NCBI GenBank assembly: GCA_022827625.1 | Contig: JAJEIE010000029.1 | Coordinates: forward strand, 1 to 64,000 | Direction of reading: 5' to 3' | DNA from: Candidatus Poribacteria bacterium | Lineage (GTDB): Bacteria > Poribacteria > WGA-4E > WGA-3G | DNA length: 64,000 nucleotides | Shown here: positions 1-64,000 of the stretch, one piece after another | Position numbering within the stretch: position 1 is the first letter of the stretch | How the letters are laid out: each line of letters starts with the position of its first letter | The notes under the pieces: generated by a model | What the model saw: the letters and a program-made list of their open reading frames with translations, nothing else | Told to the model about the DNA's origin: nothing | Databases searched by the model: none | Translations under genes and position numbers: made by a program

Positions 1-792
1 ATGCCTATAGAGGCGTGCCAATTGAAGAACACACCGCCACCAGTTACCAGAACCTTTGACTTTACGGCTCAGTGCCTTATTGAGTTTTCGGAGTTGGTTC
101 AAGGACTGTTTCAAGAATTGTGGAGATTGTATCTTCTCACCATTGCTGAGTGTGAGAAAAGCGTCTTTCATACCGAAGTCTGCGCCCACACTTTCACCTG
201 TAGCAGGCAGGACTTCTTTGGAAGTATCATCGGTTACGACATAAAGCCAATACGTGCCAACAGCGTCGCGAAGGATTTGGAGATACTGAACATTCCCTTT
301 CCATTTGCGATGCTCGTGAAAAGCGAACCAACGTTTGTCGAACTTCAAACGCTGCGAGGCAACGTTCCACGACTTAAACGACAAGCGGACACGTCCCCCT
401 TCAAGTGTGTAAGCCGATTGAAACTTCGCAGAGCGATAACGCCCTTTGCGTTTGAACTTAGGCTTGCCCGTGCCAGCGATGGTGAAAAAGCGTTCCCAAG
501 CGATGTGCAGTCGGATAATCACAGCGTCAAGGGTGTCACGCGGGATCCATGCCCAGTGTTGCTTTCTGCGTTTCAACAACTTCGTCAAGTGCGGTTGAAG
601 GCGATAACGACCGGCATATTTACCATAGCGGCGATAATAGCGGTTCTCCAGTGCCAGAAAGTGGTTGTGGACATCGGTAAGGTCATCGAGCATGTTGCCC
701 AAACGCTTGTTCTTCGGATGTTCGCGTATCGGATATTTATAGGTGCGACGCGCCCGTTTTTGTTGGCGCTTTCGTTTTTTTATAATGCTCAC
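1..792 (-). CDS. tnpB: TnpB-family RNA-guided nuclease/transposase accessory protein (IS200/IS605 OrfB), 5' part only
   Basis: Reading the minus strand from a GTG at 792 gives 264 codons open to the window edge, so the 3' part is missing. The N-terminus is very basic (KKRKRQQKRARR), followed by a helical region rich in Arg and aromatics, then GADFGMKDAFLTLS near residues 203-216, which matches the RuvC-I motif of TnpB with Asp205 as the likely catalytic residue. RuvC-II, the zinc ribbon and RuvC-III would lie beyond position 1. TnpB proteins are RNA-guided DNA nucleases of IS200/IS605 elements. A long plus-strand frame over the same bases has no family-like sequence and is its shadow. No tnpA lies on the upstream side inside the window. 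Confidence 0.85.
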   Translation of the reverse strand, partial: MSIIKKRKRQQKRARRTYKYPIREHPKNKRLGNMLDDLTDVHNHFLALENRYYRRYGKYAGRYRLQPHLTKLLKRRKQHWAWIPRDTLDAVIIRLHIAWERFFTIAGTGKPKFKRKGRYRSAKFQSAYTLEGGRVRLSFKSWNVASQRLKFDKRWFAFHEHRKWKGNVQYLQILRDAVGTYWLYVVTDDTSKEVLPATGESVGADFGMKDAFLTLSNGEKIQSPQFLKQSLNQLRKLNKALSRKVKGSGNWWRCVLQLARLYRH

Positions 793-881
793 CAGTTACC
801 AGTCTTTAACCCCTGTTTAGTGGGTGGGACCGACAACTTGCCGAGAAGCAAGCCTAAACATGTCTGCCAACTGGTAAGATT

Positions 882-911
882 ATTATAGCACTTTTTGACA
901 CTTTCTGTCAA
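882..911 (-). promoter_or_regulatory. Sigma70-type promoter of tnpB
   Basis: On the minus strand TTGACA (911-906) and TATAAT (887-882) are separated by 18 nt, both exact consensus hexamers. The -35 box is one arm of a perfect small palindrome (TTGACA, 5-nt loop, TGTCAA, 895-911). The distance to the proposed GTG at 792 leaves a leader of about 80 nt. Confidence 0.7.
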
Positions 912-927
912 GAAAAAAATAGAGGAA

Positions 928-969
928 CGGGCATTCCTCCCAAGCATAAATACTTGGGTTTCCTGCCCG
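928..969. repeat. Two-stage hairpin, candidate end of the IS200/IS605 element
   Basis: Outer stem CGGGCA (928-933) pairs with TGCCCG (964-969). Inner stem CCCAAG (939-944) pairs with CTTGGG (953-958). The two stems are separated by symmetric 5-nt internal loops and capped by an 8-nt loop. Imperfect subterminal hairpins mark the ends of IS200/IS605 elements, and this one lies upstream of tnpB, where the left end would be expected. Its role here is inferred; no second end is visible. Confidence 0.5.
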
Positions 970-977
970 AAGATTAG

Positions 978-1673
978 ATGAAACACGACATAACAGACCT
1001 GACGCACGCACAATTTAGCACTTGGCTGACACCGATTGTAGAACGATCTCTATTTGAATCTCGCGAACGGCTTGTTGCGTTGCTTGCTGAAAATGCAGAT
1101 AGAGAGTCCTTGGTAGCCGAGTTTCGCGAGTTTTATGAAGGTTACTGCGGGTTGGCATTTGAACTTGAAACACCTGAGGAACCCCTGCTTTCTACATTGC
1201 GCGCTTCTGATAAGTATGCCCCGCTGCAGCGCCGCGTGGCGATCGTGGAAGCTGCACGAAAAACCTCACCTTTAGGACGGCAGGCGAAACGGATGAGTGA
1301 CAAGCCGCTACTCACCGACCCGCAACCAGAGATACAGGTATCGGCACTATCTGATGAAGGGTTCCGTGCGTTGATGGAGACCTTCGCGAATTGGGGACTT
1401 TTCGCTGCACGGGAGCGGATTGTTAAGTTGCAGAAAGTCGCACCATCCGATGCTGCAGCAGATCAGTTGAAATCGGCATTTTTTGATTTTTTCGTGTATT
1501 ATCTGGAGTTAGAGCAGTTTCTTGAATATTATGACTATGACCCGGATGAAGGGTTGGAGTTGCGTCCGGAGGTCGAGGAAAGGTTGGAACGGAGTGTTGC
1601 AGAGGTTGAAGCTGGCACCGCTGAATTAATTCCGATAGAGGAAGTCGCGAAAGAATTAGGATTGAAGTGGTAA
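978..1673 (+). CDS. Hypothetical protein with an internal duplication
   Basis: A 231-residue soluble, acidic protein not recognised as a named family. It contains two related segments: about residues 15-65 (FSTWLTPIVERSLFESRERL onwards) and 129-185 (FRALMETFANWGLFAARERI onwards). Both continue into an acidic, aromatic helix (FYEGYCGLAFELE versus FFVYYLELEQFLEYYDYD), so it looks like a tandem domain duplication. The C-terminal IPIEEVAKELGLKW is reminiscent of prevent-host-death-type antitoxin tails, but nothing else supports that. The start is forced by a TAG immediately upstream, and no Shine-Dalgarno sequence is present because the sequence before it is the IS-like hairpin. The 5' end may have been remodelled by the insertion. 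Confidence 0.6.
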   Translation: MKHDITDLTHAQFSTWLTPIVERSLFESRERLVALLAENADRESLVAEFREFYEGYCGLAFELETPEEPLLSTLRASDKYAPLQRRVAIVEAARKTSPLGRQAKRMSDKPLLTDPQPEIQVSALSDEGFRALMETFANWGLFAARERIVKLQKVAPSDAAADQLKSAFFDFFVYYLELEQFLEYYDYDPDEGLELRPEVEERLERSVAEVEAGTAELIPIEEVAKELGLKW

Positions 1674-1681
1674 TGTATCGT

Positions 1682-1864
1682 TTAGAAATTATGCCAAAAT
1701 CGCATATAAAAAACCATCAAAACACCCAAGAAAACGAGAGACGCAACCAAAAAAACAGAAACTCCTAAACGCAAAGGCTTCCCTTCCCCAAGATAGTACT
1801 CCCAATTCTTACAATGCAGAAACACAACCAAAATCGCCCAGACTACAAAGATAACCCAAAACAT
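1682..1864 (-). CDS. Small two-helix membrane protein
   Basis: Sixty residues, nearly all hydrophobic, forming two predicted membrane helices: MFWVIFVVWAILVVFLH at the N-terminus and about residues 32-56. A charged connector (KNWEYYLGEGKPLR) lies between them. A purine-rich AGAGAGGA about 9-10 nt upstream of the ATG supports translation. It converges on the gene at 978-1673 with only 8 nt between stop codons. No family is recognised and no function can be assigned. Confidence 0.5.
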   Translation of the reverse strand: MFWVIFVVWAILVVFLHCKNWEYYLGEGKPLRLGVSVFLVASLVFLGVLMVFYMRFWHNF

Positions 1865-2008
1865 TCCTTCATATCCTCTCTAAAAAATCCTCATATTATA
1901 TGAAGCTAAAATCTACAAATAGCATAACACAAACACAACCCAATTTCCAAGGGAAAGTCAAGTATTTTCTATTTGCGTTGCAAGGTAGTAGTGGGGAACG
2001 CAGCTTTC

Positions 2009-2977
2009 TTATAGGGAGGCAGTTAGTAGGCGGTATAACTGCGGAACGGTCACCGAGAAATCGCCGGAGATGTGGTACCCCTCACCGCCATCTTTGACTG
2101 TGCGGATGAGAATGGTCTTTTTGGGACGATGGTAGTAGTGGGCATCGGTAGGCGACCCTTCATCTCGGAAATCGGGGAAGTCGATGAGATCGAAGTTCGC
2201 GGTCGTGAAATGTCGAATCTCCGCACCGCGCTGAGAGGCGAGGTTCCGTGCCATGGAGAGACTCTTAAGATAAACTTCAGGTCCCATGACGGCTGAGCCT
2301 AAATTGAGAAAAACGCCACCTTCCAACTGCGACACACTCTGGGCAAAACGGAGAAAATCCTCACCCGTTGTCCATCCCATCGCAGCGTAATCGGCAGCAG
2401 GATGCTGGTCGATGATGTCAAACCCGATGCCTTTGTGAACCGTAAAGGGGACGCCGAGTCGATAGGCAGCAGCAAACATACTCACATTGCGATGCGGAAA
2501 AGCGATGTCCATCTCGCCTTCTTGTATGAATCTGCCGATTGCTTCTCCAAACCCGATTTTATCCTGATACCCGCGAACAATCGCTTCATTCAGGTAGCGT
2601 CCGGTCTCCTCCCAATTGCCGAATTTACCGTCCCAGATGTAGTCTTCGACATCCTCAAGCGTCGCACCGATGTGCGCGAGTTCAAAATCGTGGATAGCAC
2701 AAGCACCGTTGGTGGCGAGATGCGTAAGAATACCACGCTCCATCAAGTCGATGATGAAGCGAGAGTTGCCGCGCCGCATGACGTGCGCGCCCATCATCCA
2801 GATGACTTGTCTCCCTTCGCGATGCGCCTTAGCGATTCGATCAGCAACAACAGGGAGTCTCGGATTCTCATCGGGTGGAGTCTCAGCATCCAAGGCATAG
2901 ACATCCGCCACCGTCATCTTGTGTCGGCGTTCAGAAAGCGGCAGAATTGTGAGGTGGTTCCGATTCAGTTTTGCCAT
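2009..2977 (-). CDS. Conserved uncharacterised protein with a deoxyhypusine-synthase-like pattern
   Basis: A 322-residue soluble protein starting at MAKLNRNHLT, chosen because it leaves 7 nt after the smc stop; an upstream ATG at 3010 would overlap smc. Conserved-looking stretches are MMGAHVMRRG, LTHLATNGACAIHDFELAHI and HKGIGFDIIDQHP, followed by FLNLGSAVMGPEVYLK. The glycine- and His/Asp-rich loops and the overall layout recall the NAD-binding deoxyhypusine synthase superfamily. This assignment rests on motif resemblance only. It lies directly downstream of smc and is probably cotranscribed with it. Confidence 0.55.
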   Translation of the reverse strand: MAKLNRNHLTILPLSERRHKMTVADVYALDAETPPDENPRLPVVADRIAKAHREGRQVIWMMGAHVMRRGNSRFIIDLMERGILTHLATNGACAIHDFELAHIGATLEDVEDYIWDGKFGNWEETGRYLNEAIVRGYQDKIGFGEAIGRFIQEGEMDIAFPHRNVSMFAAAYRLGVPFTVHKGIGFDIIDQHPAADYAAMGWTTGEDFLRFAQSVSQLEGGVFLNLGSAVMGPEVYLKSLSMARNLASQRGAEIRHFTTANFDLIDFPDFRDEGSPTDAHYYHRPKKTILIRTVKDGGEGYHISGDFSVTVPQLYRLLTASL

Positions 2978-2984
2978 CCTACAA

Positions 2985-5900
2985 TTATCCAGCAAATTTG
3001 GCAGAGACAATTTTTGAGATACCGGCTTGCTCCATCGTCACACCATACATCGCGTCAGCAATTTCCATCGTTCGGCGGTTATGGGTGATAATCACAAACT
3101 GTGTATTCTCAGTGTAAGCTCGGATAAGATTGGCAAAGCGGAGTACATTCGCTTCGTCAAGGGCAGCATCAACTTCGTCAAGCACACAGAAAGGACTCGG
3201 CTTGATTTTGAAGACGGCGAAGAGGAGCCCAATAGCGACAAGCGAGCGTTCTCCACCCGAAAGCTGCGTGATACTTTGCGGACGTTTCCCCGGTGGACGA
3301 GCAATAATATCAATGCCCGAATCCAGGACATTGGACGGATCCGTCAACAACAACTCCGTTTCACCGCCGCCGAAGAGCTGCGTAAACACCTCTTGGAAGT
3401 TGGTTTGTACCTTCTCGAAGGTCTCAAGGAATACCTCTCTTGAGGTCTGGTTAATCTTCTGAATTGCCTGATAGGTGGTTTGAATGGACTGCTGGAGATC
3501 CTCGCGTTGGGCGTTAAGAAAATCGTGGCGTTTCTTGTGTTCCGCATACGCCTCAATCGCTTTGAGGTTCACGGCACCCATTGCTGCGAGTTCCACTTTC
3601 AGCTTTTCAATGTTATCCAGCAGATCAATTTCGTCCAGCACCGCTTCATCATTCATAAGTGGCGGTAGTGCATCAATGGAGACCTGATATTTATCGTGGA
3701 TACGGGTTGAGACAGACTTTATACGCATCTCCAGTTGTGTCGTTGTGACCTCAAGCTTATGGCGTGCGCGGTTCTGTTGCTCAAACTTTCTGCGGGTGGC
3801 GCGCATCTCTTTTTGGAGGCGGGTTACCTCTTGGAGAAGGGTTTCGCGTTCTTCCGTAAGTTGGTCAACATGCGCTTCAGCCTCAGCACGATCCCCCTCT
3901 AAACGGAGGAATTCGCGTTGCGCTGCGGCGACCTGTTCACCGAGATCAATCCGGGTTTGTTCATCGGAGTCGATAAGTGCTTGCTGTTCGGCCATCTCTC
4001 TTGTTGTCCGCTGTTGCGTCTCGTCAAGAGTCTGAATTTCCGATGCTAAACCTTGCAATCTCTGACGCTGACCCGCCAAGAAGACTTCCATCTCCTGACA
4101 AGTGCCAGCGACTTCAGCGCGTTTCCGGTCCTCACTCTCAATCTGCTCGGACATGCGCTCAATCCAGCGTTGCGTTCGCTTGGTCTTTTGGGTGAGTTTT
4201 GCAATTTCAGCCGCAAGCGTCTCTTGTTCTTCGCGTGAGACTGCCATCGCTTGGCTCAACATCCGGTTTTCAGTCTCGACTTCTGAGAGTTGTTGCTTCA
4301 GCCGGGTAACCTGTAGATTCGCCTGCTCCATGTCCTTGGTTAATGATGCTTTTTCAACGCGTTTATCTTGCCACTGCGCAGTGAGGGTCTGCCGAGTTTT
4401 TTGCAAGTTCGCTATCTTTGCCGCATACGCCTTACGCGTCTGATCTTTCCGATTGTTCGTCTGGGTCAACTGCCCAATCTTGTCTTCAAGGTCCTCAAGT
4501 TCACGGGCGCGACTCAGGAGTCCACCTTTTTGCTGATTTGTCTGACCACCGGTGATTGCGCCTGAAGTATTAATGAGTTCTCCATCTAACGTGACGAGAC
4601 GCGCGCTTGGACGGAATTGACGGGTGAGTGCGATCGCAGCGTCTAAATCTTCGATAACGAGGGTATTCCCCAATAGATGCTGCATAGCAACTTCATATTT
4701 ACGCTCGTAATCAATTAATTCTTCGGCAATACCGATAACACCGGGTTGATTGAGCAGCCTATCATCTTGAAATCTACGTCTGCGTAAAATATCGAGTGGC
4801 AGGAACGTCACCCGACCGGCTCGGTGTTTCTTAAGGAAAGCGACCCCTTTTTGGGCATCCTCGGCAGTTTCAGTGATAACATTCTGGACAGCACTCCCCA
4901 GTGCTACCTCTATGGCGACCTCATACTCGGTATCCATCGTGAGCAGTTCGGCAACAACGCCACAAACACCACGAAACTGATCTGGATAGTGGTTCCTCGC
5001 TTGCATTATCGCCCGAACGCCGACGTAATAGCCTTCATAAGCGGATTGCAATTCCTGTAGCGATTTCAATCGAGAGACGCTACTCCCGAGTGTATTCTGT
5101 AAGCCTCTGATTTCAGCCTCAATTTTACGGAGTGCGTCCTGATTTTCGCCAAGCGACATCTCTACTTGACCCCGCTCGGTTTCAATCTGAACGAGTTCCG
5201 CCTTTAATTGTGTTTCAGCCCGTTGAACTTCGGTGTATGTGTCAGTAGCGGTTTTGAGTTCAGTTGTCAACGTCTCGGTGTTTGCTTTGAGGCGGTTAAG
5301 GTTGCCTTCTCTACTGGTCAACTCATGTTCGATCGTCAAGCGTTTGCGTTCACAGGTCGCTAATTCAGTTGTCGCCTCACCTAAAACGGTTTGTGCTTCC
5401 CGCACAGATTCCTTAGCGGCATTGATACGTTCAGCAAGTTGCGTCAGCAGCTGCTGACGTGCTGCCAAGCGACTCTCCTCTATCTTGAAGGAGGCTTCGA
5501 GCTTTTGATGTTCTTGGGTGCGTTGTTTTTGCTGGCTGAGAATGCCCGTGTGCTGTGCCTTTAAGGCTTCAAGAGCCTGAAGTGCTCGCTGCCGTTGCTG
5601 TTGAATATTGAGCTGCCTCTCTTTGTGAAGGACAATCTGACGCTCAATCTGTTCAATTTTCGTTTCAATCTCGCGAAGTTCGGTTTGTCCCGTCCGTATT
5701 GCTGTATCTAACTCGGACTGTCGATGTGTGGCACTCTCAATACGCTCCTCAGCGGCTTTCAGCTGTTCAGAGGCATCGGTGGTGGCACTTAAAATCTCAT
5801 CTAAGTCGGTTTGCGCTTGGAGATAATCCGTGCGGAGTTTATCGTATTCTCTATAAGCAAGGTCCAATTCAAACTGCTTCAACTGCGCTTGTTGTGCGTT

Positions 5901-6578
5901 ATAATGCCGCGCCTGTTCAGCCTGCTCCTTGAGCGATTCGGTCTCGCGTTGCAATTCCTGAATGACATCGTTGATACGGACGAGATTCTGTTCCGTCTGT
6001 TCAAGTTTGCGGAGTGCGGTCTTCTTTCGGTGTTTATATTTGGTAATGCCAGCGACTTCATCGAATAGAAACCGACGATCTTCGGGGCGTACGTTCAGAA
6101 TCAAGTCAATCTTGCTCTGCTCCATAACGGAATACGCATCGACCCCGATACCTGTATCCATGAAGAGTTCGCTGATGTCACGGAGACGACACGGGTTTTG
6201 ATTGATAAGGTAGCGGCTTTCACCATCGCGTGAAAGGTGACGAGACACCTCAATTTCTGGAGATGCGAAGGCAAGCTTAGCAGGAGCATCTTGCGTCAAG
6301 GCATCGGGGTTTCCTGAACCATTTGAAAAGCGCAGTGCCACCTCTGTCCGCTGTGCAGGTGCGAAATTAGCACCACCGTTGAAGAGTAGGTCACGCATAG
6401 AAGCACACCGAAGGGAACGAGCACTCTGTTCCCCAAGCACCCACCGAATTGCATCGGAAACGTTGCTTTTTCCACAACCGTTGGGTCCCACAATAGTAGT
6501 GATGCCGGGTTCAAGTATCAACTCAACTTCTTCGGCGAAACTTTTGAAACCGCGAATTTTGATGCTATTTAAGTGCAA
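2985..6578 (-). CDS. smc: Chromosome segregation ATPase SMC
   Basis: Full-length bacterial SMC, 1197 residues. The N-terminal head carries Walker A GPNGCGKSN at residues 31-39. Two long coiled-coil arms rich in Glu, Gln and Lys flank a hinge around residues 520-650 (YPDQFRGVCGVVAELL onward). The C-terminal head has the ABC signature LSGGERSLVAIGLLFAVF and Walker B FCVLDEVDAALDE. The protein dimerises at the hinge and, with ScpA and ScpB, compacts and segregates newly replicated chromosomes. The start MHLNSIKIRGFKSFAEEVEL is canonical for the family. Transcription probably comes from the 6600-6870 leader or from comF upstream. Confidence 0.97.
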   Translation of the reverse strand: MHLNSIKIRGFKSFAEEVELILEPGITTIVGPNGCGKSNVSDAIRWVLGEQSARSLRCASMRDLLFNGGANFAPAQRTEVALRFSNGSGNPDALTQDAPAKLAFASPEIEVSRHLSRDGESRYLINQNPCRLRDISELFMDTGIGVDAYSVMEQSKIDLILNVRPEDRRFLFDEVAGITKYKHRKKTALRKLEQTEQNLVRINDVIQELQRETESLKEQAEQARHYNAQQAQLKQFELDLAYREYDKLRTDYLQAQTDLDEILSATTDASEQLKAAEERIESATHRQSELDTAIRTGQTELREIETKIEQIERQIVLHKERQLNIQQQRQRALQALEALKAQHTGILSQQKQRTQEHQKLEASFKIEESRLAARQQLLTQLAERINAAKESVREAQTVLGEATTELATCERKRLTIEHELTSREGNLNRLKANTETLTTELKTATDTYTEVQRAETQLKAELVQIETERGQVEMSLGENQDALRKIEAEIRGLQNTLGSSVSRLKSLQELQSAYEGYYVGVRAIMQARNHYPDQFRGVCGVVAELLTMDTEYEVAIEVALGSAVQNVITETAEDAQKGVAFLKKHRAGRVTFLPLDILRRRRFQDDRLLNQPGVIGIAEELIDYERKYEVAMQHLLGNTLVIEDLDAAIALTRQFRPSARLVTLDGELINTSGAITGGQTNQQKGGLLSRARELEDLEDKIGQLTQTNNRKDQTRKAYAAKIANLQKTRQTLTAQWQDKRVEKASLTKDMEQANLQVTRLKQQLSEVETENRMLSQAMAVSREEQETLAAEIAKLTQKTKRTQRWIERMSEQIESEDRKRAEVAGTCQEMEVFLAGQRQRLQGLASEIQTLDETQQRTTREMAEQQALIDSDEQTRIDLGEQVAAAQREFLRLEGDRAEAEAHVDQLTEERETLLQEVTRLQKEMRATRRKFEQQNRARHKLEVTTTQLEMRIKSVSTRIHDKYQVSIDALPPLMNDEAVLDEIDLLDNIEKLKVELAAMGAVNLKAIEAYAEHKKRHDFLNAQREDLQQSIQTTYQAIQKINQTSREVFLETFEKVQTNFQEVFTQLFGGGETELLLTDPSNVLDSGIDIIARPPGKRPQSITQLSGGERSLVAIGLLFAVFKIKPSPFCVLDEVDAALDEANVLRFANLIRAYTENTQFVIITHNRRTMEIADAMYGVTMEQAGISKIVSAKFAG

Positions 6579-6630
6579 AGGTTTAAACCTCCCACTATAA
6601 GTTTAATTAATTATCTCAGTGATAAGTACC

Positions 6631-6666
6631 ACAAAGTCTGTAAAGTGTCCTAAAGTTTATAAAGTT
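6631..6666. repeat. Degenerate AAAGT tandem repeat in the smc-comF gap
   Basis: AAAGT occurs at 6633, 6642, 6652 and 6661, giving a 9-10 nt period in an AT-rich stretch. The rest of the 268-bp gap between smc and comF shows no ORF, RNA or clear terminator to my eye. Confidence 0.4.
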
Positions 6667-6867
6667 ATGCTCGATCAGAAACAGCAATCAGTGTTAGTTT
6701 TGGAAACCGATAGCCATTGAAAATACAGATACAATTTAGCACACCCATAAACCTTCTGGGTCCTCGTGTGGACTATCACATATTACGTAATATAGAAGAA
6801 AAAGTTTCACGATTTTCCAATAGAACCTGCAATGCTGACAGAGTCTCCACAAGCGCATCTATGTAAA

Positions 6868-7620
6868 TTACGCATCTAAAGTCCGTGCCAGTGTTAGCAC
6901 ATCGACCTCTGCGGGATCGGCTTTCCATAACTCATTGACCGCTTCACGAATGGTGGCTCCCGTTGTGAAAACATCGTCAACGATTAAGAGGCGTTTGTTC
7001 CGAATAACTTCTGGGTTCGGGATTTCAAAAGCATCAATGATATTATGTTGGCGAGCCTCCATACCCAAACTGCTTTGCGCTACCGTATGCCTATGTCGAA
7101 CCAGCGCGTCTGTGAGAACCGGCACACCTTTTGTTTGCACAACCCCTTTGGCGAGTAGCGTTGCCTGATTGAAGCCGCGTTCTCGGAGTCGTTTCTTATG
7201 AATCGGCACGGGTAGAATAAAGTCATAGTCTGCAATGCAACAGTCAATTGGGATATGTGCGTTTATGAGATGAATCAGGTGTCGCCCAAATGCCTGCTTC
7301 TTTTCAAATTTAAAAAGATGTATTGCGTGTTGGAGTGTTGTCTGGTAGAATGCAATAGACCTTAATTTGCCGTAGCGGGGTGGGTCAGTGGCACATTCAT
7401 CACAGAGTCCTCTTACATCCGGCGTGCCACATATATCGCACCAAGGCGGCGCCACGAATTGAATATCGTGCCAACAATCAGCACAGATATAAGGGACAGG
7501 TGTAACTTCCAGAAATGCTGCGCAGACGCGGCATTTCGCAGGATACAGGAAAACTATTCCTGTTTCAACTATGTCCCGCAACAGATTTGGTACCTGCAAG
7601 CCGATTGATTTCAACGCCAT
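6868..7620 (-). CDS. comF: ComF-family phosphoribosyltransferase-like protein
   Basis: A 250-residue protein with the ComF layout. An N-terminal double zinc ribbon has Cys pairs CRVC, CADC, CDIC and CDEC within residues 30-80. A type I phosphoribosyltransferase domain follows, with the PRPP loop LLIVDDVFTTGATI near residues 215-228. FILPVPIHKKRLRERGFNQA is the typical ComF motif. ComF proteins act in DNA uptake in competent bacteria and are widespread beyond them; the biochemical activity is not settled. It sits upstream of smc on the same strand. Confidence 0.9.
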   Translation of the reverse strand: MALKSIGLQVPNLLRDIVETGIVFLYPAKCRVCAAFLEVTPVPYICADCWHDIQFVAPPWCDICGTPDVRGLCDECATDPPRYGKLRSIAFYQTTLQHAIHLFKFEKKQAFGRHLIHLINAHIPIDCCIADYDFILPVPIHKKRLRERGFNQATLLAKGVVQTKGVPVLTDALVRHRHTVAQSSLGMEARQHNIIDAFEIPNPEVIRNKRLLIVDDVFTTGATIREAVNELWKADPAEVDVLTLARTLDA

Positions 7621-7704
7621 AAACGTTCACCAGACGAAAATAAAAAGTTATTATATAATAAGTTTACCATAAGTAAGTTTTAATGTCAAGTAAAAGGAGC
7701 GAAA

Positions 7705-8490
7705 ATGGAAAGACCAGTCGTATTTTACAATCAAGATCAACAGATAAACGGGATACTGCATTCACCAACGGATTGCGATGCACCGTGTCCAGCAGTTGCT
7801 TTCTTCCACGGCTTCACTGGAACAAAGGTTGAGCCGCACAGGATATTCGTTAAGACGGCACGGGAACTTGCGACTATCGGATTTTATGTGCTACGCTTCG
7901 ACTTTCGCGGTTCCGGGGATAGTGAAGGCGATTTTTCAGAGATGACGATCGGTGGTGAGGTTTCGGATGCCGTCAAGTCAATTGATGTACTCACCGCTAT
8001 GCCGGGCGTAGACGCTGACCGAATTGGCATTCTCGGATTGAGTATGGGAGGGTGCGTTGCAGCATTTGTCTCCGGTCAAGATGCCCGTGTGAAGTCAACG
8101 GTAATGTGGGCACCGCTCTCGGACGATCCGCCAGACCGAAAAAATGAAATTTTGGAGAGAGCGAAAAGTACACCAACGCCAGAAGAAATAGCACTTTTAA
8201 ATCCAAATATCGTCGGGAAAGCGTTCTACGAGGAACTTTCTGAAATATCGCCTTCCGCTACCATTCAGGCGTTCACGGGCGCGCTCCTCGTCATCCACGG
8301 CAGCGGCGATGATGTCGTGCCGGTCTCTCATGGGAAACGGTACTACGAATTGATGCGCGGGCGTGATGCGCCGACGGAATTGGAAATCATTGATAAGGGA
8401 GACCACACTTTTAATACCGTCGCATCGGAGCAAGCGGTTATCACCAAATCGGTTGCCTGGTTTCAAAAAACATTGGACACCCATTCATAA
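7705..8490 (+). CDS. Alpha/beta hydrolase (serine aminopeptidase/esterase type)
   Basis: A 261-residue single-domain alpha/beta hydrolase. The oxyanion-loop motif HGFTGTK is at residues 35-41 and the nucleophile elbow GLSMGG places Ser113 as nucleophile. Candidate Asp202 or Asp203 lies in HGSGDDVVP, and His234 lies in KGDHTF. There is no signal peptide, so it is probably cytoplasmic. The fold fits carboxylesterases and S33-type hydrolases; the substrate cannot be inferred. AAAGGAG lies 5-6 nt before the ATG. The gene is monocistronic and divergent from comF. Confidence 0.85.
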   Translation: MERPVVFYNQDQQINGILHSPTDCDAPCPAVAFFHGFTGTKVEPHRIFVKTARELATIGFYVLRFDFRGSGDSEGDFSEMTIGGEVSDAVKSIDVLTAMPGVDADRIGILGLSMGGCVAAFVSGQDARVKSTVMWAPLSDDPPDRKNEILERAKSTPTPEEIALLNPNIVGKAFYEELSEISPSATIQAFTGALLVIHGSGDDVVPVSHGKRYYELMRGRDAPTELEIIDKGDHTFNTVASEQAVITKSVAWFQKTLDTHS

Positions 8491-8539
8491 ATGTAAATCC
8501 ATTGCTTAGAACCGAATGACCCAACTATATTGAAATGAT

Positions 8540-8569
8540 TTGTCAAAAATGGGAAATTTGTGGTAAAAT
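8540..8569 (+). promoter_or_regulatory. Candidate promoter of the toxin-antitoxin pair
   Basis: TTGTCA (8540-8545) and TAAAAT (8564-8569) are spaced by 18 nt, about 75 nt before the toxin ATG. This is a one-mismatch -35 and a one-mismatch -10 in an AT-rich gap. Confidence 0.45.
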
Positions 8570-8646
8570 GGTTTATTCCTAATAGATTTAAAATCTGATA
8601 TGACAACCTTCTGTGACAAAGACACAAGTAGTTAAAAAATTTAACA

Positions 8647-8994
8647 ATGCACGAGGCATATCCGCGAGAAATACAACGTTACCGTACCCCAAACGGCAAT
8701 GAGCCTTTCACCGAATGGGTTGAATCCATACGAGATCAGCGCTCACAAAACCGAATTCTGGCACGAATTGAATCTATTGAAAGTGGAGGCAATTTTGGCG
8801 ATTGCGAACCCATTCGAGGCAGCAGTGGTATCTTTGAACTACGTTTCCACTTCGGTCCAGGCTATCGTATCTATTTTGGTGAGATAAACAATATAATCGT
8901 TCTTCTACTCTGTGGAGGTGAGAAATCTTCACAAACACGGGATATTGTACGCGCAAAAAACTATTGGCGAGAATATAAGGAGAAACAACAATGA
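8647..8994 (+). CDS. RelE/ParE-superfamily toxin (HigB-like addiction module killer protein)
   Basis: A 115-residue basic protein that matches the Gp49/HigB-like killer family. It has the N-terminal PNGNEPFTEWVESIRDQRSQNRILARIE helix pair, then the beta-sheet core GIFELRFHFGPGYRIYFGE with conserved Arg residues, and LLLCGGEKSSQTRDI before the final basic helix. Members are usually ribosome-dependent or free mRNA interferases. Toxin precedes antitoxin and the two overlap by ATGA (8991-8994), as in higBA-type modules. This order implies translational coupling. Confidence 0.85.
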   Translation: MHEAYPREIQRYRTPNGNEPFTEWVESIRDQRSQNRILARIESIESGGNFGDCEPIRGSSGIFELRFHFGPGYRIYFGEINNIIVLLLCGGEKSSQTRDIVRAKNYWREYKEKQQ

Positions 8995-9395
8995 AAAATT
9001 CAGGAACATGGCGAGAATATATGGTTCAGCGTCTGGCTTCCGATCCGGGACGGATAAAGGGTTATCTCCAAGCGATCATGGAGGAATACCAAACTTTTGG
9101 AGATCCGCGAGTCGTGTTGTTGGCACTCCGAACTGTTGCCGAGGCAGCAGGAGGCATATCAGAACTTGCCAAAAAAATTAATACTGAACCGGAGGTACTC
9201 TCGGAAGAACTATCAAGAGACAAGGCTTTAACAATTGAAACACTCAAAGCCATTCTTAATGCATTCGAGTGCAGGCTTTCAATTGAATCGTTGGAGCCAG
9301 AAAATCCTCACCATCCCACTACTTACTCTCCGGATGCAAGGCTAATGCGGATCGCCTCAAGCGCCACTGCTGCGTCCGCCAAACAAGGCGGTTGA
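8991..9395 (+). CDS. HTH-type addiction module antitoxin (HigA-like)
   Basis: A 134-residue protein whose central part (residues about 35-90: LLALRTVAEAAGGISELAKK and on to LTIETLKAILNAFECRLSIE) fits the helix-turn-helix antidote proteins paired with HigB-like killers. Such antitoxins bind and neutralise the toxin and repress their own promoter. The frame overlaps the toxin by 4 nt. The last 24 codons or so run into the 3' end of the convergent Gfo/Idh gene. That low-complexity tail (ASSATAASAKQGG) is probably not original antitoxin sequence. Confidence 0.8.
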   Translation: MKNSGTWREYMVQRLASDPGRIKGYLQAIMEEYQTFGDPRVVLLALRTVAEAAGGISELAKKINTEPEVLSEELSRDKALTIETLKAILNAFECRLSIESLEPENPHHPTTYSPDARLMRIASSATAASAKQGG

Positions 9396-10267
9396 TCGGC
9401 AGCATCTCGGATTTCAGAGAGCCATAATTCCTGAAGGGTCGGCTGCGGTGAATCCGGTATCAAAAGCGGTGTCACACCAGCAGGGGTCGTGCAGTGCCAT
9501 TCACCCCCGGCATCGCTGATTGTGCCTTCGGTGAGAACGTATCGCTCGTGTTCTTCGGCAGCGTTAATAGCAATCCCGCCTGCCCATGTCCATTGCCCGA
9601 TACCGCCACGTTTGAACTCGACGGTAAGCGTGTTGACGAACCGGTCATATTGCCCGTTTCCCCTCAGCCCTTCATAGGCAGCACGCTTTTTAACAGACGC
9701 AGCACCCCCAAAGAAATCAACAATCGGATAGATATGATAGATGAAGAAGTGAGCAGGTATACCAGACACGGATAGGTTGAAGAGGATCTCAGGACGGGCA
9801 CCGCGACCGGGTGTGAGCCGGACAAATGAGGTGAGCAGTAGGTCGCCGAGTTCGCCTATTTTCCCTTTCAGTGCTTTGTGGGTGTTGGAGACTGCTTCTG
9901 GGTGTGAGACCCGCAGCACACGACCTCGCTTCTCGGCAAGTTTCAACGCTGCTGCCCCCTCACCGACATCGCTGGCGAGTGGATATTCTACGAAAACGTG
10001 TTTATCGGCTTGTAATGCTGCGAGGGTAATCTCACCATGGCTGTCGTTGTGCGTGCAGATGACGACTCCATCTATATCTTCGCGCGCAACAAGATGTAAC
10101 CACTCTGGAATGAAGGCTGCTTCATGCTCTTTGGCGAGTTGTGTGCCTGTCTGTTCGTTTCTGGAAGCGATTGCCACAAGATCGACGGCTGTCATAGTGG
10201 CAAATCGGGTGAGATGGTGGCGTGCCATCCCACCCGAACCGATGATCCCGATTTTAATTTTTGTCAT
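9323..10267 (-). CDS. Gfo/Idh/MocA-family oxidoreductase
   Basis: A 314-residue protein starting at MTKIKIGIIGSGGMARHHLT. This start is preferred over an ATG 15 nt upstream because AGGAAAT precedes it and it avoids overlap with the isomerase gene. The N-terminal Rossmann fold binds NAD(P) (GIIGSGGMARHH). VFVEYPLASDVGEGAAAL corresponds to the EKP region, with Tyr-Pro replacing the usual Lys-Pro, so the classic catalytic Lys of the motif is missing. It follows the RhaI-type isomerase by 5 nt, suggesting work in the same sugar pathway. Confidence 0.85.
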   Translation of the reverse strand: MTKIKIGIIGSGGMARHHLTRFATMTAVDLVAIASRNEQTGTQLAKEHEAAFIPEWLHLVAREDIDGVVICTHNDSHGEITLAALQADKHVFVEYPLASDVGEGAAALKLAEKRGRVLRVSHPEAVSNTHKALKGKIGELGDLLLTSFVRLTPGRGARPEILFNLSVSGIPAHFFIYHIYPIVDFFGGAASVKKRAAYEGLRGNGQYDRFVNTLTVEFKRGGIGQWTWAGGIAINAAEEHERYVLTEGTISDAGGEWHCTTPAGVTPLLIPDSPQPTLQELWLSEIRDAADQPPCLADAAVALEAIRISLASGE

Positions 10268-10272
10268 ATTTC

Positions 10273-11487
10273 CTACGCCCACCCTTGGCTTTCGCCACCG
10301 ACACGAGCGGCACTAATCTTCTCGTAATAACCGCTTTTCCGGTAAGCTGCCAACGGATGCGGATCGCGCCCCATTTCCAAGCGGACCTGCTCCAGTAGTG
10401 GATTTACATCCATCTCATAGGCACGTTGGAGGATAGATTCTGCTTCAACAAGGTCTGCACTGTCCTGCGCCGCTGCAAGAGCGTCCCGGTCAACAAGCAG
10501 TGCCTTTGTGTATGCCTTTTGCAGATTGCACACCGACTGTATGCTCGCTTCTACTTTCGGTTTCAGGTTGTGGCTCTGATCAATCATATAGGCGATGTCG
10601 GTTTCTGTATCAGGATCGAGTTCTGCAGCGACGAGTTCGGTATAAATCAGGAAGAGTTCCTGCGGATTGATAGAGCCGACCGTCAGATCATCGTCAGCGT
10701 ATTTCCGGCAGTTGAAGTGGAATCCGCCGAGTTTTCCCTCGTCTATTAAATAAGCAACGATAAACTCAATATTTGTGCCTTGTGGGTGGTGTCCTAAGTC
10801 GATAAGGACTTGCGCTTTCTCACCGAGTTTGGTTGCCATGAGGTAGGCGGTCCCCCAATCGGGGAGGTCGGTGTGATAGAACGCCGGTTCAAAGAATTTA
10901 TATTCAATGAGCATCCGAGTGTCTTCGGGCAGTGCATCGTAGACCTCGGCTAAAGCGTCCTCCATCCAGCGTTTACGTTTTCTGAAGTTCGACTGACCTG
11001 GGAAGTTGGTGCCGTCCGCGAACCACAAACTGAGCAGATCAGACCCAGTTTTCTCCATGATGTCAACGCACTCAAGCATGTGATCAATTGCGAGTCGGCG
11101 GATAGCGGCATCTGGGTTGCAGACGCTTCCGAGTTTATACGCCTGATCTTGGAAGACGTTCGGGTTAATCGCACCGATACCGATACCGACTTCGGCGGCA
11201 TACTGTTTCAATGCCCCCCAATCGTCGGTTTTATCCCACGGAATGTGGAGTGCGACAGTCGGGGCAATACCGGTGAAGCGGTGGACGGTAGCAGCGTCTT
11301 CCAGACGTTCCGCAGCGTTTCGGGCTGCACCAGGTTGTTCAAAGACCCCAAACCGGGTTCCGGAATTACCGTAACCCCATGAGGGTGTCTCAATGTGTTG
11401 CTGTTTGAGTTGGGCTTTGACTGCCTCAACCTGAATTCCTTGTTTCTCTAACGTTTCGGCTAACAAATCATAAGCGGGATTGCTCAT
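10273..11487 (-). CDS. rhaI: L-rhamnose isomerase-type sugar isomerase (RhaI family)
   Basis: A 404-residue TIM-barrel isomerase resembling the RhaI-type L-rhamnose isomerases rather than E. coli RhaA. Metal and substrate-binding regions visible are [52 protein letters not shown] and [20 protein letters not shown]. These enzymes interconvert aldoses and ketoses (L-rhamnose/L-rhamnulose, sometimes other sugars) using Mn. AAGGAAG precedes the ATG. The start overlaps the HIT gene upstream by 20 nt and the end is 5 nt from a Gfo/Idh gene, so the three likely form an operon. Exact substrate is uncertain. Confidence 0.85.
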
Positions 11488-12001
11488 TATGTTTCTTCCT
11501 TTCGTAAGGGGTTATCAGTTCTTGAAATATCTCTGAAAGTTTCTCCTGTGTCGCGTTCGGGTCTTCAATGATGATACGCGCGCCACCTATAACATCCATG
11601 AACCCCAATTCACGCGGGTAACGAGGGACAACGTGCAGGTGCAGGTGCGCGATGCTCGCACCGGAGGCATCCCCCATGTTATAACCGACGTTATAGCCGC
11701 GCGGCTGATAGGCACACGTCAACACCTCAAAACAGAGGCATTGGAGTTCGTGAAGTTCTTGGACCTCTTCCTGACTCAACTCCCGGACATCAAGGATATG
11801 CCGATTCGGAAAGATTAAGAGGTGCCCTGGACTGTAAGGGTAGAGATTCAGCGAAATCGTAAAGCGTTCGGTTCGATGTACCTCAAGCCGTTGGACTTTT
11901 TCATTTTTTTCGACGATTGCACATAGAATACACGGTACATCCGGGCGGTTTTTTCCTTTGGCATAAGGCATTTTGTTCGGGACGAAGAGGTTGTGTCGCA
12001 T
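11468..12001 (-). CDS. HIT-family nucleotide hydrolase
   Basis: A 177-residue histidine-triad protein. The zinc-like pair CILC is near residues 26-29. The core [20 protein letters not shown] is followed by the catalytic triad HLHLHVVPR near residues 124-132. HIT proteins of this branch (Ap4A phosphorylase/hydrolase-like) cleave dinucleoside polyphosphates or nucleotide adducts. It is the first gene of the minus-strand sugar cluster and overlaps the isomerase start by 20 nt, implying translational coupling. Confidence 0.88.
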
Positions 12002-12214
12002 AAAAGGGTTCCCTGTAAACTTCTATAGCACGCTATGTTATGGCGAATTTTGGGTTTTCTTGAAAAAAGGTTAAATTTTTGATACAGATATGATATACTA
12101 TTTTGGTAAAGCATGCAAGCAGATAATTATTAGCAGTCAGCAAAGAGCATTTAGCGAAGGAATTGACTGCAAAGCGATTAAGAAATAGTTTTGCCACACC
12201 TGAGGACATAGGAA

Positions 12215-13045
12215 ATGCCCACCCGGCACCCACTTCTGGACGTTACAGAAATTGACACAGATATCGAAACATACCTAAATCAGATTGGCGAAGTCACGTT
12301 TCGGTTTCCAGAGCACGATTCAAGATGCCAATCATTCCGAGCAGTAGTGGACAATCAACATTGGTTCGTTAAACACGGTAATATACCTCAAACTATTACA
12401 TGGCTCAAACAAGCCGTCGATTTCAATGCCGCTGTACAGCACGAGGCACTCCCGCAATTGCACAACGCTTTCACTACCCCTGACGGACTTACACTGGTCT
12501 ACAACTGGGTGGATGGCGAGAGTTTGCGTCCTGAAAGAGAACTGCGTGACGGGGAAATCCATCCGCGGGATAGGTTTTGTGCGCTGCCAGCGACTGAGAT
12601 TATCGCCGCACTTAACGTCATCTACGATGTTCATCTTCTTATTGAAGAAAGAGGCTTTATCGCTGAAGATTTTTATGACGGCTGCATTATTTATGATTTT
12701 CAAAAAAAACAGATACACCTGTACGATTTCGACCACTACCATCCAGCACCTTTCATAAATGACCGAGGACGTTTGTACGGTTCGAGTCGTTTTATGGCAC
12801 CGGAGGAGTTTCAGAAAGGCGAGCGAATTGACGAAAGAACAAACGTTTTTATGTTAGGACGGACAGCGTTTGTGCTGCTTGCTAACAGCAGCGATTCACG
12901 GGATGACTGGAAAGGGAATGAGGCGATGTGGCAGGTCGCGAAAAAGGCAACAAATACAGATAAAGCGTTGAGATACCAATCTGTCAAAGAATTCGTCTCA
13001 GCGTGGCACGCCGCGATTGCTGATAATCCAATTCCGATTGTTTGA
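12215..13045 (+). CDS. Protein kinase-like protein with degenerate catalytic motifs
   Basis: A 276-residue protein with an atypical kinase layout. HWFVKHG holds a possible ATP-binding Lys. IEERGFIAEDFYDGCIIYD occupies the catalytic-loop position but lacks HRD. HLYDFDHYHP is a DFG-like metal site, GSSRFMAPEE is a clear APE-type activation segment, and TNVFMLGRTAFVLL matches helix F. The activation segment resembles Ser/Thr kinases. The divergent loops suggest a weak kinase, a small-molecule kinase or a pseudokinase. GAGG lies about 10 nt before the ATG. Neighbours give no substrate clue. Confidence 0.6.
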   Translation: MPTRHPLLDVTEIDTDIETYLNQIGEVTFRFPEHDSRCQSFRAVVDNQHWFVKHGNIPQTITWLKQAVDFNAAVQHEALPQLHNAFTTPDGLTLVYNWVDGESLRPERELRDGEIHPRDRFCALPATEIIAALNVIYDVHLLIEERGFIAEDFYDGCIIYDFQKKQIHLYDFDHYHPAPFINDRGRLYGSSRFMAPEEFQKGERIDERTNVFMLGRTAFVLLANSSDSRDDWKGNEAMWQVAKKATNTDKALRYQSVKEFVSAWHAAIADNPIPIV

Positions 13046-13158
13046 TGTGATACAAACAGGATAAGAAACCGAACAGATTCCCAGAGATGCTATGAATTCA
13101 CCAAATACCATCATGGAATGAAATGGAATGATGCCCCAGGAGGTCCATAGTTAAAAAA

Positions 13159-14016
13159 ATGCGAAAAATTACTGATAACGAAATTCAATTCTTCAACGAC
13201 AACGGCTACCTCATCTTGAAACATGTCATCCAACCCGATGAACTTGCCGTTATACAACGCGAAAGCCAACGACTGATTGATGAGATTTTAGGAGGCGGAC
13301 CAGCAGATGAATGGTGCAACCGCGGACCGGAGGGGATTCCTTATTACCTCACCTATTTGCACTCTCATCCAAACGAATTCTCCCTGCGGTTATTAGGACA
13401 TCCATCTATCGGGGATCTGCTCCACCGAATCGTTGGACCGGATTTTATACCGTGCTATGAATCGCTGGTCTTCAAACTGCCGAAACACGGGTCTTCCGTG
13501 AGGTGGCATAGGGACGGTAATGCCATCCGCGAGAATCATCCGATTTTCAACATCGATATCTACATAGATTCGTCCACTGTCGATAACGGGTGCGTCTGGG
13601 TAATCCCGAAGAGCCATCTCTGGGGAATTGAAGAGGCACAAGAGATTATTGATAAGGGTGAAGTCAATTTTGAACGTGAGGACGCAGTGCCAGCAGAGGT
13701 TGAGCCGGGTGACATTCTGCTTCACCATACTAAGGTCTTGCACGGCAGTAAAATCAACACAAGCGATACGCTTCGCAGGGTTATTTACTTCGATCAACGT
13801 ACGCCGCGGTGGAATGAAACATATAAGTGGTGGCAGCCGGAGTTCTTGACGCAGCGCTGCAAACTCTATCAACGCGCCCTTCACGAACGCCGCACGAATC
13901 CGTATTCATCGGACACAGAGCACTTTGCTTATGAAGTGCCATTAAACATGCCGACGTGGGATCCAGCAGAGAATTTTGATTTGCGGATTCAGCACCGCGC
14001 GTATGCGCATCAATAA
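13159..14016 (+). CDS. Phytanoyl-CoA dioxygenase-family (PhyH) protein
   Basis: A 285-residue Fe(II)/2-oxoglutarate dioxygenase of the PhyH family. The metal facial triad is visible as VRWHRDGN (His and Asp) and, downstream, LHHTKVLHGS (second His), followed by an Arg-containing RRVIYFDQR strand for 2-oxoglutarate. The double-stranded beta-helix core IYIDSSTVDNGCVWVIPKSH is typical. Bacterial members hydroxylate varied small molecules; the substrate is unknown. It is the first of three PhyH genes in the window. Its end overlaps an upstream extension of the next ORF but not the preferred start. Confidence 0.9.
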   Translation: MRKITDNEIQFFNDNGYLILKHVIQPDELAVIQRESQRLIDEILGGGPADEWCNRGPEGIPYYLTYLHSHPNEFSLRLLGHPSIGDLLHRIVGPDFIPCYESLVFKLPKHGSSVRWHRDGNAIRENHPIFNIDIYIDSSTVDNGCVWVIPKSHLWGIEEAQEIIDKGEVNFEREDAVPAEVEPGDILLHHTKVLHGSKINTSDTLRRVIYFDQRTPRWNETYKWWQPEFLTQRCKLYQRALHERRTNPYSSDTEHFAYEVPLNMPTWDPAENFDLRIQHRAYAHQ

Positions 14017-14065
14017 AGTAGCAGGCACACACCGCTGTGCCGTAGCGCTAATGGAGACTAAGTTA

Positions 14066-14806
14066 ATGAACGTTCTACTGATAGGCGGTTCTGGACATGT
14101 TGGAACAATGACGCTCCCTTATATGAAAAGTCATCACAATTTTCGAGTGCTTGACCCCAACCCGCCTAAAGACGACTCCGTAGAATATGTCCAAGGATCT
14201 GTTACAGATCCCGACATCGTTCAAAAAGCGTTGGAAGGGATGGATACGTTTGTCTACATGGTGATGCTGCAACCGACGAGCGACCGGTCCTCTGTTGCGG
14301 ATTTCAGCGACATTGTCGCAAACTACGAAGTAAACGCGAAGGGGCTGCATATCGTTCTACATGCAGCGAAGGCAGCAGGGATTCGACATGCTGTCTACAC
14401 AAGTACCTTCACCGTGCATGAACGGACACGCAACAATTTTCCGTATGAAGACGTTGTCCCGCGTGATAATCCAGGGGTCTATGGACTCACGAAAGGATTT
14501 GGGGAACAGGTCTGCGAGTACTTTGCGCGTGAACACGGTATGTCGCTGATTGCGCTGCGGATTACAGGACCTTCTACACGCGAGCAGTGGCTTGAACGTT
14601 ACGCTCAGCCGAAAGATTCATCAGTGCATATCTGGTGGACGGACGAGGAAGACTTGGCGCGTGCGTATCTCGCCGCTATCTCGGTTGAACATGAAGGCTT
14701 TGATGCCTTTTTTATTTCTGGGGACCATGAACAGAAAGAGATTAACCTCTCGAAAGCAAAACGCTTGCTGGGTTGGGAACCGTTGACGCATACATTAGTA
14801 CAGTAA
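14066..14806 (+). CDS. NAD-dependent epimerase/dehydratase (extended SDR)
   Basis: A 246-residue short-chain dehydrogenase/reductase starting at MNVLLIGGSGHVGT. The start was picked because GGAG lies 9 nt upstream and the Rossmann fold begins there. The nucleotide motif is GGSGHVG at residues 7-13. The active-site region has Ser/Thr in YTSTFTVHE and the Tyr-x3-Lys motif in YGLTKGFGEQ. The shortened C-terminal half suggests a small-sugar or uronate epimerase/dehydrogenase. It lies 49 nt after the PhyH gene on the same strand and may be cotranscribed. Confidence 0.85.
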   Translation: MNVLLIGGSGHVGTMTLPYMKSHHNFRVLDPNPPKDDSVEYVQGSVTDPDIVQKALEGMDTFVYMVMLQPTSDRSSVADFSDIVANYEVNAKGLHIVLHAAKAAGIRHAVYTSTFTVHERTRNNFPYEDVVPRDNPGVYGLTKGFGEQVCEYFAREHGMSLIALRITGPSTREQWLERYAQPKDSSVHIWWTDEEDLARAYLAAISVEHEGFDAFFISGDHEQKEINLSKAKRLLGWEPLTHTLVQ

Positions 14807-14839
14807 AGGTTGATTTTCGTTTCCGGCTGCCCTCTTAAT

Positions 14840-14868
14840 TTGACAAAGACGGCATTGTATGATACAAT
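14840..14868 (+). promoter_or_regulatory. Promoter of the succinate dehydrogenase operon
   Basis: TTGACA (14840-14845), 17-nt spacer, TACAAT (14863-14868): an exact -35 and a one-mismatch -10 at ideal spacing. The sdhC start lies 120 nt downstream, leaving a leader of about 110 nt with no obvious structure. Confidence 0.75.
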
Positions 14869-14988
14869 ATACTGCAATAAACCCGAAAGCCAATTAAAAC
14901 AGAAAAATAGTGGTTAGCTACCCCGTCCCCCGTCCTAACTACAATCACGCTTTCAATTTTCATCATTTAAGGTAAGGAAAAATCGTCT

Positions 14989-15804
14989 ATGACACAACAT
15001 CCAGAACTCACGTTGACGGACCGTCGCGCCTTCCAAACCCAACGCCGAGATACATGGTGGTTGCAACCGTTAGCCGTCCTTGTCGGATTGGGAGCGTTCA
15101 TCGTCTACGCCACCTTTAGAGTTTTTGAAGGGACTCACTTTTTTCACGGTCCCTATTTATCGCCTTTCTACTCACCACTGCTTTTCGGCACAGAAAAAGT
15201 TGCGCATAGCGTTGATCACAGTTGGTTGGGTATGATGCCAGACTGGATGCCAGGTCTTATTACACCGGCTATCCTCATTTTGTGGGCACCGCTTGGGTTT
15301 CGTTTCACCTGTTATTACTACCGGGGTGCGTACTACAAGGCGTTTTGGGCAGATCCGCCCTCTTGCACAGTGTCAGAACCGCGTAAAGGCTACCGGGGTG
15401 AGCATTCATTTCCATTGATTATACAGAACATCCACCGATACTTCCTTTATATTGCAATCATCTTTGTGGGTATCCTTGCTTACGACGTATGGAAAGCCCT
15501 CTGGTTTGACGACGGGAACGGCGGAAAAACTTTCGGTATCGGCGTAGGCACCCTCATCTTGGCAGTTAATGTCGTCCTTTTAGGCGGTTACACCTTCGGA
15601 TGCCACTCCTTACGCCACTTGGTTGGTGGGGTCATTGATCTGCTCTCAAAAGCACCAATCCGTCGGCGAGCGTATAATTGTGTTAGCTGCTTAAACGAGC
15701 GACACATGCTCTGGGCATGGATGAGTCTCTGTTGGGTCGGTTTTTCTGATGTATACGTCCGTTTTATAGCACCGGCGATAGGTCAAGATTGGATTACATT
15801 TTAA
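14989..15804 (+). CDS. sdhC: Succinate dehydrogenase membrane anchor (cytochrome b-type subunit)
   Basis: A 271-residue membrane protein with about five hydrophobic helices: residues 24-45, 80-105, 147-170, 180-208 and 240-262. Conserved His residues are in HFFHGPYLSP, SHRYF-like IHRYFLYIA and CHSLRHLVGG, likely haem ligands. The FHGPYLSPFYSP stretch is characteristic of the single large-anchor succinate dehydrogenases found outside Proteobacteria. It anchors SdhAB and passes electrons to quinone. AAGGAAAA lies about 10 nt before the ATG. It is the first gene of sdhCAB, 45 nt from sdhA. Confidence 0.85.
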   Translation: MTQHPELTLTDRRAFQTQRRDTWWLQPLAVLVGLGAFIVYATFRVFEGTHFFHGPYLSPFYSPLLFGTEKVAHSVDHSWLGMMPDWMPGLITPAILILWAPLGFRFTCYYYRGAYYKAFWADPPSCTVSEPRKGYRGEHSFPLIIQNIHRYFLYIAIIFVGILAYDVWKALWFDDGNGGKTFGIGVGTLILAVNVVLLGGYTFGCHSLRHLVGGVIDLLSKAPIRRRAYNCVSCLNERHMLWAWMSLCWVGFSDVYVRFIAPAIGQDWITF

Positions 15805-15849
15805 TATATGCGGTGTAAAAAAGAATGTTTATAGAGAGGAAATTTTAGC

Positions 15850-17682
15850 GTGGCATCTTACGAAACTCACGAATATGATGTGCTAATAATCGGAGCGGGT
15901 GGTGCTGGACTTCGCGCTGCCATTGAAGCGGCTACGGGCGATCTCAAAGTTGGGCTTGTATGTAAATCTTTACTCGGTAAGGCGCACACTGTTATGGCAG
16001 AAGGCGGCGTCGCTGCTGCTTTAGCAAATGTTGATGAAAGAGACAGTTGGCGCGTTCACTTCGCTGACACGATGCGTGGTGGACAGTATCTCTCTAACGC
16101 GCGAATGGCGGAACTCCATGCGAAGGAATCACCAGACCGCGTACGGGAACTGGAAGCGTGGGGTGCGCTCTTTGACCGAACCCAAGATGGCGGTATCCTG
16201 CAGCGAAACTTCGGTGGACACCAATATCCACGCCTCGCACACGTCGGGGACCGCACAGGCTTGGAAATGATTCGTGCCTTACAGGATCACGGTATCCACC
16301 AAGGTATTGAAGTGCACATGGAGAATACGGTCATTTCGCTCTTGAAAACGGGTGACAGGGTATCGGGTGCCTTCGGTTACGAACGTGAAAAGGGACGATT
16401 CAAGATCTTTACTGCGAAATCTATTGTTTTAGCAACCGGTGGGATTGGAAAAGCATATAAAATCACGAGCAATAGTTGGGAATATACCGGCGATGGACAC
16501 TCTCTGGCATACCACGCTGGCGCAGAGCTCATTGATATGGAGTTCGTCCAATTTCATCCGACCGGTATGGTGTGGCCCCCCAGTGTCCGAGGTATCTTGG
16601 TGACAGAAGGCGTGCGCGGTGAAGGCGGTATTCTCACAAACAGTGAAGGCAAACGCTTTATGTTTGACGACATCCCGGAACTTTACGTGAACCAGACAGC
16701 AGATAATCCTGAGGAAGGCTGGCTGTATACGCAAGGTGACCGTGATGCGCGGCGTCCTCCGGAACTCCTTACACGTGATCACGTTGCTCGGTGCATCGTT
16801 CGAGAAGTGCAGGAGGGTCGGGGTAGTCCACACGGCGGTGTATTTTTAGATATAGCGTGGATTAAGGAAAAAATTCCGAACGCCCCAGAACACATCCGTA
16901 GGAAACTGCCGAGTATGTACCACCAGTTCAAGGAACTCGCCGAAATCGACATTACGGCAGAACCGATGGAGGTGGGTCCGACGACACACTATATCATGGG
17001 TGGTATCCGTGTGGATGCAGATTCACAGATGACTGCGGTTCCTGGACTCTTCGCTGCTGGCGAATGCGCAGCGGGTTTACACGGCGCGAACAGACTCGGT
17101 GGTAACTCGTTATCAGACTTGCTCGTTTTCGGCAAGCGTGCCGGCGAATATGCGGCACAATTCGCGATGGAAAATGCGTCTGTTTCACTGGATGAGTCAG
17201 AAATTGAGACAATCGCTGCGCATACACTCAAGCCTTTTGAAAACCCCGCAGACGATGGTAGCGGCGAGAAGATGGGTCCTTATGACATCCAGGCACAACT
17301 GCAAGAAAAAATGCAGGATCTGGTAGGCATCGCTCGAAGTCAAGAGAGTCTTACGCAGGCTTTGGAAGAGATTCAAAACTTGCGCGAGAAAGCGGAGAAT
17401 GTTCACGCTATCGGCAATCGCGAATACAACGCCGGGTGGCACACAGCCCTCGATCTTGACTGTCTGTTGACGGTTTCCGAAGCGATTGCGCTTGCGGCGT
17501 TAGAGCGCAGGGCAAGTATCGGCGCACATTCACGGGACGATTATCCTGAAAAAGAAGAATCCGGTGCCAGCAAATACAACACTATCATCAAGAAAGCGGA
17601 CGACGGAGCGATGGAGATCCGAAGACATCCGGTTGATGAACTTCGGACGGATCTGAAGGAAATCATAGACGAGATGGGGTAG
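15850..17682 (+). CDS. sdhA: Succinate dehydrogenase/fumarate reductase flavoprotein subunit
   Basis: A 610-residue FAD-binding subunit starting from GTG, with GAGAGGA upstream. It shows the FAD dinucleotide fold DVLIIGAGGAGLRAAIEA at residues 9-26. GGHQYPRLAHVGDRTG belongs to the capping and active-site region. LIDMEFVQFHPTG, GPTTHYIMGGIRVD and GANRLGGNSLSDLLVFGKRA are the C-terminal FAD/succinate motifs. It oxidises succinate to fumarate (or the reverse) and hands electrons to SdhB. The size is normal for the family. Confidence 0.96.
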   Translation: MASYETHEYDVLIIGAGGAGLRAAIEAATGDLKVGLVCKSLLGKAHTVMAEGGVAAALANVDERDSWRVHFADTMRGGQYLSNARMAELHAKESPDRVRELEAWGALFDRTQDGGILQRNFGGHQYPRLAHVGDRTGLEMIRALQDHGIHQGIEVHMENTVISLLKTGDRVSGAFGYEREKGRFKIFTAKSIVLATGGIGKAYKITSNSWEYTGDGHSLAYHAGAELIDMEFVQFHPTGMVWPPSVRGILVTEGVRGEGGILTNSEGKRFMFDDIPELYVNQTADNPEEGWLYTQGDRDARRPPELLTRDHVARCIVREVQEGRGSPHGGVFLDIAWIKEKIPNAPEHIRRKLPSMYHQFKELAEIDITAEPMEVGPTTHYIMGGIRVDADSQMTAVPGLFAAGECAAGLHGANRLGGNSLSDLLVFGKRAGEYAAQFAMENASVSLDESEIETIAAHTLKPFENPADDGSGEKMGPYDIQAQLQEKMQDLVGIARSQESLTQALEEIQNLREKAENVHAIGNREYNAGWHTALDLDCLLTVSEAIALAALERRASIGAHSRDDYPEKEESGASKYNTIIKKADDGAMEIRRHPVDELRTDLKEIIDEMG

Positions 17683-17687
17683 ATGGT

Positions 17688-17833
17688 CATTGGTTATCAG
17701 TTATTGGTTGTCAGTTAAAGAGATTCTGATGATGATAACCTAAACGGAAAAAGGAGGAAGTAGTTGATGCTTGTCAGGGAATTCTCGCGTCACAGCAGAC
17801 GTAACCGATAACCGACAACCGACAACCGACAAC
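17688..17833. repeat. Inverted low-complexity repeats between sdhA and sdhB, with a 14-codon mini-ORF
   Basis: The gap opens with TTGGTTATCAGTTATTGGTT-like sequence and closes with tandem ACCGACA units (17802-17833), which are roughly its reverse complement. A good ribosome site (AGGAGG, 17754-17759) sits before a short frame at 17767-17811 (MLVREFSRHSRRNR) rather than before sdhB, which has no Shine-Dalgarno sequence. Insertion or expansion of the repeat between the original site and the sdhB start is a simple explanation, but it is inferred. Confidence 0.55.
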
Positions 17834-17837
17834 TATT

Positions 17838-18578
17838 ATGGCGAAAGCAACTTTTAGAATCTGGCGCGGTAATGCGGAGGGCGCGCAATTTGTCAATTAC
17901 GATACCGAGGTCTCTGAGGGTATGGTCGTCTTAGACGCCATTCACCGCATCCAAGCCGAACAAGCCAACGACATGGCAGTTCGATGGAATTGTAAGGCAG
18001 GTAAATGCGGCTCCTGCTCCGCCGAAATCAATGGACAACCGAAATTGATGTGCATGACGCGCATGAACGCCTTACCGCTTGACGTACCTATTACAGTCGA
18101 GCCAATGCGGGCATTTCCGCTCATCAAAGATCTCGTTGCAGATGTGTCGTGGAACTTTAGGGTTAAAGAAAAAATGAAACCCTTTACGCCACGACCGCCT
18201 GACGCTGAAGACGGCACCTGGCGGATGGAACAGGAAGATATCGACCACGTCCAAGAGTTTCGGAAGTGTATTGAGTGTTTCCTCTGCCAAGATGTCTGCC
18301 ATGTTCTCAGGGAACACGATCTGCATGACGAATTTATTGGACCTCGGTTCTTCGTCTATGCTGCGTCCTTAGAGATGCACCCAATTGATACTGAAAATCG
18401 GTTGGAAGAATTGAAGGATTCAGACGGTATTGGGTATTGTAACATTACAAAGTGCTGCACGAAAGTATGCCCGGAGCATATCACAATTACGGACAACGCC
18501 ATCATCCCGCTGAAAGAGCGCGTGGTTGATCAATTCTACGATCCGATAAAGAAACTTTTCCGTGTTTTCAGTCGTTGA
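17838..18578 (+). CDS. sdhB: Succinate dehydrogenase/fumarate reductase iron-sulfur subunit
   Basis: A 246-residue protein with an N-terminal plant-type [2Fe-2S] ferredoxin domain (CKAGKCGSCSAEINGQPKLMC, near residues 53-73). The C-terminal alpha-helical ferredoxin domain has two cluster motifs, CIECFLCQDVCH and CNITKCCTKVCP, which bind the [4Fe-4S] and [3Fe-4S] centres. It relays electrons from SdhA flavin to the membrane quinone site. The ATG lacks a ribosome-binding site; the strong AGGAGG sits about 80 nt upstream beyond a repeat. Confidence 0.95.
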   Translation: MAKATFRIWRGNAEGAQFVNYDTEVSEGMVVLDAIHRIQAEQANDMAVRWNCKAGKCGSCSAEINGQPKLMCMTRMNALPLDVPITVEPMRAFPLIKDLVADVSWNFRVKEKMKPFTPRPPDAEDGTWRMEQEDIDHVQEFRKCIECFLCQDVCHVLREHDLHDEFIGPRFFVYAASLEMHPIDTENRLEELKDSDGIGYCNITKCCTKVCPEHITITDNAIIPLKERVVDQFYDPIKKLFRVFSR

Positions 18579-18634
18579 AGGTGTGCCACTTGAGAAGCCT
18601 TAAGTGCAATGTATAATCCGGAGGTGTTAGAATC

Positions 18635-19771
18635 ATGGAAACCAGCAAGAACGATATTTTAAGAGTCGGTGTAATTGGACCCGGGGGTGCGGGCCGCGGT
18701 AACACACTGGGTTTCGCGACACGTCCGGATGCGGAGGTTGTCGCCGCCGTGGACACCAACGAAGCGAGTTTAGACGCTTTAGAGGATGCGCTCAGAGAAC
18801 GCGTTGACGGCTACAAAGCGAATAGTTTCAAACGCTACCTCGGCGAACACGAATTCGTCGAAATGCTGAATCACGAAGATTTAGATATCGTTGGCGTGTT
18901 CTCACGACACTCCCTGCACGATATTCACACAAAATACGCGATGCGCGCAGGATGTCATGTCATCGTTGAAAAACCGATGGCAAATGTCGTCGGCGATGCA
19001 ATCGCTATCACCAAAATTGCAATGGGGAGCGGGTTACACCTTGTCGGTGGATATCAACGCCATTACGAAGACACCTATATGGCAGCGAGGCGTGCAATCT
19101 CGGAAGGTCGTATCGGAAATCTACAGAAATTCGATGTCTATATGGCACAGCGATGGGGCGCGCACGGCTGGCGTGGGGATCCACGCTTCTCTGGTGGTGG
19201 TCAACCTAACGATTCTGGAAGTCATATCCAAGACATATTCTTGTGGATGACTGGGACACTGCCGGTTGAAGTCTGCGGCACGACCGATATGAAATTCGAG
19301 GACGACGACGGAAATGTTATCACGAAACTTGTTGAGATTAATTCCTACTCTGATGTAGCCCTGGACAACGATGCCGAAGGCACCATCACTATTCTCGGTA
19401 ACACGCGCGTTGGGTTTGAGGAATGGTTCATTCTTGAGGGAGATGAAGGTACGATTGAAATCAAAAACGGGATCCGCTATACGCCTAAAGGTGGTGAAGC
19501 GGAACCGCTCTCCTATCAGCGTCCAGAAGGGTATCCTCGAAATAAGGTCGATCAACTCGTCGGTTTAGTAAAAGGCGAATACAACACAAACTACACCTCC
19601 GGCATCAACGGTGTCCGTACCAGTTGGTTGACGAATTGTATCCTCGAAGCAGGCAAGGGGCCTGAGGCAAAGAACAGAGTCAATTGTGACGCGATCATTG
19701 AAAAAGAGGGTTACACCCGCCAAGACGTTTTAACATTCATTGACGAATGTGCATCCAAATCCTGTTACTAA
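18635..19771 (+). CDS. Gfo/Idh/MocA-family oxidoreductase
   Basis: A 378-residue NAD(P)-dependent oxidoreductase with a Rossmann start at RVGVIGPGGAGRGNTLGF (residues 11-28) and the canonical catalytic motif VEKPMANVVGDA near residue 112. A C-terminal alpha/beta substrate domain carries GGGQPNDSGSHIQDIFLWM, in which the Asp and His typical of the active site are present. CGGAGGTG lies about 9 nt before the ATG. Substrates of this family are sugars, inositols or their derivatives; none can be chosen here. It follows sdhB by 56 nt. Confidence 0.9.
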   Translation: METSKNDILRVGVIGPGGAGRGNTLGFATRPDAEVVAAVDTNEASLDALEDALRERVDGYKANSFKRYLGEHEFVEMLNHEDLDIVGVFSRHSLHDIHTKYAMRAGCHVIVEKPMANVVGDAIAITKIAMGSGLHLVGGYQRHYEDTYMAARRAISEGRIGNLQKFDVYMAQRWGAHGWRGDPRFSGGGQPNDSGSHIQDIFLWMTGTLPVEVCGTTDMKFEDDDGNVITKLVEINSYSDVALDNDAEGTITILGNTRVGFEEWFILEGDEGTIEIKNGIRYTPKGGEAEPLSYQRPEGYPRNKVDQLVGLVKGEYNTNYTSGINGVRTSWLTNCILEAGKGPEAKNRVNCDAIIEKEGYTRQDVLTFIDECASKSCY

Positions 19772-19838
19772 TGCATTAAGAATGCCGATACAGGTAGGTA
19801 CCCTCAAATTAAGCGAATACGAAGAAAGGAGAAAAACC

Positions 19839-21824
19839 GTGAAATTCTTGAGACAACTCGCAAACTTCCAAAAATCTGGGGTTATTAAAAGTATAAAGTA
19901 TTCTCTACTGATTGCTGTTATTTTAGTAGTAGGGGTGCAAATCGGATGCGTGACGGGCAATGCGCTACGTACTGCGGAAAAACTCGCTGCGGAGAAAGAT
20001 TATCGCGGTGCGCTTGAAGCCTATCAAAATGTAGTGAACACTAAGCCTGGCACTCCGGAAGCTCTGCAAGCGCAAGTCGCTATAGGCGAACTGCTAATTG
20101 AACAGATGAACCAACCAGCAGAAGGCATCAAAGCCTACGAAGCGGTCATTGCTGCAGCACCAGAAAGCGATGAAGCAGCTGAAGCCCACTACAATCTCGG
20201 TATGCACTATTACCGAGAAAAAAACTACGAAACGGCGCAGGCGCAATTTGATACAATTATCAACAAATTCCCGCAGCTGGAATTGAGTCACAATGCGCAA
20301 CTGATGTTAGCAAAAAGCTACGAGGACTCGCAGAATTTTGAGCAGGCAGTAGAGATTTACGATAACTTCGCGAACCGTAATCCGAGGAGTGAACGTGCGG
20401 CGATAGCCATCGCCCGCAAAGGGCAAATCCAGAAAGAAAATCTTAAAGACGAGGAAGAAGCGAAACGCACCTATCAATCACTCGTTAAAAGATATGGAAA
20501 GGTCGAAGGCACTGAAGAAGAAATTGAGAAAGCAAAGCAAGAACTGACGGCACTCAACGCCAGTATCCCTGAACCAGACGATCCACTCGCAACACGAGCC
20601 GGCAGAGAGTTGGCACATATAGAAGCGACGCGCGAACGCGACCGACCGCGCGGTGGGGTTGAGAGAAGTCGGGCGATGGGGACCGTTGAGACTATAGCCG
20701 ACTCTGGATTTGGTGTCAGTGCGGCAGAAGTTATGCGGAATTTCGGCGGTCAAGGCGGTATAGCAGGCGACGAACAAGGCAGCTACTATGACGCAGAGCT
20801 TATGATTGCGAGTTTCTTTTACGGTGACGAGAACTACCGTGATGCAGGGGCGTTATACTTCGATGCGATTGCCCGGGCGGAAGCTGCAAAAGCAAAAATT
20901 GACCCGTATGCCTATCTGCGACTCTCAATTTGCTATCGCAAAGTTGGAATGCACCAACGTGCGAAAGAGGTCCTGAAACAAGCAGCAAAGCGAGATAGTG
21001 GGGTCATTGAAGCAGTTATTAACACCGGACGTACGCACTATACCTCCGAATCCTACGAGCAAGCCCTTGAAACTTATAATTCTGTCATCGGGTTGGCACA
21101 GGGTAAGGATTCTGAAATCTATTGGTTAATCTCGCTGGTACATCAAAAGTTAGGTGAACCTGAAAAGGAACGTGAGGTGCTTGAACGCGCAGTCGCTGCG
21201 AATACACAGAACATTGACGCGATGCAAAGTCTCGCCGAAGTGCTTCACTATCGGTTGAAGGACCGGAAAACCGCTGCGATCTTCCAAGATCTCGTTGATC
21301 AGAAAGGCGATTCGTATATCGGTTCAAAAACGCTCGGCGATCTGACTTATAAGTACGGTAACCACGTCCAAGCCCGTGCGAAGTATAGAGCGGCGGCTCG
21401 TACAGCAAAACGGCTGCTCGGCAAATCAGAAAACGATGCTGAAAAGCGAGAACTTCAGAAGCAAGTAATCTATGCGACGGTCCTCGCTGCACGCGCAACG
21501 CATCACCTGAATCGGGAAGAAGATGCACAAAAGATGATTGATGAACTGGCGGTAGAATATCCCGATCACGCCCTGATCCCTTACGGTAGAGGCGAATTGG
21601 CACTTCTTAACGGTGATACAGAAACTGCTGTCGCCGAATTCAAAGCATCAATTGAGAAAAACCCGATTTCTGACATTGCCTTGATAGCGCTGGGTGAATA
21701 CTATGTTTCACAAGGCTATAACGACGATGCCATCGCCCTCTGGGAGGGGTATCTGGTGAACAATCAATATAACCAGAACGTCCGGCGGCATCTTAAAAAG
21801 TTGACGGGTGACAATGCAGAATAA
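19839..21824 (+). CDS. TPR-repeat lipoprotein
   Basis: A 661-residue protein starting at a GTG preceded by AAGGAG; the longer frame from 19740 would overlap the previous gene and has no ribosome site. A signal peptide ends in a lipobox (VGVQIGC), so it is likely anchored to a membrane. Most of the rest is tetratricopeptide-type helical hairpins, such as AEAHYNLGMHYYREKNYETA, ASFFYGDENYRDAGALYFDA and MQSLAEVLHYRLKDRKTAAI. A low-complexity linker follows about residue 265. TPR lipoproteins of this size usually scaffold envelope complexes; a specific partner is not evident. Confidence 0.75.
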   Translation: MKFLRQLANFQKSGVIKSIKYSLLIAVILVVGVQIGCVTGNALRTAEKLAAEKDYRGALEAYQNVVNTKPGTPEALQAQVAIGELLIEQMNQPAEGIKAYEAVIAAAPESDEAAEAHYNLGMHYYREKNYETAQAQFDTIINKFPQLELSHNAQLMLAKSYEDSQNFEQAVEIYDNFANRNPRSERAAIAIARKGQIQKENLKDEEEAKRTYQSLVKRYGKVEGTEEEIEKAKQELTALNASIPEPDDPLATRAGRELAHIEATRERDRPRGGVERSRAMGTVETIADSGFGVSAAEVMRNFGGQGGIAGDEQGSYYDAELMIASFFYGDENYRDAGALYFDAIARAEAAKAKIDPYAYLRLSICYRKVGMHQRAKEVLKQAAKRDSGVIEAVINTGRTHYTSESYEQALETYNSVIGLAQGKDSEIYWLISLVHQKLGEPEKEREVLERAVAANTQNIDAMQSLAEVLHYRLKDRKTAAIFQDLVDQKGDSYIGSKTLGDLTYKYGNHVQARAKYRAAARTAKRLLGKSENDAEKRELQKQVIYATVLAARATHHLNREEDAQKMIDELAVEYPDHALIPYGRGELALLNGDTETAVAEFKASIEKNPISDIALIALGEYYVSQGYNDDAIALWEGYLVNNQYNQNVRRHLKKLTGDNAE

Positions 21825-21831
21825 GCGAAGT

Positions 21832-21851
21832 GCGCGGTTTTTCAACCGCGC
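21832..21851 (+). terminator. Hairpin after the TPR lipoprotein gene
   Basis: GCGCGGTT, 4-nt loop, AACCGCGC: a perfect 8-bp GC-rich stem 8 nt after the stop codon. It lacks a following T tract, so it may be a structural 3' end or a Rho-assisted terminator. Confidence 0.5.
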
Positions 21852-21896
21852 CTCAGCAGAATGATCCCGAAAAATGTTTTTTCTTTGAAAAAAAAC

Positions 21897-21925
21897 TTGA
21901 CCTTTTTAACGCAATTCGGTATAAT
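21897..21925 (+). promoter_or_regulatory. Consensus promoter upstream of rho
   Basis: TTGACC (21897-21902), 17-nt spacer, TATAAT (21920-21925). This is one of the best sigma70 matches in the window. It would start a transcript about 690 nt upstream of the rho ATG. Confidence 0.75.
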
Positions 21926-22613
21926 TAATAATTAAAGTTCTTAACTTCCTAGCGCGAAGCACGTTTTAAAGCTTCAATTCACAGATTTTACCTCATAAAC
22001 GGCGCAAGCTGCTGAGAAAAGCGTGCTTTGAGGAAAAACGAGTCATTGGCTGTAGTACATTGCGTGCAATGCCGGCTTCAATCTGTTTTCCCAATATGAA
22101 AAATCCAGAAGTTGCATTTTCAGGTAAAACTATTTACTCGCATGCATTGTGAAACAGCCATACGAGCGACATTTCCGCGGGCAATACTGCCCCTACTCCA
22201 TCGATACCCTGTATATCCTGATATTTTGCTGCGCTGCATATCTCGACAGCAATCTCTCATGTATTAAATTAGGTGTCATGTCAGCTTACCCGCTTTGTAG
22301 GGAACCCCGGTCTTCGTGTGTCAATCCTATACCCCCGTACGACCAAACAAGTATAGGGAAACCCGGTAGACGCGTTTTTTAACCGTGTGCCGAAAGCGAT
22401 AGAAACCAACAGTCAATTATCCTATAGCATCAGCCCTGCTTCCATTTTTAACCTGTTCTGCAAATCCCACGTTAGCGATGGATTTCAAGTCGTAATGACA
22501 TTTCGCAAATCCGGCGTATGTCAGTGGGAATGAAGAACACGCTAGGTTGTCAGATGAACACGACGGTGGCATGATTATTTTGGAACTGGGCACAATGAGG
22601 AGTATTAGAAATT
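21926..22613 (+). other. Long rho leader region without a convincing gene
   Basis: This 688-nt stretch between the promoter and rho has no ORF with a credible ribosome site and family-like sequence. It does contain paired elements: AAGCACG/CGTGCTT around 21957-22030, the palindrome CATTGCGTGCAATG, and CCTATAC/GTATAGG around 22326-22354. It may be a structured, regulatory 5' leader, since rho is autoregulated by termination in its leader in other bacteria. It could also hide an unrecognised small RNA. No known riboswitch, 6S, tmRNA or RNase P signature was seen. Confidence 0.4.
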
Positions 22614-23942
22614 ATGGAGAGCTTGGACATTGGCAAGCTCCAAGAAATGGAGTTCTCGGAACTCAAAGACTTCGCACTGAAACTCGGGATCGAATACACC
22701 GGGTCTCGGAAAGAGGAATTGATTAACGAAATCATAGAGGCTAAATCTGAGGGAGACACCCAATTTTATGGGGGTGGTGTTCTGGAAATCTTAGATGACC
22801 GGGATCAACACTACGGTTTCCTTCGCTCGCCGCGCTCTAATTATCTGCAAAGCAATGAGGATATCTACGTATCGTCATCGCAAATCCGGCGATTTGATTT
22901 GCAGACGGGTCATGTCGTTGAAGGTGTGATTCGTCCGCCGAAGAAGACGGAAAACAAAGCGGAACGGTATTTCGCGATGTTACAGATCGAGAAGGTCAAC
23001 GGCGAAAAACCGGAAGCTGTCAAGCAGAAAATTCTTTTCGATAACCTCACTCCTATTTACCCGCAGGAACAATTGAAACTGGAACACAACGCCTCGGAAT
23101 TCGCGACCCGTATGGTGGATTTGATGGCACCCGTTGGTAAAGGACAGCGCGGATTGATCGTTGCGCCGCCTTACAGCGGTAAAACCACGCTGTTGAAGAA
23201 CATCGCCGCCGGTATCGAAGCGAATCATCCCGAAGTCTCCCTCATCTTTCTCTTAATTGACGAACGTCCGGAGGAAGTCACGGATGTCGCACGCTCTGTC
23301 AAAGGTGAGGTAATTAGCTCGACCTTCGATGAATACCCGGAACGACACATCCAAGTCGCTGAAATGGCGGTTGAGAAAGCGAAACGATGGGCTGAGTACG
23401 GAAAAGATGTCATCATTCTCTTAGATAGTCTGACCCGCCTTGCGCGCGCTTACAATTTAACAGCACCGCATAGCGGTAAAACGTTGACGGGTGGCTTAGA
23501 TGCGATGGCACTTGTGAAGCCGCGTCAATTCTGCGGTGCGGCGCGAAAGTTTGAAGAAGGCGGCAGTCTTACAATTATAGCCTCGGTTCTCATAGGAACT
23601 GAAAGTCGCGGCGATGAAGCCATCTATGAGGAGTTTAAGGGAACAGCGAACATGGAAATCCACTTGGAACGTTCCCTGCTGGATCGACGGATCTTCCCGT
23701 CGATTAACATCGAACGCTCAAAAACCCGCCGTGAAGAACTCTTGTTAGCCCCCGATGTCTTAAATAAAGTCTGGGTGCTGCGAAGATTCACCAGCCAGAT
23801 GGACAGCGCGGAATCCCTGGAAATGCTCGTTGAACAACTCGGTAAAACGGGTACGAATGGCGAGTTTCTCGAAGGGATGGTCGATAATGCAGGCTATAGC
23901 AGCAGTCCCACTGCGAGAAACAACACTCGTTTAAAACGGTAA
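22614..23942 (+). CDS. rho: Transcription termination factor Rho
   Basis: A 442-residue hexameric RNA helicase. The N-terminal Rho_N helices (MEFSELKDFALKLGIEYTGS) are followed by the cold-shock-like RNA-binding domain with GVLEILDDRDQHYGFLRSP (residues 54-72). The ATPase has Walker A APPYSGKTTLLKN near residues 183-195, Walker B DVIILLDSLTRLARAY, and the Q/R-loop region ending in SALIIG-type LTIIASVLIGTESRGDE. AGGAG lies about 11 nt upstream of the ATG. It terminates Rho-dependent transcripts. It is followed by rpmE, as in many bacteria. Confidence 0.97.
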   Translation: MESLDIGKLQEMEFSELKDFALKLGIEYTGSRKEELINEIIEAKSEGDTQFYGGGVLEILDDRDQHYGFLRSPRSNYLQSNEDIYVSSSQIRRFDLQTGHVVEGVIRPPKKTENKAERYFAMLQIEKVNGEKPEAVKQKILFDNLTPIYPQEQLKLEHNASEFATRMVDLMAPVGKGQRGLIVAPPYSGKTTLLKNIAAGIEANHPEVSLIFLLIDERPEEVTDVARSVKGEVISSTFDEYPERHIQVAEMAVEKAKRWAEYGKDVIILLDSLTRLARAYNLTAPHSGKTLTGGLDAMALVKPRQFCGAARKFEEGGSLTIIASVLIGTESRGDEAIYEEFKGTANMEIHLERSLLDRRIFPSINIERSKTRREELLLAPDVLNKVWVLRRFTSQMDSAESLEMLVEQLGKTGTNGEFLEGMVDNAGYSSSPTARNNTRLKR

Positions 23943-23980
23943 GTGCGTACTGACGCGTCTACCGATGCGCGCCTTAAAAA

Positions 23981-24018
23981 GCGCGTTAATCGCGTTAAAG
24001 CGCGTTAATCGCGTTAAT
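23981..24018. repeat. Two tandem 19-bp units after rho
   Basis: GCGCGTTAATCGCGTTAAA at 23981-23999 is repeated with one change at 24000-24018. The element lies between the rho stop and the L31 ribosome site. The unit itself is built of two shorter CGCGTTAA copies. Confidence 0.7.
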
Positions 24019-24088
24019 AAGAATACTGAGAAGTTTTAGCCGAATAGCAATCCGTAATTCGGATATTTAAAATTAAATGGAGGATACT

Positions 24089-24304
24089 ATGAAACCCGAA
24101 ATTCATCCCGAAATGGTAGAATGTGTTATCACATGCGTCTGTGGCGCGACACATAAAACGCTCGCGATTCAACCGACAATGCGAGTGGACATCTGTGGGA
24201 AATGCCATCCATTCTACACCGGGCAGCAAGCGCGTTTTATTGATACTGCCGGGCGCGTTGAAAGTTTCCGTCGGCGCTACGGGCTGACTGAAGATAACGA
24301 ATAG
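24089..24304 (+). CDS. rpmE: 50S ribosomal protein L31 (zinc-binding type)
   Basis: A 71-residue protein starting at MKPEIHPEMVECVITCVCG; GGAGG sits 5 nt before this ATG, which favours it over one 12 nt upstream. The zinc ligands of C+ type L31 are visible as CVC and, downstream, CGKCHPFYTG. The C-terminus GRVESFRRRYG is typical. It binds the central protuberance of the 50S subunit and bridges to the 30S head. The rho-rpmE-prfA-prmC order is common in bacteria. Confidence 0.95.
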   Translation: MKPEIHPEMVECVITCVCGATHKTLAIQPTMRVDICGKCHPFYTGQQARFIDTAGRVESFRRRYGLTEDNE

Positions 24305-24317
24305 CACAAGTAAAGGT

Positions 24318-24355
24318 CCCCGTGTCCCTACAACAGCAGACACAGGGTAGTTTTT
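24318..24355 (+). terminator. Candidate intrinsic terminator after rpmE
   Basis: CCCCGTGTC (24318-24326) pairs with GACACAGGG (24339-24347) with one mismatch. A short TAG then TTTTT follows. It could limit read-through into prfA. Confidence 0.5.
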
Positions 24356-24412
24356 ACGAAAATAGAGGTAACATCTTTTACTTTCAACAGCTAACAACAG
24401 CGGTTTGATAAA

Positions 24413-25480
24413 ATGCTTGAAAAACTTAAGGATATCGAAACTAAATACACCGAAGTTGAAAGAGCCCTCGGAGATCCAGCCCAAATTTCCAATCAACAGC
24501 GGTTAATGGAGTTATCCAAAACGCACGCCGAACTCTCGCCTATTGTGTCCGCCTATCAGAAGTACCAGCAATTAGAAGCAGCGCTCGAAGAGACGCAGCT
24601 CATGCTGGAATCGGAAACGGATGCGGAAATAGTTGGGTTAGCAGAGGAAGAGTTGGAAATTCTCACCGCGCAAAAGGAAGAATTAACAGAGGAACTGAAG
24701 CTGCTCTTGATTCCGAAAGACCCGAACGATGAAAAGAACGTTATCATCGAGATTCGGGCAGGCACTGGTGGAGAAGAGGCGAGTCTTTTCGCAGCTGAGT
24801 TATTTCGGATGTACACCCGATACGCTGAGCGTCAAAATTGGAAACTTGAGATTCTCAATTCAAATGCGACAGGGTTAAAAGGATTTAAAGAGATCATCTT
24901 CTCAATTGAAGGTGCGCAGGCATACAGTCAACTGAAATATGAGGGTGGCATTCACCGTGTCCAACGCATTCCGGCAACGGAAGGGAGTGGACGTATCCAT
25001 ACCTCTGCTGTGACTGTAGCCGTACTCCCGGAAGCGGAAGCACTCGATTTGGAAGTTGATGAAGCAACGGAATTGCGAATTGACACCTATCGTTCCTCGG
25101 GACCGGGTGGGCAGAGCGTTAACACAACCGACTCGGCTATCCGGATTACACACATACCAACGGGGTTGGTTGTAACGTGCCAAGATGAAAAATCTCAGCA
25201 CAAAAACCGCTCCAAAGCGATGAAGATTCTCCGTGCCCGCCTCCAAGAGCAAAAGCAGGCTGAACTTAATAGTGAAAGATCGGAGACGCGTCGGTCAATG
25301 GTAGGAAGCGGGGACAGAAGCGAAAAGATTCGCACTTACAATTTTCCGCAATCTCGCGTCACGGATCATCGGATCCAATTCAGCACCTACCAATTAGATT
25401 CTGTCTTAGACGGGAGCATACAGGAATTTATTGACCGGTTGACAACGGCTGACCAAGCAGAGAAGTTGAAGGAAGCTTAA
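24413..25480 (+). CDS. prfA: Peptide chain release factor 1
   Basis: A 355-residue class I release factor. The GGQ catalytic motif is in SSGPGGQSVNTTDSAIRITH near residues 223-242. The RF1 signatures EIRAGTGGEEASLFAAELFRMYTRYAE and GGIHRVQRIPATEGSGRIHTS-type segments are present. RF1 reads UAA and UAG, and its GGQ loop triggers peptide release. The PxT-like tripeptide region lies near residues 175-185. Gln in GGQ is probably methylated by the adjacent PrmC. Note that UGA is read by RF2, which is not in this window. Confidence 0.97.
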   Translation: MLEKLKDIETKYTEVERALGDPAQISNQQRLMELSKTHAELSPIVSAYQKYQQLEAALEETQLMLESETDAEIVGLAEEELEILTAQKEELTEELKLLLIPKDPNDEKNVIIEIRAGTGGEEASLFAAELFRMYTRYAERQNWKLEILNSNATGLKGFKEIIFSIEGAQAYSQLKYEGGIHRVQRIPATEGSGRIHTSAVTVAVLPEAEALDLEVDEATELRIDTYRSSGPGGQSVNTTDSAIRITHIPTGLVVTCQDEKSQHKNRSKAMKILRARLQEQKQAELNSERSETRRSMVGSGDRSEKIRTYNFPQSRVTDHRIQFSTYQLDSVLDGSIQEFIDRLTTADQAEKLKEA

Positions 25481-25507
25481 TCCGCGCCAATCAAGGAACA
25501 TTAAATC

Positions 25508-26404
25508 ATGCCTAATAAGATATGGCGTGTGGTGGAGTTACTCGACTGGACATCTGGATATTTTGAACAGCACAGTATCCCAACGCCAAGGTTAGATGCC
25601 GAAGTGCTGCTCGGACACCTGTTAAACAAAAGTCGTTTGCAACTCTACCTCGACTTCGACATGCCTGTCTTCCAAGAACATCTCACACCGTTTCGCAAAC
25701 TGATCGAAAGGCGAATCGAGCGTACACCCGTCAGCTACCTAACGAATCGAAAAGAGTTCCTATCTTTAGATTTCTACGTTGATGAACGGGTCTTGATTCC
25801 GCGACCCGAGACGGAGCAACTCGTCGAAACAATCCTCGCAACAAAAACGGATACACCGCAGCGTGTGCTTGAAATTGGTACAGGTAGCGGCGTTATTGCT
25901 ACGAGTCTTGCCGTACACGCGTCAGCGTGGGATATTGTTGCGACCGATATATCCGAACCTGCCCTTGAAGTCGCACAGCAGAACGCCGAAACACACACAT
26001 GCACAGCACAGATTACGTTTATGTCCGGGGACCTGTTTGAACCGATAAAGACGATAGAGAATTCTAAAGACCGGCACTTCGATTGGATAGTTTGCAATCC
26101 GCCCTATATTAAAAACGGGGAACGGGAGAGCCTGAGTCCTGATGTCCGCGACTATGAACCTGAGATTGCCCTCTTCGCAGGCGACGACGGTTTCGCTGTG
26201 ATTCGGCGATTAATTACGGAAGCACCGCAATACCTCGCACCCAATGGAAAGCTGCTTTTTGAGATCGGAGACACACAAGCCGATCCTGTTCGCACCTTCA
26301 TCAACGCGGAACCCGCCTATTGCACGCATGAATTCATCACGGACTATGCGGAAAAAGATCGCCTCGCCCTCGCCAGTGTGTCGTCAGAGCATGTCCCTGT
26401 GTAG
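25508..26404 (+). CDS. prmC: Peptide chain release factor N5-glutamine methyltransferase
   Basis: A 298-residue SAM-dependent methyltransferase. An N-terminal helical domain is followed by RERVLIPRPETEQL-type sequence (DERVLIPRPETEQLVE), the SAM loop VLEIGTGSGVIATSLA and the glutamine-binding motif CNPPYI near residue 197. It methylates Gln of the GGQ motif in release factors. It lies 27 nt after prfA, an arrangement that supports the function. AAGGA precedes the ATG. Confidence 0.95.
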   Translation: MPNKIWRVVELLDWTSGYFEQHSIPTPRLDAEVLLGHLLNKSRLQLYLDFDMPVFQEHLTPFRKLIERRIERTPVSYLTNRKEFLSLDFYVDERVLIPRPETEQLVETILATKTDTPQRVLEIGTGSGVIATSLAVHASAWDIVATDISEPALEVAQQNAETHTCTAQITFMSGDLFEPIKTIENSKDRHFDWIVCNPPYIKNGERESLSPDVRDYEPEIALFAGDDGFAVIRRLITEAPQYLAPNGKLLFEIGDTQADPVRTFINAEPAYCTHEFITDYAEKDRLALASVSSEHVPV

Positions 26405-26440
26405 CACAATACCCGCAGTTAAAGCGTGGAGACTCGAAGC

Positions 26441-26845
26441 ATGAGCCAGCCAACCGGTTACGATGACTTACAAACCCATATTCGCCAACTGAAAACACCT
26501 TCAATCGAAACATGGGAAAATCAGTATAGCGACCGAGATTACACAATCGAGATTACCAATTTAGAGTTTACTGCGGTATGTCCTAAAACGGGGTTACCGG
26601 ATTTCGCCACCCTCTGCATCACTTACGTGCCGGACCAAGCTTGCGTGGAACTGAAATCGTTGAAGGAGTACTTTCTTTTCTATCGGGATGTCGGTATTTT
26701 TCACGAGCATGTGGTAAATAAGGTGCTTGAGGATTTTGTGGAAGCGTGTCGCCCACGGAAAGCAGAAGTTATCGGAGATTTCAACATCCGTGGCGGTATC
26801 AAAACGGTTGTGCGGGCAAACTACCAGAAACCGACACAAGAATAG
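26441..26845 (+). CDS. queF: NADPH-dependent 7-cyano-7-deazaguanine reductase
   Basis: A 134-residue short-form QueF starting at MSQPTGYDDL; GTGGAG about 9 nt upstream favours this ATG. The tunnel-fold motifs are clear: FTAVCPKTGLPDFATLCITY contains the nucleophilic Cys and the Asp, and ELKSLKEYFLFYRDVGIFHEH contains the E(S/L)K(S/A)hK-type QueF signature. It reduces preQ0 to preQ1 in queuosine synthesis. It lies 36 nt after prmC. The later pathway enzyme QueG is also in this window at about 54 kb. Confidence 0.95.
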   Translation: MSQPTGYDDLQTHIRQLKTPSIETWENQYSDRDYTIEITNLEFTAVCPKTGLPDFATLCITYVPDQACVELKSLKEYFLFYRDVGIFHEHVVNKVLEDFVEACRPRKAEVIGDFNIRGGIKTVVRANYQKPTQE

Positions 26846-26888
26846 GCAAGTTTTGATGAAGTTTAAGAATTCACCTGCATAATTTTTA

Positions 26889-26949
26889 GGATGCCTCAAC
26901 TTGTTGGGGACGCGGCTCAGGAAACACTCCCGAACAAGTTCAGGCATCC
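26889..26949. repeat. Solo long hairpin, possible IS200/IS605-type relic
   Basis: GGATGCCT-C-AACTTGTT (26889-26905) pairs with AACAAGTT-C-AGGCATCC (26933-26949): 16 paired bases with a single C-C mismatch and a 27-nt loop. No T run follows on either strand, so it is not a typical intrinsic terminator, although it lies between the convergent queF and oxidoreductase genes. The imperfect-hairpin build resembles single-strand transposon ends, but no transposase lies nearby. Confidence 0.6.
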
Positions 26950-26973
26950 AGACGTTGAAATATTACCGAATTA

Positions 26974-28002
26974 TTATACAATAGGCACCGAACGTCCGAT
27001 CCGAGCGGATTCATAGATCGCATCGAAGATTTTTGCGACGTTCAACACCTCCTCTGCTGGCACTGGAGACGGTAGTCCTTCCCGAACTGCTTTGTGGAAC
27101 GATTCAAATTCACCCGGCAAACCTGTGAGAAGTTTTGGTGTGTAATTCACCATCTCATCCTTCTTATCGCGGTAAATCTGGAGCGGTTCATACGTCGCAC
27201 CGGCTAAATCACCCATGAAGAAGGTGCCCCCGATATTCTCAATATGCGATGCCCAGGCAGTCTCTAAAGTTACCGTTAACCCGCCTTCAAAATGGATTGT
27301 GCCCGTCGCGAAGTCTTCGACCTCAAAATCTTCAGGATCCCATTTACCCCATGGATTGATGACATTTTCTCTATGCCCAAACTTTTTCGCCGTCATCCCG
27401 AATGCCTCAATAGGTTTCGGACAACCGATCATCCAGAGCAAGACATCAAGGATATGCACGCCGATATCAATGAGCGGACCACCACCTGCGATGGCTTTAC
27501 TGAGAAATGAGGGTGAGGCGGGGACGCCACGCCGTCGCACCGACATTGCTCGGGCATAGTAGATGTCGCCAAAGAACCCTTCATCGTAGAGTTTTCGCAA
27601 CGTACGTGCCTCGGCGCGGAACCGAGACTGCAACCCGATCTGTAGCACTTTGCCACTGGCTTTTTGGGCATCTACCATCGCCTGCCCATCCATTGCATTC
27701 GCGGCAATCGGCTTTTCACAGATAACGTGTTTTCCAGCGTTTAACGCTGCAATGGTCGGACCGGCATGGAAGTTATTCGGCGTACAAACGCTTACGGCAT
27801 CGAGTTCATCCATGGCTGCCAATTCTTCGTAATCACTGAAAACGTGTGGAATGTCGTGCTTTTTCGCGAACGCTTTTGCACGGGCTTCGTCAATATCGCA
27901 GGCTGCAATAATCGAAACACCTTTAACACTCTTATGACCGGGAAGGTGTTTACCTCCGGCAATGCCACCACACCCAACGATACCTACTTTAACTTCATTC
28001 AT
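26974..28002 (-). CDS. Gfo/Idh/MocA-family oxidoreductase
   Basis: A 342-residue protein with the Rossmann loop VGIVGCGGIAGGKHLPGH at residues 6-23 and the canonical VICEKPIAANAMDGQAM at about residues 93-109. The C-terminal domain has GGGPLIDIGVHILDVLLWM, with the Asp and His of the usual active site. CGGAGGGG lies 6 nt before the ATG. The gene follows the PhyH gene upstream by 22 nt on the same strand, so the pair probably acts on one small-molecule pathway. Substrate is unknown. Confidence 0.92.
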   Translation of the reverse strand: MNEVKVGIVGCGGIAGGKHLPGHKSVKGVSIIAACDIDEARAKAFAKKHDIPHVFSDYEELAAMDELDAVSVCTPNNFHAGPTIAALNAGKHVICEKPIAANAMDGQAMVDAQKASGKVLQIGLQSRFRAEARTLRKLYDEGFFGDIYYARAMSVRRRGVPASPSFLSKAIAGGGPLIDIGVHILDVLLWMIGCPKPIEAFGMTAKKFGHRENVINPWGKWDPEDFEVEDFATGTIHFEGGLTVTLETAWASHIENIGGTFFMGDLAGATYEPLQIYRDKKDEMVNYTPKLLTGLPGEFESFHKAVREGLPSPVPAEEVLNVAKIFDAIYESARIGRSVPIV

Positions 28003-28024
28003 TCTTACCCCTCCGTTATTTGTA

Positions 28025-28873
28025 TCAAATTGTCACAGTCTGTGGCGCCTGTTCCAAATCCAGATTGTGCGACTTTGCCCACGCTTCGCCAGCCCAATGA
28101 ACGCCATTTGGGTCAAGCCTACCCTGCGTATCTGTGGATGCCCCAAGAAATTGCCTACCGAGGTCGTCCAAGTTTTCCACCAGTTTCGCTTCTGGTTGCA
28201 GTGTGTCATTGTAATACCGGAGATAATAATCGGGTTTAATCCAACGATAGTGGTATCCGTAAATGACGACCTTAGAGATATTTTCTCTGAAATTCAGCCC
28301 TGCGGCATGGTAGATACGGCTCTCAAACAGAAACGCATCGCCTGCCCGAAGAAGTGGCTCATCATACGCTGGCGGATCGACCTCACCTTCAGGGATACGT
28401 AACGGTTCCCCCAACTTATGACTTCTTCGGATAAACCACGTCGCCCCTGAATTCGGCACACTGAAATCCGTCAAGCAGTAGCCCACCTTCAATCCAACGC
28501 GCGGACACCCTTCGTGCCCAACATCCAAATGGACACCGACATCCCGATGCCAGTTGCGGTTGTCGGGTTTCTCGGGTGCCTGTGGATGTTTGTAGATAAG
28601 TGCCGTGTTGGTAATATGGATATTTGTACCGAGCAGTTGAAGAATTAAGGGTACAGCCCTTGACTGTGTCGCAAGGTCAGCGAAGGCGGGTTCCTGCACC
28701 AACCCGTAACGCCGATGTGCGTAATAGCCGTGGTATTCAAACGACTCTATGAGTCGATCACCGGTTTCTGTCAAGCGATCAATCGTGCCGTTATCAATTG
28801 CGGAACGTACGATGAGGTACCCGTTTTCCTCAAATTCTTGACGTTGTGCCTCGGTCAACTGAACAAATTCCAT
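28025..28873 (-). CDS. Phytanoyl-CoA dioxygenase-family (PhyH) protein
   Basis: A 282-residue Fe(II)/2-oxoglutarate dioxygenase. The metal triad appears as NRNWHRDVGVHLDVG (His, Asp) and, later, LFESRIYHAAGLNF (His), followed by SKVVIYGYHYRW. The start MEFVQLTEAQRQEFEENGYL is typical of the family, whose first helix always precedes the GYL(I/V) strand. AAGGAGAGG precedes the ATG. It is probably the first gene of a two-gene operon with the Gfo/Idh gene 22 nt downstream, divergent from the GMC oxidoreductase. Confidence 0.9.
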   Translation of the reverse strand: MEFVQLTEAQRQEFEENGYLIVRSAIDNGTIDRLTETGDRLIESFEYHGYYAHRRYGLVQEPAFADLATQSRAVPLILQLLGTNIHITNTALIYKHPQAPEKPDNRNWHRDVGVHLDVGHEGCPRVGLKVGYCLTDFSVPNSGATWFIRRSHKLGEPLRIPEGEVDPPAYDEPLLRAGDAFLFESRIYHAAGLNFRENISKVVIYGYHYRWIKPDYYLRYYNDTLQPEAKLVENLDDLGRQFLGASTDTQGRLDPNGVHWAGEAWAKSHNLDLEQAPQTVTI

Positions 28874-28907
28874 CGGTCCTCTCCTTTACCTCTCGAAACG
28901 TAATAGG

Positions 28908-28936
28908 TTGATAGACGCGTGCAAATATGCTATCAT
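28908..28936 (+). promoter_or_regulatory. Promoter of the GMC oxidoreductase gene
   Basis: TTGATA (28908-28913), 17-nt spacer, TATCAT (28931-28936), each with one mismatch to consensus. It lies in the 101-bp divergent gap, 38 nt before the ATG. Confidence 0.55.
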
Positions 28937-28974
28937 AAACACGAAAGGAAGTCTATTAATAATAGTAGCATTTT

Positions 28975-30531
28975 ATGAACACATCTCAATTTCGGATTTC
29001 CAGTATCACCAACACTATGCGCGCCGCATTAGGTAAGCAGAGAATAGAGCAGAAAGAGGTTACGGACGTATGCGTTATCGGATCCGGTGCTGGGGGTGCG
29101 GTCGTCGCAAAGGAACTCGCCGAAGCGGGACTCTCGGTCATTATTTTAGAGGCGGGAGAACATCACGACCCAACCACCTTTGGCACTTATGAACCGGAAA
29201 TGCTCCGTCGTCTTTTTTGGGATAGCGGTCTACGGTCTACACGCGACGGCGCGATCGTTATCTCACAAGGCAGGGGGGTCGGCGGTTCAACGGTGCACAA
29301 TCTCTGCTACGCGGTCCGTCCACCACAAGCGGTGCTACATAGGTGGGAGGTTCCAGAAATCTGGGCACACTTCGAGGAGGTGGAACAGACCCTTGGTGTT
29401 ACACAGACGCAAGAGACAGATGTAAATCGCTTAAATGCCGTTATCCGTCGTGGATGTGAAGCGATGAGATGGCGCGGCGGACTGCAAAGGCACAACCGCG
29501 GTGTCTGTTCTACGTGCGGCGCGAGATGTCTTTTTGGATGTCCAGTTTCTAAATCAACCCAAAGCGAATCGACAAGGACAGGTAAGCAGAGCATGGCGGT
29601 TACATACATTCCACTGGCACTTGCAGCCGGAGCGAGACTCTATAGCGACTGTATGGCAGAAAAAATCCATGTGAAATCGAAAAGAGCCGTGGGGGTCTCT
29701 GCTCGACTACCATCGGGTAAATTGTATATCCAAAGTAAGGTAGTGGTGTTAGCCGCCGGTGCTATCAACTCGCCACAACTCTGGTTAAAAAGCCGACTTC
29801 CGAATGCGAACCGACAGGTAGGAAAGAACCTCCATTTGCACCCCGCTGTTTTTGTCGGTGGCATTTTCAATGAGACGATTGACGGACATCTCGGTATCCC
29901 GCAAAGCTATTATATCGACCAATTTCTCGACTTGAGACGCGCGCCAGACAGGGGTTACCTACTCATGCCGGCTTTCGGCTCACAGATGATAGTTGCAGCA
30001 AGTCTGCCGGGGTTCGGCAGAAGCCACCAAGAACTGATGGAACGCTACCGACATATCGCAGCACTTCTCGTCCTGCTACACGATAGGACAACCGGACGGG
30101 TATCCATAAATCATACGGGTACACCGAATATCTCATATCGTTTGCAGCGTTCAGACAAACAGGTACTGATAGAAGGGGCAATTAATGCAGCGCGTCTACT
30201 TTTCGCTGCAGGGGCGACAGAGATTATCATGCCCTATACAGAACACCTCCCTATCAAAACAGAGAAAGATCTTGAGATCATTCGTCAACGCGGCATTTCA
30301 CCAAATGATATTATGATGGCTTCGAGTCATCCGCAAGGTACACTACGGATGGGTGCGGACCGGCACAAAGCCGTTGTTAAACTTTCAGGGGAATCACACG
30401 TAGTAACAGGTTTATTTGTTGCCGACGCGAGTCTCTTCCCGACCTCTATCGGCGTGCCACCGACGTTAACCATCGCGGCACTCGGTAGACACATTGCGGG
30501 TCAAATAATTGAGAGCGGCGTTGTGCAGTAG
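28975..30531 (+). CDS. GMC-family FAD-dependent oxidoreductase
   Basis: A 518-residue glucose-methanol-choline oxidoreductase. The FAD fold is VCVIGSGAGGAVVAKELAEA at residues 32-51. GRGVGGSTVHNLCYAVRPP is the GMC signature, and CSTCGARCLFGCPVSKSTQS is the Cys-rich segment seen in bacterial GMC dehydrogenases. The C-terminus has SSHPQGTLRMGAD and the closing FAD motif VADASLFPTSIGVPPTLTIA. Members oxidise alcohols or sugars; the acceptor may be a cytochrome or quinone. It is divergent from the PhyH gene. Confidence 0.92.
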   Translation: MNTSQFRISSITNTMRAALGKQRIEQKEVTDVCVIGSGAGGAVVAKELAEAGLSVIILEAGEHHDPTTFGTYEPEMLRRLFWDSGLRSTRDGAIVISQGRGVGGSTVHNLCYAVRPPQAVLHRWEVPEIWAHFEEVEQTLGVTQTQETDVNRLNAVIRRGCEAMRWRGGLQRHNRGVCSTCGARCLFGCPVSKSTQSESTRTGKQSMAVTYIPLALAAGARLYSDCMAEKIHVKSKRAVGVSARLPSGKLYIQSKVVVLAAGAINSPQLWLKSRLPNANRQVGKNLHLHPAVFVGGIFNETIDGHLGIPQSYYIDQFLDLRRAPDRGYLLMPAFGSQMIVAASLPGFGRSHQELMERYRHIAALLVLLHDRTTGRVSINHTGTPNISYRLQRSDKQVLIEGAINAARLLFAAGATEIIMPYTEHLPIKTEKDLEIIRQRGISPNDIMMASSHPQGTLRMGADRHKAVVKLSGESHVVTGLFVADASLFPTSIGVPPTLTIAALGRHIAGQIIESGVVQ

Positions 30532-30605
30532 GGGCAAACTACTGGACATCTAACTAAGGTACAGCACTTTTGTGTTTACACCTATTCTGATACCTTACTT
30601 GAAAA

Positions 30606-31577
30606 ATGATTGAATCAATTCCACATCTTTCGCTTGGAAATTTTCCAACCCCGGTGCAGCGTCTTTCAAACCTTGCGCGCGCGCTTGGGCTCGAATCGCT
30701 TTGGATAAAACGGGATGACCTGAGCGGTCCACTGGGTGGGGGTAATAAGGTCCGCAAACTGGAATATATGTTCGCAGCAGCGCAAGCACACTCGAAGGGA
30801 GATGAAAAGAAAAGGCTTTTTACAATCGGTCCGACAGGTTCTAATCACGTCCGAGCGACAGTTGTTTACGGCAAAGCATCCGGCTTCCACGTGGAATGTC
30901 TGCTCTTTAAACAACCGCCTACTGAGTATTCCGAAACAAATTACCGGACAATCTGTGAACAAGCAGACCGGGTTCACGAGGTGCAGCGCATGCATACGAT
31001 GTTTGCCCGCTACGGGTATGAACAGATGAAAACAATGCTTGGTATTGGAGCGGAACGTTATTTCATCGCAGCGGGAGGTTCTTCTCCACTCGGTTCTGTC
31101 GGTTATGTAAAAGCGGTTTCAGAGTTAAAATCGCAGATTGAGGAAGGTATCTTGCCAGAGCCACGGTTTATCTTCGTGCCGGTGGGAACCTGTGGCACTA
31201 TTGCGGGCTTAATAGTCGGTGTGAGGCTTGCCGGATTGCGAACCCAAATTGTCGGTATTCGTGTCGCTGACTGGGTTGTGGCGAATTCGTGGGCAATCTC
31301 CCGTATGGTCAAGCGGACCTTACGGCTCATCGGTGCGGTGGATGTCGATTACATCAATCCACGCCGCATTGAACTTTGGCACGACGATTTCGGCAAAGGA
31401 TACGCCATCCCAACGGAAGCGGGTATGCGTGCGGTAGCACTGATGGCTGAATGTGAAGGTATCACGCTTGAAAATACTTACACCGGCAAGACGTTAGCGG
31501 GACTTGTCCACTACATAAAAGCACAAGAATGCGAAGGCGAACACGTCCTATTCTGGCACACTTATGGCGGTAGATAA
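30606..31577 (+). CDS. PLP-dependent D-cysteine desulfhydrase/ACC deaminase-family protein
   Basis: A 323-residue fold-type II PLP enzyme. WIKRDDLSGPLGGGNKVRKLEY (in two parts: residues 33-50 and on) places Lys48 as the Schiff-base lysine, and GPTGSNHVRATV binds the cofactor and substrate. FVPVGTCGTIAGLIVG is the phosphate-binding loop. The family includes D-cysteine desulfhydrase and 1-aminocyclopropane-1-carboxylate deaminase; sequence alone does not decide between them. It lies 74 nt after the GMC gene and 33 nt before an amidohydrolase. Confidence 0.85.
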   Translation: MIESIPHLSLGNFPTPVQRLSNLARALGLESLWIKRDDLSGPLGGGNKVRKLEYMFAAAQAHSKGDEKKRLFTIGPTGSNHVRATVVYGKASGFHVECLLFKQPPTEYSETNYRTICEQADRVHEVQRMHTMFARYGYEQMKTMLGIGAERYFIAAGGSSPLGSVGYVKAVSELKSQIEEGILPEPRFIFVPVGTCGTIAGLIVGVRLAGLRTQIVGIRVADWVVANSWAISRMVKRTLRLIGAVDVDYINPRRIELWHDDFGKGYAIPTEAGMRAVALMAECEGITLENTYTGKTLAGLVHYIKAQECEGEHVLFWHTYGGR

Positions 31578-31610
31578 AAACCAATAACACAAACCGAAAA
31601 GGAAAATACA

Positions 31611-32696
31611 ATGGGAACACAAAACGGAAAACCGAGTTTCGTTCAGGCTGGCATGCCTATAATCGACTGCGATCTCCACAATCGACTCCCGTCACTCGAA
31701 ATGCTCTACCCGTATTTACCCGATTACTGGTGCGACTATTGCGAAGAATCCGGCTTTCCTGGTCCTGATGCGAACGACTATCCGGAAGGTGTTCCGACTT
31801 CAACGCGCCCAGAAATTACACATCCAACAGAAAATCGTCCTGCATCGGATTTGGCACTTTTACGCCAGCATGCACTCGATTTCTGGGAGGTTGCATACGG
31901 CATACTCTCTTGTGGGTTCCGGGTACAAAGCGTACACAACGAAGACCTTGCAGCGGCACTGGCTTCGGCAGTCAATAACTGGCAGATTGAGCACTGGCTC
32001 GATCCGGAACCGCGTTTACGGGGTTCACTGATTGTGCCAAGCCAAAATCCCGAACTCGCTGTCCGGGAAATTGAACGCTTAGGTGAACATCCGGGGTTTG
32101 TACAGATTATGCTACCTGCCCGATCGCAAGTACCTTACGGCAATAGACGTTATCATCCCATCTATGCCGCTGCTGTGCACCATGGCCTTGCCGTTGGGAT
32201 CCATTACGGTGGTGCGCCGGGACTGCCGCCGACATCTGTGGGGTGGCCCTCAACGTATTTAGAGGAATACGTCGGTATGTCGCAGGTGTTTCAGGCACAG
32301 GTGCTGAGTCTCGTCTCGGAAGGTGCTTTTGACAAGTTTCCTGACCTACGCGTCGCACTCATAGAAACGGGCGTTACGTGGATGCCATCGCTGATGTGGC
32401 GATTCGATAAAGAGTGGCGCGGTTTGCGCGGATTGACTCCGTGGGTGAAGCGACCACCATCGGCGTATATCCGAGAACATATCCGTATGACGCTCCAACC
32501 GATTGATGCACCACCAACAGCGGCGGAATTGCTTCAGATTGTCGGGCAGCTTGATTCGGAAGATATGTTGATGTTTTCAAGCGACTATCCGCATTGGCAT
32601 TTCGACTCGCCTGAAGAGGCTTTCCCTACACAGTTACCACACTCGTTAGCACGCAAGATATTATCTGAAAATGCACGGGAATTCTATCGTCTGTAA
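31611..32696 (+). CDS. TIM-barrel amidohydrolase (amidohydrolase-2 family), copy 1
   Basis: A 361-residue metal-dependent hydrolase of the ACMSD/amidohydrolase-2 type. The first-strand metal motif is IIDCDLHNRLPS (Asp-x-His) and further ligands are in VGIHYGGAPG (His). The closing metal Asp is in MLMFSSDYPHWHFDSPEEAF, followed by NAREFYRL. Members decarboxylate or hydrolyse cyclic carboxylates. AAGGAAAA precedes the ATG. A clear paralogue with the same layout and ending lies at 40524-41603, on the other side of the restriction genes. Confidence 0.88.
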   Translation: MGTQNGKPSFVQAGMPIIDCDLHNRLPSLEMLYPYLPDYWCDYCEESGFPGPDANDYPEGVPTSTRPEITHPTENRPASDLALLRQHALDFWEVAYGILSCGFRVQSVHNEDLAAALASAVNNWQIEHWLDPEPRLRGSLIVPSQNPELAVREIERLGEHPGFVQIMLPARSQVPYGNRRYHPIYAAAVHHGLAVGIHYGGAPGLPPTSVGWPSTYLEEYVGMSQVFQAQVLSLVSEGAFDKFPDLRVALIETGVTWMPSLMWRFDKEWRGLRGLTPWVKRPPSAYIREHIRMTLQPIDAPPTAAELLQIVGQLDSEDMLMFSSDYPHWHFDSPEEAFPTQLPHSLARKILSENAREFYRL

Positions 32697-32707
32697 ACAG
32701 AAGACTC

Positions 32708-33553
32708 TTAATTTCCGCACTCTATTCCAAAGAGTTTAAGATACGCTTGCATTTTTGTTTCAAAACTCTCGGCGAGGTCAAGATTCAGTATCTCATCATA
32801 CTGTCGGGCTTCTCGGAAAAAACAGGTGGTTGCTGCTTCCAGGGCATTCATAACATCAATATCTCTCAAGCTCAATACCAGTGTCTGTTCAAGACCCGTT
32901 AAAAAACCTTCTGACATCCGATCCACGTGTCGAAAACGTTTCGTCTCTAATTCATCGCGTAACCCTCGCAGCTCAATCGTTCGATTCCGAATCAGTTCAA
33001 GTTCAAATATGGCTCTCCACGGTTGCTGTCGTTGAACAGCAATAGTAGCGTGTTTGATGCAGTGCCAGATTGAACTGAGACGCGAACGGTAGGCTTCTTC
33101 CAAGTCAGGCTTCGGTCTGTTCTCCCAACTGGACTGCATAATGCTCTCAATTTTCCCCGAACGATCGAACACGGTTTTCCAACGGTCTCTCGTCGCGCGG
33201 AGATCATCCAAACAGAGGAAGCAGAGATCAATCTCCAGAAAGTTTTCAAGGAGAAACACCCACAGATAGACGTTAGGTGCTCTTGCGGACTCAAGTGAAT
33301 GAAACACGGGTAGCATTTCGTGAACCTTTATCCCCCATTCTCGGAAAGCAGGTCGGACATCGTCAGCCAAGGTTGTAACGGCGCAAAGATCTATATCGGA
33401 GTGGGCATCCTCAAAGCCTTCGGCACCCGATCCGACGATTAAGAGACCTGCAAGGCGTTTATCGTTTTGTAGAGCCGTCAAGAGACGATTAAGGGTTGCT
33501 TCACGCGTGGCAGGGGAGTAATGCGTGTCTGTTTGGTATGTGTGTTTTGTCAT
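32708..33553 (-). CDS. Nucleotidyltransferase-domain protein
   Basis: A 281-residue protein from ATG 33553 (a GTG 12 nt further upstream is the alternative). The N-terminal domain shows the polymerase-beta-like nucleotidyltransferase signature LLIVGSGAEGFEDAHSDIDL, with Gly-Ser followed by the Asp-x-Asp metal pair. The C-terminal half is helical and resembles the helical domain of aminoglycoside or small-molecule nucleotidyltransferases. It may adenylylate a small molecule or a protein. It is convergent with amidohydrolase copy 1 and marks the left side of the accessory region. Confidence 0.75.
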   Translation of the reverse strand: MTKHTYQTDTHYSPATREATLNRLLTALQNDKRLAGLLIVGSGAEGFEDAHSDIDLCAVTTLADDVRPAFREWGIKVHEMLPVFHSLESARAPNVYLWVFLLENFLEIDLCFLCLDDLRATRDRWKTVFDRSGKIESIMQSSWENRPKPDLEEAYRSRLSSIWHCIKHATIAVQRQQPWRAIFELELIRNRTIELRGLRDELETKRFRHVDRMSEGFLTGLEQTLVLSLRDIDVMNALEAATTCFFREARQYDEILNLDLAESFETKMQAYLKLFGIECGN

Positions 33554-33634
33554 GGTATTTCTCACAGTTTCTGAGGTTTTTAAAATTATACAATAATGTC
33601 ACAACAGTTATCAAGAAAGGGGATCCCTTTTTTC

Positions 33635-33662
33635 TTGACATTCGGATAAAATTTTATATAAT
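33635..33662 (+). promoter_or_regulatory. Promoter of the HsdR_N-like gene
   Basis: TTGACA (33635-33640), 16-nt spacer, TATAAT (33657-33662): both hexamers exact. The downstream gene starts about 100 nt later. Confidence 0.7.
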
Positions 33663-33760
33663 GGGAAATTAGAATTATTAATTTGTGAGATAGTCTCTGG
33701 TAAAACTATGCCTTAACCGAATTTTTTCTGTGGGAATTGGAAGGGAGTATTTATTCACTA

Positions 33761-34774
33761 ATGACACTTACGGAACATATTGATGACATACGCGAAAGTT
33801 TAGAAAAAGGAGAATTGCCACCAAATGAAACCGCAGTCTGTGACGACATTGTGCGTAGAATAATTCATGAACTGGATTGGCCAAGATACCAATCACAGAT
33901 TGTCTATCCTCAGTACCCGGTCGAGGGTGGGAAAGTTGACTTTGCTCTATGTCACCCACCGTCAGAACCGTGCGTTTTTATTGAGGTTAAACAAGTCGGA
34001 GGTATTGAAAGTGCAGATGCAGAGGAACAATTGTTTAGATATGCTTTTCGCAGAGGTGTTCCCATCGCTGTTCTCACTGATGGGCGAGAGTGGCACTTTT
34101 TTTACCCAATTGGACAGGGAGATTATAGAGAACGTAAGGTACACGAGATGGATCTAACTGAAGGTGATAGTGAAGAAAATGCTAAACGTCTTAACAGATA
34201 TTTGAACTATAAGTCAATACAGGCGGGTGAAGCCGTTGAGGCTATCAAGAAAGACTACGACAGGGTCGTCCAGCAAAGACACGTTTCAACACGGTTACCA
34301 GAGGCGTGGAGCAAATTAGTGGAGGAGGCAGATGAGTTTCTGCTACATACCGTAGCAGAGAAAACTGAAAGTCTGTGTGGGTATAGACCAACCGATGAAC
34401 AGGTATTGGATTTTCTGAAAAGCCTAAAAAGAGAAATTAAGCAAGGGAATAGCAGGAAGTTTCCACCACCAAATACTTCAAATCGGAATAAAGGTCTTTT
34501 TGTTACTATGCCTAATAGAGAAATAGTTAACCATAAGACTTCAGTAGATACGTTCGTTGAAGTGATTGAGAAATTAGGAATAGAGCGGGTAAGACACCTT
34601 AACAAAGAATACATCATCCCTCTCATATCAACTCACAGACATGAAAGATATGGCCAGCGCAAATCTGGACGGTATTATATAATGACGAACACTGATACAA
34701 AAACGAAAAAAAGACTTCTCGAGGAAATTGCCGCGGACCTTCGGGAGCCACTGAAAGTAGAAATCATTGATTAA
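33761..34774 (+). CDS. Stand-alone type I restriction R-subunit N-terminal-like nuclease
   Basis: A 337-residue protein from ATG 33761, preceded at a distance by GGGAG; an upstream TTG at 33737 is possible. Residues about 20-130 match the HsdR N-terminal nuclease domain: GKVDFALCHPPSEPCVFIEV then K form a PD-(D/E)xK core with Asp and Glu-x-Lys. AVLTDGREWHFFYP is typical of this family. No helicase, S or M subunit follows. The C-terminal part ends in a compact basic/aliphatic domain (SGRYYIMTNTDTKTKKRLLE). Such proteins are often found in defence loci; the function here is inferred. Confidence 0.75.
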   Translation: MTLTEHIDDIRESLEKGELPPNETAVCDDIVRRIIHELDWPRYQSQIVYPQYPVEGGKVDFALCHPPSEPCVFIEVKQVGGIESADAEEQLFRYAFRRGVPIAVLTDGREWHFFYPIGQGDYRERKVHEMDLTEGDSEENAKRLNRYLNYKSIQAGEAVEAIKKDYDRVVQQRHVSTRLPEAWSKLVEEADEFLLHTVAEKTESLCGYRPTDEQVLDFLKSLKREIKQGNSRKFPPPNTSNRNKGLFVTMPNREIVNHKTSVDTFVEVIEKLGIERVRHLNKEYIIPLISTHRHERYGQRKSGRYYIMTNTDTKTKKRLLEEIAADLREPLKVEIID

Positions 34775-34935
34775 CCAAAAGACTGTCAGAGCTATATTCA
34801 ACTTGCCAACGTAACACAAGATACCCCGTTTACAAACTCCCACCGGTGCTGAACGCGGCGAAACGAACAAACACACCACGACAAATTGATGGCATCCTCA
34901 GTTAGCGCAAGACCGCTTATCAAAAGGAAACAACT

Positions 34936-36297
34936 ATGGCAACCCACGAAACGCTTGAAGCAAAAGTCGATCAGTTGTTCGTTGAATGGAACCGTCCAGA
35001 TTCTCCGGGGGCCGCCGTGGCGGTTACCAGAGACGGTGAGGTTATCTATAAACAAGGGTACGGGATGGCAAATTTGGAATATGACATCCCAATCACACCG
35101 ACAACCATCTTTGACATCGCTTCAGTTTCCAAGCAATTTGCGGCGTTTGCCATTGTCACGCTATCTCACCAAGGGAAGCTTTCATTAGATGATGACATCC
35201 GGACCCACCTACCTGATGTCCCGGATTTTGGGAACACAATCACAATTCGACATCTCTTGCACCACACCAGTGGACTGCGGGACTGGGTACAGTCGCTTTC
35301 TATCGCCGGTGATTTAATGGACGACGTAATTTCGTTTAAACATATCCTGAAAATGGCTCGGCATCAGAAGGCACTTAATTTTGAGCCGGGGGCAGCGTAC
35401 CTATACAGCAATACGGGGTACAACCTACTGGCAGAAATCGTTGAAACGGTAACGGGGGACTCGTTCCGAGAGTGGACAGACACTCACATCTTCAAGCCTC
35501 TCGGTATGACGAACAGTCATTTCCACGACGATTATGAGATGATTCTGAAGAACAGAGCGTATTCATATCAAGCCGTCGAAAACGGTGGATTCAAACACGC
35601 CGTCAATAATACAACAGCTCTCGGTTCAAGTGCTCTCTATTCAACGGTGGAAGATTTAGCGAAATGGATTCTGAACTTTGACCACACACGTATCGGTGAA
35701 CAGACAGTGATCGAGCAGATGCACGAGCGGGGGATGCTTAACAATGGAGAGCAAATCAACTATGCCTTAGGTTTGAATATCGGCGAATATAGAGGATTGC
35801 AAACGGTTGGACACAGCGGATCATGGCGGGGATTTCGGAGCCATCTGATGCGTTTTCCAGACCAGAAATTTGGGGTTGTTATCTTATGCAATCTGGACAC
35901 CTTTAATCCACTCGTTTTGGCAGAAAAAGTTGCCGATATCTATCTCTCCGACGTGCTTGGTCCTAAAGAAGTATCTGAGTCTGAGAAAACAAAAGAACCT
36001 GCCGAGGAAACCGAGCCTGAGCCGCTGACACCAGATCAGTTGAGAGAATTTGAAGGTGATTATTATACCGAAGAACTTGATACGACCTATACCATTCGTG
36101 CGCGTGCGGACGGACTTGTGGCGCAACACAGACGGCATGACGACATATCACTAACCTATGCCGATGATTATTTCGTCGGGGATGTGTGGTTCTTTCCAGA
36201 GGTGCGCTTTACGCGAGACAACACTGGACGGATTATAGGGTTTGAATTGACAGGGAACCGAGTCAGAAATTTATATTTTGAGAAAAAGAGACATTAG
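34936..36297 (+). CDS. Serine hydrolase of the class C beta-lactamase family
   Basis: A 453-residue beta-lactamase/transpeptidase-fold protein. The SxxK motif (SVSK, Ser63-Lys66), the YxN motif in YLYSNTGYNLLAE and HSGSWRGF in place of KTG are all present. A C-terminal lipocalin-like tail (residues about 370-453) follows an acidic linker rich in Glu and Pro. No signal peptide is visible, so it may act in the cytoplasm as an esterase or D-aminopeptidase rather than in antibiotic resistance. AAAAGGA precedes the ATG. Confidence 0.85.
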   Translation: MATHETLEAKVDQLFVEWNRPDSPGAAVAVTRDGEVIYKQGYGMANLEYDIPITPTTIFDIASVSKQFAAFAIVTLSHQGKLSLDDDIRTHLPDVPDFGNTITIRHLLHHTSGLRDWVQSLSIAGDLMDDVISFKHILKMARHQKALNFEPGAAYLYSNTGYNLLAEIVETVTGDSFREWTDTHIFKPLGMTNSHFHDDYEMILKNRAYSYQAVENGGFKHAVNNTTALGSSALYSTVEDLAKWILNFDHTRIGEQTVIEQMHERGMLNNGEQINYALGLNIGEYRGLQTVGHSGSWRGFRSHLMRFPDQKFGVVILCNLDTFNPLVLAEKVADIYLSDVLGPKEVSESEKTKEPAEETEPEPLTPDQLREFEGDYYTEELDTTYTIRARADGLVAQHRRHDDISLTYADDYFVGDVWFFPEVRFTRDNTGRIIGFELTGNRVRNLYFEKKRH

Positions 36298-36381
36298 GAG
36301 CGTATTTCCAACGAATGATAAATTGTCTTACAATTAAGGATTTGTTTGCCTTTTTGTCCGCGTAGCACCCTATTTAAAAAC

Positions 36382-36410
36382 TTGACAAACTCTACGAACT
36401 ATGGTACACT
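36382..36410 (+). promoter_or_regulatory. Promoter just outside the IS3 left end
   Basis: TTGACA (36382-36387), 17-nt spacer, TACACT (36405-36410), two mismatches in the -10. It points into the insertion sequence that starts 41 nt downstream, so it may once have driven what now lies beyond it, or may simply help transcribe the transposase. Confidence 0.5.
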
Positions 36411-36524
36411 ACCACAGCATTCACGAGAGTTTCAAAGGGAGTCTATGTACTGCCATCGGTTTTTTAGACCACTCTCTAAACCAAGATTGTGCTATAATGA
36501 CGATCTAACTGAAAGGAGTATCCG

Positions 36525-36809
36525 ATGGCGAAACGAAGAAGATTCACGGCTGAATTTAAAGCCGAAGTTGTCCTTGAGGCACTCAGCGGTCAAAGTTCAC
36601 AAGCAGAACTGTGTCGCCGCCATAACTTCAGCCAAGACCAACTCTCAAAGTGGAAACAGCAACTCCTTGAAAACGCGGCGAGTCTCTTTGAATCCGCAGA
36701 TAAGCACTCCGATGCTTCTACCAAGCGGATCGCTCAACTCGAGCAACTCGTTGGGAAGTTGACGCTGGCGTTGGAAATCCAAAAAAAAGCATCGACTTTG
36801 CTGAGTTGA
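36525..36809 (+). CDS. IS3-family transposase OrfA (HTH)
   Basis: A 94-residue protein starting MAKRRRFTAEFKAEVVLEAL, the classic HTH_Tnp_1 region, followed by a leucine-zipper-like segment (RIAQLEQLVGKLTLALEIQKK). AAAGGAG precedes the ATG. Its 3' end carries a run of eight A followed by G (36781-36789), a standard -1 ribosomal slippage site in IS3 elements. Slippage would yield the OrfAB fusion transposase. OrfA alone usually represses or modulates transposition. Confidence 0.92.
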   Translation: MAKRRRFTAEFKAEVVLEALSGQSSQAELCRRHNFSQDQLSKWKQQLLENAASLFESADKHSDASTKRIAQLEQLVGKLTLALEIQKKASTLLS

Positions 36810-37646
36810 GTCCGTCTGAACAGCGATGCCTCGTTGAGACGTTGCGGACAGAGTATTCGGTGCGACAGATCTGTGAGACGCTGGGGTTCAACAAGAGTAC
36901 TCTCTATTATCAACCCAAAAGCGACCCGTCTGAAGACATCCTGCGAACTGAAATAGAAGCGTTAGCGGCGCAGTATCCGAAGTATGGATATCGACGTATC
37001 ACAAAGTTGCTGGGACGTATGGGATACACCGTTGGATATCGCCGAGTTGCCCGATTGATGAGATCTGCGAAACCTTTCGGTTTCGGTCAAACGTATCTGT
37101 CAAACCACGAAGTCGCTTCAGGGGGTGCGTCCCTGGAGCAACAGACTTGAGAACCTTCAGGTCTCTCGATGTGATCAGGTCTGGGTTGGCGATATCACTT
37201 ATGTTCAACTCAAAGGACACTTCGTCTATGTTTCTCTGCTCATGGATGTCTTCACTCGCATGATAAGAGCGTGGCATCTGAGTCAGCATTTGACGCAATC
37301 TCTGACTTTGAAACCATTGAAAGCAGCATTACACCGAAGCGTCCCGGAGATCCATCATTCTGATCAAGGGGTTCAGTATCTTTCAAAAGTCTATCTTTCA
37401 ACGCTCAGGCATCATGGTATTGAGATTTCCGTAGCGCGTCGGGGGCGTCCTTGGGAGAACGGGTACGCCGAAAGGTTGATCCGAACGCTGAAGGAGGAAG
37501 AAGTTCACCTCAACGCCTATGAGGACATTCATGAAGCGAGAGATCGCATCGGTCATTTTATCACACAAGTGTATCACCAGAAACGCCCTCACTCATCATT
37601 AGGGTATTTGACACCTGTGGAATTTGAGAAACAAAACTTGTCTTAA
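36806..37646 (+). pseudogene. IS3-family transposase OrfB (DDE integrase), frameshifted
   Basis: The first part (36806-37067 or so) encodes the HTH_21 region YPKYGYRRITKLLGRMGYTV and RRVARLMRS. The frame then breaks; the sequence resumes one base later as NLSVSVKR-type residues, QVWVGDITYVQLKGHFVYVS, the DDE residues in WVGDITY, HHSDQGVQY and NGYAERLIRTLKEEE, and ends HSSLGYLTPVEFE. An extra A in GCGAAACC near 37069 explains the shift. Without it the frames join exactly. The transposase is therefore probably inactive unless the base is a sequencing error. Confidence 0.85.
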
Positions 37647-37931
37647 CTTTGCTAAATTGTGGTCTAAATAAACGTTGGCACTTCACTAGGGTTAACATTT
37701 GTCCTAATAACTGATGACCATTTCGCGTATAAGATCATAAATATACTACAATGCCATAACGTACCAAAATACGTTCATGACAAGTCTTGTGTTATTGCTA
37801 TCATTAGCGTAGCAAGGCACACATCATCGTCATCACGCGAAATCTACTTTGTTTTCTACAGTAGAACAACTACATAATATGGATGCTGCAAAGAAACTTG
37901 GATTTTGGATAGTTTTGAGAAGGAATTTTCT

Positions 37932-39047
37932 ATGATTGGAATAGAGGACATCGACTACCTTTCAAATCAACTTATTACATATATAGGCAATAAACGCTCG
38001 TTATTGGGTCACATAGGTAAAGCAGTTATACAAGTGAAGAAACGAATAGGTAAAGGACACCTTCGTATATTTGACGCTTTTAGTGGTTCTGGCATTGTCT
38101 CTCGTTTTATGAAAGCCCACGCCTCGTATCTTGCAAGCAACGATTTTGAGGACTATGCTGCGTCAATTTCACGATGTTATCTCCAGAATCGCAGTTCAGC
38201 TGATTTAACTACAATTGCCAAAATTGTTGAGGAACTCAATAATCGTGTGAATGAACTATCCCCTAAAGGATTTATTGAAAGACTTTATGCCCCCCAGGAT
38301 GAATCAAGAATTACAGAAAACGACAGAGTTTTTTACACACGCGATAATGCCCGACGACTCGATAATTATCGTAGAATGATTGAAGATTATCCCTTAAACT
38401 TCCGTGATTCACTATTAGGACCTCTACTTAGTAAGGCATCGGTCCACTCAAACACTTCAGGAGTATTTAAGGGCTTCTACAAGAACAAAATCACTAGAAT
38501 TGGGCAATACGGAGGTACTAACTCCAACGCACTAAGTCGTATTAAAGGGCGAATTGAACTAGAACCACCTGTTCTAAGCCAATTTGAATGTGATTACGAA
38601 GTGTACCATGACGACACGAATAAGGTCGCCAGTCAAATCAAGGGGCTTGATTTAGTTTATATTGATCCTCCTTACAATCAACATCCTTATGGTTCAAACT
38701 ACTTCATGCTAAACTTACTTGTGCATTATAAAGAACCTACAGAAATAAGCCGAGTATCAGGTATTCCAAAAAACTGGAAACGCTCAGGTTATAACATTCA
38801 AACAAAATCTAAAGAACTATTTAATGATCTACTGCATACAATGGACACACGTTTTTTCCTTATTTCGTTTAATAATGAAGGATTCATTCCTCCCAACGAT
38901 ATGCGTGCTATGCTTGAAAAAATAGGCACTGTTGATCAATTTGAGATTCGGTACAACACATTTCGCGGATCAAGGAATCTAAGAAACCGAAATCTTCATG
39001 TTACTGAACAATTATTTCTTGTAGAGAGGAAATTCAATGGCAAATAA
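37932..39047 (+). CDS. Adenine-specific DNA methyltransferase (D12/Dam class)
   Basis: A 371-residue methyltransferase starting at ATG 37932, with AAGGAA 6 nt upstream; an upstream in-frame TTG has no ribosome site. YIGNKRSLLGHI is the N-terminal motif X region, FDAFSGSGIVSRFMK is the SAM-binding motif I, and YIDPPYNQHPYGSNY carries the DPPY catalytic motif. Motif order X-I-IV fits the alpha (Dam-like) class. It overlaps the endonuclease gene by 11 nt and should protect host DNA at the same site. The gene is visibly more AT-rich than the core genes, consistent with transfer. Confidence 0.9.
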   Translation: MIGIEDIDYLSNQLITYIGNKRSLLGHIGKAVIQVKKRIGKGHLRIFDAFSGSGIVSRFMKAHASYLASNDFEDYAASISRCYLQNRSSADLTTIAKIVEELNNRVNELSPKGFIERLYAPQDESRITENDRVFYTRDNARRLDNYRRMIEDYPLNFRDSLLGPLLSKASVHSNTSGVFKGFYKNKITRIGQYGGTNSNALSRIKGRIELEPPVLSQFECDYEVYHDDTNKVASQIKGLDLVYIDPPYNQHPYGSNYFMLNLLVHYKEPTEISRVSGIPKNWKRSGYNIQTKSKELFNDLLHTMDTRFFLISFNNEGFIPPNDMRAMLEKIGTVDQFEIRYNTFRGSRNLRNRNLHVTEQLFLVERKFNGK

Positions 39048-39756
39048 AAATCGACTGCGAGAATCGCGAGCAGACACCACAATCAATACAACAGCTAAAC
39101 AACAAGAAAGTGAACTTATCAAGGCACTTTACAAAGTTGATGAATATTTGAAGGACAGATTTGCTAAAAGGATCACTTTAACTCATGCAAAACAATGGTA
39201 CTTGAAAGATATTATTAGTGAACTGAGACCATATTTCCCCAACATTGATTTACATCACCACTTTGAGAAGAGCCATATTCGACCGGACGGTGGTATTCTT
39301 GGAATAAAAAGTGTCAAGGACAACACCCTAACTTATCCAATCTTAATTTCAGAAGTCAAAAATCAGGGAACAAATGATATACGTGCTAGGGAAGGGAAAC
39401 CCAAGCAAGCAAAAGGAAACGCTATTGAACGTCTTGGAAAGAACTTAATAGGACTTCGTACCGCGTTACTGCGCGAAAGTATCTTCCCGTTTGTTTGTTT
39501 TGGGTACGGTTGTGACTTTGAGGAAACCTCTTCAATTTTAGATCGGATATCAACCATGGCAATGTTTGGCAAACTCAACAAAATTTATCTTCACAATGAA
39601 GAAGATGGACGATTCAACCGCGGTAGTTTTTATTTTCGTGCTGAGAAATGGAAAGTTGATGAAATGTTCGACATTATGAAAGACATTGCGGAACGTGCTG
39701 TGTTATATTACTTCTCTAAGTACCGTGAGGATTATTTTACTGATTCTTCTGATTAA
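39037..39756 (+). CDS. EcoRI-like type II restriction endonuclease
   Basis: A 239-residue protein resembling the EcoRI family. RPDGGILGIKS carries Asp84, PILISEVKNQG carries Glu106 and Lys108, and GNAIERLGKN follows, the same order and near-identical wording as around EcoRI Asp91, Glu111 and Lys113. These form the PD-(D/E)xK active site. EcoRI cuts GAATTC; whether this enzyme keeps that specificity is an inference. AGAGGAAA precedes the ATG inside the end of the methyltransferase gene, so modification is translated first. Confidence 0.85.
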   Translation: MANKNRLRESRADTTINTTAKQQESELIKALYKVDEYLKDRFAKRITLTHAKQWYLKDIISELRPYFPNIDLHHHFEKSHIRPDGGILGIKSVKDNTLTYPILISEVKNQGTNDIRAREGKPKQAKGNAIERLGKNLIGLRTALLRESIFPFVCFGYGCDFEETSSILDRISTMAMFGKLNKIYLHNEEDGRFNRGSFYFRAEKWKVDEMFDIMKDIAERAVLYYFSKYREDYFTDSSD

Positions 39757-39812
39757 ATAATCAACCATGGTAAAACATGGAATACACAGACATTTTATAA
39801 CGGAGATTAAGT

Positions 39813-40472
39813 ATGAGTAGTTGGTGGCAATTAGGGGAAAGCGGATATTCAGGAAACAAATTAGGGGTGTATCGAGTTACTTGTGCTTTTTGTATGGAAA
39901 GTGGTAAGTTTAAAAGCGTATTTCATGCTGAGAAGAAGAAACCTAACTCAGATAAAAAACTGAATTTTGAAACGCTTGAGTGCGCGAACTGTAACGGATA
40001 TGTGATGGTTCTCTGGTCCGCTAGTGAGTATGGTGGTCGTTCACACGATTATCGTGTTCTGCCATGGCCGCTGCAAATAGAAAAATTTCCTGAACACTGG
40101 CCAGAGACTATTGGAAGATATTGGCTACAAGCTCAAAGAAATATCCAAGATGAAAATTGGGATGCCGCCGCCGTAATGGCACGAAGCGCGCTGCAGTTAG
40201 CTCTAAGAGATCAGCACGCTAATGGGAATAATCTAAAGCGGGAAATTGATGACTTAGCATCAAAAGGGGTCTTACCGCCAACTATGCAGGAGTGGGCCAA
40301 TCACATAAGGGAACTTGGCAACGATTCTGCGCACCCAAATCCAGAACAAGGCCCTACAAACCCACAAGATGCCCGTGACATAGTAGAATTCTTAAATTTT
40401 CTATTAGAGTATCTTTACACGTTTCCTTATCAAATTCAGCGATACCGAGAACGTAGAGAGAATGATGAATGA
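39813..40472 (+). CDS. DUF4145-like protein next to the restriction-modification genes
   Basis: A 219-residue protein. The first half has two Cys pairs, CAFC and CANC, which could form a zinc ribbon. The C-terminal half, with AVMARSALQLALRD, DDLASKGVLPPTMQEWANHI and ELGNDSAHPNP, fits the DUF4145 helical domain. That domain is frequently linked to restriction enzymes, with no defined activity. It lies 56 nt after the endonuclease gene and has its own CGGAGA site. A defence accessory role is an inference from position. Confidence 0.75.
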   Translation: MSSWWQLGESGYSGNKLGVYRVTCAFCMESGKFKSVFHAEKKKPNSDKKLNFETLECANCNGYVMVLWSASEYGGRSHDYRVLPWPLQIEKFPEHWPETIGRYWLQAQRNIQDENWDAAAVMARSALQLALRDQHANGNNLKREIDDLASKGVLPPTMQEWANHIRELGNDSAHPNPEQGPTNPQDARDIVEFLNFLLEYLYTFPYQIQRYRERRENDE

Positions 40473-40523
40473 TAAAGCTGCTCATAACGAGATAGATCAT
40501 CTGACTGTAAAGAAGGAGCAAAG

Positions 40524-41603
40524 ATGTCGAAAACAAAAACCCCCCAATACCAACAGAAACCGTCAGTCATCGACTGTGATGTGCATAATACGCTCGCTTC
40601 CGAGAAGGTGTTGTACCCCTATCTCTCCGAACGGTGGCGGAAGCATCATAGGATGGTAGGCACAACCGACCGCGTTGGCGCATATATCCCTCGCGCGCAC
40701 CCTTTCGGCGCAAGATACGACGCGTGGACTCCCTCTGGACACCGTCCGGGATCTGATCTCGACTTTCTGCGTGAGCAGCTACTGGACGCGTTCAACATCG
40801 AATACGGTATTCTTAACTGTCTAACACCGGTCTGTGAAATGCCCAATCTCGCATTCGCCGCAGCCTGGGCAAGAGCCGTGAACGACTGGCAAATCGAAGA
40901 GTGGCTTGAAAAAGAACCGAGACTCCGTGCCTCAATGATTGTCGCATGCGACGACGCAGACTTCACGACTACGGAGATCGAGCGACTGGCAGGGCATCCC
41001 GGATTCGTGCAAATACTACTGCTTGCCCGAACAATGGAACCGCTCGGACGACGTAGATACTGGAAGATGTACGAGGCAGCGGTGGAACACGACCTCCCTA
41101 TCGGTATTCACTTCACGGGTGTCGGTGTGGGTCCGATTACGGCTGTCGGTAGACCCTCACACTACATCGAAGACCACGCTGGAATGACACAAGCGTTTCA
41201 GACACAGGTAACGAGTCTCGTCTGCGAAGGGGTTTTTGAACAATTCCCGACGCTGAAGGTCGCCCTCATTGAAGGCGGTTTCGCTTGGCTACCACCGCTG
41301 ATGTGGCGACTCGACCGGTCATGGAAAAAACTACACGACGAAGTACCTGAGTTGAAACGGTTGCCTTCGGAGTATATCCGCGATCATTTCTGGATTACCA
41401 CACAGCCGATTGAAGAGCCTCCGAAACAAGAATACTTCGACCAACTTCTGGCGCAGCTTGCCTTAGATGATAAGTTGATGTTTGCAACTGACTATCCACA
41501 CTGGGACTTCGACTCACCGGAACAAGCACTCCCGAAAAATCTCTCGCCGTCTCTGAAACGGAAAATTATGGCGGAAAATGCGCGTGCTTTTTATCGGCTT
41601 TAA
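40524..41603 (+). CDS. TIM-barrel amidohydrolase (amidohydrolase-2 family), copy 2
   Basis: A 359-residue paralogue of the protein at 31611-32696. It has the opening metal motif VIDCDVHNTLAS, a central His in IGIHFTGVG and the closing Asp in LMFATDYPHWDFDSPEQAL, then ENARAFYRL. Long shared stretches, such as HPGFVQI, NDWQIE and YIEDHAG-like segments, show common descent. Several differences lie near residues 45-75, where copy 2 carries an inserted loop. AAGGAG lies 5 nt before the ATG. Function is presumably the same class of cyclic-acid hydrolase or decarboxylase. Confidence 0.88.
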   Translation: MSKTKTPQYQQKPSVIDCDVHNTLASEKVLYPYLSERWRKHHRMVGTTDRVGAYIPRAHPFGARYDAWTPSGHRPGSDLDFLREQLLDAFNIEYGILNCLTPVCEMPNLAFAAAWARAVNDWQIEEWLEKEPRLRASMIVACDDADFTTTEIERLAGHPGFVQILLLARTMEPLGRRRYWKMYEAAVEHDLPIGIHFTGVGVGPITAVGRPSHYIEDHAGMTQAFQTQVTSLVCEGVFEQFPTLKVALIEGGFAWLPPLMWRLDRSWKKLHDEVPELKRLPSEYIRDHFWITTQPIEEPPKQEYFDQLLAQLALDDKLMFATDYPHWDFDSPEQALPKNLSPSLKRKIMAENARAFYRL

Positions 41604-41760
41604 GAGGCGAATAGCAACGAGATTGTTACAGCGTGTGAAAGCCCATCAAGCCGCGTGAGAAAATTTCAATACGCAAATCTTCAGTTTCATTAACCATAAG
41701 CCAGTTCGGCTCATATTGGGATTTTTGCGTCAACCTGTCCAAGGAAATTTTTAAATTAAC

Positions 41761-41790
41761 TTGACATAACCCAACATAAATTGGTATAAT
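41761..41790 (+). promoter_or_regulatory. Promoter of the TcmP/DUF5131 pair
   Basis: TTGACA (41761-41766), 18-nt spacer, TATAAT (41785-41790): both hexamers are exact consensus. The first start codon lies 42 nt downstream. Confidence 0.75.
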
Positions 41791-41832
41791 TTAATATAGT
41801 AATAACTTACCCAGATGAAAAAGGAAGTGAAT

Positions 41833-42753
41833 ATGAACAATCGTGGGCAGAACTTCGGTGGCGGTTGGACAGAACAAAAATTGGAATGTGTGAGAAAATA
41901 CCTGCACGCCTACACGACAATTATGAGCAAGCAGCCATTCCGTTTTGCTTACATCGATGCTTTTGCTGGAACAGGCTATCGCGAAACAGAAAGCGACGAA
42001 GATCCTAACGAGTTAATGTTTCCAGACCTTGTTTCTTCTGAGGTAGTGAGTTTTCACGATGGTTCAGCAAGGAACGCCTTAGAAGTAAAGCCCCCATTTA
42101 TGAAATACGTTTTCATAGAGAAAAATATCAACAGATATGCCGAACTGCTGGAGCTCAAAAAGGAATTTTTGCTCAAAGCAGAATTTTCAGAAGATATGAT
42201 CGAGTGTGAGCATAGAGATGCAAATGAATATTTGAAAGATCTATGCCAAAAGAGTTGGAAAAACCACAGGGCGTTAGTTTTTCTTGATCCTTATGGTATG
42301 CAAGTAGAATGGGAGACCCTTGAGTCTATCGCGGATACTCAATCTATTGACCTATGGATATTATTTCCGATTGGGACCGTAAACCGGTTACTGAAAAAGA
42401 ATGGAGAAATCCAACCTTCTTTGCGAACGAGACTTGACTTGTGTTTTGGCGAACCCGATTGGTACGAAGTGTTCTATCAATTAGCTAAACAAATTTCATT
42501 CTTTGATGAAGAACAATGGCAAAAAATGGGAAACATTTTTGCGACCATTGAAGAATATTTCATTGAGCGACTACAAGGGATATTTAAAGGCGTAGCAACT
42601 AATCCGCTTATTTTGCGTAACTCAAAAAACGTTCCGCTGTACCTTCTCTGTTTCGCTGCAGGAAATCCAAGAGGCGCACCAATAGCAGCCAAGATTGCCC
42701 AGCAAATCTTAGAAGGAATGCAAAACTCTCCCCAACTAACACTCTTAAAATAA
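41833..42753 (+). CDS. tcmP: Three-Cys-motif partner protein (TcmP)
   Basis: A 306-residue protein starting at MNNRGQNFGGGWTEQKLE, with AAGGAAG 6 nt upstream (an earlier ATG at 41815 lies before this site). AYIDAFAGTGYR resembles a SAM-binding loop and VFLDPYGMQVEW a catalytic DPPY-like loop. This fits the TcmP family, whose name comes from its constant association with three-Cys-motif proteins. The downstream gene, 11 nt away, is exactly such a protein. The biochemical role of the pair is not established; a methyltransferase-like fold is inferred. Confidence 0.88.
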   Translation: MNNRGQNFGGGWTEQKLECVRKYLHAYTTIMSKQPFRFAYIDAFAGTGYRETESDEDPNELMFPDLVSSEVVSFHDGSARNALEVKPPFMKYVFIEKNINRYAELLELKKEFLLKAEFSEDMIECEHRDANEYLKDLCQKSWKNHRALVFLDPYGMQVEWETLESIADTQSIDLWILFPIGTVNRLLKKNGEIQPSLRTRLDLCFGEPDWYEVFYQLAKQISFFDEEQWQKMGNIFATIEEYFIERLQGIFKGVATNPLILRNSKNVPLYLLCFAAGNPRGAPIAAKIAQQILEGMQNSPQLTLLK

Positions 42754-42764
42754 AAGGTGAACCA

Positions 42765-43505
42765 ATGGCATCCCAATCCTCAAAAATTGAGTGGACAGAA
42801 TCCACGTGGAATCCAGTACGCGGCTGCACTCGTGTATCAGACGGCTGCCGGTTCTGTTACGCAGAACGGATAGCGGCACGATTTTCGGGAAAAGGTATGG
42901 CTTACGAAGGTCTGGCAGAGAATACTACAGCGGGCCCGCGCTGGACAAAAGAAGTACGTGCCGTTCCAGAGCTGCTTAACGAACCGCTGAAATGGAAAAA
43001 GCCTCGTCGAATTTTCGTCAATTCTATGAGCGATCTGTTTCATGAAAAGATTGAATTTTCTTACATTCAAGAAGTTTTTTCTGTGATGGAAAAAGCACAT
43101 TGGCACCAATTTCAAGTCTTGACAAAACGATCAGAACGCTTGCAGGAATTCAGTCCAAAGTTGCCGTGGCCGGCAAACGTCTGGATGGGAGTTAGCGTCG
43201 AAGACTGTCGTGTGACACATCGGATTGATGCTCTTAGTCAAACCGGTGCCCATATCAAATTCCTCTCACTGGAACCATTACTTGGTGCCCTACCAAACTT
43301 GGCGTTGAATGGAATAGATTGGGTTATTGTGGGTGGCGAGTCGGGTCCCGGTGCACGCGAAATGAAGAAAAAATGGGTTATTGATATACGTAACCAATGC
43401 GCGACGGCAGAAGTGCCCTTTTTCTTCAAGCAGTGGGGAGGCAAACGCAAATCAAAAACAGGACGGGAATTGGAAGGACAGTTTTACGACGAAATGCCGG
43501 TTTGA
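42765..43505 (+). CDS. Three-Cys-motif protein (phage Gp37/Gp68-like, DUF5131)
   Basis: A 246-residue protein. The N-terminal WTESTWNPVRGCTRVSDGC runs into RFCYAERIA, giving a C-x6-C-x2-C motif at about residues 24-34, the hallmark of the Gp37/Gp68 family. RIFVNSMSDLFHE, VLTKRSERLQ, WMGVSVED and VIVGGESGPGAREM are typical further blocks, and FFFKQWGGKRK ends the core. The Cys cluster and TIM-barrel-like blocks suggest a radical-SAM-like iron-sulfur protein. It forms a two-gene operon with TcmP. Families of this type occur on phages and mobile regions. Confidence 0.9.
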   Translation: MASQSSKIEWTESTWNPVRGCTRVSDGCRFCYAERIAARFSGKGMAYEGLAENTTAGPRWTKEVRAVPELLNEPLKWKKPRRIFVNSMSDLFHEKIEFSYIQEVFSVMEKAHWHQFQVLTKRSERLQEFSPKLPWPANVWMGVSVEDCRVTHRIDALSQTGAHIKFLSLEPLLGALPNLALNGIDWVIVGGESGPGAREMKKKWVIDIRNQCATAEVPFFFKQWGGKRKSKTGRELEGQFYDEMPV

Positions 43506-43530
43506 GTTATTCCCAAATTTTGCCCCCGGT

Positions 43531-43592
43531 GAATGCCATACGGCATTCATACCGTTGATTTGGAATGCCACACGCGCATTCTGGCGTTGATT
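43531..43592. repeat. Two palindromic units of a dispersed repeat (unit A)
   Basis: GAATGCC-atac-GGCATTC followed by ATACCGTTGATT (43531-43560), then a diverged copy GAATGCC..GCATTC..GGCGTTGATT (43563-43592). A third copy with the same ATACCGTTGATT tail occurs at 62718-62748. The palindrome plus constant tail looks like a small mobile or structural repeat; the TTGAT at the tail matches the target of some IS200/IS605 elements, so a link to the tnpB family is possible. Confidence 0.65.
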
Positions 43593-43648
43593 TACGCGGC
43601 AAAATTTGTCTTTGCTTTACATTTCCGGCATTTCAGGACGGTATAGTT

Positions 43649-44155
43649 TTAGACTCTCGGCAAATCGTCAGCGAGGAGTGCCTCAGAAACAGATTTTTTC
43701 GCTGACTCGCGCTCTGGACGCTCAACATGAAAATAACGGAACCAATCTTTGAAATCTTCGGAGAGGAAATTGCCTTCATACTCTTCTTTGAACCGGTCAT
43801 GGAACTCTTCCATATAGACTCTTAGATAAGCACTGGCACGCTCAAGTGCTTTCCAATCAAAAAGGTTTGAGGGCATCTCAACGACTCCGCCTTCAAGCAT
43901 ATTCCGCCGCATCTCTAAGTAATAGGCATAGCGAGCCCCCATTACAAAGTCAACCAGTCTGTCAATAAGCTTTGCGGGAATCTCAGAGAAGCGTCCTTTT
44001 AAAAATTTACGCTGAACTCCCATCTCCCGTTCCAGATCTCGATTGAGCATAAATCCGATAACAACATCAAAAATTTTGTCTACTGCTTTCATTCGTTTTT
44101 GTTTGTCCTTTACTATATAAGAAATTATAAACGCAATATCCCATTGGGGACCCAA
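43649..44155 (-). CDS. Hypothetical protein
   Basis: A 168-residue protein, not recognised. It is helical and charged, with MKAVDKIFDVVIGFMLNRDL near an alternative start at 44089 (preferred start unclear; AAAGGA lies 12 nt before that ATG). Aromatic-rich segments include GARYAYYLEMRRNML and DWFRYFHVERPERE. There is no signal peptide or membrane helix, and the neighbours give no clue. Confidence 0.55.
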   Translation of the reverse strand: MGPQWDIAFIISYIVKDKQKRMKAVDKIFDVVIGFMLNRDLEREMGVQRKFLKGRFSEIPAKLIDRLVDFVMGARYAYYLEMRRNMLEGGVVEMPSNLFDWKALERASAYLRVYMEEFHDRFKEEYEGNFLSEDFKDWFRYFHVERPERESAKKSVSEALLADDLPRV

Positions 44156-44294
44156 TTAACGCGATTTTCATTTTTGTGGATACCAATTTTAACATTAATG
44201 CGCAAATCCGTCAACCAGAAAATTAGATTAAAAAAATACCGACAGATACTCCCTTTTAATAACGCCTTATAAATACGCTCTCCCCGAATTTCAA

Positions 44295-44323
44295 TTGCAC
44301 TCCAATCCGAATTCTGCTATAGT
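44295..44323 (+). promoter_or_regulatory. Promoter placed to give a leaderless ZIP-type mRNA
   Basis: TTGCAC (44295-44300), 17-nt spacer, TATAGT (44318-44323). The ATG at 44330 is 7 nt after the -10 box, where transcription normally starts, and there is no Shine-Dalgarno sequence, so the mRNA may be leaderless. Confidence 0.45.
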
Positions 44324-44329
44324 TATATT

Positions 44330-45067
44330 ATGCTTATATTTTATCTGGCAATTGCGGTGGTGACAGTCCCACTCGGTGCGGGTATCGCTTTTGTATCCCA
44401 AGTGGAGCAAAAACACTTTGGAAATGTTTTCGGCGTAATCGCCGGTTCAGTGCTCGGTGTTGTTCTGGTAATGATGATGCACCTTTACACGGAAGTAGGA
44501 TACGTTACAATCCTCGTGATGTGGGGTGGGTTCTTCCTAATTTCAGCGATTGAACACCTCACAACACACCGACACAATGAACACGAGCAAAACACTCACA
44601 GCAGATGGGGCATCAACCTAACAGTGCTTGGTTTATCGCTCCACTCGCTTGCAGACGGTTTCAATTTGGTTATTGCAGCGAGGGAAGAAATGCTCGGTGG
44701 TGCGCTCGCATTCGGTATATTAATCCATCGCTTGCCAGTCGGGACGCTTATCACCGTCGCGCTTCTCCGAAACCAGACTGCTGCCAAGGTCCTCGTCCAA
44801 TTGAGTCCACTGATATTTGGACCGGTTGCCGGTGCCTTACTCGGCGAACAATTGCTCCAAGGTCCTTTCGGAGCACTGACCCATTATCTGACAGCATTCG
44901 CTGCGGGGACACTCTTGCACGTTGTAATGGACGGGTTTCGGGGGAAGTATACCGCCGAAAGTACTAACTTGAGTCGTCTTGCGAAAGTTCTGTTTGTTAT
45001 CGGCTTCGTCCTGACCTTTTGCGCGATCTATTTTTTCCAGGGATTTGAGAGTGGACATGTTCACTAA
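44330..45067 (+). CDS. ZIP-family metal transporter
   Basis: A 245-residue membrane protein with about seven to eight hydrophobic helices. The ZIP metal-site helices are recognisable as LHSLADGFNLVIA and FGILIHRLPVGTLI, replacing the usual HSxxDGxAxG and HExPxG, and a His-rich loop EHLTTHRHNEHEQNTHSRWG lies between helices 3 and 4. The Glu of the second motif is Arg here, so transport of zinc or another divalent ion is likely but selectivity is unsure. Its stop is immediately followed by tandem repeats and then the glucuronidase-like gene. Confidence 0.75.
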   Translation: MLIFYLAIAVVTVPLGAGIAFVSQVEQKHFGNVFGVIAGSVLGVVLVMMMHLYTEVGYVTILVMWGGFFLISAIEHLTTHRHNEHEQNTHSRWGINLTVLGLSLHSLADGFNLVIAAREEMLGGALAFGILIHRLPVGTLITVALLRNQTAAKVLVQLSPLIFGPVAGALLGEQLLQGPFGALTHYLTAFAAGTLLHVVMDGFRGKYTAESTNLSRLAKVLFVIGFVLTFCAIYFFQGFESGHVH

Positions 45068-45071
45068 ATGG

Positions 45072-45146
45072 CTATCGGCTGTCAAGGCGTTCGTTACGCT
45101 CACTATCGGCTGTCAAGGCGTTTGCTACGCTCGCTATCGGCTGCCA
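45072..45146. repeat. 31-bp tandem repeat, 2.4 copies
   Basis: Units at 45072-45102 and 45103-45133 (CTATCGGCTGTCAAGGCGTT then variable GCTACGCTC) are followed by a partial third unit to 45146. They lie between the ZIP stop codon and the next gene. The frame of the glucuronidase-like gene is open across them, which makes the longer ORF start misleading. Confidence 0.8.
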
Positions 45147-45187
45147 GAAAAGAGCTTCTCTTTCTGACCGCTACCCACCGGGCACTG

Positions 45188-47665
45188 ATGGTCACTTTGC
45201 TAACGACTGTCTTCTGTAGTGTAGTGTTCGTCTCCGCAGCAAGGAGTAACGAGATTCCGATTGCAGTGTCAGGGACCCCGAGGGCAACGCTTCAGGTTGG
45301 GGCGAACGCTTCGGCGCAGGAAGTATTCGCTGCTGAGGAGATCCAAACCTTTATCGAACAATTCACGGGTGCTAAACTCGACATCCGCACCAACCGACAA
45401 CAGACAGAAACGCCAACGGTGATTGTGTTAGGCACGCCAGAATCGAACCCGACAATCGCTCAATTACAGGCAGACACAGGATTTTCGTTAGGGGAAGCAC
45501 TTGGAGATGAAGGCTATCATATCAAAACAATAGAAGTTGGGACTGAAATCGTTATCGTTGTCACCGCACATACAGAAAGAGGGGTCATCTACGGTGCGTA
45601 CGGTTTCATCGAAAACTGTATTACAGCGTTGACTGGTTTGACACCCGTGCATCCAGAGGTAGCGGTTGCTAAGGCGCGAGCACTGCTCGTGCCGTTTATG
45701 GATGAGACATCGGCTCCGTTTTATCCCGTGCGTGCTGTGTTAGAGATAGAGAACCCGGACTGGTTGGCGCGTCACCGCGTCAACATGAGTGGCGGTGAAG
45801 GCGTGTGGACCGGGACTGGTATTGAAGACGGGTTTGGAACGGCGTTCAAATATGTTGACACACCTGCATTTGAGGCGTTGCAAGATGAACCGATAGGGCA
45901 GCGCCGCGAACGTATTGCGATCCTACAAGAGCGATTCGATGCCCTGAAGCGGCGTGGGATCGATGCTTATCTCTTTATGTACGTAACGGGTGAACCCACA
46001 GAGGCACTGATTCGACAACGTCCTGATGTTCTGGGACCCACGGTCGCCTACGGTGCGTCTCGGAATGAAGTGTCTTATCGTCCGTTTTGCTGGTCAAAGC
46101 CTGAATTTCATACGCTTGCGAGGGAACTGATTCAGGCGATCGTGCGTACCTACCCTGGGCTTGGTGGCTTTCATCTCCGTTCTTGGGGACACGAGACGCG
46201 GGCGTGCGATTGCCCGGATTGTGGCGACAGAACGGAACAGGGTCAAGCCAAACTCTGGCAGGTCTATTTCACAATCATTAACGCTGCGCGGCAGATACGC
46301 CCGGATTTCAAATTTTACATCTCTGGGTATGACAGCAGCTGGCTTAAGGACGCAGCGGGTGTTTACGCACGACAGTTACCGAAAGGTACGCTCTTCTCGC
46401 GAAAGTGGGGTGCAGACGGCGAACCGGTTGTTGATGCAGGTGTGCCTATTCCGCAAATCAGAGCACTCGGTGAAATGGGGCATCGCTTCATAATTCTCTC
46501 ACACGAAGTGGAAGAGGTAATGCCGCTCTGGATGCTGGAAAGTGATCTGTTTGTGCAAGGGGTTCGACAACTCGCCAATAACCCAGAAGTTATCGGTTTG
46601 AGTGGGTTCACTGTTCAAGGTGCAACCCAAGGCTTGGGATACCTCGACCGGCTTGTCAGTGCCCGTCTTAATTGGGACATCGAACTCGACCATTTTCAAC
46701 TCCTTCAAAACGAGTTGATAGCCCGATATGGTCGTGAAGCGGGACCAAACATTTTAAACGCCTTGCGGGTAAACGGATGGAATATGGCGAGTTACTTTTC
46801 GGATTACGCTGGGTCTTTGACTATAGGTGGCACGTACGGTAGCGGTTCGGCTGGACTCGCAACACGATTGTGGAATCTGATAGGACAGCGGGCGGTTGAG
46901 GATACGTTGGCTATTCCTGAATTGGAGATTGCCGAAGTTGCGGTGAACCGATTTACGGCACTTTTGGCACCCCAACAACAAGCCGCAAACGAGATACGGG
47001 CAGCAAGTGAGATCGCAGAACCGTTTGACGCCGAAGCCACCGAGGACCTACGCGATGCCGTTCATTTGATGGAGTTGTGGGTGCTACTTTTTGAGAGTCG
47101 TGCTAAATTAGTAGAGGCAATCACACTCGGTTATGAACCGGGGACGGAAGAGACTGTTCGTGCGAAACTTACGAGTGCAATAGAGTTTTCAAAATCCATA
47201 CAACCGCATATAAAAGGGATTGAGGAGTTCGTTCCGCTTTTTGGATACTCACATCGGACGATTGAAGCGGAACTGTTAAGTACTTTAAACGCAGAAGTCG
47301 CTTGGTTGACGAGTTTCGATTACGAGACGCTTCAGAAACACGATGAGGATTTCTCGCCAGAGGAAACCCCATTCAGAATTTGGGATGTTCACAACTATCC
47401 GAACCCTTTGAAGCGAGAAACGACATTTACGTATCAGTTATCGCTGGATGCAGACGAGACTTCTATCACAATTTACACGACATCAGGACGAGCGGTAAAC
47501 GTGCTGAGAGAGGTTTCAGGGAACGAGGGTTACAATGAGGTTATGTGGGACGCACGAGATGCCGATGGCGTGTTGCTTGCCAATGGAGTCTATTTTTACA
47601 GAATACGGGCTGTTGCTGGAGAACAGACGGCGCAAACACTTGGACGTTTAGCAGTGTTAAGATAG
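45188..47665 (+). CDS. Secreted alpha-glucuronidase-like protein with C-terminal FlgD-like domain
   Basis: An 825-residue protein from ATG 45188, chosen because a signal peptide (MVTLLTTVFCSVVFVSAARS) begins there and the upstream codons lie in a tandem repeat. Residues about 20-160 form an N-terminal domain like those of GH67 and GH115 enzymes (RGVIYGAYGFIENC). The middle has FHLRSWGHETRACDCPDC and VQGATQGLGY, like a catalytic barrel. The C-terminus (NYPNPLKRETTFTYQLS, then DADGVLLANGVYFYRI) is the FlgD Ig-like or type IX-like sorting domain. Activity is inferred by resemblance only. Confidence 0.65.
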   Translation: MVTLLTTVFCSVVFVSAARSNEIPIAVSGTPRATLQVGANASAQEVFAAEEIQTFIEQFTGAKLDIRTNRQQTETPTVIVLGTPESNPTIAQLQADTGFSLGEALGDEGYHIKTIEVGTEIVIVVTAHTERGVIYGAYGFIENCITALTGLTPVHPEVAVAKARALLVPFMDETSAPFYPVRAVLEIENPDWLARHRVNMSGGEGVWTGTGIEDGFGTAFKYVDTPAFEALQDEPIGQRRERIAILQERFDALKRRGIDAYLFMYVTGEPTEALIRQRPDVLGPTVAYGASRNEVSYRPFCWSKPEFHTLARELIQAIVRTYPGLGGFHLRSWGHETRACDCPDCGDRTEQGQAKLWQVYFTIINAARQIRPDFKFYISGYDSSWLKDAAGVYARQLPKGTLFSRKWGADGEPVVDAGVPIPQIRALGEMGHRFIILSHEVEEVMPLWMLESDLFVQGVRQLANNPEVIGLSGFTVQGATQGLGYLDRLVSARLNWDIELDHFQLLQNELIARYGREAGPNILNALRVNGWNMASYFSDYAGSLTIGGTYGSGSAGLATRLWNLIGQRAVEDTLAIPELEIAEVAVNRFTALLAPQQQAANEIRAASEIAEPFDAEATEDLRDAVHLMELWVLLFESRAKLVEAITLGYEPGTEETVRAKLTSAIEFSKSIQPHIKGIEEFVPLFGYSHRTIEAELLSTLNAEVAWLTSFDYETLQKHDEDFSPEETPFRIWDVHNYPNPLKRETTFTYQLSLDADETSITIYTTSGRAVNVLREVSGNEGYNEVMWDARDADGVLLANGVYFYRIRAVAGEQTAQTLGRLAVLR

Positions 47666-47714
47666 CCGTCAGCAGTCAGCGGAAATAGCTGCCAGCCAAT
47701 AAAGGAGGTCAATA

Positions 47715-48818
47715 ATGTTTCGTGTATGTACGCTATACCTGACGATTTTACTGTCAATAATGGGTTGTCAATCACAGACTTTGCAGGAACACCTTTTAGA
47801 ACCGCCCCAGCCGCTCACTAATTTTGCCCTGAGTCGGAACGGGGCAACTGCGGAAGCCTCGCAATCTGTCCCAAATCACCGTCCAGAAGAGGTGATAGAT
47901 GGCGATACCACTTCTGAGACGTGGAATGAAGGAAGCGGTTGGGGCAGCAGTTTAGAACATCTACGTACTTCGGATCTGAACAAGCGTCCTTATATAGCCG
48001 TGACGCTTGCTAAACCGGTTGACATTCGCAAAATTGTCATGTGGACGATTGACTCTGAGCAATATCCGGCACCGCAATTCGGGTTGAAGGACTATCGGAT
48101 TGAGTATTGGCACGGTACGGGTTGGGGACTTATCCCTTCAGGTGACACGAAAGATAAGCAGTATACAGCAAGGGATAACACCAAAGGTAAACGCGTTCAT
48201 GAGGTTCGTCAACGTCTCATTGCCAGCAAAATACGACTGGTGCCAGTCTCTTCAAATGATACAGTGCGCAACTACCAACACATGGCGGGGAGTCGACCGG
48301 TGTATGAAGTGGACGGTATCGCGCGTGTGATAGAATTGGAGGTTTGGGGGTATGCAGCACCAGAGGTGCATACGCTCAAGCAGATTGCACAGGGTATCCC
48401 GCCAGAAGCCATGGCGCGTCCTATCCCGGCAGTGGCTCAGGTAAGCAGAGAGCAAGGCGAACCGACGATTAAGGAGATTATCCAAGGGGTCTTAGACCGA
48501 TATGAACTGGGATATGATATGGCGGATTTGGCGCAGGTTATGTCCTGTTTCTCAGAGACTTACTTGTCCAATGGGCGGACATATCAAGACGTTGAAACAA
48601 AGGCATCACAGTTCTTTGAGGTTCACCATCAGATTGACATGACGTTGTCTGATATTGACATCCACCCTAACATTGCTGACGATACGGCGATCGTAACGGG
48701 TGGGTACACATTACAATACAGCCCGAAGGCGAACGGGAAAGTCGAACAGACATCGGGCAAACTGACGTTGGTTTTCGCGAATGAAGCGGAAACGTGGCGG
48801 ATTATTCGAGCAGAATAA
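47715..48818 (+). CDS. Lipoprotein with discoidin-like and SnoaL/NTF2-like domains
   Basis: A 367-residue lipoprotein; the signal peptide ends in LSIMGC and AAAGGAGG precedes the ATG. Residues about 40-215 resemble a discoidin (F5/8 type C) carbohydrate-binding domain: EEVIDGDTTSETWNEGSGWG, RPYIAVTLAKPVDIRKIVMW and ELEVWGYAAPE. Residues about 245-367 resemble an NTF2/SnoaL-like fold (LDRYELGYDMADLAQVMSCF, ending KLTLVFANEAETWRIIRAE). A sugar-binding surface protein is a plausible role; it directly follows the glucuronidase-like gene. Confidence 0.7.
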   Translation: MFRVCTLYLTILLSIMGCQSQTLQEHLLEPPQPLTNFALSRNGATAEASQSVPNHRPEEVIDGDTTSETWNEGSGWGSSLEHLRTSDLNKRPYIAVTLAKPVDIRKIVMWTIDSEQYPAPQFGLKDYRIEYWHGTGWGLIPSGDTKDKQYTARDNTKGKRVHEVRQRLIASKIRLVPVSSNDTVRNYQHMAGSRPVYEVDGIARVIELEVWGYAAPEVHTLKQIAQGIPPEAMARPIPAVAQVSREQGEPTIKEIIQGVLDRYELGYDMADLAQVMSCFSETYLSNGRTYQDVETKASQFFEVHHQIDMTLSDIDIHPNIADDTAIVTGGYTLQYSPKANGKVEQTSGKLTLVFANEAETWRIIRAE

Positions 48819-48864
48819 ACGCACGGTATTCGGAATTTGAACGGTACGCAAAAAAGGTTTGAAA

Positions 48865-49728
48865 ATGGCACAAGATCAATCTAACCAATGTAAAGCAAAG
48901 CCAAATTCCACCGACACGGGCAGAATTTGGGCAAAGTCCTATATCAACGATGGCTATTTAATGCTGCCAGATGTCATCACATCAAAAGAATGCGAAGCGT
49001 TGAAAGCAGAGATGTTGAAAATCTTTCGAGGGGATTACCCGTGCGAAGCAATTCCACCAATGCCAGAGACTGCAAGCGAAATGGAAGTACTGGATCGGAT
49101 CATGTGCGTCGGTGAACCCCATGTCTTTAGTCCGTTGGTGCGACGTTACATCGAACATCCAAAAATCTGTGAAGTGCTTCGAGTCATCGTAGGCGCGCAC
49201 ATTCCGTTTTGGGATGGTGGTGTGAAGTGCATGCAGTCGATGATGTTAAGCAAAGTCCCAGGACATACAGGTAACCCGTGGCATCAAGATGAACACCCGA
49301 TTCCGACACGGGATAGATCACTCATTGGTGTTTGGATTACGTTAGACGATGCGACAGTTGAAAATGGATGCCTTTGGGTCTTACCGAATAGTCATCGCGC
49401 TGGTGTCATTTACGACCGGTTTCCGCACGACAAACGCCATGAATTCGATAGTTGTCACGAAGCTGCGGGTTTTGATGACACAGGCGAAATCCCGATTGAG
49501 ATGTCAGCCGGTAGTACTCTTTTTTTCAACGGTTACCTTTTACACCGTTCTAAAAAGAACCGGAGCGACACATTCAGGCGCATCCTCGTGAGTCACTACT
49601 GTTCGACGGCATCGTGGTTAGGCTGGAAGGGACACCGGAATTATCGAGGTGTTATCACGGTTGCAGGAGAGGATCCGTATATCGACGAGGGATATGCCAC
49701 GCCGAATGTGTGGGCGCGATGGGAATAA
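48865..49728 (+). CDS. Phytanoyl-CoA dioxygenase-family (PhyH) protein
   Basis: A 287-residue Fe(II)/2-oxoglutarate dioxygenase from ATG 48865 (AAAAAGG upstream; a TTG six bases before is the alternative). GNPWHQDEHPIP carries the His and Asp ligands, GVWITLDDATVENGCLWVLP the beta-helix core, and GYLLHRSKKNRSDTFRRIL the second His and the 2-oxoglutarate Arg. The SYINDGYLMLPDV opening is typical. It is the third PhyH gene in the window, 46 nt after the discoidin lipoprotein, and may share its transcript. Confidence 0.9.
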   Translation: MAQDQSNQCKAKPNSTDTGRIWAKSYINDGYLMLPDVITSKECEALKAEMLKIFRGDYPCEAIPPMPETASEMEVLDRIMCVGEPHVFSPLVRRYIEHPKICEVLRVIVGAHIPFWDGGVKCMQSMMLSKVPGHTGNPWHQDEHPIPTRDRSLIGVWITLDDATVENGCLWVLPNSHRAGVIYDRFPHDKRHEFDSCHEAAGFDDTGEIPIEMSAGSTLFFNGYLLHRSKKNRSDTFRRILVSHYCSTASWLGWKGHRNYRGVITVAGEDPYIDEGYATPNVWARWE

Positions 49729-49741
49729 TGCGGCATGGAAG

Positions 49742-49765
49742 TGGCGAGGTTGGGAAACCTCGCCA
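49742..49765 (+). terminator. Strong hairpin after the PhyH gene
   Basis: TGGCGAGGTT (49742-49751), a 4-nt loop GGGA and AACCTCGCCA (49756-49765) form a 10-bp perfect stem, followed by GCATTTTCG. It sits 13 nt after the PhyH stop codon and could also serve the convergent FG-GAP gene. Confidence 0.6.
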
Positions 49766-49800
49766 GCATTTTCGTTTATCAAAGACTTAAATTGTAGCAG

Positions 49801-49845
49801 AAACTGTTAGTCTGTGGCGTGTGCAACGCAAACTAACAGTTTGCG
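49801..49845. repeat. Overlapping inverted repeats with two alternative folds
   Basis: AAACTGTTAGT (49801-49811) pairs with ACTAACAGTTT (49832-49842), while CGCAAACT (49827-49834) and AGTTTGCG (49838-49845) form a competing 8-bp hairpin with a 3-nt loop. The same 3' hairpin occurs in diverged form at 62652-62671. Confidence 0.6.
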
Positions 49846-49893
49846 GTACGAGAAGAAATCTTTCATCGAACTCACGTACATAAGCACCACAAT

Positions 49894-52671
49894 TTACTTC
49901 AAGATTACCATGCGGCGGGTGTGCTGATAATCACCCGCGGTGAATGTATAGAAGTAAATGCCGCTTGCAACAATTTCTCCAGTACTATCTCTACCGTCCC
50001 AGTATGCCGCTTTTTCTCGGCTGCGGTAGCTGCCGGGTTGCTGCGTCCCGAAATCTAAGTGGCGTACCAGCCTTCCACGGATGTCGTAGATTTCCACCGT
50101 GACCCCTGCCTGCTCCGCGAGGTTATAGGGGAACCAAGTTTCGGGATTAAACGGATTCGGATAGTTCTGGAAAATCGTCGTCTGTTTAATATGCCCGAAT
50201 GTCGTAAGCGTCTTCGATGTCGGATCAACAGAAAAAGGGACATCTGCGGAGCGGAATCCGAGATCAATTGGGTTATAGATAAAAGCGGATCCGGAGTTTC
50301 CTCCTGCATTATCATTCCCTTTAGCACCTACGATAGCGAAGGCACCGCCGATTGCCACCGATCCCCCGAACAGGTCGGATTGGTTTGTGCCAGCCGCAAC
50401 AACCCGCCGCTTCTCTACCCAAGATAATCCGTCACGTAGAAAAGCGTAAGCGGAACCTTTGTCGGCTTGGAGCGATGGATCTTCGTCCGGATCAACCAGT
50501 GGATGATCGTCCTTCCACGCGCCGATAATTGCCGTATCTTGGTGTAGCGCGACGGCTGCCCCGAATTCGTCGCCCGCTGCCCCATCAGTTGCAGTGAGTT
50601 TTGCCTGTTGGACCCAATCGTCTTGCGTCTCTACAAAGACATAAGCCGCGCCCATGTTTTCCAGATTCCGATTCTCCTTAGGTGATCCGATAAGCGCGGT
50701 TCTTTCGCTAAGATCGACTGCATAGCCGAATTCATCGCCAACACCGATATCATTTGGCAACAGTTGGCGGTTTTGCGTCCAGTTGTTGCCGCTGCGTGTA
50801 AAAAGAAAGGCAGCCCCTGAGTCGGGCCCCGCTGCGTCGCTGAGATGTGCCCCTACAAGCGCGTTATCGGCATAAACAGCGACAGCAGATCCGAATTCAT
50901 CTCCGGGTACAGCCCCTTGGTGCGTCAGTTTCGCCTGTTGTATCCAAGCATTTCCGTTTCGGACAAAAACATAGGCGGCACCGGAATCCGCCCCGACCTC
51001 ATCTTTGCCGTATGCACCGATTATAGCCGTATTCTCATGCACAGCAACAGTTGCTCCGAACTTATCGAACATTCCGATATCCGTTCCGATTAATTTCGCC
51101 TGCTGTACCCACTCCTCGGTCGCCCGGACGAAAACATAAGCTGCACCAGCCTCTGGTCCGGCATCATCAACCCCCGGTGCCCCGATAACTATTGTTTCAC
51201 CACTGACTGCAGCAGCATTTCCGAAGAGATCCCCGGCTTTCCCATCTGCAGCGGTCAGTTTTGCCTCTTGTAACCAAAGTGTCCCGCTCCGCTCAAAAAC
51301 ATAGGCAGCCCCGGCATTCGGTGCGAGGTCATCGTTTTGTTGTGCCCCGGAAACAGCAATATTAGCACTGATAGCGACAGCCGTTCCAAACTCATCATCA
51401 GAGGCGGTTTCGCCGTCACTCAACTTAGCCGTCTCGATCCAAGCAGCTTCTTCATTTTGCTGGAAAATATAAGCAGCACCCGAACTGGGTCCACCGGCAC
51501 TATGCCTCGGTGCCCCGGCGATAATTTCGTTCTCCGTAATCGCTACAGCAAACCCAAGCTGATCCCCGCCCTGTCTATCACCTGTGACTAACTTGGTATG
51601 TTGGTTCCAAAACGGCGGTTCATTTCGTGTAAAGATATAGGCAGCCCCGACCTCCTCCTCACCGACTATAGCCCCAGTGGCTCCGATGACAGCGGTTTCA
51701 CCTCTGATAGCCACAGAAACGCCGAAAGAGGTAGCACCATCATGGTCAATAGGTATCATCCGGATCCGGATGCGATTTCTTTTCTGCTCCCATCGGTTGT
51801 CTTCACGCTCATAAATGTAAGCCGCCCCGACCCCTCTATTGCGCGGCGAGGTCACGACGGCGAAATCTCCATCTACAGCGACAGCATATCCGAAGTTATC
51901 TTCTGCCTGCGTATTGTTACCAATAAGTTTCGCCTGTTGTGTCCATCCAAATTGGTCGCGTACAAAGACGTAGGCGGCACCAGCATCATTACCGGCTTCA
52001 TCATCGCGAGTTGCCCCGATGATGGCGGTATTGCCATCAAGTGCGACAGAAAAGCCGAAGTATGAGAAGTTAGCGCCATCGGGTGCGAGGATTTTGGCTG
52101 TTTGATACCAGCTGGCACCAATTCGTTCAAAAACATAGACAGCTCCACCATCTGCAAAGGGTTCATTGCCACGATGCGCCCCAACAAGAGCAGTGCTCTC
52201 ATCAATTGCTACGGAGATACCAAAATAGTCGCCCTGCGTTTCGTCAGATGCAACGAGTTTCGCCTGTTCGACCCATTCCGTACCCTGCCGTGTAAAGATA
52301 TAGGCAGCACCTGAGTTCGTTCCGACCCCATCCTTCCCGGGCACACCCACAATGACGTAATCGCCACTCACGGCGAGTGTTGTGCCGAGTTGATCGCCGC
52401 TTGTTGCGTCGCTGGCAGTTAGTTTTTGATGTTGTACCCATCCTGTTTCAGTACGAAGAAAGATTTGGAGCGACCCCGTATTCGTACCGATATCGGTGTC
52501 ATCCTTCGGAACACCTATTAAGGCATAATTACCACTGATACCGACACTCGTGCCGAGATTGTCCTGGAGGACGGCAGCGGTTGTGTTGAGTTGTACACGA
52601 TCAGCACTGCTCTGCATGACCACCCCTATTCCGAAAAATAAGGTCAGCATGATGACTTGCAATTTTCTCAC
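49894..52671 (-). CDS. FG-GAP repeat surface protein with C-terminal FlgD-like domain
   Basis: A 925-residue exported protein from a GTG start, with AGGAG 9 nt upstream. A signal peptide (residues 1-23, ending SSADR) is followed by about 14 repeats of 50-60 residues, each containing an FG-type start such as FGYAVAVDGDFAVVTSP or FGAAVALHQDTAIIGAW and a VGAAYVFVR-like end. FG-GAP repeats form an integrin-type beta-propeller or a longer solenoid. The C-terminal FQNYPNPFNPETWFPYNL and GIYFYTFTAGDY are the FlgD/type IX-like sorting domain, also seen in the glucuronidase-like protein. A role in cell-surface adhesion is likely. Confidence 0.88.
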   Translation of the reverse strand: MRKLQVIMLTLFFGIGVVMQSSADRVQLNTTAAVLQDNLGTSVGISGNYALIGVPKDDTDIGTNTGSLQIFLRTETGWVQHQKLTASDATSGDQLGTTLAVSGDYVIVGVPGKDGVGTNSGAAYIFTRQGTEWVEQAKLVASDETQGDYFGISVAIDESTALVGAHRGNEPFADGGAVYVFERIGASWYQTAKILAPDGANFSYFGFSVALDGNTAIIGATRDDEAGNDAGAAYVFVRDQFGWTQQAKLIGNNTQAEDNFGYAVAVDGDFAVVTSPRNRGVGAAYIYEREDNRWEQKRNRIRIRMIPIDHDGATSFGVSVAIRGETAVIGATGAIVGEEEVGAAYIFTRNEPPFWNQHTKLVTGDRQGGDQLGFAVAITENEIIAGAPRHSAGGPSSGAAYIFQQNEEAAWIETAKLSDGETASDDEFGTAVAISANIAVSGAQQNDDLAPNAGAAYVFERSGTLWLQEAKLTAADGKAGDLFGNAAAVSGETIVIGAPGVDDAGPEAGAAYVFVRATEEWVQQAKLIGTDIGMFDKFGATVAVHENTAIIGAYGKDEVGADSGAAYVFVRNGNAWIQQAKLTHQGAVPGDEFGSAVAVYADNALVGAHLSDAAGPDSGAAFLFTRSGNNWTQNRQLLPNDIGVGDEFGYAVDLSERTALIGSPKENRNLENMGAAYVFVETQDDWVQQAKLTATDGAAGDEFGAAVALHQDTAIIGAWKDDHPLVDPDEDPSLQADKGSAYAFLRDGLSWVEKRRVVAAGTNQSDLFGGSVAIGGAFAIVGAKGNDNAGGNSGSAFIYNPIDLGFRSADVPFSVDPTSKTLTTFGHIKQTTIFQNYPNPFNPETWFPYNLAEQAGVTVEIYDIRGRLVRHLDFGTQQPGSYRSREKAAYWDGRDSTGEIVASGIYFYTFTAGDYQHTRRMVILK

Positions 52672-52856
52672 TTGTCTTTCTCCTATTTAACGTTTCTTCA
52701 GGCGCCTCAGAATAAAAAATAGATAACTTGCTCGGAGATTCCTTTTGACTTTATTTCCATTGCTTGCTAACACAGACTCCATTTATTAATGACACAATTT
52801 GCAGACGAAAAAGGTGCATTATTTCAAAAAACCGTAAAAAATCCGATGCGCTTGGG

Positions 52857-53483
52857 TCAACTTTCCTCGGATACAGTCAGCCTACAGATTGTTTTCACGG
52901 CATCATCGCCGTACCACAACGCCTCGCCATCCCAAGTAAGTCCATGCGGTTCGCCGGGGCATGCGACAGTCCTGAGAACCTCACCAGATTCAGGGTGGAT
53001 TCGGTAAATGATGCAATCATTTGTATCAGCGTTCCAAAGTGCCTCACCATCCCAAGCGAGCCCGTGTGCGCGACCGCCCGGTGTCGGGAGTTCAGCAAGG
53101 ATCTCGCCGGTTTCGGGAGACTGCTTCACGAAACGACTGGTGTTCATGTCAACGCTCCAAAGGTGTTCGCCATCCCACGCCAACCCGTGTGGCCCTTCGC
53201 CAGGAGACGAAAATTGTGTAACGATTTCGAGCGTCGGCACCCTGAGTTTGTAAAAAGTCTGCTGCCAGATGCTGTTATACCAGAGACATTCACCGTCTGA
53301 CTCTAAACCGGATGAACCCGGGAAAGCGGGTGAAAGCGTTAGCTCAACTTCCCCTGTCTGAGGATGGATTTTGTGGATAGGTCCGGGACCTTCAACACTC
53401 CAGAGTGACGTTCCCTGCCATGCGAGCCCATTCGTGCCAGCACCGGGAGCCGGTACTTGATGTTTAGGTGTTATTTCAGTCAT
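52857..53483 (-). CDS. Small beta-propeller protein (glutamine cyclotransferase/SMP-30-like)
   Basis: A 208-residue cytoplasmic protein with about five propeller blades recognisable by the repeated GLAWDGEHLWSVD, GLAWDGEALWNAD and GLTWDGEALWYGD. Blades of this wording occur in glutaminyl cyclotransferase-like and virginiamycin B lyase-like propellers. No signal peptide is present. It overlaps the end of queG by 8 nt, so it is probably cotranscribed. The substrate cannot be told. Confidence 0.7.
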   Translation of the reverse strand: MTEITPKHQVPAPGAGTNGLAWQGTSLWSVEGPGPIHKIHPQTGEVELTLSPAFPGSSGLESDGECLWYNSIWQQTFYKLRVPTLEIVTQFSSPGEGPHGLAWDGEHLWSVDMNTSRFVKQSPETGEILAELPTPGGRAHGLAWDGEALWNADTNDCIIYRIHPESGEVLRTVACPGEPHGLTWDGEALWYGDDAVKTICRLTVSEES

Positions 53484-54636
53484 TTTTTTCGTTTCTCCGC
53501 GATGGGCGTTCTGTTTCTAAAAGCGCGTCCTGAATTTCAGTAATCACCTTTGTCTGCGTCTCAACAGTTAATCGTGTCTGTAATATTCGTCTGGCGATGT
53601 CGCCTCCGATTCTCCCCAATGCCCATGCGGCGTGGCTTCGGATGAGAGGTTCGTCATCGGCTAACGCACTTTTGAGTACTGGAACAGCCCGCCGATCTCC
53701 CCAATTACCTATAGCAACGAGTACGTTCCGTAAGAACCCGCGGCGTTTGGCACGTTTGATCGGACTCCCTTTAAACCGTCTGCTAAACTCCTGCTGGGTC
53801 ATACCGATAAGTGATAGCAACTTAGGAGCAAGGTTTCCGTCGCGTGGATGGAACCCGGGTTCGGGTGTGGGAACGGCTTTGCTGTTCCACGGACAAACCT
53901 CTTGACAGATGTCGCACCCAAAAATCAGGTTCCCCATTTTAGGACGCAGTTGCTTCGGGATGCTCTCCTTTAGTTCAATTGTGAGATAAGAGATACAAAG
54001 CCGAGAATCCAAGAGATTCGGTTCAATAATCGCATCTGTCGGACATTCCTCAATGCAGCGTGTACATGTGCCGCAACTTCCACGGAGCGTCGGTGTCTCC
54101 GATTCCAAAGCGACACTGACGAGGATCTCAGAAAGAAAATACCACGAACCTGACTGCCAATGAATCAGATTCGTATTCTTACCAATCCAACCGATCCCTG
54201 CCTTTTGGGCATACTCCCTCTCAATAACCGGAGCAGTATCAACACAGACTCGAGTTTTCAATTCAGCTTCAGCAGCCTGTTTAATAAATTGAACGAGTGC
54301 TAAAAGCCGTTTCCGAATAAGTTCGTGATAGTCATCGCCCCAAGCATACCGGGAAATCTGCCCGCGTTCGGGATCCTCAGCGAGTGCTTTTGGTGGATCC
54401 ACCGTATAATAGTTCATTGCGAGGCTAATAACAGACTTTGCCTCTGCGAGGAGTTGACGGACATCCGTTTTGAGTGGAAGATGCTTCTCAAGATAGTGCA
54501 TCTCCCCGGCATATCCGTTTTTCACCCACTGTCGGTAGCGTGCGATTGTTTCACTGCGCGCTGCGGGTATAATTCCGACGAGTTCAAATCCGAGTTCGTG
54601 TGCGTGCGCTTGAATGCGTTGCGTTAGCGTTAACAT
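53476..54636 (-). CDS. queG: Epoxyqueuosine reductase
   Basis: A 386-residue protein starting at ATG 54636, which overlaps the pheA stop as TAATG; an upstream ATG at 54684 would run into pheA. DTAPVIEREYAQKAGIGWIG and NTNLIHWQSGSWYFLSEIL are QueG signatures for the cobalamin-binding domain. CGTCTRCIEECP and CDICQEVCPW bind two [4Fe-4S] clusters. The C-terminal third contains HEAT-like repeats (LIRSHAAWALGRIGG). It removes the epoxide oxygen in the last step of queuosine synthesis. queF lies at 26.4 kb. Confidence 0.95.
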   Translation of the reverse strand: MLTLTQRIQAHAHELGFELVGIIPAARSETIARYRQWVKNGYAGEMHYLEKHLPLKTDVRQLLAEAKSVISLAMNYYTVDPPKALAEDPERGQISRYAWGDDYHELIRKRLLALVQFIKQAAEAELKTRVCVDTAPVIEREYAQKAGIGWIGKNTNLIHWQSGSWYFLSEILVSVALESETPTLRGSCGTCTRCIEECPTDAIIEPNLLDSRLCISYLTIELKESIPKQLRPKMGNLIFGCDICQEVCPWNSKAVPTPEPGFHPRDGNLAPKLLSLIGMTQQEFSRRFKGSPIKRAKRRGFLRNVLVAIGNWGDRRAVPVLKSALADDEPLIRSHAAWALGRIGGDIARRILQTRLTVETQTKVITEIQDALLETERPSRRNEKND

Positions 54637-55703
54637 TACTGAGTCCCGCGTGGATAAGAGCCGAGAACATTGACTTCCCGACACAATTCTTCAAGATGCC
54701 CGAGTGCGACGATGACGCGTTCGTCAGCAATATGACCTTCCATCTCAGCAAAGAAGATATACTCCCAAGGTTTGGTTCGCGATGGCAGGGATTCCAGATA
54801 ACTCAGATTCAATTGTGCGTCCTCTAAAATACCGAGGGCTTGGTGTAGCGCCCCAACCTTGTCAGGAATTGCGAAAAAGAGCGATGTCCGATCATACCCA
54901 CTTGGGTCTGGCAGATACTTTCCGATAACGAAGAATCGGGTTGTATTATCAGGTTCATCCATAATGGAATTTGCGACGATTGGCACCTGATAAATTTCGC
55001 TCGCGAGTTCACTTGCGATTGCAGCAGCGGCAGGCTCCTGTGCAGCACGTCGCGCCGCTTCAGATGTACTCACCACCTCAATCTGTTCAGCGTTACTGAG
55101 ATAGCTTCTCAGCCATGTCTTACACTGTGCGAAAGGTTGGGGGTGTGAATAGACAGACCGAATTTCCGTGAGGGGTGCCATCGACAACAGATGCTGTTTT
55201 ATCGGTTGGAATGTCTCTGCACAAATCCACAACGTTGTGCGTTGGAAGCGTTCGAGAACATCACGAACGGTGCCTTGTAGAGAATTCTCAATAGCCACCA
55301 CGCCATAGTCTGCTCGACCCGACTCGACCTCAGTAAAGATGTCAACCTGCGGGCGGACAGGGATCAGTTCAGTTGACGCGCCGAAGTGGCAGAGCGCTGC
55401 TAAATGCCCGAAACTGCCAACAGGACCGAGGAAAGCCACGCGCTCTGATTCCTGTAAGGAACGAGAAGCAGATAAGATTTCTGTCCAAATTGCTTCCAGC
55501 GCGTCTTCGGGAAATGTTCCTTGATTTTGTGCCTTTAAGCGTTCAATGACCTGTTTGTGTCGATGTGGCACATAGACCCTGGCGACCCCAGTTTCCGCTT
55601 TTATTGCGCCGACCTGTTTGGAAATCTCTGCTCGCTTCTGTAGCAGGCGTAAAATCTGATCGTCAATTTCATTAATCTGGTCACGGTACTCTGTTAATTC
55701 CAA
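54636..55703 (-). CDS. pheA: Bifunctional chorismate mutase/prephenate dehydratase
   Basis: A 355-residue protein with three domains. Residues 1-85 are an AroQ-type chorismate mutase (RDQINEIDDQILRLLQKRAE, VPHRHKQVIERL). Residues about 88-265 are the prephenate dehydratase (VAFLGPVGSFGHLAALCHFG, GVVAIENSLQGTVRDVLERF, DNTTRFFVIGK). Residues about 272-350 are the regulatory ACT domain (TSLFFAIPDKVGALHQALGI, NLSYLESLPSRTKPWEYIFF), where phenylalanine binds. It converts chorismate to phenylpyruvate. It overlaps queG at the TAATG and follows a strong palindrome that may affect its expression. Confidence 0.96.
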   Translation of the reverse strand: MELTEYRDQINEIDDQILRLLQKRAEISKQVGAIKAETGVARVYVPHRHKQVIERLKAQNQGTFPEDALEAIWTEILSASRSLQESERVAFLGPVGSFGHLAALCHFGASTELIPVRPQVDIFTEVESGRADYGVVAIENSLQGTVRDVLERFQRTTLWICAETFQPIKQHLLSMAPLTEIRSVYSHPQPFAQCKTWLRSYLSNAEQIEVVSTSEAARRAAQEPAAAAIASELASEIYQVPIVANSIMDEPDNTTRFFVIGKYLPDPSGYDRTSLFFAIPDKVGALHQALGILEDAQLNLSYLESLPSRTKPWEYIFFAEMEGHIADERVIVALGHLEELCREVNVLGSYPRGTQ

Positions 55704-55738
55704 AAAATAGGTCTCCGCGTTATCGCTAATCGTTAATC

Positions 55739-55775
55739 GCTGACCGCGGTTCGCGAAGAGCGGTTTGCGGTCAGC
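55739..55775. repeat. Strong palindrome upstream of pheA
   Basis: GCTGACCGC (55739-55747) pairs exactly with GCGGTCAGC (55767-55775), with a 19-nt loop. GCGGTTCGCGAA is repeated directly inside and just after it. It lies in the 89-nt gap between the DUF5069 gene and pheA and could act as an attenuator-like hairpin or be one of the dispersed repeats. Confidence 0.6.
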
Positions 55776-55792
55776 GGTTCGCGAAAAGCCAA

Positions 55793-56038
55793 CTAACGAT
55801 CCAATTTTTTCATAGCGGCGATCATCTCATCGTCTGAGGGGTTATTTTGCACCATCTCAACGAACGCCTCAGCACTTATCTTGTGTTCCTCCAGGAACAA
55901 CTTATCTTGCGGTCACGGATAGATATACTCACCGATGATGCCCTGCAGTTTTGCGTTGGCTTTATCGGCAATTCTGGCTAACCACGGGATATCCCCTATA
56001 ATCATATCCCTGTGCCGCGGTTTCCAATCAAGAGCCAT
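55793..56038 (-). CDS. DUF5069-family protein with an in-frame UGA
   Basis: An 81-codon frame starting at MALDWKPRHRDM, with GGAGGTGA 5 nt upstream of ATG 56038. Residues 18-41 (PWLARIADKANAKLQGIIGE and YIYP) and 43-52 (PQDKLFLEEH) match DUF5069, a small family of unknown function. Codon 42 is UGA (55915-55913), at the position where the family usually has Cys before Pro-x-Asp. The frame continues as KISAEAFVEMVQNNPSDDEM to TAG at 55793. Either the UGA is read as selenocysteine, or a TGC/TGT-to-TGA change truncates the protein at 41 residues. It lies 109 nt after the UPF0182 gene. Confidence 0.65.
55884..55899 (-). promoter_or_regulatory. Hairpin just after the in-frame UGA (possible SECIS)
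   Basis: On the minus strand TGTTCC (55899-55894) pairs with GGAACA (55889-55884) around the loop TGGA, giving 6 bp. The loop begins 19 nt after the UGA and has G at its second position. Those spacings and the loop G agree with the loose bacterial SECIS model, but short hairpins meeting it occur by chance, so this is weak evidence. Confidence 0.35.
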
Positions 56039-56147
56039 GAGTTTCACCTCCTTTAATGACATATTGGTTATCAGTTGTCGGTTGTTGGTTAAGAAGCCCT
56101 TTGGACAAGCCAAAAATCTCTTTAATCAACAATAACCAACAGCAATT

Positions 56148-59100
56148 TTATTGTGTACTTCCCTCAAGTTGACGCAAAGTGTCCTCTAAAAGCTGAAGGA
56201 CGCGTCCATATTCTGCCCAGTCGCCAGCGCGTTGTGCGTCTTGCGCTTGATTGAAATAGCGACTCGCTTGTTGAATGAGACTTATCAGCGAGGTCTGATT
56301 TGCCCCGGTGTCAGTTGCGGTTTCAGTCGTTGGTGTCGTAGTGGTGACTTGAAGCATCGTTCTCTGTCCGAACATCTTGACGAGTGCTTCATCCAAGCTT
56401 TCACCCCAGACGACTTCATTGCCGTACCCGATAACGACCCTTCGTAATTCGGGAATAGCGGTTTTCTCATCTTCAGACTGAATATAGATAGGTTCAACAT
56501 AAAGTAGGGAGTTATTCATTGGGAGAATCAATAGATTGCCGCGTAAGACGCGAGATCCTTGCGTATTCCAGAGACTAATCTGTTGGGAAATCTCGGGTTC
56601 TTGGCTAATAAAGTTCTCGACTTGCATCGGTCCTGCGACCTGTTTTCCTTTGGGAAAGCGGTAAACGAGGAGTTGTCCGTATTGGGGCAGATCACACCGC
56701 GCGGCGAGCCATGCGGTTAAATTCGGTTTGTTGAGTGGCGTGTAGGGCAACATCAACATGAATTCGGCGCTCTCTTGTCCGGGTAGCCTAATCACGACAT
56801 AGTAAGGTTCAACGGGTTGCCCGTTTACGCTGGAACTTTGCGGAACCTGTTGCGGTAGAAACGGGTTCCTCTGTTGGGGTTGGACAACTTGTCGCGTCTG
56901 TGCGTCTGTATTGTCATAGAGTTCCCTACCAATCTCCCACTTATCTTCACCTGCATAAAAGGTTACAGGGTCCTTCATGTGATAATCTTGGTAGACGCGC
57001 GCTTGGATGAGGAACATAGAGGTCGGATAACGGATATGTGCTTTGAGTTCCTCTGGCATCTCATCAAAGGGTTTGAAAAGGTCTGGGAAGATTCTACGAT
57101 AGCACTCCACAATCGGGTCCTGTTCTCGTTCCATAACGTAAAAATCGACCGTTCCGTCGTAGGCATCAACAACGACCTTCACAGCATTTCGGATATAGTT
57201 ACCCCACGGCTCAGCATTTCGCTGCATACTTGCGACCTGTCGCCTTCTTTCACTAACGAATTCTTCCATAGAAACGGAATAGGGATAGCGATGTGTAATG
57301 GTATAGGCATCCATTAACCAGACAAGCCGTCCCTTATGGATAATGACGTAGGGATCCCCGTCATAGCGCAAGAAGGGTGCGATTTTCTGCACGCGTTCTC
57401 TGATATTTCGGTCATAGAGGATTTTGCTTGTTGCGGCGATTTCACCCGGTAAGACGAAGTTAATTTCGTTATCGAATTTGAGCATATAGACGAGTTTTCG
57501 CCAGAAAGAGTTTAGCTGCACGCCGCCTTGTCCCTGATATGCGTATTCGGCATACTGCTGTCCCTCTTGGGGATAATCAAATTCAAGCCCTTGGGCTCGA
57601 TCTGGGTGTACGATAACGTAGCGGTCCGTGCGTTCACCGTAGTAGATACGGGGTCCCGGGGTTTCACTGAACCGGTGCTGCCACTCTTCATCGTAGTCAA
57701 TAGGCGGCAGACCTTGAATATACATGTGGGGTTTCCCGTCAACAATTTCGTTAACAGGGCTCACAACAGCACCGTATCCGTGTGTATAGGTATAGGTTTG
57801 CTTATACCAATCATTTCTGATTTCAACGGGAAGTTCGTTGATGTTGAGTTCCCGTCCGGCAAGCATGACCTGTCGGATTTCGCCATCAACGGTATAGCGA
57901 TCGATATCCACATCGTTGAAGTCGTATTGTGATCTTAATTCTTGGAGTTGGCGGAAAGTTCTGCGTAAGGGTCGCCAATCCCAGAGTCGGATGCTGTTAA
58001 AAACAGGGGCGTTCTCCTGACTTCTTATATCATCATAGTTAAGTTGCTCGGTTAGCGGATATTCCTGCTCCGTCACGGTATTCTCAGCCAAACCGTAAGC
58101 TTGGAGCGTCGCTTTGATATTATAGTCGATATAATCCGCCTCCAATACCTGTTTTCTGGGTTCCACCTGCCATCTTTGTATAGCGACCGGATAGGCTTGT
58201 CCGAGGAAACCGGCGATTAGGAACACAGCGAATCCACCGAAAGCAAGCGTGTTGCTTTTCAAGAAAATGCTAATGATGAAAATAAAGGCACAAATTACTG
58301 TGATCCCGAGCATAATCCACAATACCGGGAGGCGTGCCTGTATTGCGGCATATCCCCCACCGCCACGTACCACGTCGTTTGAGGTATACAACAGATCATA
58401 CATGGCAAATTGATAGTTCCACGCTCGACAGAGGAGCGTTATCCCGGCAAGGGTGAACAGATGCGCTTTGACATTGAAAGGTGGACGGAACCGAAACTGG
58501 CTGGTATCCCCGGTGATTAACCCGTGGAAAAAGTAGATGACAACTGCGAATATTGTCACCAGCAAGAAAACCCCGAAAAGCGTCCCACAGATATAACGCC
58601 AGAAGGGCATTTTAAAGACGTAGAAGGTGACATTGTTCTTGAAAATCGGGTCGCGTGCGGGTGAAGTGAAAAATGCCTTTTGCCCGGACTCTATCTGAAC
58701 GGACGTATTCAATCGAATCGAACTGCTCAACACAGCTTCAACGCGCGCTTCCTGATTCGTGTCGTTAATATGAACGTTTATCGGATCCCCGACTTTTATA
58801 TTTTTCGCTTGAAGTTCCGAGGGTGCGACGGGGATTTCGTTAGTATCCAGATTGGTTTCTACAATAATAGGTGTAGCAGCGGGAAAAACGAGTTCATCGG
58901 CATTTGCGAAACGCAGATAAATTTCCCATCGGTCGCTGGCTGTGTAGCCCATCAAGACGCTAAAAAGGACTGCGAGCAAGGTCAGTCCGCCATAAATCAA
59001 CCTTCGCGTCGCCCCCGGATTGTCTGCGGCACCGTCTGCGAATTCTGCGCCTCCCATAAAAGCCGGACTGAGATAGGCGGGTGTGAATCGGTAGATGATG

Positions 59101-59312
59101 AAAAGATTCGTTAGGAGAATCACCAAATAACAGAGCCCAACAACTGCACCGACACCGATTTTTGTTGTCAGAATTTTAGCGTAAACGCCCCAATAGTCCA
59201 CGACCTTAAACCATAGGTAATCCGGGTAAAGGTTCACCCAGATGGCAATAAGTCCTCCAATAATTCCGAGGACGACGATAGTGGGAATCAAGCGTTTGGT
59301 TCGTGAATCCAT
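56148..59312 (-). CDS. UPF0182 (COG1615) membrane protein
   Basis: A 1054-residue protein with an N-terminal membrane part (about seven helices in residues 8-380, beginning LIPTIVVLGIIGGLIAIWVN and YWGVYAKILTTKIGVGAVVG) and a long soluble C-terminal part. The soluble half has the family blocks RYPTSMFLIQARVYQDYHMK and WLAARCDLPQYGQLLVYRFP. UPF0182 proteins are conserved and of unknown function, mostly from Actinobacteria, Cyanobacteria and related lines. GGAGGT precedes the ATG at about 13 nt. The C-terminus is a Gln/Thr-rich tail and a coiled coil. Confidence 0.9.
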   Translation of the reverse strand: MDSRTKRLIPTIVVLGIIGGLIAIWVNLYPDYLWFKVVDYWGVYAKILTTKIGVGAVVGLCYLVILLTNLFIIYRFTPAYLSPAFMGGAEFADGAADNPGATRRLIYGGLTLLAVLFSVLMGYTASDRWEIYLRFANADELVFPAATPIIVETNLDTNEIPVAPSELQAKNIKVGDPINVHINDTNQEARVEAVLSSSIRLNTSVQIESGQKAFFTSPARDPIFKNNVTFYVFKMPFWRYICGTLFGVFLLVTIFAVVIYFFHGLITGDTSQFRFRPPFNVKAHLFTLAGITLLCRAWNYQFAMYDLLYTSNDVVRGGGGYAAIQARLPVLWIMLGITVICAFIFIISIFLKSNTLAFGGFAVFLIAGFLGQAYPVAIQRWQVEPRKQVLEADYIDYNIKATLQAYGLAENTVTEQEYPLTEQLNYDDIRSQENAPVFNSIRLWDWRPLRRTFRQLQELRSQYDFNDVDIDRYTVDGEIRQVMLAGRELNINELPVEIRNDWYKQTYTYTHGYGAVVSPVNEIVDGKPHMYIQGLPPIDYDEEWQHRFSETPGPRIYYGERTDRYVIVHPDRAQGLEFDYPQEGQQYAEYAYQGQGGVQLNSFWRKLVYMLKFDNEINFVLPGEIAATSKILYDRNIRERVQKIAPFLRYDGDPYVIIHKGRLVWLMDAYTITHRYPYSVSMEEFVSERRRQVASMQRNAEPWGNYIRNAVKVVVDAYDGTVDFYVMEREQDPIVECYRRIFPDLFKPFDEMPEELKAHIRYPTSMFLIQARVYQDYHMKDPVTFYAGEDKWEIGRELYDNTDAQTRQVVQPQQRNPFLPQQVPQSSSVNGQPVEPYYVVIRLPGQESAEFMLMLPYTPLNKPNLTAWLAARCDLPQYGQLLVYRFPKGKQVAGPMQVENFISQEPEISQQISLWNTQGSRVLRGNLLILPMNNSLLYVEPIYIQSEDEKTAIPELRRVVIGYGNEVVWGESLDEALVKMFGQRTMLQVTTTTPTTETATDTGANQTSLISLIQQASRYFNQAQDAQRAGDWAEYGRVLQLLEDTLRQLEGSTQ

Positions 59313-59590
59313 TTTTTAACTATTAACCTCCGGTCACCGTTCCACAATGTAAAGCTAAGACAAATTGTTCGCTAATCACTCACAATTTCGTTTCACGGTG
59401 GTTTTTGATTAAGTTTAACCGCCTCTAAATTATAGGCGATTGCAAAGATAGGTCTTGGGTTCTCCCATTTTTTTAGGAACTGTACATCTCGCCAATCACA
59501 TCAGAATTCGCCAGACACCATCGTGAAGCAGATCGCTTATGGGCGTGTACGCCGCAAAACGTAGTGGAGCGATGCCCAAGTTTTAATTGT

Positions 59591-62500
59591 TTAAAAAGCT
59601 TGTCCGAGTCCGAGATGGTACTTGATACCGGGTTCTAATCCGGTGAGATCGGTCAATCGTGCTGCGGCGAAATCGACCGAAAACAGGCCGAGTTGCAGCC
59701 GAAGCCCAATCCCGATTGAGGCTTTAACATCGTCAAGCCGCAGTCGATTGTTTTCCCAAACAAAGATCGTGAACGGGTTCTCTGGTCCGTACTGCCAATT
59801 CGCCCAGGCGCCGCCCATATCAGCGAAGAGGATACCGCGGATGCCGCCGAGCGTCCACGGGACGGGCCATCCGAAGTGCAGTACATCTATGAAGGGAATA
59901 CGGACTTCCAAATTGAGGAGTCCGATGCGTGTGCCGACTAAGGCTTCATAATCATAACCGCGTATTGTATCAATGCCGCCGAGATAGAAGTAGGATTGGT
60001 CAGCCCCAAAGTTGCTGCCGAGCAGTAACCGGGCTGCAATAGTCGAACGTCTGCCGAGTCCAAAATAGCGGCGTGCGTCAAAAATAACATTTGTCAGTGC
60101 GAGTTCACTCCCGAGTGCGGGGAAAGATTGCTCAAGTTCGATGCGATAGCGCGAACCGGTATAAGGTTCCCACTCCCGCCACATGGTTGTATCCCCCACA
60201 AAGGCGACAGAACCAATAGTGAGTAAGCCTCTATCGTCCTCATAGGGGTCCAGCGGTTCCCTTGTTTGGAAGTTAAAGGAAAACGGTTTCGAGTACATCG
60301 AGAACGCCAAATCGAGGCGGTGGTATCTGTCAAATGGGTAGTTGAGATAGGCACCGAGCCCAGTAATCCGCTGTAAAATGCCGCGTCTGCTCTGGATACC
60401 GCCCAAAATATGGTACTCATGATAGTTATAAATCATCGCGCCGATATCGGTTCGGTGTGTCAGGAACCCGTACTGTGCGATGAAATCCGGGGCGAGATAG
60501 CTGGACTGATTCATCACACTGACCCCAAAGCGGTGGTTGCCGAGCATATCACTCCCGACGATTTGTACCGAACTTCTGAGGATACCGTCGGCACCAAAAG
60601 TGAAGTCTGGAAAGATTGCGTCTAAAACGAAGGAGGATCTTGTGTTGTATTTTCGCTTGGCAATCCTATAATTCTCTGGTTCTTCAGCCGTCAAAATCGC
60701 AGCGGGTTCTCCGACCTCTGCGCCTTCAATTTCCTCTTCAATGGTTTTGGAAATATCCATGAGATAGACATCGTATTTTCCGTTCTGGTACGCGCTAAAG
60801 AGCAGATGCCCTCTCTCCGGAGCCAAACTTGGATTAAAACAGCCCGTCATGATGTTGGTCAGCCGCGTAAGTTTGACCTCTACAGATAGCTTTAAAGGTT
60901 TCTCGGATTCGTCTGCGGATACGAGTCGTTCCGCTTCCGTGGCATTATCAACCTGTTGTGGCGCGTCGGGTTCTTCTGTGGCCTCCGTATTCTCCTGCAC
61001 ATTTGTTCTCTCTACAATTTCAAGTTCGCAGACGTCATAAATTCCTTGGGCATCTGAACAGAAGAGGATTGATTTACCACCGGGTGTCCACGTTGGACTG
61101 ACGGCGTTATAGGTATTATCAGTCAGGACGCGTTCCGTGCTATTATTGAGGTATATAAGGACGAGTCTATTCTTACCACCCCGCTCAGAGGTATAGACGA
61201 TTTGAGGGGTGGTTGGATGCCATGAGGGGTGTGTGTCATTGAAGGGATCGAAAGTTAGCCGCCTGATTTCACCCGTCAACAACTCCATAATATAGAGGTC
61301 TGTCTGCCCCTCTTTTAGGGCAGAAAAGATGATACGTTCACCGCTCCCATCATAGTCTGGAGATGTAGCGTTATCAAAATCGAGTTCAAAGTACTGCGTG
61401 AGTTCGCCTGTCAAAATGTTGACTTCAAGGAGATAGTTGGCATCGTGATACTTAGCGATGAAGGCAATTTTGTCGCCATCGGGTGCCCAAGCGAGGCTTC
61501 TGCCAAACCCACCGAAATCCGTTCGGATTTCCTCGTATTTCTCACGGAAAAGCCGCTTGGTAACGCGTTTGATGCGTTCACCGGTTTTTGCGGACATCAG
61601 GACAATCTCAAGAAACCCGTCATTTCCTGTGACATAAGCGATAATATCGCCGCTGGGTGACCAGATGGGTTTAATATTATGTGAATATCTCGATTTCTCG
61701 GTCAAGTTCTTTGAGACGAGGTCTGGCAACTCTCTATCCTCAATGAGGGGCCAGTAGCGTTTTCGGACCGTCTGTCGCCACGCCTTATCGAATTCCTCAA
61801 GTTCTACACCGAGGACCTCTATGAAAACCTGGTTGATGTCCTTCGTCCGACTTTGTCGCAAGCCTTGTAAGATCTCAGCGATTTTTTCGCGTCCATAGGT
61901 CTCCGTGAGATATGCTACCGCCAATTGCCCTAACTTATACCCGACGAAGGGTGAACTGAGTCGATTGAAATTGTGGAGTTGAGGGAGGGGTACAATATTG
62001 TTATTCATACTTGCATCGCGAATCACCATTTCACCGATAGCATCGTTATCTTCGGCAAAGTAGTCTGCCATCCCTTCTATGAACCAGATAGGTGCGGAAT
62101 AGAGAAACTCGCCGCTATAGATACGGGCATGCGGTTTCTGGTAGATGATGTCGTACTGAAAAATATGAATGAGTTCGTGGAAGATTACTTCTCGAAACGC
62201 TTCAAGCGAACCGGTAAAAGGTATAACGATGCGATGCTTAAAGAGTTCAGCGAACCCACCGATGCCTTCGTGGAGTTCTTGGAGGATTATGTTGGTTTCC
62301 TGAAAATCTTTGTGGGATTTGTAAAGGATCAGGGGTGTTCTGTCTCGCAGCTCATGTTCAAAATCGGCACTGTGTTGCTCGTAAGCCTCCTCAGCAATCG
62401 CAGCCATGACAGGGACAAGTTTTGCTTCACTCGGATAGTAGTAGATATCAAAATGCTCTGTTTTATGGATGTGCCACTCGAAACGTTGTGCTGTAATTTT

Positions 62501-62647
62501 ATTTTTTCCAAAGCTCTGGGCCCACGTGACACAAGGCATAGCGAATAGCAAATAGCAAATAGCAAATAACAGCCTGCCAATCGCTGATTGCGAATTTGAT
62601 TTTTTTTCTTGCTTCTCATCTCTTTTTCCCGTTCTTAATTTTTCCAT
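59591..62647 (-). CDS. Secreted metallopeptidase-like / beta-propeller / Omp85-type barrel fusion
   Basis: A 1018-residue protein from ATG 62647; the longer frame from 62734 starts inside a palindromic repeat. The signal peptide (GRLLFAICYLLFAMPCVTWA) is encoded by a tandem repeat. VIFHELIHIFQYD is an HExxH zinc site and FIEGMADYFAED supplies a downstream Glu (gluzincin order, Peptidase_MA-like). A TolB-like propeller follows, with SPSGDIIAYVTG and APDGDKIAFIAK blades. The C-terminal 350 residues form an outer-membrane barrel with YLGGIDTIRGYDYEALVGTR, an Omp85/BamA signature. It may process or secrete surface proteins. Confidence 0.85.
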   Translation of the reverse strand: MEKLRTGKRDEKQEKKSNSQSAIGRLLFAICYLLFAMPCVTWAQSFGKNKITAQRFEWHIHKTEHFDIYYYPSEAKLVPVMAAIAEEAYEQHSADFEHELRDRTPLILYKSHKDFQETNIILQELHEGIGGFAELFKHRIVIPFTGSLEAFREVIFHELIHIFQYDIIYQKPHARIYSGEFLYSAPIWFIEGMADYFAEDNDAIGEMVIRDASMNNNIVPLPQLHNFNRLSSPFVGYKLGQLAVAYLTETYGREKIAEILQGLRQSRTKDINQVFIEVLGVELEEFDKAWRQTVRKRYWPLIEDRELPDLVSKNLTEKSRYSHNIKPIWSPSGDIIAYVTGNDGFLEIVLMSAKTGERIKRVTKRLFREKYEEIRTDFGGFGRSLAWAPDGDKIAFIAKYHDANYLLEVNILTGELTQYFELDFDNATSPDYDGSGERIIFSALKEGQTDLYIMELLTGEIRRLTFDPFNDTHPSWHPTTPQIVYTSERGGKNRLVLIYLNNSTERVLTDNTYNAVSPTWTPGGKSILFCSDAQGIYDVCELEIVERTNVQENTEATEEPDAPQQVDNATEAERLVSADESEKPLKLSVEVKLTRLTNIMTGCFNPSLAPERGHLLFSAYQNGKYDVYLMDISKTIEEEIEGAEVGEPAAILTAEEPENYRIAKRKYNTRSSFVLDAIFPDFTFGADGILRSSVQIVGSDMLGNHRFGVSVMNQSSYLAPDFIAQYGFLTHRTDIGAMIYNYHEYHILGGIQSRRGILQRITGLGAYLNYPFDRYHRLDLAFSMYSKPFSFNFQTREPLDPYEDDRGLLTIGSVAFVGDTTMWREWEPYTGSRYRIELEQSFPALGSELALTNVIFDARRYFGLGRRSTIAARLLLGSNFGADQSYFYLGGIDTIRGYDYEALVGTRIGLLNLEVRIPFIDVLHFGWPVPWTLGGIRGILFADMGGAWANWQYGPENPFTIFVWENNRLRLDDVKASIGIGLRLQLGLFSVDFAAARLTDLTGLEPGIKYHLGLGQAF
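62539..62573. repeat. Tandem heptamer inside a signal-peptide coding region
   Basis: The unit AGCAAAT (with one AGCGAAT variant) repeats about four times in a row at 62539-62570. On the minus strand it encodes the hydrophobic core LLFAICYLLFAM of the preceding signal peptide. Similar GCGAATAGCAA words occur in gaps near 24040 and 41605. Confidence 0.65.
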
Positions 62648-62651
62648 AAGA

Positions 62652-62671
62652 CGCAAACTAAAAGTTTTGCG
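62652..62671. repeat. Diverged copy of the CGCAAACT palindrome
   Basis: CGCAAACT, a few bases, AGTTTTGCG with one bulged T. It matches the 49827-49845 element and is followed by GCGTACTCG, where the first copy has GTACGAG. Confidence 0.5.
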
Positions 62672-62717
62672 GCGTACTCGCCCCGGTTCATGCCATAAGG
62701 AAACCTGAATACCCGGG

Positions 62718-62748
62718 GAATGCCTATAAGGCATTCATACCGTTGATT
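62718..62748. repeat. Third copy of the unit A palindromic repeat
   Basis: GAATGCC-tataa-GGCATTC followed by ATACCGTTGATT, identical in stem and tail to 43531-43560. It lies between two minus-strand genes, and the upstream end of the longer ORF of the Omp85 gene is inside it. Confidence 0.7.
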
Positions 62749-62793
62749 CTGATTCATGCGATGTGCATCGCGCTACAAATACGGAATTGTATG

Positions 62794-63510
62794 TCATTTT
62801 ACCAAATATCTGTCTTCGCGCTCATAGTGTGGGGAAATTTGACGTGTAAACTCCGATACGGCACGTTTGCCAAGTTCCCGGATCGTGTTCGCTTGGGGTC
62901 CGACCTGCGAAAAAATAAAAGAACCGATGGTATGCGCCTCGGCAGTACTGCGTCGGTATGACTCATCCCAAATAATCTGCTCGGTCTCAACATCAATAAT
63001 CATTACGCGCAGCGAGAGCAGATAGGTTTTCTGCATATAGTCCTGATAATCCATCACGTAACGCTGCCGTTGTATGGAGTATCGCTCCCCATAATAGCGT
63101 CTCGGTCGGCTATCGGAATAAAATCGGAAACTCCCGACGATAACACCTTTCACCTCAAAATACTCACCGAGTTGGCTGAGATGCTTCGTATCAGCGAGCC
63201 ACTCTTCTCCGAGGGTTTCACCGATAAGGAGTCGTGTGGTTTCCTGTGTACTGACGACCTTGAAGCTTTTTTGGCGTGCTAAACCTCTACGGAGTATTGC
63301 GGCGATATCTTCACCGACCTCGGGCGGCAGTTCTTCGTTGCGCTCCGCCTGCTTTTCACTGACAAACGGCAAAACGGCGAAGTTGGAATACCGGCTAATG
63401 TCGATTTCAGATTTGACCTTCACTGGAATCGAGACCCGCGTGACGGCACTACCACACCCATAAACTGTTAGGATTGCTAAGAGGATTGTCATCTTCTTCG
63501 CTATCTGCAT
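62794..63510 (-). CDS. CsgG/LpoB-like outer-membrane lipoprotein
   Basis: A 238-residue lipoprotein: the signal peptide ends in LTVYGC. The core SRYSNFAVLPFVSEKQAERN, LARQKSFKVVSTQETTRLLI and LGEYFEVKGVIVGSFRFY follows the pattern of CsgG/LpoB-type domains found in outer-membrane assembly lipoproteins. DVETEQIIWDESYRRST is a further typical strand. GGAG lies 8 nt before the ATG. It is coupled to the TPR lipoprotein gene only 3 nt upstream. Confidence 0.7.
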   Translation of the reverse strand: MQIAKKMTILLAILTVYGCGSAVTRVSIPVKVKSEIDISRYSNFAVLPFVSEKQAERNEELPPEVGEDIAAILRRGLARQKSFKVVSTQETTRLLIGETLGEEWLADTKHLSQLGEYFEVKGVIVGSFRFYSDSRPRRYYGERYSIQRQRYVMDYQDYMQKTYLLSLRVMIIDVETEQIIWDESYRRSTAEAHTIGSFIFSQVGPQANTIRELGKRAVSEFTRQISPHYEREDRYLVK

Positions 63511-63513
63511 ATC

Positions 63514-63948
63514 TTAGTCTCCATCATGCTCTTCTGTAAAGTCGCCATGCTCTGTAAGTGGGGAATCGTCCTCTTCTAATTGCGGTACATCTCCATCGTC
63601 AGCCCCGCTCCGCCGGATATGTATGCGGCACCGCCGATAGTTGAGCCGATAGTATTTATTATCGGGTTCTAATTCGGTTGCGCGCTGGTAAGCAGCGACA
63701 GCCTCATCAATGTTTCCGAGTGCTTCGTAAGCGACACCAAGGTTATTATACGCTTTAGCGTTCTCTGGGTCAACGTCAATAACTTGTTTCCATCGGAAGA
63801 CTGCCTCGTTCCAGAGTTGTGCTTGTGCTGCTTTTATGGCGAATTGATTGTAAGCCTCAATCTGGTCAACATCGCGCGATATAGCACACCCAGACAGAAT
63901 TAGACAGGCAAGTATAGCAATAGACGCGAGTTGATGGGTCCTTCGCAC
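63514..63948 (-). CDS. Small TPR lipoprotein
   Basis: A 144-residue lipoprotein starting at a GTG with GAGGTGA 5 nt upstream; an earlier in-frame GTG at 63957 overlaps that site. The signal peptide ends in CLILSGC. Two to three tetratricopeptide repeats follow (AAQAQLWNEAVFRWKQVIDV, AYNNLGVAYEALGNIDEAVA), then a very acidic tail (EEDDSPLTEHGDFTEEHDGD). It is the first gene of a two-lipoprotein operon with the CsgG-like gene and may be a partner in the same envelope complex. Confidence 0.8.
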   Translation of the reverse strand: MRRTHQLASIAILACLILSGCAISRDVDQIEAYNQFAIKAAQAQLWNEAVFRWKQVIDVDPENAKAYNNLGVAYEALGNIDEAVAAYQRATELEPDNKYYRLNYRRCRIHIRRSGADDGDVPQLEEDDSPLTEHGDFTEEHDGD

Positions 63949-64000
63949 GTTTATCACCTCAAGATTTAGAATATTGGTTTCCGAACTACGCCATATATAT

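What the first reader, a model, noticed from the sequence alone, without database searches (positions are those of the whole stretch)
55793..56038. In-frame UGA replaces a conserved Cys in a DUF5069 gene: selenoprotein candidate
Seen: an 81-codon frame with an ideal ribosome site, a UGA at codon 42 and 39 further family-like codons. The UGA falls in IYP-x-PQD, where DUF5069 members normally have Cys. A 6-bp hairpin with loop UGGA starts 13 nt after the UGA and its loop lies 19 nt from it, which fits the loose bacterial SECIS model. Known: UGA-for-Cys substitution at a conserved Cys is the usual mark of selenoproteins. Inference: either recoding or a single TGC/TGT-to-TGA change. Lack of decay downstream argues against an old pseudogene.
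Basis: partly seen in the sequence, partly recalled or inferred. Interest (0 to 1): 0.75.

Follow-up and report, generated by a model that had tools for sequence, protein, structure and literature searches.

The report
New small selenoprotein family in Poribacteria
A tiny bacterial gene uses a 'stop' signal to insert the rare amino acid selenocysteine, and the same signal plus its RNA hairpin is conserved across two bacterial phyla, which makes this a well-supported selenoprotein family absent from a 2026 catalogue of such proteins.

Summary
On the minus strand (55793-56038) lies an 81-residue DUF5069-type gene with UGA at codon 42. The host, a Poribacteria genome, carries tRNA-Sec(UCA), selB, selA and a selD that itself has an in-frame UGA. 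Of 116 distinct short DUF5069 sequences collected from Poribacteria, Latescibacterota-type genomes and Limnochordia, 100 have TGA at this codon and 16 have TGC or TGT; none has anything else. The UUCC-UGGA-GGAA hairpin is kept in all 100 TGA genes (one has a mismatch beside the loop), its loop is UGGA in 100 of 100, and its closing pair covaries (G-C, C-G, A-U). All four codons it covers (FLEE) show no synonymous change in 59 Poribacteria. The hairpin is lost in 15 of 16 Cys homologues, and in the 16th the loop guanines are gone. Codons after the UGA evolve under strong purifying selection. UGA is an ordinary stop for other genes in the window. The family is absent from a 2026 list of 119 prokaryotic selenoprotein families, from NCBIfam, and from the open literature searched. 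Its function is not shown; the best guess is a single-selenol redox enzyme on an all-helical, non-thioredoxin fold.

The parts
55793..56038 (-). 81-codon short DUF5069 selenoprotein gene (ATG at 56038, TAG stop at 55795-55793)
   Evidence: Pfam DUF5069 48 bits; 80 of 85 genomes of the phylum match P0001 (a few of these matches are only to the longer DUF5069 proteins)
55913..55915 (-). in-frame UGA, codon 42, read as selenocysteine
   Evidence: TGA in 100 of 116 distinct relatives, TGC/TGT in the other 16
55884..55899 (-). bSECIS hairpin UGUUCC-UGGA-GGAACA, loop at 55893-55890, 19 nt after the UGA
   Evidence: loop UGGA in 100 of 100 Sec genes; 7-pair helix covariation score 0.290 against 0.082 shuffled, 0 of 500 shuffles reach it; four codons with zero synonymous variation
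56047..56052 (-). Shine-Dalgarno AGGAGG, 8 nt before the ATG
   Evidence: sequence
54636..55703 (-). downstream neighbour pheA (chorismate mutase / prephenate dehydratase / ACT), linked to this gene across the phylum in both Sec and Cys lineages
   Evidence: Pfam CM_2, PDT, ACT; beside the gene in most Poribacteria loci
56148..59312 (-). upstream neighbour, UPF0182 membrane protein (1054 aa); linkage conserved in most Poribacteria but not in the outer families
   Evidence: Pfam UPF0182; 58 of 85 loci

Best explanation
The gene encodes a genuine selenoprotein. SelB carrying Sec-tRNA-Sec binds the UGGA-loop hairpin that lies within the reading frame just after the UGA and inserts selenocysteine at codon 42, giving an 81-residue all-helical protein (supported by comparative evidence; not shown biochemically). 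The selenocysteine replaces the Cys of the short DUF5069 relatives, sits immediately before a predicted helix (residues 43-51), and is the only Cys/Sec in the window's protein. The most likely role (inference) is a one-selenol redox catalyst, peroxidase-like or a mixed-selenosulfide oxidoreductase, regenerated by an outside thiol or flavoprotein reductase.
For: Machinery in the same genome: tRNA-Sec 78 bits with anticodon TCA, selB 348 bits on the same contig about 160 nt away, selA 595 bits, selD 362 bits with its own in-frame UGA, CAGUASK. Conservation: 100 TGA and 16 TGC/TGT among 116 distinct relatives, no other codon. The hairpin is invariant in Sec genes even at 56-60% protein identity, covaries at the closing pair (G-C 83, C-G 16, A-U 1, all paired), and is kept despite a one-codon insertion between UGA and hairpin in G016. 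In Cys homologues of the same phylum (G006-G011) it has decayed. Codons 48-51 show zero synonymous variation in 59 genes although these codons are not dominant in the window's genes (TTC .52, CTG .16, GAG .36, GAA .64). Downstream dN/dS is about 0.10, upstream 0.07. TGA ends 9 of 45 long open frames here, so it is not reassigned. For redox function: an adjacent glutaredoxin-thioredoxin reductase fusion in three related genomes and an adjacent NAD-binding oxidoreductase in Latescibacterota-type genomes.
Against: No protein, 75Se or mass-spectrometry evidence. The window's hairpin alone is -6.5 kcal/mol over 26 nt, weaker than the -7.5 cut-off of the published bSECIS model (PMC13188914), though the 63-nt fold gives -9.6, and it is not more stable than shuffles. 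Of 72 Poribacteria genomes with the TGA gene, 64 have selA above its cut-off, two have only partial pieces and six have none (counted); these are mostly draft assemblies and gaps are the likely reason, but this is not shown. Neighbours differ between lineages, so the redox role rests on thin context.
Confidence: 0.95

Rival explanations
1. Pseudogene or sequencing error: a TGC/TGT codon became TGA recently or was misread.
For: One substitution separates TGA from the Cys codons found in relatives.
Against: TGA at the same codon in 100 distinct relatives from many independent assemblies; purifying selection after the UGA.
Confidence: 0.01
2. UGA is a real stop; the 41-residue product is functional, and the downstream part is a separate reinitiated frame.
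For: UGA is a normal stop in this genome.
Against: Cys homologues read straight through the same 81-residue protein; no TAA or TAG was ever found at this codon; the hairpin is tied to TGA; three of the four predicted helices lie after the UGA.
Confidence: 0.02
3. UGA is decoded as another amino acid (Cys, Trp or Gly) by a suppressor tRNA or by basal read-through.
For: The aligned residue in homologues is Cys.
Against: Complete Sec machinery with tRNA-Sec(UCA); hairpin with the bSECIS loop only in TGA genes, loop lost in Cys genes; TGA ends other genes. A UCA-anticodon tRNA-Cys or tRNA-Trp was not searched for.
Confidence: 0.02
4. It is a selenoprotein, but Sec serves metal, metalloid or electrophile binding rather than redox catalysis.
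For: No second Cys in the window's protein and no CxxU/UxxC motif; an all-helical fold unlike thioredoxin.
Against: Reductase genes adjacent in two separate lineages; many selenoproteins are homologous to thiol oxidoreductases or carry redox motifs (PMC13188914).
Confidence: 0.3

Closest known systems
DUF5069 (Pfam PF16798), incl. PDB 3omd from Leptospirillum rubarum
   Same: Significant sequence match (48 bits to Pfam; 58 bits for the family profile to 3omd), Cys at the Sec position in 3omd, same predicted fold (TM 0.82 by query)
   Different: 81 aa, matches only positions 4-75 of the 133-position profile; Sec in place of Cys; no function known for either
Bacterial selenoproteins read through a bSECIS hairpin (e.g. 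FdhA, SelD, GrdA)
   Same: In-frame UGA, hairpin just downstream with G in the first two loop positions, SelB/tRNA-Sec present, Cys homologues
   Different: Protein family not among the 119 listed in PMC13188914; not thioredoxin-like; no UxxC/CxxU motif
DUF466/KCU-star, DUF523, DUF166 and DUF1858 selenoproteins
   Same: Domains of unknown function listed as selenoproteins on comparative grounds (PMC13188914)
   Different: Other families by their listed domain models; different Sec motifs

Membership tests
Bacterial selenoprotein | In-frame UGA aligned with Cys in homologues | tested here: met
   100 TGA and 16 TGC/TGT of 116 distinct relatives
Bacterial selenoprotein | Sec machinery (selA, selB, selD, tRNA-Sec) in the genome | tested here: met
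Bacterial selenoprotein | bSECIS: 3-9 nt loop, stem of 4-16 bp, G in first two loop positions, loop 16-37 nt from UGA | tested here: met
   loop UGGA, 6 bp, 19 nt; model from PMC13188914
Bacterial selenoprotein | bSECIS folding energy of -7.5 kcal/mol or lower | tested here: inconclusive
   -6.5 for 26 nt, -9.6 for 63 nt; other Sec genes -5.6 to -11.8 for 26 nt
Bacterial selenoprotein | Covariation of the hairpin across Sec genes and loss in Cys genes | tested here: met
Bacterial selenoprotein | Selenium present in the protein | not testable with these tools
   needs 75Se labelling or mass spectrometry
DUF5069 (PF16798) | Profile match above the curated cut-off | tested here: met
   48.3 bits, cut-off 27; all 27 members of A1 match
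DUF5069 (PF16798) | Full-length domain (133 positions) | tested here: not met
   only positions 4-75 matched; a short form of the family
Thioredoxin-fold selenoproteins | Thioredoxin-like fold with UxxC/CxxU motif | tested here: not met
   four helices; the only convincing fold match is 3omd; no second conserved Cys

The most novel reading that the evidence does not exclude
A selenoprotein family conserved nearly phylum-wide in Poribacteria and widespread in Latescibacterota-type genomes, built on an all-helical non-thioredoxin fold with a lone Sec before a helix, representing a redox (or metal/electrophile-handling) active site unlike the known selenoenzymes.
Probability: 0.5. Interest if true: 0.75.

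Novelty: new member of a known kind. Interest (0 to 1): 0.62.

Why it matters
It adds a selenoprotein family to a list of about 119, in phyla of mostly uncultured bacteria, neither of which is mentioned in that list's source paper. By standard annotation the gene would be split at the UGA or missed. It gives DUF5069, a domain with a solved structure but no known function, a strong hint that one residue position is catalytic. Sec and Cys forms in one phylum, including one Cys gene whose hairpin stem survives but whose loop is lost, offer a natural comparison of Sec gain and loss.

Tried and rejected
Energy-based folding of the hairpin gave no support by itself. Rfam gave no SECIS match in 55700-56150, and NCBIfam no family. 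A first attempt to centre genome search on a locus failed. The protein does not occur in the plasmid collection. Global UGA reassignment was rejected because TGA ends other genes. Literature searches for DUF5069 and PF16798 gave no paper. Foldseek against the PDB found only 3omd, so the fold gives no functional lead. A survey of 199 genomes of the phylum of the Limnochordia member found only two further members, neither with a TGA. The tree of 75 proteins has only 78 columns; it needs at least four Sec/Cys changes, but well-supported branches force only two.

Full report
OBSERVATION. The gene lies on the minus strand of 55793-56038: AGGAGG, 8 nt, ATG, 41 codons (the ATG included), UGA, 39 codons, TAG. 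Read through, it is MALDWKPRHRDMIIGDIPWLARIADKANAKLQGIIGEYIYP-U-PQDKLFLEEHKISAEAFVEMVQNNPSDDEMIAAMKKLDR. Pfam gives DUF5069 at 48.3 bits over profile positions 4-75 of 133.

MACHINERY. The window is contig C14 of a 5.0-Mb genome whose nearest relatives are Candidatus Poribacteria. That genome holds tRNA-Sec (78 bits; anticodon TCA) beside selB (348 bits), selA (595 bits) and selD (362 bits) with its own in-frame UGA in the motif CAGUASK. Over the phylum, 72 of 85 genomes have the TGA gene (counted); 64 of these have selA above its cut-off, two have fragments and six lack it. Most are draft assemblies, so I read the six as gaps, but this is not shown.

ORTHOLOGUES. One scan of 84,980 species genomes gave 74 relatives. 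All Poribacteria members among them have TGA at codon 42. Adding genomes of the same phylum and of the phylum of L067 gives 116 distinct sequences: 100 TGA, 12 TGC, 4 TGT, and no other codon. Cys forms occur in one Poribacteria family-level group (G006-G011), in several Latescibacterota-type genomes (L128-L133), in one Gemmatimonadaceae MAG (L075/L118) and in Limnochordia (L074, L077, L078). Of 15 non-Poribacteria genomes tested, 12 have selA above its cut-off. A tree places Sec and Cys genes in blocks; four changes are the minimum on the tree, two are forced by well-supported branches.

THE HAIRPIN. In 100 of 100 TGA genes the loop is UGGA and the stem core is kept, one gene (L136) having a mismatch next to the loop. 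On 45 distinct 23-mers, 91.1% of cells pair against 77.6% in shuffles, and the covariation score is 0.290 against 0.082 (0 of 500 shuffles reach either); sliding the partners destroys it. The shuffles do not correct for relatedness; the slid controls do, but the counts are of sequences, not of independent events. The closing pair is G-C, C-G or A-U and always pairs. In G016 a codon is inserted between UGA and hairpin, and the hairpin is intact. The four codons under the core (TTC CTG GAG GAA) show no synonymous change in 59 Poribacteria, whereas almost every other degenerate codon varies; in the window's genes these codons have frequencies .52.16.36 and .64. In 15 of 16 Cys genes the hairpin is broken; in L128 the stem survives but the loop is UACA, without the two G, as expected of a gene that lost Sec recently (the inference is mine). 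Folding energy alone gives no support.

CODING AFTER THE UGA. Mean dN/dS, as a ratio of means for pairs of 14 divergent Poribacteria genes, is 0.071 before and 0.099 after the UGA (pairs with saturated dS dropped out). TGA ends 9 of 45 long open frames in the window, so it is not globally reassigned.

PROTEIN. AlphaFold2 (mean pLDDT 84) predicts helices 20-32, 43-51, 56-65 and 69-80; residue 42 directly precedes helix 43-51. Foldseek finds only 3omd_A, 'unknown function protein from Leptospirillum rubarum' (probability 1.00, E 2.7e-3, TM 0.82), also found by sequence (E 4.8e-15 with the family profile), where the aligned residue is Cys in YNCPLD. Invariant residues include P7, R8, R10, G15, W19, R22, D25, K26, Y38, P41, Sec/Cys42, D45 and D69. 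There is no second conserved Cys, so any redox cycle would need an outside partner. Neighbours: pheA in Poribacteria, in Sec and Cys lineages alike; a glutaredoxin-thioredoxin reductase fusion directly upstream in G024-G026; a kinase-like protein upstream in Latescibacterota-type genomes and Limnochordia, with an NAD-binding oxidoreductase downstream in 11 loci. The kinase-like label is my reading of its motifs; Pfam gave no family for the Latescibacterota-type protein and a sub-threshold RIO1 match for the Limnochordia one. A selenol redox enzyme recycled by such a partner is the best guess; it is inference.

NOVELTY. A May 2026 review lists 119 prokaryotic selenoprotein families with domain identifiers; PF16798/DUF5069 is not among them, and neither Poribacteria nor Latescibacteria is mentioned (PMC13188914). 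No open-access paper in the library contains DUF5069 or PF16798, and NCBIfam has no matching model. Subscription papers, preprints and GenBank annotations could not be checked. Since selenoproteins and bSECIS are known, I file it as a new family of a known kind.

CONFIDENCE. Selenoprotein: 0.95. Redox role: about 0.5. Any specific reaction: unknown.

Noticed in passing
G000:C12:13333-14580 (loci L001-L003): The same genome has a 428-aa protein made of three DUF5069 repeats without Cys at the aligned position (EYLYGESSGLDQ); long open frames with repeated DUF5069 matches are common across the phylum.
   Followed up: partly
G000:C40:54720-55643 (L101): selD of this genome is itself a Sec gene (in-frame UGA in CAGUASK).
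   Followed up: yes
L114, L115, L116: A glutaredoxin-thioredoxin reductase fusion gene lies directly upstream of the Sec DUF5069 gene in three related genomes.
   Followed up: partly
L128: A Cys (TGT) homologue keeps the 7-bp stem but its loop is UACA instead of UGGA: a likely relic of a lost SECIS element.
   Followed up: partly
L072 (record titled Alphaproteobacteria bacterium): Sequence and neighbours are nearly identical to Latescibacterota-type genes and its genome G093 lacks selA; probably a misbinned contig.
   Followed up: no
55730-55790: Repeated/inverted GC-rich stretch (variants of CGCGAACCGCTGACCGC / GCGGTTTGCGGTCAGCGGTTCGCG) between this gene and pheA; similar stretches were not looked for elsewhere.
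   Followed up: no
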